Assembly: GCA_022776445.1 (NCBI GenBank)
Contig: JALFHZ010000189.1
Location: 1-45,958 of the forward strand
Direction: 5' to 3'
From: Lachnospiraceae bacterium
GTDB lineage: Bacteria; Bacillota; Clostridia; Lachnospirales; Lachnospiraceae
DNA: 45,958 bases
The translations under genes and the position numbers were made by a program. Positions 1 through 45,958 of the stretch are shown here, in pieces. The notes below the pieces were generated by a model, which was not told the DNA's origin, did not search any database, and saw only the letters and a program-made list of their open reading frames with translations. Positions within the stretch are counted from its first letter, which is position 1. Each line of letters starts with the position of its first letter.

Positions 1-36
1 GGAATGCGGCTGTGGAATGACGGGAGGCGGTTTTAA

Positions 37-226
37 ATGGCGAATATCGTTATCGTAGGTGAGAACCAGGGCATAGGGTATCATATGGCAAAACGACCGC
101 TGGAGTAAAACCATTCTGAATACATAATGCCTGCCGCTGCACTTTTATGAGTGAGCCGGATAGTGATTATGATGTTTACCAGGATGTCATGGACGTCAAT
201 TTCTTCGGGCAGAGGAGAGAGCAGAG
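37..226 (+). pseudogene. Decayed short-chain dehydrogenase fragments
   Basis: An ATG at 37 opens a frame that reads as the N-terminus of an SDR oxidoreductase: a beta strand ANIVIVG followed by a glycine-rich ENQGIG nucleotide-binding turn, then a stop at 106-108. In another frame, from about 147, the text YDVYQDVMDVNFFG resembles the middle SDR strand that contains the conserved DVN. The gene is therefore frameshifted and internally deleted, with no catalytic Tyr-xxx-Lys left. It abuts an antitoxin tail, so this is a composite of gene relics. The identification rests on two short motifs. Confidence 0.5.
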
Positions 227-286
227 AAAGAAGGCTGGATTGATGTGGACGATTTGGAGAAAGAATTGGGGGTAAGCGAAGATTGA
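209..286 (+). pseudogene. C-terminal remnant of a type II antitoxin
   Basis: The frame ending at TGA 284-286 reads AEKEGWIDVDDLEKELGV before its last residues. This is the acidic tail seen in RelB/YefM-like antitoxins. No upstream DNA-binding part remains: the frame runs back into SDR-derived sequence. Its stop overlaps a TTG at 283-285 that begins the toxin-like frame, the translational overlap expected of an antitoxin-toxin pair. Function is presumably lost. Confidence 0.45.
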
Positions 287-633
287 AGTACAAACTGAAA
301 TACTCTCCAGATGCTAGTGATAAGCTCCGTGAACTTAAGAAGCAGATTACAAGTTCATATGGAAAAATGGTTTCTACAAGAATGGTATCAAAGCTTATGA
401 GTGAAATCAGAGGACTTCAAGAAAATCCTTAAAAAGGACCATCTGTTGAAGCTATGCTTGGAATTTCAACGCCCTATAGATTTCTTCATGTAGAACAAAA
501 TTATGCCTTTTATAGACTGTAAAACGATACTGTTTTTGTGACAGCTATTTTTATTGAGCGTGAAGACTTTATGTGGAGAATGTTCAGAGTGAATTTAAGA
601 ACCCAGGATAGTATTGATTTCTGGGGAGAATAA
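283..633 (+). pseudogene. RelE/ParE-family toxin pseudogene with two in-frame stops
   Basis: From TTG 283 one frame runs 116 codons and resembles a RelE/ParE superfamily mRNA interferase or gyrase toxin: LKYKLKYSPDASDKLRELKK at the N-terminus, then a core with TPYRFLHVEQNYAFYRL and a C-terminal strand with TAIFIEREDFMWRMFR. Two TAA codons at 430-432 and 520-522 interrupt it without changing frame. The length of about 116 codons matches the family, so the gene was inactivated by point mutation rather than truncation. The upstream antitoxin is only a tail, which suits loss of toxicity preceding or accompanying loss of the antitoxin. Confidence 0.7.
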
Positions 634-638
634 TAGCG

Positions 639-671
639 TGATAACACAATACTGATAACAATTTGATAACA
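639..671 (+). repeat. Three copies of TGATAACA
   Basis: TGATAACA occurs at 639-646, 653-660 and 664-671, just after the toxin remnant and before the IS66 fragment. Start-to-start spacing is 14 and 11 bases. It could be the relic of an operator or simply AT-rich repetition. Confidence 0.4.
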
Positions 672-944
672 TTAGCTCATACAGCACATGTGACTGGTGC
701 AGTTGAAACCAAATGGAGTCAAATCGTAACAGGAAGCCCTAACAAAAATGTTTAAGACATAAGTTAGGGAGTTTGAATGTATCTCACAGGCTTTCTTCCG
801 CAGCCGTCTGATCTGGTAATAAAAGTTGCTGCGCTGGATATGCTGCTGTTCACACCATGTTTTATCTGTCAGGCCGCTGGTGCGGCATTCCTGTATCAGG
901 TCCAGCCATTCCTGATCGGTGCGTCCTATACGTTTTTGAACCAT
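672..944 (-). pseudogene. tnpA: Truncated IS66-family TnpA (orf1) accessory protein
   Basis: Reading leftward from ATG 944, preceded by AAGGAG, the first 54 or so residues match IS66 accessory protein TnpA: an HTH-like segment with GRTDQEWLDLIQECR, the conserved GLTDKTWCEQQHI and the FYYQIRRLRKKACE core. After roughly position 780 the reading becomes unrelated, ending at 672, so the normal C-terminal half is replaced by foreign sequence. No tnpB or tnpC and no terminal inverted repeats are seen. It marks an old insertion at the edge of the decayed patch. Confidence 0.7.
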
Positions 945-1090
945 TCGTGACCAACTCCTTATGTGTGATGAGAGTGATTGGGACAGGTACAAAAACAGAT
1001 AGGAACCAAACTTGTCCAATGTCCTGAATCCGGAATGCGGTTATTGCGGGAAGTTTTGTGGCTGCTAAAAGAAATGATCAATATGTAAAG

Positions 1091-1131
1091 GGAGCCGAGG
1101 CTCCTATGCCCGTTTCCTATGGCATAGGAGC
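1091..1131 (-). terminator. Hairpins overlapping the brnQ stop codon
   Basis: Two inverted repeats follow each other. The arms at 1100-1110 and 1121-1131 are perfect (11 bp) and include the last codons and the TAG of brnQ. The second is the GGAGCC-GA-GGCTCC palindrome at 1091-1104. No long T tract follows on the minus strand, so this is a weak terminator or an mRNA 3'-end stabiliser. Confidence 0.5.
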
Positions 1132-2453
1132 AGCCCAAAAATCAGTCCGACTGCCGCAGGTGCCACCCATCCGAGATTGAGATGGAACCACGGAAGTGTG
1201 TTCTCTGCAAGTTTAAGGATATTGCCCAGGTGGAATCGGATCTGAAGTGACTCGGGCAGAGCTTTCAGGAAATCAAACACTGCTGCGATGAAGGTAAATG
1301 CCGTGACGCTGACATATACGTGCTTATCATGATGAAACAGTTTTCCGAAGAGGGCCATCAGGATCAGGGTGATCGACAGCGGATACAAAAGCATAAGAAC
1401 CGGAAGGCTGTAATTTATAATAGCTGAAAGCCCGACATTCGAGATACAGAAGGAAAATGTTGTAAAGAGGATTGCCCAGGTTTTGTAGGAGCATGTTTTA
1501 GGGAACATCCTTAAAAACGTTTCGGAGCAGCTTGTGACCAGACCAATGGAAGTTTTCAGGCAGGCAAAGGTAATGGTGACTGCAAGAACGATGCTGCCGG
1601 CACCTCCAAGATAATATCTGGAAATCTGTGCAAGTGCGATTCCGCCATTTTCTGAGAGTTCAAACAAGCCTCTGGATTGCGCGCCCATGAGAATCATGAG
1701 GGCATAGATCAGTGCCATGAGAACTCCTGTCATAATGCCGGATTGGAGAACCTGTCCGGAAACGTCAGAGTCCTCCTGGATGCCCATTCTGCGGACGATG
1801 TCGATCACTACGATGCCGAATGCGAGTCCGGCAATGGCATCCATGGTTCCGTAGCCTTCAATGATGGCAGAATACAGGACATGGCTCTGATAAGAAGGAT
1901 CCGGTTCCACCGAGAAAACGGCAGTGCCTGGATTCATGAGGGCAGCAATGACAAGCACAGCGAGGAAAAGCAAAAAAATCGGATTGATAATTTTCCCGAT
2001 CCAGACCGTAATATTTGCCGGACGAAGGGAAAAAAACAGCACGCATACAAAAAATACCAGTGAAAAAATAAACAGGGCGAGTGTTTCCGAACCAAAATCT
2101 CCAAGCATTGGCAGAATTCCGGCTGTAAATGAGGTGGTTGCGCACCTGGGAATGGCAAAAAACGGACCAATGGTCAGATAAAGAAGGCAGGTGAAAGCGT
2201 AACTGTATCTTTTTCCGACCTTGTCTGCCAGGGACTGGAGACCTTCCGAATGGGTATTTCCGATGGCTGCAACTCCTAAAATCGGCAGGCCGACGGCTGT
2301 AATGATAAATCCGAACATGGCAGGAATGATGTTGCGCCCGGCAAGCTGTCCCAGATGTACCGGAAATATTAAATTGCCGGCACCAAAGAACATGCCGAAT
2401 AATGTGCCGGCGACCAACAGTTTTTGCCTGAATGACAGTCTTTTTTTCTTCAT
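1104..2453 (-). CDS. brnQ: Branched-chain amino acid:cation symporter BrnQ
   Basis: This is an LIVCS-family (BrnQ) secondary transporter that imports Leu/Ile/Val with Na+ or H+ across the cytoplasmic membrane. Of 449 residues most form about twelve hydrophobic segments. The N-terminus carries the family hallmark GMFFGAGNLIFPVHLG, and a later segment reads GYGTMDAIAGLAFGIVV. The start is taken at the ATG at 2453 (KKKRLSFRQK), since the next in-frame ATG upstream abuts the AAGGAG and leaves no spacing. The gene is divergent from a LysR regulator, and the two share a promoter region with a 12-bp palindrome at 2474-2485, so LysR control is likely. Family is certain; substrate is from family knowledge. 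Confidence 0.93.
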   Translation of the reverse strand: MKKKRLSFRQKLLVAGTLFGMFFGAGNLIFPVHLGQLAGRNIIPAMFGFIITAVGLPILGVAAIGNTHSEGLQSLADKVGKRYSYAFTCLLYLTIGPFFAIPRCATTSFTAGILPMLGDFGSETLALFIFSLVFFVCVLFFSLRPANITVWIGKIINPIFLLFLAVLVIAALMNPGTAVFSVEPDPSYQSHVLYSAIIEGYGTMDAIAGLAFGIVVIDIVRRMGIQEDSDVSGQVLQSGIMTGVLMALIYALMILMGAQSRGLFELSENGGIALAQISRYYLGGAGSIVLAVTITFACLKTSIGLVTSCSETFLRMFPKTCSYKTWAILFTTFSFCISNVGLSAIINYSLPVLMLLYPLSITLILMALFGKLFHHDKHVYVSVTAFTFIAAVFDFLKALPESLQIRFHLGNILKLAENTLPWFHLNLGWVAPAAVGLIFGLLLCHRKRA

Positions 2454-2473
2454 ATCGATATTCATCTCCTTAT

Positions 2474-2485
2474 TAGAATATTCTA
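2474..2485. promoter_or_regulatory. Palindromic operator candidate TAGAATATTCTA
   Basis: A perfect 12-bp palindrome lies between the brnQ ribosome binding site and its predicted promoter. It may be a binding site for the divergent LysR-type regulator. This is inferred from position and symmetry only. Confidence 0.4.
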
Positions 2486-2494
2486 TCATCCGGC

Positions 2495-2523
2495 TTGAGA
2501 TTTTGGAAAACCGGAATTATAAT
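2495..2523 (+). promoter_or_regulatory. lysR promoter (TTGAGA-17-TATAAT)
   Basis: -35 TTGAGA at 2495-2500, a 17-base spacer and -10 TATAAT at 2518-2523, about 48 bases before the GTG start of the LysR gene. The -10 overlaps the -10 of the opposing brnQ promoter. Confidence 0.65.
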
Positions 2524-2544
2524 AGTTCCATGAAGAATTGTCAT
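2516..2544 (-). promoter_or_regulatory. brnQ promoter (ATGACA-17-TATAAT)
   Basis: On the minus strand, ATGACA (2544-2539), a 17-base spacer and TATAAT (2521-2516). Its -10 box shares four bases with the plus-strand -10 inside a quasi-palindrome at 2513-2529. The two promoters should therefore exclude each other. Confidence 0.6.
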
Positions 2545-2570
2545 ATACTATACGAAAGGAATATATTTAA

Positions 2571-3467
2571 GTGGACAGCAAGAAACTTGAAATTCTGGTG
2601 ACTGCTGTGGATCTTGGCAGTTTTACGAAGGCATCGGATGTGGTAGGTTATACACAATCCGGACTTACCCATATGATGGACACCCTGGAACGGGAAATAG
2701 GCATTCCGTTATTGAGAAGAAATCACAGTGGAATCGAACTGACGGAGTATGGGGTGAAGCTCATGCCGGCGATTCGGGAATTTCTCCGTGCAAATGCAAG
2801 ACTTGAGAATCAGATACAGGCGATCCGGGAAACCACCACAACGACCATACGAATTGCTGCTTACTCCAGTATCGCTATGCACTGGATGCCGGAGATCCTT
2901 TACCGTTTTCGCCGTCTGTGTCCAGATGTGAGGGTGGATTTACGAATGGTGGATCACGCACTGGAACCGTTTGAATTGTTGGAAGAGGGAAAAACGGATG
3001 TGATATTTGCCAGCAGGCAAAACTACAGCAGATGTGAATGGACGCCTCTTTATGATGATTTCATGTACGCAATTCTTCCGAAGGATTATCCTCTGACTGA
3101 TCGCAATACTTTTCCTCTGGAGGAGTTTTCGGGCAAGGAGTTTCTGATGCCGTATGGCAGATTTGATATCGATATCAATGCCGCAATGAAGCAGGTCGGG
3201 ATTAAACTGAATGTCAAGCCATCCTATGTAGATGATGAGACGGTGATCCGTATGGTTGGACGAGGGCTCGGCGTTTCCATGATGACTGAATTGATGATTC
3301 GAGGCAGAACGGATGATGTGTTATGTGTTCCGGTAAGTCCGGAGACCTTTCGGGAGCTGGGAATGGGGATCTATATGGGAGGAGACGTGACGGACAGTAT
3401 TCAGAAGCTGAAGGACTGTGTGCTGCAGTTTATCAAAGACCGCAAAATTTGTCGAAAAAAGTCTTGA
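2571..3467 (+). CDS. LysR-family transcriptional regulator
   Basis: A LysR-type regulator of 298 residues, the normal family length. Residues 1-60 form the winged helix-turn-helix (LVTAVDLGSFTKASDVVGYT, then REIGIPLLRRNHSGIELTEYG). From about residue 90 comes a periplasmic-binding-protein-like effector domain. Translation starts at GTG 2571, with GAAAGGA 10 bases upstream. It is divergent from brnQ, which is its most probable target together with itself. The co-inducer cannot be read from the sequence; a branched-chain amino acid or a related metabolite is a guess from the neighbour. Confidence 0.9.
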   Translation: MDSKKLEILVTAVDLGSFTKASDVVGYTQSGLTHMMDTLEREIGIPLLRRNHSGIELTEYGVKLMPAIREFLRANARLENQIQAIRETTTTTIRIAAYSSIAMHWMPEILYRFRRLCPDVRVDLRMVDHALEPFELLEEGKTDVIFASRQNYSRCEWTPLYDDFMYAILPKDYPLTDRNTFPLEEFSGKEFLMPYGRFDIDINAAMKQVGIKLNVKPSYVDDETVIRMVGRGLGVSMMTELMIRGRTDDVLCVPVSPETFRELGMGIYMGGDVTDSIQKLKDCVLQFIKDRKICRKKS

Positions 3468-3539
3468 CGGATCAACAAAAGTAATGCAAACTATAATAAA
3501 TGGTTTTCAAAACTACATTATGGGGCGAGGGCGTTTATT

Positions 3540-4373
3540 ATGGTTCAGATTATTACAGATTCTTCCACATTGTATACGGAAGAGGAAGCGAAAAGGGCAG
3601 GCTTTGAAGCAGTGCCGCTTTGCGTGCATATGGGAGACTTTGAGGGGCGTGATCTTCAGATTGATATGAAGCGGTATTATGAAGGAATTCGGAGCGGACA
3701 GATTCCGCAGTCTTCCCAGCCGCCGATTGGCGATGTGGTGGAAGTTTATGAAAAATATCCGGATGCGGATATTATTAATATCAGCATGGCGGATGGTCTG
3801 TCCGGGACGTATCAGGGTGCATGCAGCGCCAGAGAGATTGCGGAGCATAACAGCCGGATTACCGTATTCAACAGCCGGACTCTGTGCGGTCCCCATCGGT
3901 ATATGGTAGAACAGGCACAGAAGATGAAGCTGGAAGGCAGATCTGTGGAGGAGATTCTGGAATGGCTGAGGGAGAAAGCAGGACAGACAGAGTCATTTCT
4001 GATCCCGCAGGATTTCAATTTCTTAAAGCAGGGCGGACGGCTGACTCCGGTTGCTGCGGCTTTGGGGTCTGTTCTGAAACTGAAACCGGTGATGAAACTG
4101 ACGGATGACGGAAGAAAGCTGGACAAATTCAGTGTGAAGCGTACCATGTCTTCTGCAGTGAAGAGCATTATGGATTATCTGAAGGACAGAGAGCTTGGCA
4201 TGAAGCATATCCTTTATATTACACATGCGGATGCGAGGGAGGATGCACTTCAGATCCGGGATCTGTTTGAAAAGAGCTTCCAGGATCTTGAAATTCGGAT
4301 TATGGAACTCAGCCCGGTGTTTGTGGCACAGGGCGGGCCGAAATGTGTGGCAATTCAGTATATTGAGCGATAG
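3540..4373 (+). CDS. DegV-family fatty-acid-binding protein
   Basis: A cytosolic DegV-family protein of 277 residues. Members bind a fatty acid between two alpha/beta domains and, as FakB, present it to the kinase FakA for phosphorylation and entry into phospholipid synthesis. Diagnostic segments are IITDSSTLYTEEEAKRAG at the start, SSQPPIGDVVEVYEKYP near residue 58 and the loop around INISMADGLSGTYQ, which places the Ser that binds the carboxylate. The C-terminal domain has FLKQGGRLTP. No fakA lies nearby, so the FakB role is family inference. It starts 72 bases after the LysR gene with only a weak ribosome binding site, and is followed by its own terminator. Confidence 0.9.
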   Translation: MVQIITDSSTLYTEEEAKRAGFEAVPLCVHMGDFEGRDLQIDMKRYYEGIRSGQIPQSSQPPIGDVVEVYEKYPDADIINISMADGLSGTYQGACSAREIAEHNSRITVFNSRTLCGPHRYMVEQAQKMKLEGRSVEEILEWLREKAGQTESFLIPQDFNFLKQGGRLTPVAAALGSVLKLKPVMKLTDDGRKLDKFSVKRTMSSAVKSIMDYLKDRELGMKHILYITHADAREDALQIRDLFEKSFQDLEIRIMELSPVFVAQGGPKCVAIQYIER

Positions 4374-4388
4374 GTTCTGTACATAGAG

Positions 4389-4435
4389 CGGCGGAAGGCT
4401 GCGGAGTAATCCGGGCATTCTGCCGTTTTTTGTTT
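4389..4435 (+). terminator. Intrinsic terminator after degV
   Basis: An 8-bp stem (CGGCGGAA at 4389-4396 against TTCTGCCG at 4418-4425, one G-T pair) is followed directly by TTTTTTGTTT. It ends the lysR/degV transcripts. Confidence 0.7.
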
Positions 4436-4549
4436 GTTCCATTGTGATCGCGGCTCCTATGCTTGTTATTTCACGGGAAATATAGTATTCTGTATCTGTT
4501 CGGGATTACTGCGTGAATATGGATACAGCATAAGTTGAGGAGGTTGGCA

Positions 4550-4591
4550 ATGAAAAACAGAAGAAATCGGGCAATGGAAGGAGACCAATGA
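4550..4591 (+). CDS. 13-codon leader ORF coupled to yaaA
   Basis: ATG 4550 is preceded by a strong GAGGAGG and opens a frame of 13 codons (MKNRRNRAMEGDQ) whose TGA overlaps the ATG of yaaA (ATGA arrangement, 4588-4591). The peptide is short and basic. The ribosome binding site of yaaA lies inside it, so translation of the leader could set initiation at yaaA by coupling. Whether the peptide itself has a role cannot be told. Confidence 0.4.
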   Translation: MKNRRNRAMEGDQ

Positions 4592-5370
4592 TGCTGCGCA
4601 TTATGATTTCACCGGCGAAAAAGATGCACGCGGCGGATGATCTGCCGGTTCCGGCGACGGTGCCGCTTTTTCTGGATCATACAGAAGCATTGAAACAGTA
4701 TCTGCAGGAACTGGATTACGGGACTTTGAAAGGCATCTGGAAGTGTAATGATGCGATTGCGGCGCAGAACGTGGAGCGTCTGCGGGACATGTGTCTGACC
4801 GGGCGTGTGACGCCTGCGGTAATGGCATATGATGGGATTCAGTATCAGCATATGGCACCGGAGGTGATGACCAGGGAACAGCTTTCCTATATCGGCAGGC
4901 ATCTCTATATTCTTTCCGGGTTTTATGGAGTCCTGCATGCCTTTGACGGCGTGGTTCCTTACCGGCTGGAGATGCAGGCGAAGCTTGACTGGAAGCACGG
5001 CGCGGAGCATGTGACCAGCCTGTATGATTACTGGGGAGACCGGCTGTACCGGGTACTGACGGAACCTGAGGCAGAAAAAACAGATCCGGTTACGATCGTG
5101 AATCTGGCTTCAAAGGAATACAGCAAAGCCGTGGAGCCGTGGCTGAAGCCGGACGATTCCGTGATCACCTGTGTATTCGGAGAAGAAAAGGACGGTGCAG
5201 TAAAGGTAAAAGCAACTGCTGCGAAGATGGCGCGGGGATCCATGGTGCGGTATATGGCTGAGTGTCAGGCAGAGCATATCGATCAGCTGAAGGGATTTGA
5301 CCGGATGGGATATCAGTATCAGGAATGTTTTTCCGATATACATACGCTGGTATTTACCAGAAAAATATGA
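4588..5370 (+). CDS. yaaA: YaaA-family peroxide-stress protein (UPF0246)
   Basis: A 260-residue protein of the YaaA/DUF328 family. In E. coli YaaA limits intracellular free iron during hydrogen peroxide stress and binds DNA; its biochemical activity in Clostridia is not established. Typical segments are MISPAKKM at the N-terminus, YDGIQYQHM near residue 75, LYILSGFYGVLHAFDGVVPYRLEM around 110-133, and a C-terminal VNLASKEYSKAV. Length equals the family norm. The start overlaps the stop of a 13-codon leader. The gene stands alone between a terminator and a transporter. Confidence 0.92.
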   Translation: MMLRIMISPAKKMHAADDLPVPATVPLFLDHTEALKQYLQELDYGTLKGIWKCNDAIAAQNVERLRDMCLTGRVTPAVMAYDGIQYQHMAPEVMTREQLSYIGRHLYILSGFYGVLHAFDGVVPYRLEMQAKLDWKHGAEHVTSLYDYWGDRLYRVLTEPEAEKTDPVTIVNLASKEYSKAVEPWLKPDDSVITCVFGEEKDGAVKVKATAAKMARGSMVRYMAECQAEHIDQLKGFDRMGYQYQECFSDIHTLVFTRKI

Positions 5371-5431
5371 TAAGATACCAGGGGTAACACGATAGTATCA
5401 GGAAACTAATAAAATGGGGAGAAGTATTGGG

Positions 5432-6793
5432 ATGAAACAAAGAGAGAAGTTTGGGTCCAGGCTTGGATTCCTTCTGCTGTCGGCAGGATGTGCCATTGGA
5501 ATCGGAAATGTATGGAGGTTTCCATATCTGGTTGGTCAGAACGGGGGCGGTGCTTTTGTGCTCTGCTATCTGATTTTCCTGGCCATTTTCGGTGTACCGA
5601 TATTGTCCATGGAGTTTGCGGTCGGACGTGCCAGCCGCAAGAGCCCGGTCAGAGCTTATCAGGAGTTGGAGAAGCCGGGGACGAAGTGGCATCTGCACGG
5701 ATATGTGGCACTGGTCGGCAATTATGTGCTGATGATGTTTTATACGACGGTAGCCGGATGGATGCTTTATTTCTTTTATGGATTTCTGACCGGCAAATTT
5801 ACCGGACTGGATGCCGCACAGGTCAGCGGTCTGTTTGGAGAGATGCTTGCAAGTCCGTCCATCAATGTATTCTGGATGGTTGTAGTCGTGGTATGCGGCG
5901 TTCTGGTATGTTCCATGGGACTGCAGAAGGGAGTTGAGCGGATTACGAAGAATATGATGCTCTGTCTTCTTCTGCTGATGGTTGTGATGGCGGTTCACGG
6001 TATTCTGCTGGAAGGCGGTGTGGAAGGACTGAAATTCTATCTGCTTCCGGATCTTCAGAAGATGCGGGAAGCCGGAATCGGAAAAGTGATTGCCGCTGCC
6101 ATGAACCAGTCGTTCTTTACGCTGAGTCTCGGCATCGGTGCCATGGCGATTTTCGGAAGTTATCTGGATAATTCACATACGCTTCTGGGGGAAGCAGTGA
6201 ATGTGGCGGTGCTGGATACGTTTGTGGCGGTTGTTGCCGGTCTGATTATTTTCCCGGCGTGCTTTGCTTTCGGTGTGAGTCCGGACAGCGGTCCGAGCCT
6301 GATTTTCATTACCCTTCCAAATGTTTTTATCTCTATGACAGGCGGGCGAATCTGGGGAACACTGTTTTTTGTGTTTATGTCGTTTGCGGCGTTTTCTACG
6401 GTGATTGCCGTATTTGAGAACATCATTGCCTGCGATATGGAACTGTTTAATATAGACAGAAAGAAATCGGCGTGTCTGAATCTGGTTCTGATTATCTTTC
6501 TGTCTCTGCCCTGTGCACTGGGATACAATCTGCTGAGCGGACTGGAACCGCTGGGACCGCGGTCTGCGATTCTGGATCTGGAGGATTATGTTGTCAGCAA
6601 CTGGCTGCTGCCTCTGGGATCGTTGATCTATCTTCTGTTCTGTACCTGGAATTTCGGATGGGGATTTGAGAATTTCCGTGCCGAGGCCAACCAGGGTACG
6701 GGATTAAAAGTGCCGGTCTGGATGTACGGTTATGTGAAATTTGTGGTGCCGCTGATGATTCTGGTGGTATTTCTGCAGGGGATTATAAAATAA
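5432..6793 (+). CDS. Neurotransmitter:sodium symporter family transporter
   Basis: A bacterial SNF/NSS-family (LeuT-fold) Na+-dependent transporter of 453 residues with about eleven membrane segments, within the usual range for prokaryotic members. TM1 contains the sodium/substrate-binding stretch LLLSAGCAIGIGNVWRFPY, followed by NGGGAFVLCYL. LeuT-type members take up amino acids; tryptophan, tyrosine and methionine specificities are known, and none can be assigned here. ATG 5432 is chosen because GGGGAGAAG precedes it at good spacing; an in-frame ATG 18 bases upstream would place the GGGGAG inside the gene. A HAD phosphatase follows 51 bases later. Confidence 0.93.
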   Translation: MKQREKFGSRLGFLLLSAGCAIGIGNVWRFPYLVGQNGGGAFVLCYLIFLAIFGVPILSMEFAVGRASRKSPVRAYQELEKPGTKWHLHGYVALVGNYVLMMFYTTVAGWMLYFFYGFLTGKFTGLDAAQVSGLFGEMLASPSINVFWMVVVVVCGVLVCSMGLQKGVERITKNMMLCLLLLMVVMAVHGILLEGGVEGLKFYLLPDLQKMREAGIGKVIAAAMNQSFFTLSLGIGAMAIFGSYLDNSHTLLGEAVNVAVLDTFVAVVAGLIIFPACFAFGVSPDSGPSLIFITLPNVFISMTGGRIWGTLFFVFMSFAAFSTVIAVFENIIACDMELFNIDRKKSACLNLVLIIFLSLPCALGYNLLSGLEPLGPRSAILDLEDYVVSNWLLPLGSLIYLLFCTWNFGWGFENFRAEANQGTGLKVPVWMYGYVKFVVPLMILVVFLQGIIK

Positions 6794-6795
6794 CT

Positions 6796-6830
6796 GCCTG
6801 TGGAAGCAGGCGTGAGCGGATCACTGCTCA
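6796..6830 (+). other. Tandem hairpins between transporter and HAD gene
   Basis: Two small stems follow each other: GCCTG/CAGGC at 6796-6811 and TGAGC/GCTCA at 6813-6830. Neither has a T tract. They probably act as a processing or stabilising element in a shared transcript. Confidence 0.4.
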
Positions 6831-6844
6831 GAAGGGAGATATAT

Positions 6845-7498
6845 ATGATTCGATGCTGTATTTTTGACCTGGACGGTACGCTTCTGAATACGATTGAAGC
6901 GCTGACTTTTACGACGAACCTGACACTGGAGCATTTCGGATATCCGCCGGTGGATGAGACACATGTGAAACAGTTTGTCGGTGATGGCTACAAAGTGCTG
7001 ATTGAGCGTGCGCTGAAGCACAGCGGAGATGAGCAGCTGGTTCATTATGAAGAAGGGCTGCGGGTCTATACGGAAGTATTTGCGAAGCACTGTATGTATC
7101 ATGTGCGGCCGTATGAAGGGATACCGGAGCTGCTGGAGCAGCTGAAGGCAAAAGGCATCCGGATCGCTGTTTTATCCAACAAACCGCATGAGCGGACCGT
7201 GGAGAATATTGAGACGATCTTCGGAAAAGGGTATTTTGATATTGTGGCGGGAGAGCAGCCTGGCATTCCGAAGAAGCCGGATCCGGCGGGCGTGCGGCGG
7301 ATTCTGGAACAGTTCGGAGAGACACCGGAGCACTGTCTGTATTTTGGAGACACCAATACAGATATGAAAACCGGTCTGGGAGCCGGCCTGATAACCGTGG
7401 GAGTGACCTGGGGATTCCGTGACCGTGCGGAGCTGGAGTCGTTCCATCCGCAGTATGTGATTGACCGTCCGGAGGAGGTTTTTCGGCGCATCCTGTAA
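6845..7498 (+). CDS. HAD-superfamily phosphatase (phosphoglycolate phosphatase-like)
   Basis: A cytosolic HAD subfamily IA hydrolase of 217 residues. Motif I is FDLDGTLLNT (nucleophile Asp and acid-base Asp), motif II the VLSNK stretch, motif III the Lys in KKPDP, and motif IV YFGDTNTDM. A helical cap follows motif I. The closest functional class is phosphoglycolate/5'-nucleotide-type phosphatase (Gph/PpaX-like), but substrates of this group are promiscuous and not readable. AAGGGAG lies nine bases before ATG 6845. The spacing to the symporter suggests co-transcription. Confidence 0.88.
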   Translation: MIRCCIFDLDGTLLNTIEALTFTTNLTLEHFGYPPVDETHVKQFVGDGYKVLIERALKHSGDEQLVHYEEGLRVYTEVFAKHCMYHVRPYEGIPELLEQLKAKGIRIAVLSNKPHERTVENIETIFGKGYFDIVAGEQPGIPKKPDPAGVRRILEQFGETPEHCLYFGDTNTDMKTGLGAGLITVGVTWGFRDRAELESFHPQYVIDRPEEVFRRIL

Positions 7499-7530
7499 CG
7501 GTCACTCTGGGTTTTAAGAAAAAATGGTAC

Positions 7531-7558
7531 TTGAATAATCTGAAAAATAAGATATAAT
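7531..7558 (+). promoter_or_regulatory. Promoter of the amino-acid ABC operon (TTGAAT-16-TATAAT)
   Basis: -35 TTGAAT at 7531-7536 and -10 TATAAT at 7553-7558 with a 16-base spacer, about 70 bases before the lipoprotein ribosome binding site. Confidence 0.7.
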
Positions 7559-7634
7559 GAATACTTGATAAGCAACTAATATTTATGCACATTATTCATT
7601 CTTTGTGAATATATGCAAAATGAGGAGGATTATT

Positions 7635-8564
7635 ATGAAGAAGAGATTATTTGCGCTTGCACTGGCAGCATGTATGACGGCATCTCTGACCGCCTGCGGC
7701 GGAAGCAAGGAAGCAGAGACTACTGCAGCGGCAACTGAGACAGCAGCGGAAACAGCAGCTTCAGAAGCGGCATCAGAGGCAGAAAGTACCGAAGCAGCAA
7801 AGGCTGAGATCAAGACGATTACGGAAGGCAAGCTGACAGTAGCTACCAGCCCGGATTTTGCTCCATATGAGTTCTATGCAATCGGTGCTGACGGAACCCC
7901 GGAGCTGGCCGGTTTTGATATGGCACTGGCGCAGTATATTGCAGACTATCTCGGACTGGAGCTGGAGGTCGTTACGGTAGATTTTGACGGTGTACTGAGC
8001 GAACTGCAGACCAAGTCCGTGGATCTTGGTATGGCAGGTCTTTCTCCGGATGAGAAGCGTATGGGTATCATGGATTTCTCTGATCTGTACTACAAAGGCG
8101 GTCAGTCTCTTGTTACGGTGAAGGCCAATGCGGATGTGTACAACAGCTTTGAAGCAATCAACAAACCGGAGGTTTCCGTAGGTGCTCAGACCGGTTCCAT
8201 TCAGATGGATCTGGCCAACACCAACAGCCCGGATGCTGACATTGTAGCACTTCCGAAAGTAACGGATATCATTGCTGAGCTTCTGGCAGGCAAGCTGGAC
8301 GCTGCTTACATCGAGAAGGATGTGGCAATCAGCTATCAGAAGAACTATCCGGATCTGGAACTGGTTATGGATGTTCCTTATGAAGTGGAAGGTTCAGCAA
8401 TCGGCGTATGCAAGGGCAATGAGGCTCTGCTTGCAGGTGTCAATGAAGCGATTGCAGCAGCGCTGTCTGACGGTTCCATGGAGCAGTTCATTGCAGATGC
8501 GAACGAACTGGCGTCCGGCGAGAAGTACGAAGGACTTCTGGATGAGAACGGCAACGTTCAGTAA
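7635..8564 (+). CDS. Amino-acid ABC transporter substrate-binding lipoprotein
   Basis: A family 3 solute-binding protein, anchored to the outer face of the membrane, that captures an amino acid or related compound for the permease/ATPase encoded next. The signal peptide ends in the lipobox LTAC with lipidated Cys21, followed by a 30-residue Ala/Thr/Glu/Ser linker. The domain starts at KLTVATSPDFAPYEF, with GFDMALAQYIADYLG and FDGVLSELQTKSVDLGMAG as typical ligand-site strands. It has 309 residues from ATG 7635, preceded by GAGGAGG. The ligand is uncertain; the co-encoded AbgB-like hydrolase suggests it may be an N-acyl or peptide-like amino-acid derivative. Confidence 0.93.
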   Translation: MKKRLFALALAACMTASLTACGGSKEAETTAAATETAAETAASEAASEAESTEAAKAEIKTITEGKLTVATSPDFAPYEFYAIGADGTPELAGFDMALAQYIADYLGLELEVVTVDFDGVLSELQTKSVDLGMAGLSPDEKRMGIMDFSDLYYKGGQSLVTVKANADVYNSFEAINKPEVSVGAQTGSIQMDLANTNSPDADIVALPKVTDIIAELLAGKLDAAYIEKDVAISYQKNYPDLELVMDVPYEVEGSAIGVCKGNEALLAGVNEAIAAALSDGSMEQFIADANELASGEKYEGLLDENGNVQ

Positions 8565-8592
8565 TCGCAGTCAGTAACCATAACACACACAG

Positions 8593-8622
8593 GATTCCTC
8601 CCTAGGATACTGGGGAGGAATC
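8593..8622 (+). terminator. Intercistronic hairpin after the binding-protein gene
   Basis: A perfect 10-bp stem, GATTCCTCCC (8593-8602) against GGGAGGAATC (8613-8622), lacks a proper T tract. Such hairpins typically protect the upstream mRNA or terminate partially, so that the binding protein is made in excess over the permease and ATPase. Confidence 0.6.
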
Positions 8623-8663
8623 TGCGTATTATACATGAAATTTGCCTATGGAAGGAGTAACCC

Positions 8664-9449
8664 ATGGATCAATTCATCCAACTTGATAATTTTTCAAAAA
8701 TCTGGCCGTATATGAAACTGTTCCGCCAGGGACTTCTGGTTACGGTTCTGTTGTCCCTGTTTACGGTATTGATCGGCTTCTGTATTGCGCTGGTTCTGGC
8801 ACTGATGCGGATGTCCAATGTGCGTCCGTTCCGTTCCCTCGGGCTGGATGAGAATGGTCATGTGCGGGAAAGCGGAGTTCTCGCGTGGATCAGCCGTTTT
8901 AATCCGCTGGATTTTCTTGCGACGGCATACGTTGAGGTCCTGCGGTCCACACCTGTGATTGTACAGATCTTCATCATTTACTATGGTGTGTTCAGCGTGA
9001 TTCAGCTTCCGTCCTTCCAGCTGTTCGGATTTATCAAATTCGATCGTTTTTTTCCGGGCGTGGTAGCACTGGGGATGAACTCCGGTGCTTACCTGTGTGA
9101 GATTATCCGTGCCGGCATTCAGTCTATTGATGGCGGACAGACGGAGGCAGCGCGTTCCCTGGGATTATCTCAGGCACAGAATCTGCGCTTTATCGTTCTG
9201 CCGCAGGCCCTGAAGAATATTCTTCCTGCGATTGCAAACGAATTCGTAGTCATCATCAAAGAGTCTGCAATCACCTATACCATCGGTGTTCAGGATCTGA
9301 TGTCTGCGGTGAATGCGGTCAAGGGTGCGACCTTCGTGATTATTGAGCCTTTGTTGGTGGCAACGGCTGTCTATTTCTGCCTGTGCTTCCCGACCTCAAA
9401 GGTCATTGCTTACTTTGAAAGGAGAATGAGCCATGGCGACAAGAGATAG
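8664..9449 (+). CDS. Amino-acid ABC transporter permease (HisMQ family)
   Basis: An integral membrane subunit of 261 residues with about five membrane spans. The N-terminal transmembrane region has [17 protein letters not shown]; the cytoplasmic ATPase-docking EAA loop reads [20 protein letters not shown] and is typical of HisM/GlnP permeases. [20 protein letters not shown] stretch precedes it. A segment around residues 55-70 ([15 protein letters not shown]) lengthens the first cytoplasmic loop. Only one permease gene is present, so a homodimer is likely. Its 3' end overlaps the ATPase gene by 17 bases. Confidence 0.93.
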
Positions 9450-10209
9450 TCTGATACAGGTTAAGGATCTGAAAAAGCATTATAAGAATGGTGCGATCAA
9501 GGCTCTGGACGGTGTGACGGTGGATATCAACAAGGGCGATGTCATGGTGGTGATCGGACCGTCCGGCTCCGGCAAGTCCACATTTCTGCGCAGTCTGAAT
9601 CTTCTGGAAGAGCCGACGGGCGGAGCGATTATTTTTGACCAGATCGATATTACCAAGAAGAAATATCGGGATGCGAACGGGAAAATGGTGAAGCTGGATA
9701 TTGATGCACTCCGCCAGAAAATGGGGATGGTATTCCAGCATTTCAATCTCTTCCCACATATGACCATTCTGGACAATATGACGCTGGCACCGATCCAGGT
9801 GAAAGGCATAAAGAAAGCGGAAGCAGAGGAAAAAGCCCTTACCCTGCTGGACCGTGTCGGCCTGAAGGACCGGGCAGATGCATATCCGATTCAGCTGGCC
9901 GGCGGACAGAAGCAGCGAGTGGCGATTGTGCGCGCATTGGCGATGGAGCCGGAGGTTATGCTGTTTGATGAGCCGACTTCCGCTCTGGATCCGGAGATGG
10001 TAGGCGAGGTTCTCGATGTCATGAAAGAACTGGCTCATGAGGGGATGACGATGGTCGTTGTGACACATGAGATGGGATTTGCCCGTGAGGTGGGTAACCG
10101 GATTCTGTTTATGGCGGACGGTAAGCTTCTGGAGCAGGGTTCTCCGAAGGATATTTTTGAAAATCCGCAGCATCCGCGGCTGAAGGATTTTCTGGCCAAG
10201 GTTCTTTAA
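9433..10209 (+). CDS. Amino-acid ABC transporter ATP-binding protein (GlnQ-like)
   Basis: The 258-residue cytosolic ATPase that powers the transporter above. Walker [10 protein letters not shown] is at 42-50, the Q-loop VFQHFNLFP near 100-108, Walker B VMLFDE at 175-180 with PTSALDPE, and the switch His in [10 protein letters not shown]. The ABC signature is LAGGQKQR (155-162), where most relatives have LSGGQ; Ala is tolerated but uncommon. A roughly 20-residue insert ([16 protein letters not shown]) sits before the Q-loop. Start and permease stop overlap, so translation is coupled. Confidence 0.95.
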
Positions 10210-10225
10210 ATAAGGTATGATCTCT

Positions 10226-10267
10226 GAGCAGGCTGCAGGAAGGAATGTTTCTCTGGCAGACCTGCTC
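10226..10267 (+). other. Intercistronic hairpin before the amidohydrolase gene
   Basis: GAGCAGG (10226-10232) pairs with CCTGCTC (10261-10267) around a long loop, without a T tract. Probably a stability or partial termination element inside the operon. Confidence 0.4.
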
Positions 10268-10290
10268 TGGTTATTTATGAGGTGGGAAAG

Positions 10291-11736
10291 ATGATGAATC
10301 AGGAAAAACTGGCGGCGGTGGCCGCTGTTGAGAAAAAAGCAGATCTGATCGCTGAGGTTGCAGACCGGATCTGGGCATATGCGGAGCTGTCTTTGCAGGA
10401 ACGGCAGTCGGCGCAGCTGTATTGTGAAGTCCTGGAACGGGAAGGATTTCGCGTGGAAAAGGGAATCTGCGGCATTGAGACAGCATTTTCTGCAAGCTAT
10501 GGAAGCGGTCGGCCGGTGATCGGCATTCTGGCGGAGTATGATGCGCTGTCCGGGCTTTCTCAGAAGGCGGGAAGCATCGAACGGCAGGAACTGACGACGG
10601 GCGGTACCGGCCACGGATGTGGACACAACCTGCTCGGAGCAGGAGCCATGGCAGCGGCTTTGGGCGTCAAAGCTTATCTGGAAGCATGCGGACAGCCGGG
10701 AACGGTGGTTCTGTACGGCTGTCCGGGGGAAGAAGGCGGCGCGTCGAAGGCATTCATGGCACGGGATGGCGAGTGGAAGAAGCTGGATGCGGCGCTGACC
10801 TGGCATCCGGATGATACCAACGAAGTGGAGACCGGATCTTCCAACTCCTGTATTCAGGTGCAGTACAAGTTTACCGGTGTGGCATCCCATGCAGCCGGTG
10901 CTCCGGAGATGGGACGCAGTGCACTGGATGCGGTGGAACTGATGAATATCGGGGTACAGTTTCTGCGGGAGCATATGAGTGATAAAGCCCGTGTACATTA
11001 TGCGATTACGGACGCCGGCGGCTACAGTGCCAATGTGGTGCAGCCGAGAGCCAGCGTTCTTTATATGGTACGCTCCAACCATGTGTCGGAAGCCGTAGAA
11101 CTTCAGGCGCGTGTGGATCGTATTGCAGAAGGAGCGGCACTGATGACAGATACCACATATGAGCGGAAATTTATCGATGGCCTGGCAGATACCGTAGCAA
11201 ATCATGTGCTGGAACGGGTTCTTTATGAAAATTATCAGCAGCTTGGCGTGCCTTCCTACACGGAGGAGGAGCTTGCATTTGCAGATGCTCTGGCAAAAAC
11301 GTATTCCTGCGGTGACTATGTGCCTGGAGTAGCGGCAGCGCATGATCCGGAGGCACGGGAGAAGGTGATGCAGCAGCAGGCAGCGGCCGGTCATGCGATG
11401 AACAGTTTTCTGGCACCGCTGTATCAGGGGGAGGCATTTAAGGCAGGGTCCACGGATGTGGGAGATGTCAGCTGGCTGACACCGACTGCGCAGATTCATG
11501 TGGCATCATGGCCGAATGGCTGTCCGGGGCACAGCTGGCAGAATGTTTCCTGCGACGGAACCTCGATCGGCCATAAAGCGGCTGTGCATGCCGGCAAAGT
11601 TCTTGCGGCAACGGCGATTGATCTGCTCTGTCAGCCGGAACTTCTCGCTCAGGCCAGGGCGGAGTTTGACAAACGAACCAGAGCCGGCTATACCTGTCCG
11701 ATTCCTGTGGGGGCGGTTCCGGTCATTCCGGATTAA
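10291..11736 (+). CDS. M20-family amidohydrolase, AbgB-like
   Basis: A 481-residue zinc-dependent M20 peptidase of the AbgB (p-aminobenzoyl-glutamate hydrolase subunit B) type. Metal and active-site motifs are AEYDALSGL (81-89), GHGCGHN (107-113) and PGEEGG (145-150, general-base Glu), followed by a dimerisation domain with SHAAGAPEMGRSALDAV. AbgB acts with AbgA in E. coli; no abgA lies here, so it may work alone on N-acyl amino acids or dipeptides. ATG 10291 follows GAGGTGG by 8 bases. The position behind an amino-acid ABC transporter suggests it cleaves the imported substrate. Confidence 0.88.
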   Translation: MMNQEKLAAVAAVEKKADLIAEVADRIWAYAELSLQERQSAQLYCEVLEREGFRVEKGICGIETAFSASYGSGRPVIGILAEYDALSGLSQKAGSIERQELTTGGTGHGCGHNLLGAGAMAAALGVKAYLEACGQPGTVVLYGCPGEEGGASKAFMARDGEWKKLDAALTWHPDDTNEVETGSSNSCIQVQYKFTGVASHAAGAPEMGRSALDAVELMNIGVQFLREHMSDKARVHYAITDAGGYSANVVQPRASVLYMVRSNHVSEAVELQARVDRIAEGAALMTDTTYERKFIDGLADTVANHVLERVLYENYQQLGVPSYTEEELAFADALAKTYSCGDYVPGVAAAHDPEAREKVMQQQAAAGHAMNSFLAPLYQGEAFKAGSTDVGDVSWLTPTAQIHVASWPNGCPGHSWQNVSCDGTSIGHKAAVHAGKVLAATAIDLLCQPELLAQARAEFDKRTRAGYTCPIPVGAVPVIPD

Positions 11737-11844
11737 TATCATGGAATCTTTAGAGAATTTTTAGAAAAGCGGGGTTTTTTTGCCAACCCTTTTGCGCTAT
11801 ACTAAAAATGGTACGCGCAATTTATATGCAAAGGAGATAACTGT

Positions 11845-13683
11845 ATGGGAATGAAGAAGGATGACCAGAAAAAGCCGCAGAGAAGCTGGCTTTATTACTA
11901 TTTTATCGTTCTGGTTGTGACGATGCTTCTGAATGTGCTGGTATTCCCGTCTATGATGGAACGCCAGGTAGAGCAAGTATCTTATGACCAGTTTCTGGAC
12001 ATGGTAGATCAGGGAAGGGTAGAGCAGGTAGCGCTGCAGCCGGATCAGATTACATTTCTGGCGAAAAATGAGAAGGGTGACACGGCGGCATACAAGACCG
12101 GTACCTGGCCGGATGACCAGTTGACGGAGCGCCTGCGTGCCGCGGGCGTGACATTTGCTCAGGAGATTCCGGTGAAGGCATCTCCGCTTCTGGAATTTTT
12201 CACTACCTGGGTGATGCCGATTATCCTGTTTGTGGCGATCGGACAGATTCTGAGCCGCACCATGATGAAGAAGATGGGAGGCGGCATGGGCAATGCCATG
12301 ACCTTTGGCAAGTCCAATGCCAAGATATATGCTGAGACCGAGACCGGCAAGACCTTTGCCGATGTGGCAGGTCAGGAAGAGGCCAAGGAAGCACTGAAGG
12401 AGATCGTGGATTTCCTGCACAACCCGCAGAAGTATGCGGATATCGGTGCGACTCTGCCGAAGGGCGCACTGCTGGTGGGACCGCCCGGTACCGGTAAGAC
12501 ATTGCTTGCCAAGGCGGTGGCCGGTGAAGCGCATGTGCCGTTTTTCTCGATTTCCGGTTCGGAGTTCGTGGAGATGTTTGTCGGTATGGGTGCAGCCAAG
12601 GTACGCGATTTGTTTAAGCAGGCGAATGAGAAGGCACCGTGCATCGTGTTTATCGATGAGATTGATACGATTGGCAAAAAGCGAGACGGAGGCGGTATCT
12701 CCGGCAATGACGAGCGTGAGCAGACCCTGAACCAGCTGCTGACGGAGATGGATGGTTTTGATGGTCGGAAAGGTGTTGTGATCCTGGCGGCGACCAACCG
12801 TCCGGAATCTCTGGATAAGGCACTTCTGCGTCCGGGCCGTTTTGACCGCCGGATTCCGGTGGAACTGCCGGATCTGAACGGACGTGTGGCGATTCTCAAG
12901 GTACATGGAAAGAATGTCAAGCTTGCCGATGATGTGGATTTCAATGAGATCGGACGTGCAACCTCCGGTGCAAGCGGTGCGGAACTGGCGAATATTGTCA
13001 ATGAGGGTGCACTGCGTGCAGTACGCCAGGGACGTTCGACTGTGACCCAGGCAGATCTGGAAGAGAGCGTTGAGGTGGTCATTGCCGGCTATCAGAGAAA
13101 GGACGCGGCAGTATCCGAGAAGGAAAAGCGGATCGTGGCTTACCATGAAGTGGGACATGCGTTGGTTGCGGCCTGCCAGAGTCACAGTGCGCCTGTGCAC
13201 AAGATCACGATTATACCGCGTACCTCCGGAGCACTGGGATATACCATGCAGGTGGAGGAAGGCGAGCGTTTCCTGATGAGCAAGGAAGAAGCGCTGAATA
13301 AGATTGCAACCTTTACAGGCGGACGTGCCGCGGAGGAATTCATGTTCCATTCCATCACGACCGGTGCGGCGAATGATATTGAGCAGGCGACAAAGATTGC
13401 CCGCGCGATGGTGACCCGTTACGGCATGAGCAGCCAGTTTGGCATGGTTGCGCTGGAGACGGTGAACAATCAGTATCTGGGCGGAGATACTTCGATGGTA
13501 TGCTCCCCGGAGACGGCGCGTCTGGTGGATGAAGAAGTGATTCGCATTGTGAAGGAACAGTACGACAAGGCCATGCAGATTCTGAAGGATAATGCCGCGA
13601 AGCTGAATGAGATTTCCGCATTTCTGCTGGAGCGTGAGACGATTACCGGCGAGGAATTTATGGAGATTCTTCAGAGACAATAG
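11845..13683 (+). CDS. ftsH: ATP-dependent zinc metalloprotease FtsH
   Basis: A membrane-anchored AAA+ protease of 612 residues that degrades misfolded membrane proteins and short-lived regulators. Two membrane spans (about 18-38 and 117-137) flank a small extracytoplasmic domain. The AAA module has Walker A GPPGTGKT (212-219), Walker B IVFIDEID and the SRH with NRPESLDKALLRPGRFDRR. The M41 protease domain has the zinc site HEVGH (434-438). The C-terminus stops soon after the protease core, without the long tail of some homologues. RBS AAAGGAG precedes ATG 11845. Lachnospiraceae often carry two FtsH paralogues, and which this is cannot be told. A convergent hairpin terminator follows. Confidence 0.96.
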   Translation: MGMKKDDQKKPQRSWLYYYFIVLVVTMLLNVLVFPSMMERQVEQVSYDQFLDMVDQGRVEQVALQPDQITFLAKNEKGDTAAYKTGTWPDDQLTERLRAAGVTFAQEIPVKASPLLEFFTTWVMPIILFVAIGQILSRTMMKKMGGGMGNAMTFGKSNAKIYAETETGKTFADVAGQEEAKEALKEIVDFLHNPQKYADIGATLPKGALLVGPPGTGKTLLAKAVAGEAHVPFFSISGSEFVEMFVGMGAAKVRDLFKQANEKAPCIVFIDEIDTIGKKRDGGGISGNDEREQTLNQLLTEMDGFDGRKGVVILAATNRPESLDKALLRPGRFDRRIPVELPDLNGRVAILKVHGKNVKLADDVDFNEIGRATSGASGAELANIVNEGALRAVRQGRSTVTQADLEESVEVVIAGYQRKDAAVSEKEKRIVAYHEVGHALVAACQSHSAPVHKITIIPRTSGALGYTMQVEEGERFLMSKEEALNKIATFTGGRAAEEFMFHSITTGAANDIEQATKIARAMVTRYGMSSQFGMVALETVNNQYLGGDTSMVCSPETARLVDEEVIRIVKEQYDKAMQILKDNAAKLNEISAFLLERETITGEEFMEILQRQ

Positions 13684-13700
13684 GTTTGATAAGAAGAGAG

Positions 13701-13763
13701 AAGCACCTGCTTCCGGGCGAAACAGCCTCCCGCTGTGGGAGGTCAGCCCTGGAACAGGTGCTT
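13701..13763. terminator. Bidirectional terminator between ftsH and the acyltransferase gene
   Basis: AAGCACCTG (13701-13709) pairs with CAGGTGCTT (13755-13763). Inner arms extend the stem (CTTCCGGGC against GCCCTGGAA) and a side hairpin (GCCTCCC/GGGAGG) sits in the loop. Its right arm includes the last codons of the minus-strand gene. A run of seven T occurs at 13776-13782 on the plus strand. Confidence 0.6.
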
Positions 13764-14828
13764 TATGACTGGGATTTTTTTGCCGGCCCATGTGATCATG
13801 CAGGCGATTGCCGTGATCAGAAGGCTTTCCGTCAGATTCAGCAGCCAGCCATTGTAACCGGCCAGGTATGTGGTAAAAACGGGGCGCAGCAGGAAGATCA
13901 GGGGAATATGAAGGTAGAAAATTCCCATTGTGGCTGTGCCGGCGGTTCTGGCAAAAAAACGAAGCGGTGCATATTGATGAAAGGAAATCCGTGCGGTGAA
14001 GAAGAACATGCCGCAGGCGAGCAGCATGGTGGAAAACCAGTAATAGCCGCTGGCAATATGCAGGTTCTGCCATTGAAGGGTACCGCTCTGGATATATTTG
14101 ACCACAGCGAGTCCGGTCAGACCGGCGGTCATCATCAGACCGCTGGATTTTTTTGTGATACGATTCTTCTGTTCATGGAGAAAAAATCCCAGAAGATAGT
14201 AGGTCATGTAATTGGAATGGCGGAAGCTGAACGGATTAATTTCTGCAAATGAAGAAATCTCCGGTGTCGGTTTGCCGAGTGTGTGCGCCAGCAGAGAAAG
14301 CAGCAGGTTCCCGTCAGCGAGCAGCTGATTGAAAAGGATCAGCGTCGCCAGAATATACCATATGATGTTTCGATTGCTTTCCAGGCAGATGCGGAGCAGC
14401 GGGGCGATCAGCATCACAGTCAGCATGGCATCCATAAACCAGAAATGCGATGTTTCGATGCCATCCATGCTCTGAAACAGAAACAGATAGGAAAATAAAG
14501 TACGGAGGGAACCGGAAATCGGCGCTCCCCAGGTGTGGTACAGAGCAAGATAGATGCCCCTCCAGATGACCATGACCAGATAGAAACGGATCATGCGCCG
14601 GATGTGTTTTGCCAGAGAGAAGGGGCGGCTGAAAAACAGGGAGCCGGAAACCAGGAAAAAACAGGGGACAGCGGCATTGCATGCCAGCATAAACAGATTG
14701 TCTGCGATGCTTTCCGGATTCAGTTGTATATTGTGGAAAAAGACCACCATTACAATGGCGAGTCCTTTCAGAAAGTCCAGGGACAGGTCCCGGGAAGGCG
14801 TTGTAGGTGAAGGACTGGATGCAGTCAT
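13743..14828 (-). CDS. Acyltransferase family 3 membrane protein
   Basis: A 361-residue integral membrane O-acyltransferase of the Acyl_transf_3 (OafA/NodX) family with about ten hydrophobic spans. It begins with the family motif RDLSLDFLKGLAIVMVVFFHN, in which the His in TM1 is the presumed catalytic residue; VPCFFLVSGSLFF and IFYLHIPLIFLL are also typical. Such enzymes acetylate or succinylate sugars of cell-wall or surface polysaccharides from cytosolic acyl-CoA. The acceptor is unknown. AGGAGG precedes ATG 14828 and a promoter (TTTACA-17-TAAAAT) lies upstream. It is a monocistronic unit. Confidence 0.88.
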   Translation of the reverse strand: MTASSPSPTTPSRDLSLDFLKGLAIVMVVFFHNIQLNPESIADNLFMLACNAAVPCFFLVSGSLFFSRPFSLAKHIRRMIRFYLVMVIWRGIYLALYHTWGAPISGSLRTLFSYLFLFQSMDGIETSHFWFMDAMLTVMLIAPLLRICLESNRNIIWYILATLILFNQLLADGNLLLSLLAHTLGKPTPEISSFAEINPFSFRHSNYMTYYLLGFFLHEQKNRITKKSSGLMMTAGLTGLAVVKYIQSGTLQWQNLHIASGYYWFSTMLLACGMFFFTARISFHQYAPLRFFARTAGTATMGIFYLHIPLIFLLRPVFTTYLAGYNGWLLNLTESLLITAIACMITWAGKKIPVIKHLFQG

Positions 14829-14904
14829 GAGAACCTCCTGTATTTTATCAGGACAGCGCGGGAAATATGAGAAATTGCCGGCTGAACGGAATGGTTATAA
14901 GGAT

Positions 14905-14933
14905 ATTTTAAATGCCGTCCGTGCGCTTGTAAA
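14905..14933 (-). promoter_or_regulatory. Acyltransferase promoter (TTTACA-17-TAAAAT)
   Basis: On the minus strand the -35 TTTACA is at 14933-14928 and the -10 TAAAAT at 14910-14905, with 17 bases between them, giving a leader of about 70 bases. Confidence 0.5.
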
Positions 14934-15007
14934 GCAGTATTTCCTCCGTGAAATGACAACAGAAAATCACGAACCTAAAAAAAAATCAGAGAGTCAAAAA
15001 TAAGTTT

Positions 15008-15030
15008 AGCCTATAAATGAAGGCTTTTTT
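15008..15030 (+). terminator. Orphan hairpin with T tract
   Basis: AGCCT (15008-15012) and AGGCT (15021-15025) form a short stem followed by TTTTTT. It lies upstream of the promoter of the BMP operon and downstream of no plus-strand gene, so it either insulates that promoter or ends an unannotated transcript. Confidence 0.4.
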
Positions 15031-15031
15031 A

Positions 15032-15060
15032 TTGCAAAATTTATAAAAGCGTGAGATAAT
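15032..15060 (+). promoter_or_regulatory. Promoter of the BMP-type ABC operon (TTGCAA-17-GATAAT)
   Basis: -35 TTGCAA at 15032-15037 and -10 GATAAT at 15055-15060 are separated by 17 bases. The AAGGAGG of the first gene follows about 33 bases later. Confidence 0.65.
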
Positions 15061-15106
15061 TTTAGCGTATTGGATTTTTTGATAATGATCACAAGGAGGA
15101 ATTATT

Positions 15107-16372
15107 ATGAAAAAAGCATTGAGTGTTGTTCTGGCAGCGACCATGGCAGCATCTCTGGCAGCATGCGGAGGCAGCAAGCCGGCAGAGACCACTGCAGCAG
15201 CAGAGACTACCGCGGCAGCAGAAACCACTGCGGCAGAGACAAAAGCAGCTGAGACAGAAGCGGCATCCGGTGACGGCGTTGCTGTAGAAGATCTGAAGGT
15301 AGGTTTCATTTTCATCGGTGATGAGAATGAGGGTTATACCGCAGCTCATTACAACGGTGCCAAAGAGATGCAGAAGGCTCTGGGTCTTACAGATGACCAG
15401 ATGATTATTAAATGGACCATCCCGGAGGATGAGACCTGTTACGATGCAGCGGTTGACCTGGCAGATCAGGGCTGCCAGATTATTTTTGCTAACAGCTTCG
15501 GCCACGAGGATTATATGAAGCAGGCAGCTGAAGAATTTCCGGATGTGGAGTTCTGTCATGCAACCGGTTATCAGGCAGCTTCCAGCGGTCTGGCAAATAT
15601 GCACAACTTCTTTACTTCTGTATATGAATCCCGTTACGTTTCCGGCGTAGTTGCAGGACTGAAGCTGAATGAGATGATGGCAGCTGATTCCAGTGTGGTT
15701 CCGAAGATCGGTTATGTCGGTGCATTCCCGTACGCAGAGGTGATCAGTGGTTACACTTCTTTCTTCCTGGGTGTTCGTTCCGTATGTCCGGAAGCTGAGA
15801 TGGAAGTAACCTATACCAACAGCTGGGCAAGCTTTGATCTGGAGAAAGAAGCAGCAGAGGCTTTGATCGCAGACGGCTGTGTTCTGATCAGCCAGCATGC
15901 AGATACCACCGGTGCTCCGACCGCATGTGAGGCAGCAGGCGTTCCGTGCGTGGGCTATAACATTTCCATGATTGCTACGGCTCCGAACAACGCACTGACT
16001 TCCGCATCCATCAACTGGGGACCGTACTACACCTTTGCAGTTGAGTCCGTGGTAAACGGAACAGAGATTCCGGCTGACTGGTGCCAGGGTTACAGCGAGG
16101 GCGCAGACAAGATTACCGAGCTGAATGAGGCAGCTGTTGCAGAAGGCACTGCTGAGAAGGTAAAGGAAGTTGAGGATGCAATCAAGGCCGGCAAGCTGCA
16201 TGTATTTGATACTGCAACCTGGACAGTTGGCGGTAAGAAACCGGAAGATGATGCAGAACTGATGGATAAGTACAAAGATTACATTTTTGACGGTTACTTC
16301 CATGAGTCTGAACTGGCATCTGCTCCGTCCTTCGATATCAAGATTGACGGTATTACCGACAAGACCAACTAA
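15107..16372 (+). CDS. BMP-family ABC transporter substrate-binding lipoprotein
   Basis: A 421-residue basic-membrane-protein/PnrA-like binding lipoprotein. Relatives bind purine nucleosides, or other ligands such as autoinducer-like molecules. The signal peptide ends in LAAC with lipidated Cys20. A linker of repeated Ala-Glu-Thr-Thr units follows to about residue 55. The domain begins with LKVGFIFIGDENEGYTAAHY, then IIFANSFGHEDYMKQAAEEFP and PKIGYVGAFPYAEVISGYTSF, all typical of the BMP fold. It heads a four-gene operon with one ATPase and two permeases, the usual architecture of nucleoside ABC importers. The ligand is not proven. Confidence 0.92.
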   Translation: MKKALSVVLAATMAASLAACGGSKPAETTAAAETTAAAETTAAETKAAETEAASGDGVAVEDLKVGFIFIGDENEGYTAAHYNGAKEMQKALGLTDDQMIIKWTIPEDETCYDAAVDLADQGCQIIFANSFGHEDYMKQAAEEFPDVEFCHATGYQAASSGLANMHNFFTSVYESRYVSGVVAGLKLNEMMAADSSVVPKIGYVGAFPYAEVISGYTSFFLGVRSVCPEAEMEVTYTNSWASFDLEKEAAEALIADGCVLISQHADTTGAPTACEAAGVPCVGYNISMIATAPNNALTSASINWGPYYTFAVESVVNGTEIPADWCQGYSEGADKITELNEAAVAEGTAEKVKEVEDAIKAGKLHVFDTATWTVGGKKPEDDAELMDKYKDYIFDGYFHESELASAPSFDIKIDGITDKTN

Positions 16373-16396
16373 AATTTCATACATCGCGTAAAACTG

Positions 16397-16425
16397 GGCG
16401 AAGCCGTCTCCTGGGTGGTTTCGCC
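16397..16425 (+). terminator. Intercistronic hairpin 1 (partial terminator)
   Basis: GGCGAAGCC (16397-16405) pairs with GGTTTCGCC (16417-16425), with one G-T pair, and is followed by TGTTTTCGCTTTTTC. It likely terminates part of the transcripts after the binding-protein gene. Confidence 0.6.
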
Positions 16426-16455
16426 TGTTTTCGCTTTTTCAGTATGCAGGTGAGG

Positions 16456-16491
16456 TCCGCACCCTGTATGCGGGATGCGTCTGGGTGCGGA
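16456..16491 (+). other. Intercistronic hairpin 2
   Basis: TCCGCACCC (16456-16464) pairs perfectly with GGGTGCGGA (16483-16491). It is followed by TATTTTG and lies about 10 bases before the AGGAGG of the ATPase gene. It may tune mRNA stability or termination together with the first hairpin. Confidence 0.5.
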
Positions 16492-16516
16492 TATTTTGAC
16501 GATAGGAGGTCTGCCT

Positions 16517-18055
16517 GTGGAACAGCAGATGAATGCAATCGAACTGAAAAACATCTCGAAGCGGTTTGGCAAAGTGGTCGCGAATGACAAAGTTAACCTG
16601 ACTGTGAGAAAAGGGGAAATCCTCTCCATTCTCGGTGAGAACGGAAGCGGGAAAACAACCCTGATGAACATGCTGTCCGGCATTTATTTCCCGGATGAAG
16701 GACAGATTTTTGTAGAAGGACGTGAAGTAACGATTTCCTCTCCGAAAGATGCGTTTCAGCTTGGAATCGGAATGATTCACCAGCATTTTAAGCTGGTTGA
16801 CGTGCTGACAGCTGCGGAGAATATTATTCTTGGACTTCCGGGCCGTGAGATCCTGGATATGGATACGGTGACCGGCAAGATTTCTGAACTGGTGGAAAAG
16901 TATGGATTTGAACTGGATCCGAACCAGAAAATCTATGAGATGTCTGTATCTCAGAAACAGACGGTTGAGATTATCAAGGTATTGTATCGGGGAGCCAATC
17001 TGCTGATTCTGGACGAACCGACGGCGGTACTAACGCCTCAGGAGACGGAGAAGCTGTTTGCAGTACTGCGCAATATGCGGGCGGACGGTCATTCCATCAT
17101 TATTATCACCCACAAACTGCATGAGGTACTCTCTCTGTCAGATCGGGTGGCTGTACTGCGAAAAGGAAAGTACGTGGGAACGGTTGATACAAAAAGCGTG
17201 ACAGCAGAAATGCTGACGGAAATGATGGTCGGCAAGAAAGTAATATTGGACATTGACAGGCCGGAACCGGTGAATCCGCAGAAGCGTCTGATGGTTCAGA
17301 ATCTGACCTGCTTAAATAAAGAAGGAATCGTGACGCTGGATCACGCTTCTTTTGAGGCGAACAGCGGCGAGATTCTGGGTATTGCAGGCATTGCGGGAAG
17401 CGGGCAGAAAGAACTGCTCGAGGCCATCGCAGGACTGCAGCCGGTTGCGGAAGGTACGGTGACCTATTATCCGCCGGAGGGAGGCGAAGAGCTTCTGAGC
17501 ACCAAAAGTGCATTCGAGATCCGGAAACTGGGCGTAAGGCTTTCTTTTGTGCCGGAGGATCGTCTTGGAATGGGCCTGGTTGCTTCCATGGATATGGTCG
17601 ACAATATGATGCTGCGCGGTTATAACGAGGGACGCAGCTTTTTTGCGGACCGGAAAACACCGAGAAATCTGGCAGAGCGGATTATCCAACAGCTGGAGGT
17701 CGTGACACCGGGGGTATCGACACCGGTGCGCAGACTGTCCGGAGGTAATGTACAGAAGGTCCTGGTGGGCCGTGAGATCGCGTCCAGACCTACTGTCCTG
17801 ATGGTGGCATATCCGGTACGTGGACTGGATATCAACTCTTCCTACACGATTTACAATCTTCTGAATGAACAGAAGAAACAGGGCGCGGCAGTGCTTTGTG
17901 TCGGAGAAGATCTGGATGTACTTCTGGAACTGTGTGACCGGATTCTGGTATTGTGCGGAGGAAGCGTCAGCGGTATTGTGGATGCGAGAACCACGACAAA
18001 AGAGGAGATCGGTCTTCTGATGACGAAGACAGGAAAGGAGGAGCGCCATGAGTAA
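16517..18055 (+). CDS. Nucleoside-type ABC transporter ATPase (double ABC domain)
   Basis: A 512-residue fusion of two ABC domains, as in YufO/RbsA-type ATPases. Domain 1 has Walker A GENGSGKTT (40-48) and Walker B LLILDEP, but its signature is degenerate (SVSQKQ at 143-148 instead of LSGGQ). Domain 2 keeps LSGGNVQKVLVGREI, but has a weak Walker A (GIAGSGQKELL) and an altered Walker B (VLMVAYPVRGLD). Start is taken at GTG 16517, seven bases after AGGAGG; a frame extends upstream through the hairpin but lacks such a site. The last eight bases overlap the next permease gene. Confidence 0.93.
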   Translation: MEQQMNAIELKNISKRFGKVVANDKVNLTVRKGEILSILGENGSGKTTLMNMLSGIYFPDEGQIFVEGREVTISSPKDAFQLGIGMIHQHFKLVDVLTAAENIILGLPGREILDMDTVTGKISELVEKYGFELDPNQKIYEMSVSQKQTVEIIKVLYRGANLLILDEPTAVLTPQETEKLFAVLRNMRADGHSIIIITHKLHEVLSLSDRVAVLRKGKYVGTVDTKSVTAEMLTEMMVGKKVILDIDRPEPVNPQKRLMVQNLTCLNKEGIVTLDHASFEANSGEILGIAGIAGSGQKELLEAIAGLQPVAEGTVTYYPPEGGEELLSTKSAFEIRKLGVRLSFVPEDRLGMGLVASMDMVDNMMLRGYNEGRSFFADRKTPRNLAERIIQQLEVVTPGVSTPVRRLSGGNVQKVLVGREIASRPTVLMVAYPVRGLDINSSYTIYNLLNEQKKQGAAVLCVGEDLDVLLELCDRILVLCGGSVSGIVDARTTTKEEIGLLMTKTGKEERHE

Positions 18056-19136
18056 GGAACCATTGGTTCATATTTCCAAACGTGAGGAGATGCCGCTTGC
18101 AAAGGCAGTGATGGTCCGTCTTGTTGCGGTGCTGCTCTCTTTGATTGTGTGTGCATTTGTGATTTTTATTTTGACAAAATTGAATCCCGTAGAGGTATAC
18201 AAGGCGATTTTTGACGGAGCAGTGGGAACTTCGCGGCGATCCTGGGTGACGATTCGTGACTCGCTGATTCTTTTGTGTGTCGCGATCGGACTGACCCCTG
18301 CATTTAAAATGCGGTTCTGGAACATCGGAGCAGAGGGACAGATTCTGATGGGTGGTTGTGTGACGGCTGCCGTGATGATTTATGCAGGAGACTCCATGCC
18401 GACGCCGGTGATGTTTGCGGTGATGATCGCAGCAAGCATTGCTGCGGGGCTGATCTGGGGGCTGATTCCGGCTGTGTTCAAGGCTGTCTGGAATACGAAC
18501 GAGACTCTTTTTACGTTGATGCTGAACTATGTGGCAATGCAGATTGTAACGTTCTGCATTGTGTTCTGGGAGAATCCGGCCGGTTCCAATACCGTCGGTA
18601 TCATCAATTCCAAGACCAAGATCGGCTGGCTGCCGTCGCTGGGCGGACTGACCTATGGATGGAATGTGGTGATCGTGCTGCTTCTGACGGTCGGTATGTT
18701 TGTTTATCTGAAATACAGCAAACAGGGATATGAAATTGCGGTTGTCGGTGAAAGTGAGAATACGGCACGTTATGTGGGAATCAGTGTAAAAAAGGTAATC
18801 ATGCGGACGATGGCGATTTCCGGCGCGATCTGCGGCCTTGCCGGATTTATTCTGGTCAGCGGTTCCAGCCATACGATTTCCACCAGCACGGCAGGAGGGC
18901 GCGGATTTACAGCAATCATTGTGGCATGGCTTTCCAAATTCAATACCTTTACCATGATTCTTGTGTCCTTCTTCCTGGTGTTCATGCAGAAGGGGGCGCT
19001 GCAGATCGCTTCCCAGTTCAAGCTGAATGAAAATGCTTCGGATGTAATTACGGGCATTATTCTGTTCTTCATTCTGGGCAGTGAGTTTTTTATTAACTAT
19101 CAGCTTCATTTTCGGAAAAAGTCAACGAAATCATAA
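18048..19136 (+). CDS. BMP-type ABC transporter permease, first subunit
   Basis: A 362-residue permease of the BPD_transp_2 family (YufP/NupP-like) with about ten membrane spans. The typical core RFWNIGAEGQILMGG is near residue 85, followed by VWNTNETLFTLMLNYVA and a cytoplasmic loop around GYEIAVVGESENTARYVGIS. It forms a heterodimer with the next gene product. ATG 18048 lies in an ATGAGTAA overlap with the ATPase stop, giving tight coupling. The strongly hydrophilic first 20 residues are cytosolic. Confidence 0.92.
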   Translation: MSKEPLVHISKREEMPLAKAVMVRLVAVLLSLIVCAFVIFILTKLNPVEVYKAIFDGAVGTSRRSWVTIRDSLILLCVAIGLTPAFKMRFWNIGAEGQILMGGCVTAAVMIYAGDSMPTPVMFAVMIAASIAAGLIWGLIPAVFKAVWNTNETLFTLMLNYVAMQIVTFCIVFWENPAGSNTVGIINSKTKIGWLPSLGGLTYGWNVVIVLLLTVGMFVYLKYSKQGYEIAVVGESENTARYVGISVKKVIMRTMAISGAICGLAGFILVSGSSHTISTSTAGGRGFTAIIVAWLSKFNTFTMILVSFFLVFMQKGALQIASQFKLNENASDVITGIILFFILGSEFFINYQLHFRKKSTKS

Positions 19137-19148
19137 GGAGGACGGATC

Positions 19149-20129
19149 ATGGGTGTAATTATCATCTTTTTACAGAAAGCAATTGCCCAGGGCATCGGCA
19201 TTCTTTATGGTGCGCTTGGTGAGATTATTACGGAGAAATCCGGCAACCTGAACCTTGGCGTTCCAGGCATCATGTATATGGGCGGCATCGCAGGGCTGAT
19301 GGGTGCGTTTTATTATGAACAGGGGACGGCAAATCCAAGCGGTATGGTGGGACTTCTGATTTCATTTACATGTGCATTTCTGACAGCAGTGCTGGGAGGT
19401 CTGATTTACAGTGTGCTGACTATCACGCTGCGTGCCAATCAGAACGTTACGGGTCTTGCGCTGACTACATTCGGTGTTGGTTTTGGCAACTTCTTTGGCG
19501 GCTCCCTGTCTCAGCTGGCGGGCGGTGTCGGCCAGATTTCCGTAGCGGCTACCGGTGCGGCTTACAACAAAACCATACCGGGACTTTCTCAGATCCCGGT
19601 GATCGGCCCGGTGCTGTTTTCCTATGGATTCCTGACATATCTCTGCCTGGTGCTGGCAATCCTGCTTTCCTTCTTTCTGTCAAAGACAAGAAAAGGACTG
19701 AATCTGCGCGCGGTAGGAGAAAATCCGGGCACGGCAGATGCTGCCGGTATCAATGTGACAAGGTATAAATACATTGCCACCTGTGTCGGATGCGGAATCA
19801 GCGGTCTGGGAGGACTGTATTTTGTCATGGAGTATTCCGGCGGAACCTGGACCAACAACGGTTTCGGTGACCGCGGCTGGCTGGCGATCGCTCTTGTGAT
19901 TTTCGCCTTGTGGAAACCGGTGAATGCAATCTGGGGCTCCATTCTGTTCGGAGGCCTGTATATTCTGTATCTTTACATCCCGGGACTGGGACGCAGCATG
20001 CAGGAAATCTTCAAAATGCTGCCCTATCTGGTAACGATCATCGTCCTGATCTTCACCAGCTTCCGAAAGAAACGCGAATACCAACCCCCCGCAGGTCTGG
20101 GATTGCCATATTTCCGCGAAGAGAGGTAA
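19149..20129 (+). CDS. BMP-type ABC transporter permease, second subunit
   Basis: A 326-residue BPD_transp_2 permease (YufQ/NupQ-like). The N-terminal region has GILYGALGEIITEKSGNLNL and GVPGIMYMGGI, the second-subunit counterpart of the NIGAEGQ motif, and there is a cytoplasmic loop with LNLRAVGENPGTADAAGINV. It starts 12 bases after the first permease gene with AAGGAGG. A long hairpin lies just after its stop and probably ends the operon. Confidence 0.92.
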   Translation: MGVIIIFLQKAIAQGIGILYGALGEIITEKSGNLNLGVPGIMYMGGIAGLMGAFYYEQGTANPSGMVGLLISFTCAFLTAVLGGLIYSVLTITLRANQNVTGLALTTFGVGFGNFFGGSLSQLAGGVGQISVAATGAAYNKTIPGLSQIPVIGPVLFSYGFLTYLCLVLAILLSFFLSKTRKGLNLRAVGENPGTADAAGINVTRYKYIATCVGCGISGLGGLYFVMEYSGGTWTNNGFGDRGWLAIALVIFALWKPVNAIWGSILFGGLYILYLYIPGLGRSMQEIFKMLPYLVTIIVLIFTSFRKKREYQPPAGLGLPYFREER

Positions 20130-20130
20130 G

Positions 20131-20268
20131 CAGTGCGAAAATAGAGGACAGGAAATGCTCGTTGAGAGTTTACTCTCAAAAGAGCATTTCCTGTCCTCTA
20201 TTTTCATAGGGCGTAAGCCCCGCGACTGAGATGAAGCGAAGCAGAATCGAAGTCACGCGCAGTGCGAA
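20131..20268. repeat. Segment bounded by 9-bp direct repeats CAGTGCGAA
   Basis: CAGTGCGAA occurs at 20131-20139 and 20260-20268. Between them are the 67-nt hairpin and a GC-rich stretch with imperfect inverted symmetry (CGCGACT at 20221, AAGTCACGCG at 20250). The arrangement resembles a small non-autonomous element with a target duplication. Alternatively, the GC-rich part is one of the dispersed intergenic repeats of Clostridia. No coding sequence is seen at 20130-20362. Confidence 0.4.
20138..20204. repeat. 67-nt near-perfect hairpin (terminator or MITE-like)
   Basis: A 23-bp perfect inverted repeat (20138-20160 with 20182-20204) encloses a second 8-bp inverted repeat (TTGAGAGT 20162-20169 with ACTCTCAA 20172-20179) around a TT loop. 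Only G20161 and A20180-20181 are unpaired, so 62 of 67 bases pair. It starts with AAAA and ends with TTTT, so it could end transcription in either direction. It is far longer than the other terminators of the window. Confidence 0.7.
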
Positions 20269-20362
20269 GGTCGTGGCCGCGAATATCTTAACACTCGTTT
20301 AATGGTGTTCCGCAGCTTCTCCTGATATGATATAGATATCAAATTCATTCAGGAGGAGCGTT

Positions 20363-20464
20363 ATGCTGGAAAATATTTTTGTTGGCTTACTGGTTGTGAT
20401 TTCCGTAGGTGCCGGCATCTTTGGATGGTGGGTAGATCATCGTCGTGAAGGAGAAGATTCTTGA
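20363..20464 (+). CDS. 33-residue single-span membrane microprotein
   Basis: ATG 20363 is preceded by AGGAGG and opens a 33-codon frame. Residues 4-22 are strongly hydrophobic (NIFVGLLVVISVGAGIFGWW) and a charged tail, VDHRREGEDS, follows. This is a typical one-span microprotein with a cytosolic C-terminus. Its TGA (20462-20464) overlaps the TTG start (20461) of the YitT gene, and the AAGGAG for that gene lies in its last codons. The pair is therefore translationally coupled, which argues for a real, functionally linked peptide. I do not recognise a family. Confidence 0.6.
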   Translation: MLENIFVGLLVVISVGAGIFGWWVDHRREGEDS

Positions 20465-21336
20465 ACATGAAGTGGATGAAGAACATGAAATGGACAAATG
20501 TTTTGATGCTGACAGCTGCCGGTATCATCAATGCAGTCGGAGTAACGATATTTTTATCTCCGGTCAGGCTGTATGACAGTGGTATTTCCGGTACATCCAT
20601 GCTTCTGGCTCAGATGACACCGGAATCTCTGTCATTATCGATATTCCTGATTTTGCTGAATGTACCTTTATTTTTATATGGACTAAAAAAGCAGGGAACG
20701 CTGTTTACCGTATATGCGATTTACAGCGTTCTTATTTATTCCTGTGCGGCATGGCTCATTACCGATGTGCTTCCTGTTGATGTAAGCGTGGCATCTCCGC
20801 TGGCCGGAACGGATCTTCTGCTCTGTGCGTTGTTTGGCGGTCTGATTTCCGGAACCGGAAGTGGTCTGGCGATCCGGTATGGCGGAGCGATGGATGGCAT
20901 CGAAGTCATGGCGGTGATTTTTGCGAAGCGCCTGGGGATCACAGTGGGGACCTTCGTTATGGTTTACAATGTGATTCTTTATATCCTCTGCGGAATCGTG
21001 ATCGACAGCTGGATCCTGCCGCTTTACTCCATTGTGACGTATATGGCAGCTCTGAAAACAGTAGATTTTATCGTGGATGGTCTTGATCGCGCCAAGAGTG
21101 CTATGATTATCACAACGAAGCCGGATGAAATCAGTAAAGAGCTTTCGGCGGCTTTTGAAACCGGAAGCACGAAAATCAGTGCAGTCGGCGGATATTCCAA
21201 CGCAGAAAAGACCATAATTTATTTTGTGGTAAACCGGTTTCAGGTGACAAGAATGAAAGATATTGTCCGTGAGATTGATCCTAAGGCATATATTACCATC
21301 AGTGAAGTGGCGGATGTGTTTGCAAACAATCAATAG
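20461..21336 (+). CDS. YitT-family membrane protein (DUF161 + DUF2179)
   Basis: A 291-residue YitT-family protein with five or six membrane spans followed by a soluble C-terminal DUF2179 domain. The membrane part shows GIINAVGVTIFLSPVRLYDS and RYGGAMDGIEVMAVIFAKR. The C-terminal domain begins near AKSAMIITTKPDEIS and ends with RMKDIVREIDPKAYITISEV. Function of the family is not established; transport has been proposed. TTG 20461 is seven bases after AAGGAG; ATG 20467 is the alternative start. The start overlaps the microprotein stop. Confidence 0.9.
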   Translation: MNMKWMKNMKWTNVLMLTAAGIINAVGVTIFLSPVRLYDSGISGTSMLLAQMTPESLSLSIFLILLNVPLFLYGLKKQGTLFTVYAIYSVLIYSCAAWLITDVLPVDVSVASPLAGTDLLLCALFGGLISGTGSGLAIRYGGAMDGIEVMAVIFAKRLGITVGTFVMVYNVILYILCGIVIDSWILPLYSIVTYMAALKTVDFIVDGLDRAKSAMIITTKPDEISKELSAAFETGSTKISAVGGYSNAEKTIIYFVVNRFQVTRMKDIVREIDPKAYITISEVADVFANNQ

Positions 21337-21358
21337 GGAACGAAAATTCCTGAAAATC

Positions 21359-21372
21359 CGAACAAATGTTTG
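21359..21372. promoter_or_regulatory. LexA (SOS) box of uvrA
   Basis: CGAACAAATGTTTG matches the Gram-positive LexA box CGAAC-N4-GTTCG with one mismatch. It overlaps the -35 of the uvrA promoter, where LexA binding would block RNA polymerase. Confidence 0.7.
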
Positions 21373-21398
21373 CAAAACCGGAGATGGTGTGGTAGAAT
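21370..21398 (+). promoter_or_regulatory. uvrA promoter (TTGCAA-17-TAGAAT)
   Basis: -35 TTGCAA at 21370-21375 and -10 TAGAAT at 21393-21398 with a 17-base spacer, about 48 bases before the uvrA start. Confidence 0.65.
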
Positions 21399-21446
21399 AG
21401 ACCATGCTTAACAAGAGAGTGTTTGATTCAGAGAGGTTTGGAAACC

Positions 21447-24275
21447 ATGCCAAAACAATATATTAAGATACGAGGTGCCAATGAGCACAATTTAAAAAAT
21501 ATTTCCCTGGATATTCCGCGTAATGAGCTGGTGGTACTGACCGGACTGAGCGGCTCCGGAAAGTCGTCTCTGGCTTTTGATACGATTTATGCGGAGGGTC
21601 AGCGTCGCTATATGGAATCATTGTCTTCCTATGCGCGGCAGTTCCTGGGACAGATGGAGAAGCCGGATGTAGAAAGTATCGAGGGACTTTCCCCGGCGAT
21701 TTCCATTGACCAGAAGTCTACGAATCGGAACCCGCGTTCAACGGTGGGGACTGTGACAGAGATTTACGATTATATGCGTCTGTTGTATGCACGGATTGGC
21801 ATCCCCCATTGCCCGAAGTGTGGACGGGAGATCCGCAAACAGACTATTGATCAGATGGTGGATCAGATCGAGGCACTTCCGGAGCGGACGAAGATTCAGC
21901 TTCTGGCACCGGTGGTGCGCGGACGCAAGGGCGAGCATGTGAAGGTGTTGGAGCAGGCACGCCGCAGCGGATATGTACGGGTACGCATTGACGGGAATCT
22001 TTACGAGTTGTCTGAGGAGATCCGGCTGGAGAAGAACATCAAGCACAATATTGAGATCGTTGTGGACCGTCTGGTGGTGAAGCCGGGGATTGAGAAGCGT
22101 CTTACGGATTCCATTGAGACCGTGATGGGACTCTCTGACGGGCTGATGATTGTGGATGTGATAGACGGGGAGCCCATCAATTTCAGTATGAGTTTTGCCT
22201 GCCCGGATTGCGGGATCAGCATAGAAGAAGTGGAGCCGAGGAGCTTTTCCTTCAACAATCCGTTCGGAGCCTGCCCGGACTGTTTTGGTCTGGGATATAA
22301 GATGGAGTTTGATGAAGATCTGATGATCCCGGACAAGTCCCTGAGCATAGCGCAGGGAGCGATTGCCGTTCTGGGTTGGCAGTCCTGCGCGGACAAAGGA
22401 AGCTTTACCCATGCGATTTTGGATGCACTCTGTAAGGAGTATCAGTTCAGCCTTGAGACACCGTTTGAGGATTATCCAAAGGAGATTCAGGATGTACTGA
22501 TTCATGGAACCGGTGGGAAAGAGGTGAAGGTTCATTACAAGGGACAGCGCGGCGAAGGGGTCTATGATGTTGCGTTTGAGGGGTTGATCCGGAATGTGGA
22601 GCGTCGTTACCGGGAGACATTCTCCGAGGCATCCAAAGCAGAATATGAGACCTTCATGCGGATTACTCCGTGTAAGGCATGTAAGGGGCAGCGTCTGAAG
22701 CAGAGTTCTCTTGCCGTGACGGTCGGCGGCCTGAATATTTATCAGGCAACAGAGCTTTCCATCACCCGATGCAGAGCGTTTTTTGAGCAGCTTGAGCTGA
22801 CGCCGATGCAGCAGTCGATCGGTGCGCAGATTTTGAAAGAGATCAAGGCGCGTCTGGACTTCCTGCTGAATGTGGGTCTGGAGTATCTGTCTCTGTCACG
22901 GGCGACGGGGACACTTTCCGGCGGTGAGGCGCAGCGGATTCGTCTGGCGACTCAGATTGGTTCCGGCCTGGTTGGCGTGGCGTATATTCTGGATGAGCCG
23001 AGTATCGGTCTGCATCAGCGGGATAATGACAAGCTTCTGGCGACGCTGACGCATCTCAGGGATCTGGGCAATACGGTTCTGGTGGTGGAGCATGATGAGG
23101 ATACCATGCGCGCGGCGGACTATATTGTGGATATCGGACCCGGAGCCGGGGAACATGGCGGAGAAGTGGTAGCAGCCGGTACCGCGGAAGAGATCATGAA
23201 GAATGAGCGGTCTGTTACCGGTGCCTACCTCAGCGGTCGGATCCGGATCCCGATTCCGAAGGAACGCAGACAGCCGACCGGATATCTGACGGTGCGCGGT
23301 GCAGCGGAGAATAATCTGAAGAACATCGACGTGTCATTTCCACTGGGCGTGATGACCTGTGTGACCGGTGTGTCCGGTTCCGGAAAGAGTTCCCTGGTCA
23401 ATGAGATTCTTTATAAGGCACTGGCGCGTAAGCTGAACCGTGCGCGAACCATTCCGGGGAAATTTAAAAAGATCGAAGGGATGGAGCAGCTGGATAAGGT
23501 CATTGATATCGATCAGTCTCCGATCGGACGGACTCCGCGTTCCAATCCGGCTACGTATACCGGTGTGTTTGACATGATCCGTGATTTGTTTGCATCCACA
23601 GCGGATGCGAAGGCGAAGGGATATAACAAAGGTCGATTCAGCTTTAATGTCAAGGGCGGACGATGTGAAGCATGCAGCGGTGACGGTATCATCAAGATTG
23701 AGATGCATTTTCTGCCGGATGTGTACGTCCCCTGTGAAGTCTGCGGCGGCAAACGGTATAACCGGGAGACTCTGGAAGTAAAGTATAAGGGAAAGAGTAT
23801 CTACGATGTGCTGAATATGACTGTGGAAGAGGCGATGAAGTTTTTCGAGAATATTCCTTCGATCCATCGGAAGATCGCTACGCTGAATGACGTGGGGCTT
23901 TCCTATATTCGTCTGGGACAGCCGTCTACGGAACTCTCCGGAGGCGAGGCGCAGCGGATTAAACTGGCGACAGAGCTGAGCCGGAGAGGTACCGGCAAGA
24001 CCATCTACATTCTGGATGAACCAACGACGGGACTGCATTTTGCAGATGTCCACAAGCTTGTGGAGATTCTGCGCAGACTGTCCGATGGAGGCAATACGGT
24101 GATCGTCATCGAGCACAATCTGGATGTGATCAAGTGTGCTGATTACATCCTTGATATCGGACCGGAGGGCGGTGACCGCGGAGGTACAGTGATTGCGAAA
24201 GGTACCCCGGAGGAAGTGGCACAGAATCCGGTTTCCTACACGGGGAAATATGTAAAGCGATATCTGGAGGCATGA
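21447..24275 (+). CDS. uvrA: Excinuclease ABC subunit A
   Basis: The damage-recognition ATPase of nucleotide excision repair: 942 residues, full length. It loads UvrB on distorted DNA. Walker A motifs are GLSGSGKS (33-40) and GVSGSGKS (about 640). Zinc-finger cysteines appear as CPKCGR, CPDCGIS with its partner CPDC, CKACKGQ, and CEACSGDG with its partner CEVCGG. Signature sequences [14 protein letters not shown] and [14 protein letters not shown] are both intact. ATG 21447 is chosen as giving the standard [18 protein letters not shown] start. No uvrB is adjacent. A LexA box indicates SOS induction. Confidence 0.98.
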
Positions 24276-24304
24276 TGGAAGTAAGGCGGTGAGGATGCAG
24301 TTTC

Positions 24305-24961
24305 TTATGGCTCCATCAGATTGTGTGCGATTCCCGGAATCTCGCTCAGGGATTCCATACGATAATCGGCCAGTGACTGGTCGAAATGGAAACGCCGGTC
24401 GATGAGGGCAGCGATTTTCATGCCTGCCCGGTATGCGGCTGTGATACCGAAGGTGGAATCTTCGATGGCCAGACATTCGGATGGTTCCAGACCGAGCTGC
24501 GCGGCCGTATAGAGGTAGATTTCCGGGTCTGGCTTGCTGCGTTTAAACTGAGCACCGCTGACTACGATGGGAAACCACTGCTGAATCTGGTTGATTGCCA
24601 GAACATGCTGGATTACATCCAATTGGGTTGAGGAGGCAAGGGCTAGTTTCAGTCCCATTTGACTGAGCTCCTTCAGAATGTCCGGGATCACCGGGCGGAA
24701 GATCTTCCGGTAGTCCAGTTCGGAAAATACATCCTGATTTCGGCGGAAATCATCCCGCACCTCCTGCCAGGTCTGTGTGGTGTTCAGAGCTTTTACCATG
24801 CAGGTCCAGGCGTCTTCGCGGGAAGAGCCGACCATGCCGAGCAGATCTTCCATCTTTATATCGGGCTTTTTCGTTCTGGCATAAGCCAGATCACGCTTCA
24901 GGTATTCAATCTCACTGTCGATGATGATACCGTCCATGTCAAAAATTACTGCTTTTATCAT
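24305..24961 (-). CDS. HAD-superfamily phosphatase (beta-phosphoglucomutase-like)
   Basis: A 218-residue cytosolic HAD subfamily IA enzyme. Motif I is FDMDGIIIDSE, motif II ALASST, motif III the Lys in RSKPDPEIY, and motif IV AIEDSTFGITAAYRAGM. This set is typical of beta-phosphoglucomutase and sugar-phosphate phosphatases. The substrate is unassigned. It faces uvrA convergently with 29 bases between the stops. AGGAG lies eight bases before ATG 24961. The next upstream gene on this side is on the other strand, so it is transcribed alone. Confidence 0.88.
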   Translation of the reverse strand: MIKAVIFDMDGIIIDSEIEYLKRDLAYARTKKPDIKMEDLLGMVGSSREDAWTCMVKALNTTQTWQEVRDDFRRNQDVFSELDYRKIFRPVIPDILKELSQMGLKLALASSTQLDVIQHVLAINQIQQWFPIVVSGAQFKRSKPDPEIYLYTAAQLGLEPSECLAIEDSTFGITAAYRAGMKIAALIDRRFHFDQSLADYRMESLSEIPGIAHNLMEP

Positions 24962-25148
24962 ATGCTGATCTCCTGTATAGTGAAGTGCCTGCAGCGGGCG
25001 GAAGTGCTGCGGCTGCAGGTAAGCCTATTTTAATATAAGGAAACAGCATGTGACAAGTCATTTTGTGGATTTCGTACTGCCGGTAAACAGAAACCATTTA
25101 TTTTTTCAGGTACAATCGGGTATTTAAAGAAGTCATGTCAAAATTCAG

Positions 25149-25177
25149 TTGATTTTCTTAAAAAAGTGCGCTAGTAT
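25149..25177 (+). promoter_or_regulatory. Promoter of the glycine-riboswitch transcript
   Basis: -35 TTGATT at 25149-25154, a 17-base spacer and -10 TAGTAT at 25172-25177, about 15 bases before the aptamer. A TATACT at 25175-25180 is an alternative -10. The stretch 24962-25148 shows no other feature. Confidence 0.5.
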
Positions 25178-25192
25178 ACTATACAAAGCAAA

Positions 25193-25269
25193 CTCTGGAG
25201 AGTCTCATGAAACGAGCGCCGAAGGTGTACGGCATGACCAATGCCAATCTCTCAGGCAAAAGGACAGAG
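25193..25269 (+). ncRNA. Glycine riboswitch, single aptamer
   Basis: The conserved glycine (gcvT) aptamer core is present: CTCTGGAGAG at 25193, the central GCGCCGAAGG near 25217, and CAATCTCTCAGGCAAAAGGA before the closing CAGAG (25265-25269), which pairs with CTCTG (25193-25197) to form P1. Only one aptamer is seen; no second core follows. It precedes a sodium:alanine/glycine symporter, which fits glycine-dependent control of glycine transport. Confidence 0.93.
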
Positions 25270-25330
25270 CAGACAGGTACTTACGGGAGTACCGTCCTTT
25301 CTACACTCTTCTGAGGGAGTTTTTCTTTTG
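25261..25330 (+). terminator. Expression platform of the glycine riboswitch
   Basis: GGTACT (25276-25281) pairs with AGTACC (25288-25293). The flanking AGGAC (25261-25265) can pair with GTCCT (25294-25298), which would compete with aptamer P1. ACTCTT...GGGAGT (25305-25320) then forms a short stem followed by TTTTCTTTT, an intrinsic terminator. The direction of control is not decided by the sequence alone. Confidence 0.6.
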
Positions 25331-25403
25331 CAGTATGCAAATGAAATACTTCCTTTTTTTGTTGCTTTAATACACCCCAGTGGGAAGATGAGGAGAATGA
25401 ACG

Positions 25404-26804
25404 ATGTTGGAATTGATGAGTGAGTGGCTGAAGGCAGTGGATGATTTGGTCTGGGGAGTTCCCTTGATCGTCCTGATTCTGGTGACAGGAATAATTCTGA
25501 CTGCACGGCTGAGAGGACTACAGTTTCGGAAATTGAGGACTGCATTTTGGTACATGTTTAAGAACGAAGAAGAGGGGCATGGAGAAGTTTCCAGTTTTGC
25601 GGCGTTATGTACAGCACTTTCGGCTACCATCGGAACAGGTAATATTGTTGGTGTGGCTACGGCTATCGTATCCGGCGGAGCAGGAGCTCTTTTCTGGATG
25701 TGGGTGGCTGCACTATTTGGAATGGCAACCAAGTACGCAGAAGGCGTGCTTGCGATCAAGTATCGCGTCATTGGTCCGCAAGGGCATGTATTGGGCGGAC
25801 CATTTTACTATATTGAAAACGGGATGGGAAAGAATTTTCGATGGATGGGAAAGGTTTTTGCTTTTTTTGGCGCAGGTGTAGGTTTGCTTGGTATCGGAAC
25901 TTTTACACAGGTCAATGGTATTACATCCGCGGCAGGAGATTTTTTTGACAGGAACAAAGAACATGTGATTAAGCTGTTTGGTCATGATTACCGTGTGGCG
26001 GTGATGATTACCGGTGCGATACTGACCGTATGTGTGGCACTGGTAGTGCTGGGCGGTATCCGGAGAATTGCTCGTGTTTCCGAAATTATCGTGCCGTTCA
26101 TGGCAATATTTTATGTGCTGGCCTGTGTCGTGATTCTGATGCTGCATGCAGCTCAGATTCCGGCAGCATTTGCAGAGATTCTTTCCAGTGCATTTGGCCT
26201 GCGTGCAGCAGCGGGCGGTGCTCTGGGCTCTGTGCTTATGGCAATGCAGAAGGGAATTGCCCGCGGTATCTTTTCCAATGAGGCAGGACTGGGAAGCGCA
26301 CCGATTGCGGCAGCGGCGGCGCGGACAAAGGAGCCGGCACGGCAGGGACTGGTTTCTATGACCGGTACGTTTATTGATACGATTATTGTCTGCACCATGA
26401 CCGGACTCTGCATCGTACTGACCGGATCTCATGAAGCGGGACTGGAGGGTGTGGCAGTGACAACACGGGCATTTCAGATGGGGCTTCCACTACCGGAGAT
26501 GGTGAGTTCCTTCCTGCTGATGACCTGTCTGATTTTCTTTGCGTTTACAACGATCATAGGGTGGAATTATTACGGGGAGCGCTGCCTGGAATACCTGTCC
26601 GGCGGAAACCATGGCGCTGTAATGACGTATCGGATCCTCTATATTCTGGCAATTTTCATCGGACCGTTTATGACGGTGGAGGCAGTCTGGACGATTGCAG
26701 ATATCTTTAATGCGCTGATGGCGCTTCCAAACCTGATTGCATTGTTGGTATTGAGTGGTGTGGTTGTTAGGGAAACAAAGGATTACTGGGCAGGACAGTC
26801 ATAA
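25404..26804 (+). CDS. AGCS-family sodium:alanine/glycine symporter
   Basis: A 466-residue Na+-coupled symporter of the AGCS family with about eleven membrane spans. Signatures include ALSATIGTGNIVGVATAIVSGG near residue 70, GPFYYIENGM near 133 and GIARGIFSNEAGLGSAPIAAA around 285. Family members carry alanine and/or glycine; the riboswitch in the leader favours glycine here. GAGGAG precedes ATG 25404. No obvious strong terminator follows before the next gene. Confidence 0.95.
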   Translation: MLELMSEWLKAVDDLVWGVPLIVLILVTGIILTARLRGLQFRKLRTAFWYMFKNEEEGHGEVSSFAALCTALSATIGTGNIVGVATAIVSGGAGALFWMWVAALFGMATKYAEGVLAIKYRVIGPQGHVLGGPFYYIENGMGKNFRWMGKVFAFFGAGVGLLGIGTFTQVNGITSAAGDFFDRNKEHVIKLFGHDYRVAVMITGAILTVCVALVVLGGIRRIARVSEIIVPFMAIFYVLACVVILMLHAAQIPAAFAEILSSAFGLRAAAGGALGSVLMAMQKGIARGIFSNEAGLGSAPIAAAAARTKEPARQGLVSMTGTFIDTIIVCTMTGLCIVLTGSHEAGLEGVAVTTRAFQMGLPLPEMVSSFLLMTCLIFFAFTTIIGWNYYGERCLEYLSGGNHGAVMTYRILYILAIFIGPFMTVEAVWTIADIFNALMALPNLIALLVLSGVVVRETKDYWAGQS

Positions 26805-26903
26805 ATTATATATATTTCATCCTTTTCTTGTAATCGAGTGCTGTTTTTTTCGGGAAAAAATGATACAATAGCTGTATTGTGTTGAAAACAGGAGTGGATC
26901 GAT

Positions 26904-28616
26904 TTGAGAATTGGATTGGATGTAGGCTCCACCACGATCAAGAGCGTTGTTCTCGATCAGGCTGGAGCCATTGTTTATTCTGCATATGAGCGTCATTTCT
27001 CCCAGATTACCGCGAAGACGGTAGAGGCTTTGAAGAAGATACGGGATTATTTTCCGTTGGGAACGGAGTTTGGACTGGTTATTTCCGGATCTGCAGGAAT
27101 GGGTATGGCAGAGAACTGCTCCCTTGATTTTGTTCAGGAAGTGTATGCAACCAAGGTTTCTGCGTCGAAGCAGGCACCGGACACGGATGTAATCATTGAA
27201 CTGGGCGGAGAAGATGCGAAGATTATTTATCTGCAGGGGGCGATGGAGGCGCGCATGAACGGTTCCTGTGCAGGCGGAACCGGCGCGTTTATCGATCAGA
27301 TGGCGACACTGCTGAACATTACTCCAGATGAGATGAATGCATATGCGCAGAACAGTTCGAAGCTGTATACGATCGCGTCGCGCTGCGGTGTATTCGCCAA
27401 GAGCGATATTCAGCCCCTGATCAATCAGGGAGCGGATAAGCGGGATATTTCCGCCAGCATTTTTCGGGCAGTGGTCAATCAGACCATCGGCGGACTGGCA
27501 CAGGGGAGAGCGATCCGCGGCAATGTGCTGTATCTGGGGGGACCGCTGACCTTCATGTCTGAGCTGCGGAAGAGCTTTGATCAGGCACTGGGGGTGAAGG
27601 GGTTCTGCCCCGAGCATTCTCTGTATTTTGTGGCACTGGGAGCGGCTCTGTGTGTGAAGCATCCGTCAGATCTGGACCAGGTGATTGAGCAGCTGTCCCG
27701 GTATGAGTCGGCACATGAGTTTGATACGCTTCCTCCTCTTTTTGAGAGTGAAGATGCCTATGAGCAGTTTCGCAGGCGGCATGCACAGGCAGATGTACGC
27801 CGTGGGAAACTGGAAGGCTATACGGGCAGGACATATCTTGGAATCGATGCCGGCTCCACAACGGTTAAAGCAGTGATTATCGGTGAAGAGCAGGAGATTC
27901 TGGACAGTATGTATCAGTCCAATAGCGGCAATCCGGTTCCGATTGTGCGGGAGTATCTGCGTCAGGTCTATGAACGGTATCCGGAGATTCGGATTGCCGG
28001 TTCCTGTGTGACCGGTTACGGAGAAGATATCATCCGGAATGCATTTTCTCTGGACTTCGGTCTGGTGGAAACGATGGCGCACATGAAAGCGGCACAGGCA
28101 TTTATGCCGGATGTGGAATTTATCATCGATATCGGCGGACAGGATATGAAGTGCTTCCGGATCCGCAATTCCGCAATCGACAATATTTATCTGAATGAGG
28201 CTTGCTCGTCCGGATGCGGTTCGTTTCTGCAGACCTTTGCCGGTGCGCTGCATTACACGGCTGAGGAATTTTCCAGACTGGGATTGTTTGCCCGCAATGC
28301 GGTGGATCTGGGATCCCGCTGCACCGTGTTTATGAACTCGTCAGTAAAACAGGCGCAGAAGGATGGGGTCAGCACGGAAGATATCTCCGCCGGGCTGTCG
28401 ATCAGCGTGGTGAAGAATGCGATTTATAAAGTAATTCGGCCGTCCAGCGTGGAAGAACTGGGAAAACGGATTGTGGTGCAGGGCGGCACCTTCCTGAATG
28501 ACGCGGTGCTGCGTGCATTTGAGCAGGAGCTGGGACTGGAAGTGGTTCGCCCGGTGATTGCCGGCCTGATGGGGGCTTACGGATGTGCGCTGGAGGCCAT
28601 GGAAGGGGCACTGTAG
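26904..28616 (+). CDS. CoA-substrate dehydratase/reductase activase, short two-domain form
   Basis: A BadF/BadG/BcrA/BcrD-type ATPase with two ASKHA domains in tandem. These proteins hydrolyse ATP to fire an electron into 2-hydroxyacyl-CoA dehydratases or benzoyl-CoA reductases. Domain 1: [37 protein letters not shown] and [10 protein letters not shown]. Domain 2 (from about 310): [35 protein letters not shown] and [11 protein letters not shown]. The cysteines in each would hold the shared 4Fe-4S cluster. It is 570 residues, whereas the common two-domain form is about 1,400 with a C-terminal DUF2229 part that is absent here. Start is TTG 26904 after AGGAG. No dehydratase subunits lie nearby. 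Confidence 0.88.
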
Positions 28617-28663
28617 GAGAAAGTTGGAAAATATAGCAGTAATTGTGCAGGGGGGAATGCAGT

Positions 28664-29236
28664 ATGTATCGAGTTGTGATTGTTGATGATGAAGTGTTGA
28701 TACGTATGTATATACGAGAAATTCTTGAGAATAATGGTTTTGAAGTGGTAGGAGAGGCGGAGGATGGCCTCGAGGCAATCACAACATGCAGAGAGCAGAA
28801 GCCTGATTTTGTAATCATGGATATTAATATGCCGATCATGACGGGGTTGGAGGCAGCCAGGGTAATCAATGAAGAAAAACTGACGGGATTTATTATTGTT
28901 CTGACCGCGTATCGCGACAAAGAGATTGCTGAACAGGCAGTAAATATTGATGTTATGGGATATATAGTCAAGCCTGTGGATGAAGACGCCCTGATTCCTG
29001 CTATTCAGATCGCGCTGAATCAGTATAAACAGATCGAGCAGATGAAGAAGGAATATCATAAAACGAAAGAAGCACTGGATGACAGAAAATATCTTGATCG
29101 GGCCAAGGGCATGATCATGAAGCGAAAAAAGATGACGGAAGAGGAAGCCTACTCTTACATACGGAAGATGGCTATGGACAAGGGAAGTTCAATGACAGAA
29201 ATATCAAAAATACTTTTAAAGGCATATAAAATGTGA
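28664..29236 (+). CDS. ANTAR-domain response regulator (EutV-like)
   Basis: A 190-residue two-component response regulator that binds RNA rather than DNA. The receiver domain (1-120) has the acidic pair Asp8/Asp9, phospho-acceptor Asp53 in VIMDINMP, Thr81 and Lys103 in IVKP. A coiled linker (118-140) leads to the ANTAR domain (about 135-190) with RAKGMIMKRKKMTEEEAYSYI and the second helix up to EISKILLKA. Family members, once phosphorylated, dimerise and stabilise paired hexaloop hairpins in leader RNAs, preventing termination. ATG 28664 follows GGGGGG. The kinase gene starts 28 bases downstream, and a matching RNA target lies after it at 30768-30848. Confidence 0.95.
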   Translation: MYRVVIVDDEVLIRMYIREILENNGFEVVGEAEDGLEAITTCREQKPDFVIMDINMPIMTGLEAARVINEEKLTGFIIVLTAYRDKEIAEQAVNIDVMGYIVKPVDEDALIPAIQIALNQYKQIEQMKKEYHKTKEALDDRKYLDRAKGMIMKRKKMTEEEAYSYIRKMAMDKGSSMTEISKILLKAYKM

Positions 29237-29264
29237 GTGGTTGTGAAAATACGGAGGAAGAGCT

Positions 29265-30695
29265 ATGCAGCAGGAGCTGATGATGGAAGAGAAGGACAGC
29301 AGACTGGTTCAATTGGTTCGTTCTTATACGGATTTGGAGGATGATGACATCCGCATTCTTCTTGAAGTATCACACTCGCTGCCGTTTATTGGAAACCTGG
29401 AAAATGGAGATACCTATATTAATGTTCTGACTTTGAAGGGAGAATCCATGGTTGTCGCACAGTACAGACATCCAAACTGTGACCTCTACAAACGGGATAT
29501 TATTGGCGAAGTGGAAAAGCATACAGATGAACCGGCGGTGTATCGTGCTTTGGAGCAAGGGATATCCAGTCGGGGGTTCATTGGCATTATTGATGAAGGA
29601 CGTCTCATCGTTCGTCATACCGTCAGTCCCATTTTTAATAAACAGCAGAAGGTGATCGGGTCTTTGACCTATGAATATCTGAATACCAGTTCTGATACGG
29701 AACCGATACGCATTAAGGGAAAAGAGGGAGATTACAGAGACGGACAGATCAACCAGTTTATCAGCCATCTGCAGGATGGTTTTCTGGTATATAACGAAGA
29801 GGGAATCTGTATTTCTGCCAATCCAAAGGCAGAGGAACTGTATCAGAAAATCGGCTATGGAAAAGGTGTGGTTGGCAGAAAATATAATGAATTGCAGCTG
29901 ACCGGTCATATGCAGTCTGATATCGTTGCGGAACACGGTACAATCAGGGACGAAGTTCGGATTCGAGACTGCATTCTTGAGGAAAATATCAGTGTAGTCT
30001 GGGAAAACAATGTCTGTCAGGGAATTGCGGTTATTCTGCGAGACAAGACCAGAATGCGGCAGATGGAAGATGAGATTGCTTATCGCGTCGCTTTGCTTCA
30101 TGAGGTGCGTCATCGGGTGAAAAATAATCTTCAGACAATTATAAGCCTTGTGGGTCTGGAAGCTGCACGTACAAGAAATGACGCAGTAAAAGCATATGCC
30201 AGAACTATTACCGGTTATATTCGCAGCATGAGTGTGACTTATGATATGCTTGCCCATACGGAACGGGAGAGCGTGGAACTGAAAACAATGCTGAATCGTA
30301 TGGCAGATGTCCTTATGGAAAACGGAAATGCCTGTGAATATCATGTCCATGTGGATATTGACGGGGACGATATAGAACTTCCGGCCAGTATCGCCTCTAC
30401 AGTTGCACTGATTGTCAATGAGCTGATTCAAAACAGTATTAAATACGCATTTCATGGTCGTAAAGAGGGAAAACTGTGGATGAAGATTGAAAAAGGAGAA
30501 GAGTATTCCTGGATCACTGTAGGGGACGATGGCTGCGGTTTTGATAAAGAAAGCAAAATGAATTCGGGCTGCGGTCTGGGATTGAGACTGATTGAGGGTC
30601 TTGTGAAATCCAGTCTGAAAGGAAATCTGGAGATTGAGAGCAGTGGTCATGGAACGATTACGCGATTCTCTTTTCATAATTTAAAATTCCATTGA
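29265..30695 (+). CDS. Cytosolic HisKA_2 sensor histidine kinase (EutW-like)
   Basis: A 476-residue sensor kinase without membrane spans, partner of the ANTAR regulator. Residues 1-145 resemble the N-terminal sensor domain of EutW-type kinases, 160-265 form a PAS-like domain (SHLQDGFLVYNEEG), and the HisKA_2 box reads LLHEVRHRVKNNLQT with His283 as phosphate acceptor. The ATPase domain has N-box NELIQNSIKYAF (385-396), G1 DDGCGF (421-426) and G2 GCGLGL. In EutW the N-terminus senses ethanolamine; the ligand here is unknown and presumably soluble and cytosolic. CGGAGG precedes ATG 29265. Its stop codon overlaps the -35 of the next promoter. Confidence 0.93.
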   Translation: MQQELMMEEKDSRLVQLVRSYTDLEDDDIRILLEVSHSLPFIGNLENGDTYINVLTLKGESMVVAQYRHPNCDLYKRDIIGEVEKHTDEPAVYRALEQGISSRGFIGIIDEGRLIVRHTVSPIFNKQQKVIGSLTYEYLNTSSDTEPIRIKGKEGDYRDGQINQFISHLQDGFLVYNEEGICISANPKAEELYQKIGYGKGVVGRKYNELQLTGHMQSDIVAEHGTIRDEVRIRDCILEENISVVWENNVCQGIAVILRDKTRMRQMEDEIAYRVALLHEVRHRVKNNLQTIISLVGLEAARTRNDAVKAYARTITGYIRSMSVTYDMLAHTERESVELKTMLNRMADVLMENGNACEYHVHVDIDGDDIELPASIASTVALIVNELIQNSIKYAFHGRKEGKLWMKIEKGEEYSWITVGDDGCGFDKESKMNSGCGLGLRLIEGLVKSSLKGNLEIESSGHGTITRFSFHNLKFH

Positions 30696-30720
30696 CAAAT
30701 TCAGATCAATATGTTATAAT
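30692..30720 (+). promoter_or_regulatory. Consensus promoter of the permease-ucpA unit (TTGACA-17-TATAAT)
   Basis: -35 TTGACA at 30692-30697 and -10 TATAAT at 30715-30720 match the sigma-A consensus in full with a 17-base spacer. Such a strong constitutive promoter fits control downstream, by termination. Confidence 0.85.
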
Positions 30721-30728
30721 TTTGACAA

Positions 30729-30748
30729 TTAAAGCGATATCTCTTTAA
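30729..30748 (+). other. 5'-most leader hairpin
   Basis: TTAAAG (30729-30734) pairs with CTTTAA (30743-30748) around an eight-base loop at the very 5' end of the transcript. The loop is not the ANTAR hexaloop type. It may protect the 5' end. Confidence 0.4.
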
Positions 30749-30767
30749 CTAGGAAAATTCAATAAAA

Positions 30768-30815
30768 CTGATATGCAACGGCGTATATCAGGGTTATGTG
30801 TGGCATCGAAGTCCA
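30768..30815 (+). promoter_or_regulatory. ANTAR dual-hairpin RNA target
   Basis: Hairpin P1 (30768-30791) has a 9-bp stem, CTGATATGC against GTATATCAG with one G-U pair, and the hexaloop AACGGC. Hairpin P2 (30801-30815) has the hexaloop ATCGAA on a short stem, TGGC against GTCCA with one bulged T. Both loops have A at position 1 and G at position 4, the signature of RNA sites bound by ANTAR regulators. The 3' strand of P2 is the first part of the terminator stem, so P2 and terminator exclude each other. P1 is clear; P2's stem is weak. Confidence 0.75.
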
Positions 30816-30848
30816 AAAACTTTTCAAAGGGGTTTTTGGGCTTTTTTA
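30811..30848 (+). terminator. Leader terminator controlled by the ANTAR site
   Basis: GTCCAAAAAC (30811-30820) pairs with GTTTTTGGGC (30832-30841) over 10 bp (one T-G pair), followed by TTTTTT at 30842-30847. It lies between the strong promoter and the permease gene, so without antitermination the gene would be off. Confidence 0.9.
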
Positions 30849-30906
30849 TTTACCGTTTTCCACACAGCTGAGTTTTCAAAAATAAATGAAAAGGAGTTTC
30901 TTCGGA

Positions 30907-32304
30907 ATGGAAAATAAGAGTGGTGGTTTAAACAAAAGTCTGAAACTGATTTTTGTTTATACGGTTGCAACAGGGTCTATTTTTACATTCGTAAACTATT
31001 GGGATTCTGTATTTTATGGTTACTGTGGCAGTGGGACGTTTCTGGCTTTTGCTTTGATGACGGTTGCGATTCTGCCGATTGCGTTGGTGTACAGTGAGCT
31101 TGCGTCTTTGTTTCATACTTCAGGCGGTGAGTTGATCTATAATACCGTAGGCATCAGCAAGCATGTGGGTTTTCTGGCATCCTGGCTGATCATGGCGGCA
31201 TGGATATCTGTTCCGCCTGCTGTAGTAATGGCAATTATGACTTGGGTGAATAAGACACTGAATCTGGATCTTGGTACTTGGCCGATGGTCGGCTGTGCGG
31301 CAATCCTGCTGGTATTATATTTCCTGATGAGTATTCAGAATGTTCAGTTCCTGGTAAAAGCTCAGGCAGGAATGCTGTTCTGTAATATTGCGGTTACCAT
31401 ACTGACCGGATTCATTCTGCTGTTCTCCGGACATTGGCATATTTCGAACTTTGACAATAGTTTCACTTCGACATTGGAATCCGTATACGGCATTCCGGGA
31501 TGGGTCATCGGAATGGCGCTGCTTATTACTCCGTATTTTGGATTTGAAACAGTACCTCAGATGGTAGAAGAAGGAGATTTCCCTATTAAGAACTCCAAGA
31601 AAGCTATCTGCGGATCAATTCTAACCTGCGGCTGCATTTATGTGTTCTATTATTTCTGTGTCGCAGGATTAGATGGTTTGAAAGATGTATATGCAAATTT
31701 TGCACAGGATGGTTTCCTGACAATTGCTACGATGCAGAATGTACTGGGATGGACGATCTGGCCGATTATTGTTGGTCTGCTTTCCTGTCTGCTTGGTATG
31801 GGAGCTTCCCTTTTAGGATTCTGGATGTCAACAGTCCGTATGCTGTATTCCATGGCTAATAAGAATTTTCTGCCAAAAGTTTTTGCGAAAGTTAATAAAA
31901 ATCAGCAGCCACTGTTGCCGAACATTTTCCTGCTGGTTTTATCTCTGATTTTTATTGTTTTGCAGAATTCTTCTGATTTTATGAGTGCGTTCTTTAATCT
32001 GATGAGCTTTGGATGTGCCTGTGCATATGCTCTGACGATGATATCCGCTGTTTGTATTCATCACAAGCATCCGGAATGGAAGAGTGCAAATACCGTGAAA
32101 GGCGGAGATGCATTTCGTATTCTGGCTATGTTGATCGCAGTTACAATTGCATTTTTCTGTACACTGGGACAGGGCAGGGATTCTTGGATTTGCTTCTTTG
32201 TATATCTGGGTATCGGTGTTGTAATCTGGCTGTGGATGCTTCTGGTCAACTGGAAAAAGCATCCTGTAGAGATTGAAACTCCGGATGGTATTCAGAAATT
32301 CTAA
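30907..32304 (+). CDS. APC-superfamily amino acid/amine permease
   Basis: A 465-residue permease of the amino acid-polyamine-organocation superfamily with about twelve membrane spans. TM1 has the unwound-helix stretch FVYTVATGSIFTFVNYWDS, and TM6 the motif GMALLITPYFGFETVPQMVEEG. GISKHVGFLASWL belongs to the third span region. ATG 30907 is chosen because AAGGAG precedes it by ten bases; an ATG at 30886 would lie before that site. Expression should depend on the ANTAR antiterminator in its leader. The substrate is unknown: an amino acid or an amine is likely, and ethanolamine-like compounds are possible given the EutVW-like control. Confidence 0.88.
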   Translation: MENKSGGLNKSLKLIFVYTVATGSIFTFVNYWDSVFYGYCGSGTFLAFALMTVAILPIALVYSELASLFHTSGGELIYNTVGISKHVGFLASWLIMAAWISVPPAVVMAIMTWVNKTLNLDLGTWPMVGCAAILLVLYFLMSIQNVQFLVKAQAGMLFCNIAVTILTGFILLFSGHWHISNFDNSFTSTLESVYGIPGWVIGMALLITPYFGFETVPQMVEEGDFPIKNSKKAICGSILTCGCIYVFYYFCVAGLDGLKDVYANFAQDGFLTIATMQNVLGWTIWPIIVGLLSCLLGMGASLLGFWMSTVRMLYSMANKNFLPKVFAKVNKNQQPLLPNIFLLVLSLIFIVLQNSSDFMSAFFNLMSFGCACAYALTMISAVCIHHKHPEWKSANTVKGGDAFRILAMLIAVTIAFFCTLGQGRDSWICFFVYLGIGVVIWLWMLLVNWKKHPVEIETPDGIQKF

Positions 32305-32309
32305 GGTAA

Positions 32310-32486
32310 ATGATGGAGTATATGAAAGGAGGCAATGTGACCCGGGTAACGGCACTGGTAATTGCCATTGTGATTGCATTCTTTTGTACATTGGAGCAGA
32401 GTGGGGGCGTTAACATAAAATCCTTGCGGGAGACCGCTTGGTATAGATTTAGGCATATTCTTATTCGTGAGAATGATCTGAGGTGA
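32310..32486 (+). pseudogene. 58-codon ORF echoing the end of the upstream permease
   Basis: An ATG at 32310 opens 58 codons to TGA 32484. A GTG at 32337 lies four bases after a strong AAAGGAGG. Residues 11-29 (TRVTALVIAIVIAFFCTLEQ) closely resemble the penultimate span region of the permease just upstream (RILAMLIAVTIAFFCTLGQ). The continuation, SLRETAWYRFRHILIREN, is unrelated. It is probably a remnant of a second, deleted permease copy. A short expressed membrane peptide is the alternative. It lies between permease and ucpA. Confidence 0.4.
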
Positions 32487-32528
32487 GAGTATGCCGCATA
32501 AAATTATAAAGTAAAGGAGTAATTTAAA

Positions 32529-33326
32529 ATGGCTAAATTGGATGGAAAAGTTGCATTAATTACTGGAGCAGCAGCAGGATTGGGAGAGGGGATTTCCACA
32601 GTTTATGCAAAATACGGTGCGAAACTGGTAATGGTAGATCTGTCTCCGGAGGTTGAAAAAACAGCTGAGAAGCTGCGTAAGGAGTACAATGCAGAGATTA
32701 TCACTGTTGTGGCAAATGTAGCTGACCGTGCACAGATGGATGCAGCAGCTGCAAAAGGTGCAGAGGCTTTTGGAGAGATCAATGTTGCTTGCTGTAACGC
32801 CGGTGTTTGCCGTCTGGCTCCGTTTGAAGAAATGGATGATAAGACCCGTGATTTCCACATTGATGTCAATATCAAGGGTGTATGGAATACCTGTAAGGCT
32901 GTTATTCCGTATATGTTGAAGCAGGGCGGCGGCAACATTGTAATTGCTTCTTCCGTAACCGGTGATATTGTTGCTGATGCAGGAGAAGCTGCTTATGCAA
33001 TGACAAAGGCAGCTCTGGTTGGTCTGACTAAATGCCTCGCTGTTGAGTATGCAAATCGCAACATCCGCGTAAACTGTTCACAGCTGGGCTATGCGCGTAC
33101 ACCAATGGTTGAAAAAATGGCTTTGGAATCCAATCCGGAGAATCCGGAGGCAGCTATTGCCGATATCGCTGTAGGTGTTCCGATGAAACGCCTTGCAAAG
33201 CCAACCGAGGTCGGCGAGTTATTTGCATTTTTAGGAAGTGATGAGTCCAGCTATCTGACTGGATCTCAGATCGTGATTGATGGCGGAAGCACTTTACCGG
33301 AGACCATGTCTATTGGTACCAACTAA
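32529..33326 (+). CDS. ucpA: SDR-family oxidoreductase, UcpA-like
   Basis: A 265-residue classical short-chain dehydrogenase closest in recalled sequence to UcpA. The cofactor site TGAAAGLGEG is at 12-21, Asp37 (VMVDLS) suggests NAD(H), CNAG is at 89-92 and Asn114 in DVNIKG. The active site is Ser141/142, Tyr156 and Lys160 (YAMTK). The C-terminus SYLTGSQIVIDGGSTLPETMS is typical of UcpA. Oddities are CNAG for NNAG and QLGYARTP where relatives have a Pro before the Gly. Strong AAAGGAG before ATG 32529. It follows the ANTAR-controlled permease and is probably co-expressed, but its own promoter in the 220-base gap cannot be excluded. Substrate unknown. Confidence 0.88.
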   Translation: MAKLDGKVALITGAAAGLGEGISTVYAKYGAKLVMVDLSPEVEKTAEKLRKEYNAEIITVVANVADRAQMDAAAAKGAEAFGEINVACCNAGVCRLAPFEEMDDKTRDFHIDVNIKGVWNTCKAVIPYMLKQGGGNIVIASSVTGDIVADAGEAAYAMTKAALVGLTKCLAVEYANRNIRVNCSQLGYARTPMVEKMALESNPENPEAAIADIAVGVPMKRLAKPTEVGELFAFLGSDESSYLTGSQIVIDGGSTLPETMSIGTN

Positions 33327-33413
33327 GTGCGCTGACAGGGGAAAACCGAGAGATGCAGGAGCCTTGTGTGCCTGTCAAATAAAGATTTGGATTAGAATAA
33401 ATTAAATGAAATG

Positions 33414-33450
33414 AAAACCACCAGTCAGTAATGGCCGGTGGTTTTTATTT
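33414..33450 (+). terminator. Intrinsic terminator after ucpA
   Basis: AAAACCACC (33414-33422) pairs with GGTGGTTTT (33437-33445), followed by TATTT. It ends the permease-ucpA unit. Confidence 0.85.
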
Positions 33451-33563
33451 AACTTAAGGTAATGTCAAGTAATCTATTTAGTAAGCAACCCACAGGGCAA
33501 GGTCATAGTTGGCACCGTCGATGTTGTCAAATCCATTTGTTTTCCGGTAGGAAGCTTTGTAGT

Positions 33564-33587
33564 CCATTATTTATCCCATTATTTATC
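33564..33587 (+). repeat. 12-bp tandem duplication
   Basis: CCATTATTTATC is present twice in a row (33564-33575, 33576-33587). It duplicates the codons for PLFI in the sulfatase remnant exactly at its truncation point. Confidence 0.8.
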
Positions 33588-34190
33588 TGGGATCCCAGAA
33601 GCGGCAGAAAGGGGGAACGGACGAATCAGCTGGTACAGACAGTGGATTTGCCGGCTACACTGCTCGAATATTTTGGGCAACCGTTGCCGGTGGACATGGA
33701 AGGGCGTTCACTGCGTCCTGTAATAGAGGGGGATCAAGCCATTCGTGAAGGAGCTTTGTTTGGAATTTTTGGTGGCCAGATCTGCTGTACAGACGGAAAG
33801 TGGGTTTATATGAGAAGCCCTGTTCTAAGTAACCAGCCGCGCTATGAATATACTTTGATGCCCACACGCCATGGTGGAAGGAGAGCATTTATCAACCATG
33901 AAATTTTACGTTCCATGAAACTTCATCAGTCGTTTCCTTTTACAAAAGGAATTCCAGTATTGAAACTGGAAAGCACAAATTATATTTCACAGGCAGATTA
34001 TCCGACTTTGATGTTTTGTATACAAAAGGATCCGGAGGAGCAATATCCGGTGAAAGATACAGAGCAGGAAAAGAGAATGCTGGAATTGATGAAAAAAATG
34101 ATGTTGGAAAATGCCTGCCCGGAGGAGCAGTTTATCAGGATGGGAATAGATAATAACAGCAGGGACGAATATGCCGGGACGGATCTTTGA
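33564..34190 (+). pseudogene. 5'-truncated sulfatase
   Basis: From about 33564 the frame reads as the C-terminal part of a type I sulfatase/phosphatase: IPLFIWDPRSG, TNQLVQTVDLPATLLEYFG and DMEGRSLRPVIEG, followed by a C-terminal subdomain to residue DEYAGTDL. The N-terminal half, with the formylglycine Cys/Ser-x-Pro-x-Arg and the metal-binding Asp residues, is missing, so no activity is expected. The frame remains open for about 200 codons and extends upstream to ATG 33462 through unrelated sequence. A 12-bp tandem duplication lies at the junction. The loss therefore looks recent. Confidence 0.75.
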
Positions 34191-34278
34191 TCCGGCAACT
34201 GGTCTGATATTGAATTTTTGTCGGAAGCGCAGTGTATCCAATACGGGCATCTGCCTTCCTTTTTTCGCAACAAAAAAA

Positions 34279-34350
34279 TGCGTCTGATAGGAATCGAACC
34301 TACGCACGCGGCTCCGGAGGCCACTGCTCTATCCACTGAGCTACAGACGC
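34279..34350 (-). tRNA. tRNA-Arg (anticodon CCG)
   Basis: The minus strand folds into a 72-nt cloverleaf: acceptor GCGTCTG/CAGACGC, D-arm GCTC/GAGC, anticodon stem GTGGC/GCCGC with loop CTCCGGA (anticodon CCG, reading CGG), T-loop TTCGATT and discriminator A. CCA is not encoded; a run of T follows directly and would end transcription. Confidence 0.96.
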
Positions 34351-34454
34351 ATCTCCATTATATTACTATACTTTTTTAGAATTTGCAAGAGGGATTTCTT
34401 GATTTTTTATGGTTATTTTGCTATGATAGGACATAAACAGCAGAGGAGGACCTG

Positions 34455-35336
34455 ATGATGAGAGAACATTCCAGATACCAGCGGAATGGTCGGGAGACGG
34501 ATGGACATAAGCATCTTCTTCCGGTCGTGATCATACCGCTTGTGGTTATTATATTGATGATTGTTATTGTAGTTGTGGATCGCGGCAGGAAGGATGGAAA
34601 GACCACGGATGCTGAGCCGATACCGCCATCTATGACAGAAACAGAACAGATACCGGCAGATTCTGCACAGGAGGAGACGGCAGGAGCGGATTCACCTGAG
34701 ACGGAGGAGGGCATAGAGGAAACCATGGCGGCAAATCTGCAGAAGGATGAAGTCCCGGAGATTCTGTCGTTAATGGAGACCTATTTCCGTGCGCGTGCTG
34801 CGGGGGATGCAGAGACGATGAACCAGCTGTATGGGATTTCCGGGCTGTCGGTATCAGCGCTGGAAGCAGAGAAGACCCGCATGAGAAGCAATTCCAAGTA
34901 TGTGCGAGGGTTTGAAAATATAACGACATATGTGAAGGATGGTCTGGAAGCGGATTCCTGGCTTGTGTATACCACCTGTGATATTCGTTTTCATTCAGTA
35001 GAGACGGCAGCACCCATGATCATGTGGTGCTATGTGACGAAAGATGCAGAGGGCAATTACCGGATTCTGGATCAGGATGAGCTGTCTCCGGAGATGCAGC
35101 GCTATGTTGATGAGATGAATCGTACGGAAGAGGTGCGCAGTCTTGCATCGGATGTGAATGGAAGATTAAAAGATGCTCTGATGACAGATGAAGATCTGAA
35201 TGAGGTTTATGGTATTCTGCGTGATGGCTCGCCGGTTTATCAGCAGGAGAATGAAACAGATGCGGTCCAGATTCTGGAAACGCAAGCAGAGGCAGAGATG
35301 CAAGCAGAGGCAGAGACGCAAGCGGAAGCGCAGTAG
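34455..35336 (+). CDS. Membrane-anchored protein of unknown function
   Basis: A 293-residue protein I do not recognise. A basic N-terminus is followed by one membrane span at about residues 22-43, then an acidic low-complexity linker to about 98. A globular domain at about 98-225 (ILSLMETYFRARAAGDAETM, later SWLVYTTCDIRF and PMIMWCYVTKDAEGNYRILDQ) resembles NTF2-like stress or accessory domains of exported proteins. The C-terminal tail is built of QAEAE/TQAEA repeats. Topology is probably N-in with the domain outside the cell. AGGAGG precedes ATG 34455. It lies 25 bases before queA and may be co-transcribed. Confidence 0.7.
   Translation: MMREHSRYQRNGRETDGHKHLLPVVIIPLVVIILMIVIVVVDRGRKDGKTTDAEPIPPSMTETEQIPADSAQEETAGADSPETEEGIEETMAANLQKDEVPEILSLMETYFRARAAGDAETMNQLYGISGLSVSALEAEKTRMRSNSKYVRGFENITTYVKDGLEADSWLVYTTCDIRFHSVETAAPMIMWCYVTKDAEGNYRILDQDELSPEMQRYVDEMNRTEEVRSLASDVNGRLKDALMTDEDLNEVYGILRDGSPVYQQENETDAVQILETQAEAEMQAEAETQAEAQ
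35278..35334 (+). repeat. Short coding repeats (QAEAE units)
   Basis: Imperfect 18-base units containing GCAAGCAGAGGCAGAGA are repeated about three times at the 3' end of the anchored-protein gene. They encode ETQAEAE, MQAEAE and TQAEAQ. The number of units may vary by slippage. Confidence 0.6.
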
Positions 35337-35361
35337 TTGGAAGTAAGAGAATTTTGAGGTT

Positions 35362-36402
35362 ATGATGATGAATGTAAAAGATTTTTATTTCGATTTACCG
35401 CAGGAGCTGATTGCTCAGGATCCGCTGGAGGATCGTTCTTCCTCCCGGCTTCTGGTGATGGACAAGCACACGGGTGAGATTGAGCATCGGGTATTCCGCG
35501 ATATTGTGGATTATCTTCGGCCGGGGGACTGTCTGGTGATCAATGATACGAAAGTAATTCCGGCCCGTCTTTTCGGCGTGAAGGAGGATACGCACGCAAA
35601 GATCGAGGTGCTCTTGCTGAAGCGTCGTGAGAATGATATCTGGGAGACGCTGGTGAAGCCAGGCAAGAAGTGCAGACCGGGTACGGTGATTGTGTTTGGA
35701 GACGGGTTATTGAAGGGAACGGTAGTGGATGTGGTAGACGAGGGGAATCGTCTGATTCAGTTTTCCTATGAGGGGATTTTTGAAGAGATTCTGGATCAGC
35801 TTGGACAGATGCCTCTGCCTCCTTACATCACGCACCAGCTTCAGGATAAGAACCGCTATCAGACGGTGTATGCAAAACATGACGGATCAGCGGCGGCCCC
35901 CACGGCGGGACTGCATTTTACAAAAGAGCTTCTGCAGCAGATTCAGGACATGGGTGTGAAGATTGCGCATGTGACACTTCATGTCGGGCTGGGAACGTTT
36001 CGGCCGGTGAAAGTGGAAAATATTCTGGATCATCATATGCATTCGGAATTCTATATGGTGGAAGAGGAAGAAGCAAAGAAGATCAATGACACGAAGGCAT
36101 CCGGAGGTCGGGTAATCTGTGTTGGAACGACCAGTTGTCGGACCATTGAATCTGCAGCCGGAGAAGATGGAATTCTGAAAGCCGGAAGCGGATGGACGGA
36201 GATTTTTATTTATCCGGGATATCATTTTAAAATTCTGGACTGCCTGATTACCAATTTCCATCTTCCGGAATCCACGCTGGTCATGCTGGTGTCCGCGCTG
36301 GCCGGAAGAGAGCATGTTCTTCATGCATATGAAGAAGCGATCAAAGAGCGGTATCGTTTCTTTTCCTTTGGAGATGCATGTTTTTTTACCGATCTGCATT
36401 GA
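35362..36402 (+). CDS. queA: S-adenosylmethionine:tRNA ribosyltransferase-isomerase
   Basis: The cytosolic enzyme that transfers and isomerises ribose from S-adenosylmethionine to preQ1 at the wobble base of tRNAs, making epoxyqueuosine. It has 346 residues, the normal length. Conserved stretches are [55 protein letters not shown] and [19 protein letters not shown]. No tgt or ruv genes are adjacent, unlike in many Firmicutes. AATTTTGAGG precedes the start; ATGATGATG allows three adjacent starts, of which the first is taken. Confidence 0.97.
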
Positions 36403-36429
36403 TGAGGAAGGACTTATGAATATTGTCAG

Positions 36430-36463
36430 GAACCGGTACCTGTGTGCCGGTTCGTTCTGTTTT
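36430..36463 (+). terminator. Terminator after queA
   Basis: GAACCGGTAC (36430-36439) pairs with GTGCCGGTTC (36444-36453) around CTGT, 10 bp with one T-G pair, followed by GTTCTGTTTT. Confidence 0.7.
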
Positions 36464-36484
36464 GGGAAGTTTCTGCAATAGGGA

Positions 36485-36514
36485 TTGCACCCGAAACGCC
36501 TGTTATGTTACAAT
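36485..36514 (+). promoter_or_regulatory. rluF promoter (TTGCAC-18-TACAAT)
   Basis: -35 TTGCAC at 36485-36490, an 18-base spacer and -10 TACAAT at 36509-36514, about 45 bases before the ribosome binding site AGGAGG. It probably also serves ligA and metA. Confidence 0.6.
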
Positions 36515-36568
36515 AAAAGGTATGGAAAAAGCAGAGCGGAAATCTGCTTGCAGGAGGAAAACAGGGAT

Positions 36569-37348
36569 ATGGAAGCGACCCGTTTAAATAAATATCTGAG
36601 TGAACAGGGAATCTGCTCCCGAAGAGAGGCAGATCGTCTGATTGAAGCTGGAAAAGTGATGATCGACGGCCGGCCGGCCGGAATGGGAGAGAAAGTGACC
36701 GGTGACGAGACGATTATCTGTGACGGAAAACCGGTGGGAAAGGCAGCCGGAGGCAAGAAGATCCGGCCGGTACTTCTGGTGGTCAACAAGCCGCGCGGTG
36801 TTGTATGTACGACTTCGGATAAGGATCGTGCGCCGAATGTACTGGATCTGATCCAGTATCCGACCCGGGTTTATCCGGTGGGGCGTCTGGACAAGGATTC
36901 GGAAGGTCTTCTATTGATGACGAATCAGGGAGAACTTGCCAATCAGATCATTCATGCGGGTAATCTGCATGAGAAGGAGTATCTGGTGACGGTGGATCAG
37001 CCATTTAACGCTGCATTTATTAAGCGAATGCGGGAAGGCGTGGAACTGAAGGAGCTGGGAGTTACGACACGGCCATGCCAGGTGGAGGCGACCGGGCCAA
37101 AGTCATTCCGGATCATTCTGACACAGGGATTGAACCGTCAGATCCGGCGCATGTGCGGGGAACTGGGCTACCGTGTCGTGACGCTGAAACGAATCCGCAT
37201 TATGAATATTCATCTGGGTAAACTGAATACCGGAGATTTTCGGAAAGCGACTCCGAAAGAACTGGAAGAGCTGGAGCGTCAGCTGGAGCTGGCGCGGGAA
37301 GCACGGGAAGCTGAGCAGGAAGCATCGGGAGAGGATGTGCTTGACTGA
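36569..37348 (+). CDS. rluF: Pseudouridine synthase, RluF-like (RsuA/RluB family)
   Basis: A 259-residue rRNA pseudouridine synthase of the RsuA/RluB/RluE/RluF family. Residues 1-45 are an S4 RNA-binding domain (LNKYLSEQGICSRREADRLI). The catalytic domain has VNKPRGVVCTT and GRLDKDSEG (105-113) with nucleophile Asp108, then GLNRQIRRMCGELGYRV. These features fit RluF, which modifies U2604 of 23S rRNA in E. coli, but the exact site here is inferred. The charged C-terminal tail from about 226 (EELERQLELAREAREAEQE) is a short helix beyond the core. ATG 36569 follows AGGAGG. ligA begins 48 bases later. Confidence 0.88.
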   Translation: MEATRLNKYLSEQGICSRREADRLIEAGKVMIDGRPAGMGEKVTGDETIICDGKPVGKAAGGKKIRPVLLVVNKPRGVVCTTSDKDRAPNVLDLIQYPTRVYPVGRLDKDSEGLLLMTNQGELANQIIHAGNLHEKEYLVTVDQPFNAAFIKRMREGVELKELGVTTRPCQVEATGPKSFRIILTQGLNRQIRRMCGELGYRVVTLKRIRIMNIHLGKLNTGDFRKATPKELEELERQLELAREAREAEQEASGEDVLD

Positions 37349-37396
37349 GCAGACTCCGGAGTCGGAGACCCGGTATAGAACAGGAGTATGGAATAT

Positions 37397-39415
37397 ATGG
37401 AACAGGGAAAAGAGAATAAACTGCAGCGCATGAAAGAACTGTCTGCAGTTCTTCTGGAGGCATCAAAGGCCTATTATCAGGAAAGCCGGGAGATTATGAG
37501 CAATTTTGAATATGACCGGCTGTATGATGAGCTTCTGCAACTGGAGCGGGAGACGGGAACTGTACTGGCAGGCAGCCCGACTCAGAAGGTCGGTTACGAA
37601 ATCCTGAGTGAGCTGCCGAAAGAGGCGCATGAATCACCGATGCTTTCTCTGGATAAGACGAAGGAAGTTGCCGTCTTGCAGGACTGGCTCGGAAACCAGA
37701 AGGGTCTGCTGTCCTGGAAACTGGACGGTTTGACGATTGTGCTGACTTATGAGGGCGGCGAACTGGTCAAGGCAGTTACCCGCGGAAATGGAGAGATTGG
37801 CGAGGTGATTACCAACAATGCCAGAGTTTTTGCCAATATCCCATTGCGCATTCCGTTTCAGGGACAGTTGATTCTGCGCGGTGAGGCAGTGATCAAATAT
37901 TCGGATTTTGCCCGTATCAATGAAGAGATTGAAGACGTGGATGCCAGATACAAGAACCCGCGTAATCTGTGCAGCGGTTCGGTGCGTCAGCTGAACAATC
38001 AGATCACAGCGCAGCGAAATGTAAATTTTGAAGCTTTCATGCTGGTTCGGGCAGAAGGTGCGGCGGAGGATGGAAGCGACGGTACCGACCGGGGACAGTT
38101 TTTCAATTCTCGCAGAGCGCAGTTTGAATGGCTGAAGACGCAGGGATTTGATGTGGTGGAATACCATGAAGTGACCAGAGAAACGCTTCCGGAGACGGTC
38201 AGTCATTTTGCCGAAGCCATTCAGACTTATGATATTCCCTCGGACGGTCTGGTGCTGCTGATGGATGATATCGCTTATGGAGAATCACTGGGCCGCACGG
38301 CGAAATTCCCGCGCAATTCCATTGCATTTAAATGGGCAGATGAGATTCGTGAAACGCATCTGCAGGAGATCGAATGGAGTGCCTCCCGTACCGGTCTGAT
38401 TAATCCGGTGGCGATTTTTGAACCGGTGGAGCTGGAAGGAACGACCGTGAGCCGTGCCAGTGTTCACAATATCAGCATTATGGAGGCGTTGGAACTGGGT
38501 GCGGGGGATACGATTACCGTATATAAAGCCAATATGATAATACCGCAGATTGCGGAAAATCTGACACGCAGCGGAAGTATTGAGATTCCGAAAATCTGTC
38601 CGGTCTGCGGCGGAATGACGGAGATTCGTCAGATGAACGATGTGAAATCTCTGTACTGTACCAATCCGGACTGTCAGGCGAAGAAGATCAAGAGCTTCGC
38701 GCTTCTGGTGAGCCGGGATGCCCTGAATATCGACGGGCTTTCGGAAGCTACACTGGAAAAATTCATTGCGGCAGGTTTTATTCACAGCTATGCGGATATG
38801 TTTCATCTGGATCGTCATCGGGAAGCGATCATCAGCATGGAAGGTTTCGGGCAGAAATCCTATGACAATCTGATTGCGGCTGTAAAAAAGGCTTCCGATA
38901 CGACGCTTCCGCGGGTGATTTTCGGACTGGGCATCACCGGGATCGGGCTGGCGAATGCCAAGATGTTGTGTCGGGAATTCCATTCGGATTTTGAACGAAT
39001 GCGCCATGCATCGAAAGAGGAACTGACCGCTGTTGACGGGATCGGTGCAGTGCTGGCCGATGCCTGGATTGCCTATTTTGCATCAGAGAAGAACAGAGAG
39101 CAGACGGATGCGCTGCTGGCGGAACTGACGATTGAACAGGAAGAAGAAAGTCAGGAAGAAGCGATCTTTGCGGGAATGACGTTTGTGATTACCGGTTCCG
39201 TGGAGCATTTTGCAAACCGTAAGGAACTGCAGGCTGTGATTGAGGCGCGCGGCGGCAAAGCGACGGGCTCAGTAACTGCGAAAACTACGTACCTGATTAA
39301 TAACGATGTGACGTCGAATTCATCGAAAAATAAAAAAGCAAAAGAACTGGGGATACCGATTCTGTCGGAGGAGGATTTCCTGAAACTGTTAGGGGGAGAT
39401 AGCTATGCCAATTAA
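37397..39415 (+). CDS. ligA: NAD-dependent DNA ligase
   Basis: The replicative ligase, 672 residues, full length. It seals nicks using NAD+. The adenylation domain has Lys108 in WKLDGLT (KxDG motif); the OB-fold follows. A four-Cys zinc finger (CPVCGG, then CTNPDC), helix-hairpin-helix repeats (NIDGLSEATLEKFIAAG and GLGITGIGLANAKML) and a C-terminal BRCT domain (AGMTFVITGSVEHFANRKEL) complete it. ATG 37397 is preferred because AGGAG lies ten bases upstream, whereas the ATG at 37388 is almost adjacent to it. The 3' end overlaps metA by 11 bases. Confidence 0.97.
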   Translation: MEQGKENKLQRMKELSAVLLEASKAYYQESREIMSNFEYDRLYDELLQLERETGTVLAGSPTQKVGYEILSELPKEAHESPMLSLDKTKEVAVLQDWLGNQKGLLSWKLDGLTIVLTYEGGELVKAVTRGNGEIGEVITNNARVFANIPLRIPFQGQLILRGEAVIKYSDFARINEEIEDVDARYKNPRNLCSGSVRQLNNQITAQRNVNFEAFMLVRAEGAAEDGSDGTDRGQFFNSRRAQFEWLKTQGFDVVEYHEVTRETLPETVSHFAEAIQTYDIPSDGLVLLMDDIAYGESLGRTAKFPRNSIAFKWADEIRETHLQEIEWSASRTGLINPVAIFEPVELEGTTVSRASVHNISIMEALELGAGDTITVYKANMIIPQIAENLTRSGSIEIPKICPVCGGMTEIRQMNDVKSLYCTNPDCQAKKIKSFALLVSRDALNIDGLSEATLEKFIAAGFIHSYADMFHLDRHREAIISMEGFGQKSYDNLIAAVKKASDTTLPRVIFGLGITGIGLANAKMLCREFHSDFERMRHASKEELTAVDGIGAVLADAWIAYFASEKNREQTDALLAELTIEQEEESQEEAIFAGMTFVITGSVEHFANRKELQAVIEARGGKATGSVTAKTTYLINNDVTSNSSKNKKAKELGIPILSEEDFLKLLGGDSYAN

Positions 39416-40325
39416 AGTACAAAATGATCTGCCTGCCAGATCGATACTGGAATCAGAGAATATTTTCGTAATGGATGAGGATCGTGCTTTAAGCCAGGAT
39501 ATCCGTCCGCTTCAGATCCTGATTCTGAATCTGATGCCGATCAAGGAAGACACGGAAACTCAGCTGCTGCGTGCGCTGTCCAATACACCGCTGCAGGTGG
39601 ACTGCTCGTTCCTGATGCTGTCCACACATGTGTCCAAGAATACATCTGCCAGCCATATCAACAAATTTTATCTGACATTTGATGAGATCCGCAGGCAGAA
39701 ATGGGATGGAATGATCATCACCGGGGCACCGGTGGAGCTGATGGAATATGAAGAGGTAACCTACTGGGAAGAACTGAAGAAGATCATGGAGTGGAGCAAG
39801 ACACATGTGCATTCCACATTGCATATCTGCTGGGGAGCGCAGGCAGCCCTGTATTACCACTACGGTATTCCGAAATATAAGCGTGACAAAAAGCTGTCCG
39901 GCATTTACAGGCATAAAGTGCTCCATCACAAGGTGCCGCTGGTACGCGGAATGGATGATTATGTAATGGCTCCGCATTCCCGCAATACGGAGGTGCACAA
40001 GGAAGATATTCTGAAGCATCCCGAACTGAAGCTTTTGATCGAATCGGATGAGGCGGGGATTTTCCTCGTGATGAAGGAGGATGGAAGCCAGATCTTTCTG
40101 CAGGGGCATCCGGAGTACGACCGCATGACGCTGAACAACGAGTATCACCGGGATCTGAAGAAAGGACTGAATCCGGAGCTGCCGTGTAATTATTACGAAG
40201 ATAATGATCCGTTTAACCGTCCGATTCTGAGCTGGCGGAACGTATCCAATACGCTTTATGCAAACTGGCTGAATTATTACGTTTACCAGACGACAGATTA
40301 TATTCTGGAGCCGGATCAGGAATAG
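39405..40325 (+). CDS. metA: Homoserine O-acetyltransferase (MetA)
   Basis: A 306-residue MetA that acylates L-homoserine, the entry step of methionine synthesis. Nucleophile Cys142 lies in HICWGAQAALY, with His235 and Glu237 in QGHPEYD. Residue 111 is Glu (ITGAPVELMEY); in this family Glu111 selects acetyl-CoA and Gly111 succinyl-CoA, so the acetyl form is inferred. It is translationally coupled to ligA (11-base overlap, GGGGGAG inside ligA). No SAM riboswitch or T-box is seen before it. The hairpin after the stop may terminate it. Confidence 0.95.
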   Translation: MPIKVQNDLPARSILESENIFVMDEDRALSQDIRPLQILILNLMPIKEDTETQLLRALSNTPLQVDCSFLMLSTHVSKNTSASHINKFYLTFDEIRRQKWDGMIITGAPVELMEYEEVTYWEELKKIMEWSKTHVHSTLHICWGAQAALYYHYGIPKYKRDKKLSGIYRHKVLHHKVPLVRGMDDYVMAPHSRNTEVHKEDILKHPELKLLIESDEAGIFLVMKEDGSQIFLQGHPEYDRMTLNNEYHRDLKKGLNPELPCNYYEDNDPFNRPILSWRNVSNTLYANWLNYYVYQTTDYILEPDQE

Positions 40326-40376
40326 GCCGGGAAACCGCAGCAATATGCCCGATATGGTGTTGAAATCAATAGATGT

Positions 40377-40416
40377 AGGACCTATGAGATCTGTCCGGGA
40401 CAGTTTCACAGGTCCT
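40377..40416 (+). other. Branched hairpin after metA
   Basis: AGGACCT (40377-40383) pairs with AGGTCCT (40410-40416) and encloses an inner stem CTGTC/GACAG (40391-40403). No T tract follows. It lies at the junction between metA and a decayed permease. Confidence 0.45.
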
Positions 40417-40439
40417 TATATAGTTACAATGCCCCCAGT

Positions 40440-40992
40440 TTTGACAGACTTCTCAAAATTTGATTTTAAAGGAAAAAATATAATTCTGACCGTGGTATTA
40501 TCATTCCTGGTACTGCCGCTGGAAAGTATTTTGCTGTCTCTGTTTTTCATTGTCAATAAGCTGGGATGGATTGACTCTTATCTGGCGCTGATTATTCCGT
40601 TTATTGTGAAATGCTTTGATGTGTATCTGTTCCGTCAGTTCTTTCTGGATATTCCGGATGATTTGATTGAAGCCGCAGAAATTGACGGAGCGGGACCATT
40701 TAAGATTTTTATGCAGGTTGTGATGCCAATTTCAAAACCGGTTTTTGCAACCGTATTTATTCTCGATTATGTGGCATACTGGTCAGATTTTATGTGGCCG
40801 CTTCTGGTCATTACAGATGCCGGAAAGCGAACAGTACAGCTGGGAATTCAGACGTTTTTTACAGAGCCGCCGGTGTATTACGGTCCGATTATGGCAGCGC
40901 TGACCATTGCTTCCCTGCCAATGATTATCCTGTTTCTGTTTTTGCAGAAGTATTATGTTCAGGGAATTTCAACCAGTGGAATCAAGGGATGA
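40440..40992 (+). pseudogene. 5'-truncated sugar ABC permease (MalG family)
   Basis: From about 40440 the frame reads as the C-terminal two thirds of a MalG-type carbohydrate ABC permease: KFDFKGKNIILTVVLSFLV, then FDVYLFRQFFLDIPDDLIEA and the EAA loop EAAEIDGAGPFKIF, and the usual C-terminus YVQGISTSGIKG. The first about 90 residues with TM1 and TM2 are missing; the frame extends upstream to ATG 40345 through unrelated sequence that carries the post-metA hairpin. No partner permease, ATPase or binding protein is nearby. It is a non-functional remnant, still open to its natural stop. Confidence 0.8.
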
Positions 40993-41002
40993 TGTAACAA
41001 TC

Positions 41003-41050
41003 AAATACCGCATGGATCATATCAAAAATGGTATGAGCCATGCGGTATTT
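41003..41050. terminator. Strong bidirectional terminator
   Basis: AAATACCGCATGG (41003-41015) pairs with CCATGCGGTATTT (41038-41050). After one A-G mismatch the stem continues with TCATATC/GGTATGA around the loop AAAAAT. T runs flank it on both strands. It serves the permease remnant and the converging ZIP gene, whose stop lies at 41053. Confidence 0.85.
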
Positions 41051-41052
41051 TT

Positions 41053-41925
41053 TCAGGAATAGATAATCATCAACCCGGCCAACATCCCCATAATCGTGGA
41101 GAATGCCGGCAGTTTGCTGCGGTACATCAGAATTGCCTGCGGAAGGATTTCTCCGAAGACAACATACAGCATGGCGCCGCTGGCGAAGCCGAGACTCAGT
41201 GCCAGTCCCAGAGTTCCGATATCTCCAAGCAGGTAGCCAAGCAGTGCACCGATGATGGTAGGAATGCCGGTTGATGCAGTGATCAGAACGGCCTGAAGTT
41301 TGCTCATGCCTCCGCTGATCAGCGGAACAGATACTGCCATGCCTTCCGGAATATTGTGCAGTCCGATCAGAATTGACAGGATCAGTGCGGCATTTCCCAT
41401 AACACCGTTGTTGCTGGCGTAGGAGGCACCGATGGTCATGCCTTCCGGCACGTTGTGCAGAGCGATGGCGGCTGCCATCACAATGCCTGCGATAAACAGT
41501 GCGAATTTATTATCATTTTTGGCATAGTGCTGCTGCAGATGGTCGCTGTGAATCAGTTCATTCAGGTCATCAGCAGTTTTGGGATGATCCGCGTTGATAT
41601 GCGGAACCTCCGGGTTGGTTTTCTGGTCGATCAGATAGTTCAGTAAAAAGATGACCATGACGCCGAATGCAATGGAAAAAATGATTGTCATGATGCCGAT
41701 GTCCGTTTTGATGGCTTCGGTGATCAGATCAAAGCAGACAACACTCAGCATGACTCCTCCGGCAAAGCTGAGAAGGAGGCTGACGGTCCTGTTGGAATCT
41801 TTTTGCAGAAGCGCTCCGATGACACCGCCCAGACCGGTACCAACCACACCGGCCAGTGTGGTTGTGATGATTAAGGTTTCTATGACTCCCGTAATAATCC
41901 CTCCGTTTCGTATGTATAGATACAA
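41053..41925 (-). CDS. ZIP-family metal transporter
   Basis: A ZIP permease with eight predicted spans, importing zinc or another divalent metal. Metal-site motifs are ALHNVPEGM and GLHNIPEGM (His157 and His190 in this numbering), with a His-rich cytoplasmic loop HSDHLQQH between the third and fourth spans. The start is uncertain. The only upstream canonical codon is TTG 41925, but the sole good ribosome binding site, GGAGGG (41904-41899), lies inside this frame, and no ATG, GTG or TTG follows at a proper distance. ATT 41895 or ACG 41892 are candidates. The predicted promoter would leave TTG 41925 nearly leaderless. Confidence 0.9.
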   Translation of the reverse strand: MYLYIRNGGIITGVIETLIITTTLAGVVGTGLGGVIGALLQKDSNRTVSLLLSFAGGVMLSVVCFDLITEAIKTDIGIMTIIFSIAFGVMVIFLLNYLIDQKTNPEVPHINADHPKTADDLNELIHSDHLQQHYAKNDNKFALFIAGIVMAAAIALHNVPEGMTIGASYASNNGVMGNAALILSILIGLHNIPEGMAVSVPLISGGMSKLQAVLITASTGIPTIIGALLGYLLGDIGTLGLALSLGFASGAMLYVVFGEILPQAILMYRSKLPAFSTIMGMLAGLMIIYS

Positions 41926-41938
41926 TTTTCGATATGTT

Positions 41939-41967
41939 ATTATAGTCTTATTGAGAAAAAAAGTCTA
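41939..41967 (-). promoter_or_regulatory. ZIP gene promoter (TAGACT-17-TATAAT)
   Basis: On the minus strand the -35 TAGACT is at 41967-41962 and the -10 TATAAT at 41944-41939 with 17 bases between. Transcription would start near 41932, only a few bases before the TTG at 41925. Confidence 0.5.
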
Positions 41968-41992
41968 TTTATTTCGACAAAAATTGTGATTC

Positions 41993-42021
41993 TTGTTTTT
42001 GATTATGAAAAGCGGTATAAT
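41993..42021 (+). promoter_or_regulatory. Promoter of the mbh/mrp operon (TTGTTT-17-TATAAT)
   Basis: -35 TTGTTT at 41993-41998 and -10 TATAAT at 42016-42021 with 17 bases between, about 37 bases before the first ATG at 42058. Confidence 0.65.
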
Positions 42022-42057
42022 GGACATCAAATTCGTTTGGGGAAAGGGGGAGGCTGT

Positions 42058-42534
42058 ATGTTTATTTTGATGTTTGTACTGTGGCTGATTCTGAATGGAA
42101 AAGTCACTCTGGAAATCTGTATATTCGGTCTTTGTATTTCAACAGCTCTTTTCTGGTTTATGTGCAGGTTTATGGATTATAGTGTGAAGAAGGAGCTGCG
42201 TCTGTTTCGAAGAATTCCCTTTTTGATCCGATACGGGGCGGTGCTGGTGGAGGAGATCGTGAAAGCGAACGTTGCCGTTTTGAGAATCATAGTATCTCCG
42301 GAACTGCAGCCGGAGCCGGCGGTGGTCTATTTTGACACGGAACTGAGAACCGGGCTTGCGAAGGTACTGCTGGCCAATTCCATCACGCTGACACCGGGAA
42401 CCATCACGGTATCCGTGGAGGGCAGCCGGTTCTGCGTGCATTGTCTGGATCGTGAGCTTGCGGACGGCATTGAGGATTCCGTATTTGTGAAAATGCTGGA
42501 AGAAATGGAAGCAGAGGAGGCGCAGTGGAAATGA
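42058..42534 (+). CDS. mnhE: Mrp/Mbh antiporter subunit E (MnhE/MbhA)
   Basis: First gene of a multi-subunit membrane complex that exchanges Na+ for H+. The 158-residue MnhE-type protein has two spans at the N-terminus (MFILMFVLWLILNG and the following) and a soluble C-terminal part with VVYFDTELRTGLAKVLLANSITLTPGT, the family hallmark. ATG 42058 lies seven bases after GGGGGAGG; the open frame upstream is non-coding leader. It overlaps the next gene by four bases (ATGA). The gene order that follows equals mbhA to mbhH of archaeal-type complexes. Confidence 0.93.
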   Translation: MFILMFVLWLILNGKVTLEICIFGLCISTALFWFMCRFMDYSVKKELRLFRRIPFLIRYGAVLVEEIVKANVAVLRIIVSPELQPEPAVVYFDTELRTGLAKVLLANSITLTPGTITVSVEGSRFCVHCLDRELADGIEDSVFVKMLEEMEAEEAQWK

Positions 42535-42938
42535 CGGGACAGGGAATTGCGGGAACAGGTGGATTGGCAGCGTGCTATGCGGGATTGCTGACAGGGGCTT
42601 TGCTGGTGCTGGCGGTTCTGATTATCATCAGCATAATCCGGTCGGTGCTGGGGCCCGGTATCTCAGACCGCATTATTGCGGTCAATATGACCGGAACGAT
42701 GATTATCATGATGATTGCCATTCTTTCGGTTTTTCTGGATGAAAATTATCTGGTGGATGTCTGTCTGATCTATGCGATGATCAGTTTTCTGGGTGTGGTG
42801 GTGCTGTGTAAGGTTTATACCGGTGTATTTCTGCAGAGAAAACACATGCGGGCCAATCTGGAAGCGATTGATGACAACCTGCATCATCAGGATACCGATA
42901 TTGTGGAAGTCGTGGAAAAGGAGGAAACAGAACTATGA
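42531..42938 (+). CDS. mnhF: Mrp/Mbh antiporter subunit F (MnhF/MbhB)
   Basis: A 135-residue subunit with three spans. The typical core is RSVLGPGISDRIIAVNMTGT, and the third span is DVCLIYAMISFLGVVVLCKV. The C-terminal extension is acidic and His-containing (HHQDTDIVEVVEKEET), longer than in most MnhF. ATG 42531 overlaps the mnhE stop. A GTG at 42525 is a possible earlier start but is only four bases from AGGAGG. The stop overlaps mnhG in ATGA fashion. Confidence 0.92.
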   Translation: MTGQGIAGTGGLAACYAGLLTGALLVLAVLIIISIIRSVLGPGISDRIIAVNMTGTMIIMMIAILSVFLDENYLVDVCLIYAMISFLGVVVLCKVYTGVFLQRKHMRANLEAIDDNLHHQDTDIVEVVEKEETEL

Positions 42939-43324
42939 CCTGGGAATGGATAAGGCTGATCGGTTCGGGCGGATGTCTGCTGATCGGTATGATTTTTATG
43001 ATTCTGGCTGTGTTCGGTGTGAATCGGTTTCATCGGGCTCTGAATCGGATGCATGCAGCTGCCATGGGAGACACACTGGGAATTCTGTTTGTATTTCTCG
43101 GACTCATGCTGATGCGCGGATGGTCCATGGATTCTTTGAAGCTTCTGCTGGTCATTCTGTTTTTCTGGATTGCTTCTCCGGTATCCGGTCATATGATCAG
43201 CCGTCTGGAAGTCATGACGGATGAACATCTGGGAGAGATGATGGTGATTCACCGGGAGAAGAAGCCCGGAGAAAATCAGGAGTCTGAGGAAAAGGGGAAG
43301 GAGAAACAACATGAAACTGTTTGA
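42935..43324 (+). CDS. mnhG: Mrp/Mbh antiporter subunit G (MnhG/MbhC)
   Basis: A 129-residue subunit with three spans. The family motif VNRFHRALNRMHAAAMGDTLG lies after the first span, and the third span ends in SPVSGHMISR. A charged cytosolic C-terminus (REKKPGENQESEEKGKE) follows. It is coupled to both neighbours by overlaps of 4 and 14 bases. Confidence 0.92.
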   Translation: MTWEWIRLIGSGGCLLIGMIFMILAVFGVNRFHRALNRMHAAAMGDTLGILFVFLGLMLMRGWSMDSLKLLLVILFFWIASPVSGHMISRLEVMTDEHLGEMMVIHREKKPGENQESEEKGKEKQHETV

Positions 43325-43577
43325 GCTGATTCTGCTGGTTTCCCTGGTGGTGTGTGCGGTCTCTGTGGCGTTTGCCAGAGACCTTCTGACATCCATTGTG
43401 ATTTTTATGTCCTACAGCCTGATCATGAGCGTGATCTGGGTGCTTCTGCAGTCTCCGGATCTGGCAATCACGGAGGCGGCTGTAGGCGCCGGAGTTACCA
43501 GTATTCTGTTTTTTATCACGCTGAAGAAAATCAGGGCGATTCGAAAGGAGGAGCCGGATGAGCCGAAGGAAAGATAA
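43311..43577 (+). CDS. DUF4040 / MbhD-type subunit
   Basis: An 88-residue subunit corresponding to MbhD, or to a piece of the MrpA C-terminal region (DUF4040). Three spans with the conserved SPDLAITEAAVGAGVTSILF near residue 48. In Mbh and Mrp structures this part contributes to the ion path next to subunit E'. It overlaps mnhG by 14 bases and the next gene by 20. That MrpA's tail is a separate gene here, as in Mbh, is the main sign that this is an Mbh-like module rather than a classical Mrp antiporter. Confidence 0.88.
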   Translation: MKLFELILLVSLVVCAVSVAFARDLLTSIVIFMSYSLIMSVIWVLLQSPDLAITEAAVGAGVTSILFFITLKKIRAIRKEEPDEPKER

Positions 43578-44562
43578 TTATGAAACCAGCCGATGGGCAA
43601 AATTCATCCGGTGGGTGGACGGTGAGATCGATCCGCTGGAACATGGCATGGAAATCCGCGTGCCGGAGAGAACGGAGCAGTCAGAGACCTTGCAGACAGA
43701 GCTGAAGCTGCCGGGGACAGACCGGACCGAAATAAGTCAGATATCCGCTGACCGGGAACGCGCCATCCAGGAGCGGCACATTGTCAGAGGTCTTCGGCGC
43801 TTTCGTGTGTTTTACCAGTTCATGTCGGTGGTTCTGTGCGCTGCCATCATTTTTGTGCTGCTGTGGACGGTGGCTTCTCTGCCGCCTTTCGGCAATGCGG
43901 GGAATCCGGGCAATAACGAGGTGTCGGCAAGGTATATCGAGCAGGGACTTCAGGAGACGGGAGCTGTCAATATTGTGACGGGAATGATTCTGGATTACCG
44001 TGCGTTCGACACCTTCGGAGAATCCTGTGTGTTGTTCATTGCCTCCTGCTGTGTGCTGGTGCTGCTCCGCATCGATGCGGCAAGCAGAGATGAACAGACG
44101 AAAAAGCGGATGGAGGAAGCCGCCTATGACCGGCTGTATGAACCGAAAAATGATATCATTCTCCAGAAATGCGCCTGTGTGCTGGTTCCGCTGATCATGA
44201 TTTTTGGCATCTATATTATATTGAACGGGCATCTGTCGCCGGGAGGAGGCTTCTCCGGCGGTGCAGTGCTGGGAGCGGGATTGATTCTGTATCTGAATGC
44301 ATTCGGCTTTCAGAAAACGGAGCGATTTTTCACAGAGAAAGTGTATCGGAGGGTGACATTGTCAGCGCTGACTTTTTACTGTCTGGCGAAGAGCTATTCG
44401 TTCTTTACAGGGGCAAATCATCTGGAAAGCGGGATTCGGCTGGGAACACCCGGTGCAATTTTGAGCAGCGGCCTGATTTTGCCGCTGAATATCTGCGTGG
44501 GGCTTGTGGTTGCCTGCACGATGTATGCGTTTTATACCTTGTTCCGGAAGGGAGGCATGTGA
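43558..44562 (+). CDS. Fused MbhE + MnhB (MbhF) subunit
   Basis: A 334-residue fusion. Residues 1-80 are hydrophilic and unfamiliar. Residues 84-170 match MbhE: a span, then LPPFGNAGNPGNNEVSARY and TGAVNIVTGMILDYRAFDT, and a second span. Residues 200-334 match MnhB/MbhF: four spans with the hallmark GHLSPGGGFSGGAVLGAG (224-241). In Mbh and many bacterial clusters these are two genes. There is no frameshift and the linker (RIDAASRDEQTKKRMEEA) is a clean cytosolic segment, so fusion is genuine. Confidence 0.88.
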   Translation: MSRRKDNYETSRWAKFIRWVDGEIDPLEHGMEIRVPERTEQSETLQTELKLPGTDRTEISQISADRERAIQERHIVRGLRRFRVFYQFMSVVLCAAIIFVLLWTVASLPPFGNAGNPGNNEVSARYIEQGLQETGAVNIVTGMILDYRAFDTFGESCVLFIASCCVLVLLRIDAASRDEQTKKRMEEAAYDRLYEPKNDIILQKCACVLVPLIMIFGIYIILNGHLSPGGGFSGGAVLGAGLILYLNAFGFQKTERFFTEKVYRRVTLSALTFYCLAKSYSFFTGANHLESGIRLGTPGAILSSGLILPLNICVGLVVACTMYAFYTLFRKGGM

Positions 44563-44563
44563 T

Positions 44564-44941
44564 ATGGTGCAGAGCCTTTTGCTGAATCTGGAAGAAACCA
44601 TTTCCGTGATTCTGTTCGGAATCGGTTTTACCATGCTTCTGCTTCACCGGAACCTGATTAAAAAGATCATGGGAATGAATATCATGGATACGGCGGTGTA
44701 TCTGTTCCTGGCAGCCAAGGGATATATCTATGGAAAAATGGTGCCGATTGTGGCGGATGGAATTCAGGATGCTTCCGCCTACATCAACCCTGTGCCGAGC
44801 GGCCTGGTACTGACCGGAATTGTAGTCTCTGTGAGCACCACGGCACTGATGCTGGCGCTGACCATCCGCCTCTATGAGCGTTATGCTTCTCTGGATCTGG
44901 ATGAGATTCTGACACGGGCGAGAGAGGAGGAGGACGTATGA
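44564..44941 (+). CDS. mnhC: Mrp/Mbh antiporter subunit C (MnhC/MbhG, NuoK-like)
   Basis: A 125-residue NuoK-like subunit with three spans. Typical text: ISVILFGIGFTMLLLHRNLIK, IMGMNIMDTAVYLF and PSGLVLTGIVVSVSTTALML. ATG 44564 follows GGGAGG by eight bases, one base after the previous stop. The stop overlaps the next start (ATGA). The conserved Glu of many NuoK proteins is not obvious in the second span. Confidence 0.92.
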   Translation: MVQSLLLNLEETISVILFGIGFTMLLLHRNLIKKIMGMNIMDTAVYLFLAAKGYIYGKMVPIVADGIQDASAYINPVPSGLVLTGIVVSVSTTALMLALTIRLYERYASLDLDEILTRAREEEDV

Positions 44942-45958
44942 GTTTTGTGCAGAATTTTCCGTTTTTCTCCATTATCCTTGCCATGTTTTCCGGAATTGTT
45001 TCTTCGGTGCTGAACGGGAAGGCGGCAAGAAGGTTGAGTATTGCGGCGATTCTGGTGACGACGGTACTGTCCGGTTCGGTTCTCTGGTACTGCGCAGTCA
45101 CAGGGGAGAGCTATACCTACATGATGGGACATTTTCCTGCACCCTGGGGCAATGAAATCCGCGCGGGGGTACTGGAGGGCGTGACGGCGCTGCTCTTTGG
45201 CATCGTCATGTTCCTGTCCGTGCTCGGAGGTATGAAGCATACGGAGATGGATGTGGAAGAGACAAAGCAGAATCTGTTCTACATTATGATTGATCTGATG
45301 CTCAGCTCTCTGCTGGCACTGGTGTATACCAACGATCTGTTTACCGCGTATGTATTTGTGGAAATCAATACGATTGCCGGCTGCGGTCTGATCATGATCC
45401 GGCAGAAGGGACGCAGTCTGTCCTCTGCGATCCGCTATATGATCATGAGCCAGCTGGGTTCGGGGCTGTTCCTGATCGGCCTGAGCCTGCTTTATGATGT
45501 CACCGGACAGCTTTTGATGAGTCCGGCCAGAGAAGCAGTGGAGCAGCTCGCGCGGGAGGGGCATTTTGAAATCCCCATGCTGGTGATTCTTGCGGTGATC
45601 AGTGTCGGCCTTGCCATCAAAAGCGGTCTGTATCCGTTTCATTACTGGATACCGGATACCTATGGCTATGCGACACCGACGGCCAGTGCGATTCTGTCCG
45701 GTCTTGTGTCCAAAGGCTACATATTTTTGCTGATTAAGATTTTTTACCGGGTACTGGGGCGGGAACATGTGATTGCCAGCCAGATCGTCAATGTTCTGTT
45801 CCTGTTCGGTGTGGCAGGCATGATTATGGGATCGGTGCATGCCATTATGGAAAAGGATACCAGGCGGATGATTGCCTATTCCTCTGTAGCTCAGATCGGA
45901 TATATCTATATGGGAATCGGACTGGGGACGCAGAGTGGAATGCTGGCGGCGATCTTCC
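44938..45958 (+). CDS. mnhD: Mrp/Mbh antiporter subunit D (MnhD/MbhH, NuoN-like), partial
   Basis: Begins at ATG 44938 and runs off the window after 340 codons. It is a NuoL/M/N-type ion-pumping subunit. The central region has the conserved Glu in AYVFVEINTIAGCGL (TM5) and the Lys in GLAIKSGLYPFHYWIPDTY (TM7), followed by TPTASAILSGLVSKGYIFLL and EKDTRRMIAYSSVAQIGYI. These carry the proton path. What follows the window (further NuoL-like subunits, or hydrogenase/NADH-oxidising genes) will decide the complex type. Confidence 0.92.
   Translation, partial: MSFVQNFPFFSIILAMFSGIVSSVLNGKAARRLSIAAILVTTVLSGSVLWYCAVTGESYTYMMGHFPAPWGNEIRAGVLEGVTALLFGIVMFLSVLGGMKHTEMDVEETKQNLFYIMIDLMLSSLLALVYTNDLFTAYVFVEINTIAGCGLIMIRQKGRSLSSAIRYMIMSQLGSGLFLIGLSLLYDVTGQLLMSPAREAVEQLAREGHFEIPMLVILAVISVGLAIKSGLYPFHYWIPDTYGYATPTASAILSGLVSKGYIFLLIKIFYRVLGREHVIASQIVNVLFLFGVAGMIMGSVHAIMEKDTRRMIAYSSVAQIGYIYMGIGLGTQSGMLAAIF

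Follow-up and report, generated by a model that had tools for sequence, protein, structure and literature searches.

Can a sensor kinase, an ANTAR regulator and a leader RNA form a self-contained control unit for an operon other than that of ethanolamine utilization? The question arises from one locus in the window, the whole 45,958-nt stretch of Lachnospiraceae DNA analysed here, in which an ANTAR regulator, a kinase, a promoter, hairpins P1 and P2, a terminator, an APC permease and a UcpA-type short-chain dehydrogenase (SDR) follow one another on the plus strand (Table 1). These parts and their order are directly established, profile and leader searches having borne out the anatomy described in an earlier note made from the letters alone. 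We consider it highly probable that the locus is a self-contained two-component ANTAR antitermination cassette controlling an import/oxidation operon, a new example of a mechanism already known.

Parts of the cassette

Table 1. Coordinates of the cassette features in the window
Feature	Position	Strand	Detail
ANTAR response regulator (EutV-like), 190 aa	28664..29236	+	Response_reg and ANTAR, both above cut-off
Soluble sensor histidine kinase, 476 aa	29265..30695	+	GAF_PdtaS, HisKA_2 and HATPase_c, all above cut-off
Consensus sigma-70-type promoter, TTGACA-17-TATAAT with TG	30692..30720	+	12/12 consensus bases
Hairpin P1, 9 bp	30768..30791	+	Hexaloop AACGGC (A1, G4)
Hairpin P2, 3 bp GGC/GUC (one G-U)	30802..30813	+	Hexaloop ATCGAA (A1, G4)
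Intrinsic terminator	stem 30808..30844, T tail to ~30848	+	5' arm includes P2 loop end and P2 3' strand
APC-family permease, 465 aa from 30907	30907..32304	+	AA_permease_2 above cut-off
58-aa ORF	32310..32486	+	Likeness to a short piece of the permease C-terminal part (by eye)
UcpA-type SDR, 265 aa	32529..33326	+	NF006080

The regulator matches PF00072 at 1.7e-30 and PF03861 at 9.4e-18 and aligns without gaps to EutV (PDB 6wsh/6ww6; 8.6e-46). Using the EutV contact residues given in the available text of PMC8934654, we find that R142, K143, K149, E160, Y164, R168, M172 and D54 of EutV correspond to R141, K142, K148, E159, Y163, R167, M171 and D53 of the regulator. All of the residues listed there as contacting G4, together with the Met plug (R142, K149, E160, Y164, M172), are thereby retained. 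Among the backbone contacts, R168 and K143 are retained, K147 is replaced by R146, and three are altered (N173 to D172, R175 to G174, and R177 to S176). D53 is the expected phospho-acceptor. Among the best 80 of 461 relatives in a contig scan with the regulator, one (L004, 67%) is close and the others reach at most 51% over their best segment.

The kinase H-box, EVRHRVKNNLQ, contains H283, presumably the histidine that acts in this box. As no 19-residue segment exceeds KD 1.6 (maximum 1.52), the kinase is cytosolic by this simple hydropathy measure, as had been proposed. The promoter, whose full consensus the earlier note had also recognized, overlaps the final bases of the kinase gene.

The terminator does use the 3' strand of P2, and because its stem overlaps P2 the two structures are mutually exclusive. 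The complete leader folds as P1 plus a 17-bp terminator (z -5.45 against shuffles; -4.46 for the ortholog described below). P2 is weak: when the leader is cut after it, the predicted fold is not better than those of shuffled sequences (z -1.04 here, -0.37 in the ortholog). One match to a descriptor of dual A1/G4 hexaloops with an overlapping terminator occurs in the window, against 2 in 40 Markov-1 shuffles (0.05 per window); a looser descriptor gives 0.23 matches per shuffle (30 shuffles). At gathering score, no Rfam family, T-box and riboswitches included, matches the leader. Four sub-threshold Rfam matches (E up to 10) were judged to be chance; one of these, ctRNA_pT181, scores 18.3 bits against 56.

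For the permease, the most likely start is 30907 and not the first in-frame ATG, 30886, because AAAGGAG stands 10 nt before the later ATG (by eye) and the ortholog begins there. On the ethanolamine permease model TIGR00908 it scores 63.1 bits, below the cut-off of 381.75. The SDR scores 433.8 bits on the UcpA equivalog (cut-off 356). Between the two genes, the 58-aa ORF is probably a remnant, by its likeness to the permease; the short gap in the ortholog leaves no space for it.

An orthologous cassette and the alternatives

A genome of another genus, G361, carries at locus L087 the same four genes in the same order together with an orthologous leader. Amino acid identities to the window are 76% for the regulator, 65% for the kinase, 92% for the permease and 94% for the SDR, while identity at four-fold sites is 0.365, 0.440, 0.425 and 0.496, respectively, which is near saturation. 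In the leader, P1 is identical over 23/23 consecutive bases, and the P2 loop, ATTGTG, differs from that of the window at three positions (3, 5 and 6). The ortholog keeps A1 and G4 in both loops. Only two intact homologous leaders were found, and since P1 is invariant between them it gives no information on pairing. The P1-P2 linker measures 10 nt in the window and 7 nt in G361, both inside the 5-12 nt given for E. faecalis eut leaders in the main text of PMC3369931. Both leaders have the features of an antiterminator (a pair of hairpins, each with 3 bp or more, 6-nt A1/G4 loops and a linker of ~5-12 nt), P2 barely so with its 3 bp.

A covariance model (R1) built from these two leaders scores 69.8 bits on this leader in its own genome, against 17.7 for the leader's own antisense and 14.3 for one other match. 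Across six genomes it gives seven matches: the two source leaders and five at 13.9-17.7 bits (E 0.59-9.4). As the sources are similar, the model has a short reach, and the regulon may be wider.

Because the leader and the contact residues are conserved and the same regulator pair accompanies them in a second genus, we favor EutV-like control of the permease/SDR operon. This agrees with the antitermination proposed in the earlier note; RNA binding, its dependence on phosphorylation and read-through are drawn by analogy with EutV of Enterococcus. In our scheme, the soluble kinase would detect a small cytosolic molecule and phosphorylate D53 of the regulator. The regulator would then dimerize and, as the leader RNA emerges, bind the A1/G4 hexaloop of P1 first and that of P2 next. 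Once bound, P2 would deprive the terminator of its 5' arm, so that RNA polymerase could continue into the permease and SDR genes; when no signal is present, P1 and the strong terminator would form and transcription of the operon would end at ~30848.

Other explanations of the leader give a role to a different protein or to none. The genome encodes another ANTAR protein (L003), which has a degenerate receiver and lies beside dapF; its homologs in G361 and G083 lie beside glutamine synthetase. Such a protein could act on the leader, in which case the operon would follow general nitrogen status independently of the adjacent kinase. We regard this as highly improbable: G083 encodes a single ANTAR protein, one of the L003 type, and the leader model finds nothing in that genome; in both intact cassettes found, the regulator, kinase and leader stand together.

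It is also conceivable that the hairpins are incidental and the terminator a constitutive leaky attenuator ahead of the permease operon, as the weakness of P2 and the frequency of looser-descriptor matches in shuffled windows might suggest. The near-saturated synonymous sites, set against the 23 identical leader bases and the retained A1 and G4 of P2, make this highly improbable, as do the rarity of strict matches in shuffles and the ANTAR gene directly upstream in both copies. A metabolite-binding riboswitch or T-box driving the terminator with no protein involved would suit a leader that is short, can adopt mutually exclusive folds and precedes a gene of an amino acid permease family. However, the Rfam search returned only the four sub-threshold matches, all to other families, and the leader core (47 nt, 11 pairs) is small compared with known aptamers, so that we consider a protein-free switch exceedingly improbable.

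Met plug and first loop base in eut loci

A strict A1/G4 descriptor, applied as a positive control, called no leader in five eut loci or in 22 upstream stretches of these loci. This failure and a reading of the sequences led us to relax the first base of the descriptor; as it still requires G4, the loop-base count bears on the first base only. In the five eut loci of the window's family (L155-L159), K, R or Q takes the place of the Met plug and the called leaders have mostly G1 loops, whereas the cassette regulator combines a Met plug with A1 loops. The eut leaders of regulators that lack the Met plug have mostly G1 rather than A1 loops.

Matches dropped from this count because their context, strand or following gene led us to judge them chance-like were window 15422 and 25282, L155 17075, L157 5450, L158 6987, L174 12305, 12524 and 11760, and L181 12723; that at L157 5450 does precede a eutC-like gene. 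The count also leaves out L183 10116, with the residue of its ANTAR unread, and those leaders of L180/L181 that duplicate ones in L155/L156. Leaders were called in none of L172, L173, L176, L177, L178, L179, L182 and L184. Hexaloop position 1 is conserved though it lacks a specific protein contact in the crystal structure described in PMC8934654, a puzzle that the contrast between Met plug with A1 and K/R/Q with mostly G1 makes testable.

Inducer and relation to known systems

The neighbors of related genes suggest an amino compound as the inducer, which the permease would import and the SDR oxidize. Clusters in G083, G947, G869 and G920 (L088, L135, L136, L138) contain a permease 42-45% and an SDR 39-54% identical to those of the window, and both of the SDRs tested (L135, L138) pass the UcpA cut-off. 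Unlike the cassette, these clusters have no ANTAR gene in the stretch; their neighbors are gcvPA/gcvPB-like, NAD-kinase-like and MFS genes, or an APH-type kinase, P-II and a class III aminotransferase.

The cassette is rare among the sampled genomes and is adjoined by a truncated host gene, that of an activase, so that either acquisition or a chimeric contig may lie behind the junction; no plasmid sequence matched the permease at E 1e-30. We give about an even chance to a broader proposal. In it, a EutVW-like pair has split off from ethanolamine control and serves a transferable sensor-antiterminator-importer-oxidase cassette, whose kinase would answer to a compound not among the inducers known for ANTAR two-component systems (e.g., a beta-hydroxy amino acid or an amino alcohol ending as glycine); alongside this, as an evolutionary rule, hexaloop position 1 would turn from A to G together with loss of the ANTAR Met plug.

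The absence of eut genes reported by the earlier note extends, as far as EutB (PF06751) is concerned, to this genome (G000, 87.6% complete) and the second cassette genome, G361, neither of which has a match; the same search found EutB in G271 and, among 14 control genomes, in E. coli. The newness claimed for an ANTAR target other than ethanolamine genes was overstated, as many ANTAR leaders are reported to precede nitrogen-metabolism genes in the main text of Ramesh 2012 (PMC3369931), where the terms permease, amino acid and dehydrogenase have 0 occurrences. With a single leader, a single operon and no EutB, the compact ANTAR two-component system proposed here is a handy place to seek a new ligand of a GAF_PdtaS/HisKA_2 kinase.

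Among the closest known systems is EutW-EutV of E. faecalis, which, in the available texts of Ramesh 2012 and Walshe 2022, is likewise a pair of kinase and ANTAR response regulator. Its eut leaders share with the cassette the dual A1/G4 hexaloops, the linker range and a P2 overlapping an intrinsic terminator, and EutV shares the base-contacting residues and the Met plug. The cassette differs in preceding an APC permease and an SDR, in a genome without EutB, and in the single leader found, as against four in E. faecalis eut. The EutV/EutW pairs of the fetched eut loci (L155-L159 of the same family, L170-L175 of the same class) have the same gene pair and leader logic but sit among eut-like genes, and two of these loci, L171 and L175, which come from two further genomes of the class, include leaders with the P1 loop AACGGC. 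In a tree that includes the fetched eut pairs and from which the E. faecalis pair is absent, the cassette regulator and kinase form a clade of their own (100/100); a 100/100 branch keeps the 14 eut kinases together on one side, but the regulator takes no settled place among the eut rows. The non-eut ANTAR regulons of Desulfotomaculum and Pelobacter, as given in the main text of PMC3369931, also employ ANTAR leaders but control other targets.

Gene content and leader of the cassette

Domain scans, the promoter scan and folding recovered the arrangement described in the earlier note: the regulator and kinase genes, a full-consensus promoter, two hairpins (P1 and P2) whose hexaloops carry A1 and G4 (loop positions 1 and 4), and an overlapping terminator. 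Downstream of the leader, the domain scans identify an APC permease and then a UcpA-type SDR; between them lies a 58-aa ORF that by eye looks like a short segment from the C-terminal region of the permease itself.

Features of the cassette, its surroundings and the related loci
Feature	Sequence	Position	Basis
Receiver-ANTAR protein	window	28664-29236	domain scan
GAF_PdtaS/HisKA_2/HATPase_c kinase	window	29265-30695	domain scan
Promoter TTGACA-17-TATAAT with TG, 12/12, touching kinase gene end	window	30692-30720	promoter scan
Hairpin P1, hexaloop AACGGC (A1, G4)	window	30768-30791	
Hairpin P2, hexaloop ATCGAA (A1, G4)	window	30802-30813	
Terminator	window	30808-30844	promoter/terminator scan
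58-aa ORF	window	32310-32486	
Acyl-CoA dehydratase activase	window	26904-28616	
Sulfatase-like ORF	window	33462-34190	SGSH_C match only
tRNA-Arg (ccg)	window	34278-34351	
Glycine riboswitch aptamer	window	25185-25277	58.6 bits
Sodium:alanine symporter family gene	window	25404-26804	
Second ANTAR protein	L003	10468-11034	
Decayed cassette remnant	L004	6001-7582	
Degenerate-receiver ANTAR protein	L139	6835-7389	
Degenerate-receiver ANTAR protein	L140	6413-6955	
Non-Met leader	L155	6206	
Non-Met leader	L156	5352	
Non-Met leaders	L159	13612, 12002, 9019	
Non-Met leader	L174	7920	

The whole leader folds into P1 and a 17-bp terminator (z -5.45; equalled by none of 200 shuffles), and a transcript ending at 30814 folds into P1 and a marginal P2 (z -1.04). 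Because the full leader favors the terminator and P2 alone is marginal, termination is the predicted default and P2, in this model, requires help to form. A descriptor of this architecture (P1 of at least 5 bp, P2 of at least 3 bp, A1/G4 loops, and a terminator beginning in the 3' strand of P2) matched once in the window, counting both strands, versus twice in 40 Markov-1 shuffles of it; a looser version gave 0.23 matches per shuffle. Across 1.16 Mb of fetched loci (copies of the window included) the matches were the leader itself, the orthologous leader, and a segment within the kinase gene of G361, a genome of another genus, the latter two each being counted in overlapping loci.

Copies and relatives in other genomes

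The permease is rare in the genomes sampled: at E ≤1e-60 it was found in 3 of 397 genomes of the family (the window's own, G361, and G083), 2 of 392 of the order (own and G083), and 6 of 398 of the phylum, own included, these draws partly overlapping. G361, the only one of two genomes of its genus with the permease, carries all four genes in unchanged order, with protein identities of 76% (regulator), 65% (kinase), 92% (permease), and 94% (SDR). Identity at four-fold degenerate sites (52 to 193 in each gene) is only 37–50%; therefore silent similarity has been nearly erased by drift, and despite this P1 shares an unbroken run of 23 bases. The P2 loop in G361, ATTGTG, preserves A1, T2, and G4 and differs at positions 3, 5, and 6, the linker between P1 and P2 is 3–4 nt shorter, and by eye the pairing at the terminator foot is kept with changed bases (AGTCC/GGGCT in the window, GGTCC/GGACC in G361). 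The earlier note had staked its proposal on homologous leaders keeping A1 and G4; both loops of this one homologous leader do so. Because the assembly has an estimated 11% contamination, the host assignment of the G361 copy is less certain than its existence. A decayed third copy in L004, from a bin named Candidatus Lachnoclostridium stercoripullorum, retains a regulator piece (67%) and kinase pieces (58% and 48%), followed, by eye, by an SDR reduced to its last codons.

The regulator aligns without gaps to Enterococcus EutV. Judged by the RNA contacts that Walshe et al. 2022 (PMC8934654) list, R142, K143, K149, E160, Y164, R168, and M172 are kept, as is D54, while K147 is replaced by R and N173, R175, and R177 by D, G, and S. 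In phylogenies built from 18 regulators and 16 kinases, the two cassette pairs form their own clade (100/100), with stems as long as 0.88 and 3.43 changes per column, respectively, and the 14 eut kinases lie across a 100/100 branch from the cassette kinases. Kinase relatives at E ≤1e-40 occur in 7 of 397 family genomes: own, G361, and five others (28–33% identity), all five amid eut-like genes, which were named from the appearance of their N-terminal sequences, a Pfam model confirming EutB in G271 only.

The claim that eut genes are absent stands for EutB, the one covered genome-wide: a model search found none in the window's genome (87.6% complete) or in G361, and detected EutB in G271 and, among 14 control genomes, in E. 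coli. The window's genome encodes two ANTAR proteins. The second has an ANTAR match but no Response_reg match, lacks the usual aspartates, and adjoins dapF (by model); its homologs in G361 and G083 adjoin glutamine synthetase. The ANTAR proteins of L003, L139, and L140 all have a degenerate receiver; those of L139 and L140 adjoin glutamine synthetase (by model), with dapF alongside in L139 (by resemblance).

Genomic setting

None of the 23 remaining genomes of the genus yielded a close relative of the regulator, their best match scoring 81.7 bits versus 395.5 for self. The 570-aa activase directly upstream has counterparts of 78–84% identity in 14 of the genus's other genomes; the open frame spans 976–1032 aa in 13 of them, and in the remaining one, G403, it is 616 aa long. 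All seven counterparts fetched run well beyond residue 570, and the one scanned extends into a DUF2229 domain. Neither the part past residue 570 in the seven fetched genomes nor the gene following the counterparts (called in five of the seven) has a match in the window. Downstream of the cassette are a 242-aa sulfatase-like ORF and a tRNA gene. Because both flanking genes look truncated, the position of the cassette would fit acquisition with local loss; alternatively, a chimeric contig may account for these borders. Further upstream, a glycine riboswitch aptamer precedes a sodium:alanine symporter family gene.

Possible substrate and comparison with eut systems

The window permease matched nine NCBIfam families, none over cut-off, and we examined the permease surroundings in seven loci (L087 of G361, L088 of G083, and L134–L138; two G812 fragments were left out). 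An SDR 39–94% identical to that of the window is present in five (L087, L088, L135, L136, and L138); the SDR of L134 is more distant (33%), and L137 lacks one. Both SDRs tested (L135 and L138) passed the UcpA cut-off. L134, L135, L136, and L138 contain gcvPA/gcvPB-like genes, identified through NCBIfam for L135 and through resemblance elsewhere; the G083 locus encodes an APH-type kinase, a P-II protein, and a class III aminotransferase. These neighbors suggest that the putative substrate of the operon is an amino compound that feeds into nitrogen or glycine metabolism. The L134, L135, L136, and L138 clusters possibly represent an undescribed amino acid degradation pathway. The same four also contain NAD-kinase-like, MFS, TIGR01440-type, and SDR genes (models for L135 only). 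In L134–L136 a receiver gene and one more gene are divergently oriented, and in L135 these give sub-threshold AraC-like and PocR-like matches.

In the eut loci fetched, the identity of the first loop base is associated with that of the residue at EutV Met172 (the Met plug), Met with mostly A and K, R, or Q with mostly G, in counts that ignore kinship among loci. For the seven Met leaders (two each in L170, L171, and L175, one in L185), the first base is A in all seven P1 loops and in five P2 loops, the other two having G; those at L171 8547 and L185 9502 are linker-less as paired by the script. Among the six non-Met leaders (L155, L156, three in L159, and L174), P1 begins with G in four, A in one, and C in one, and P2 with G in five, the sixth having A as script-paired, with GTTGAA as an alternative loop. 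All four loops of the cassette leaders (window and L087; Met) begin with A. For L087, L175, and L185 the residue was assigned by eye. Matches at window 15422 and 25282, L155 17075, L157 5450, L158 6987, L174 12305, 12524, and 11760, and L181 12723 were left out as chance-like, although L157 5450 precedes an eutC-like gene; L183 10116 and the L180/L181 copies of the L155/L156 leaders were also omitted from the count.

Among the titles listed by our literature searches, none concerned an ANTAR-controlled APC permease/SDR cassette; a relative of the leader may be recorded in supplementary tables. The dual hexaloop was defined by Ramesh et al. 2012 (PMC3369931), and because that paper reports many ANTAR leaders before nitrogen genes, neither the ANTAR mechanism nor its occurrence outside eut is new.
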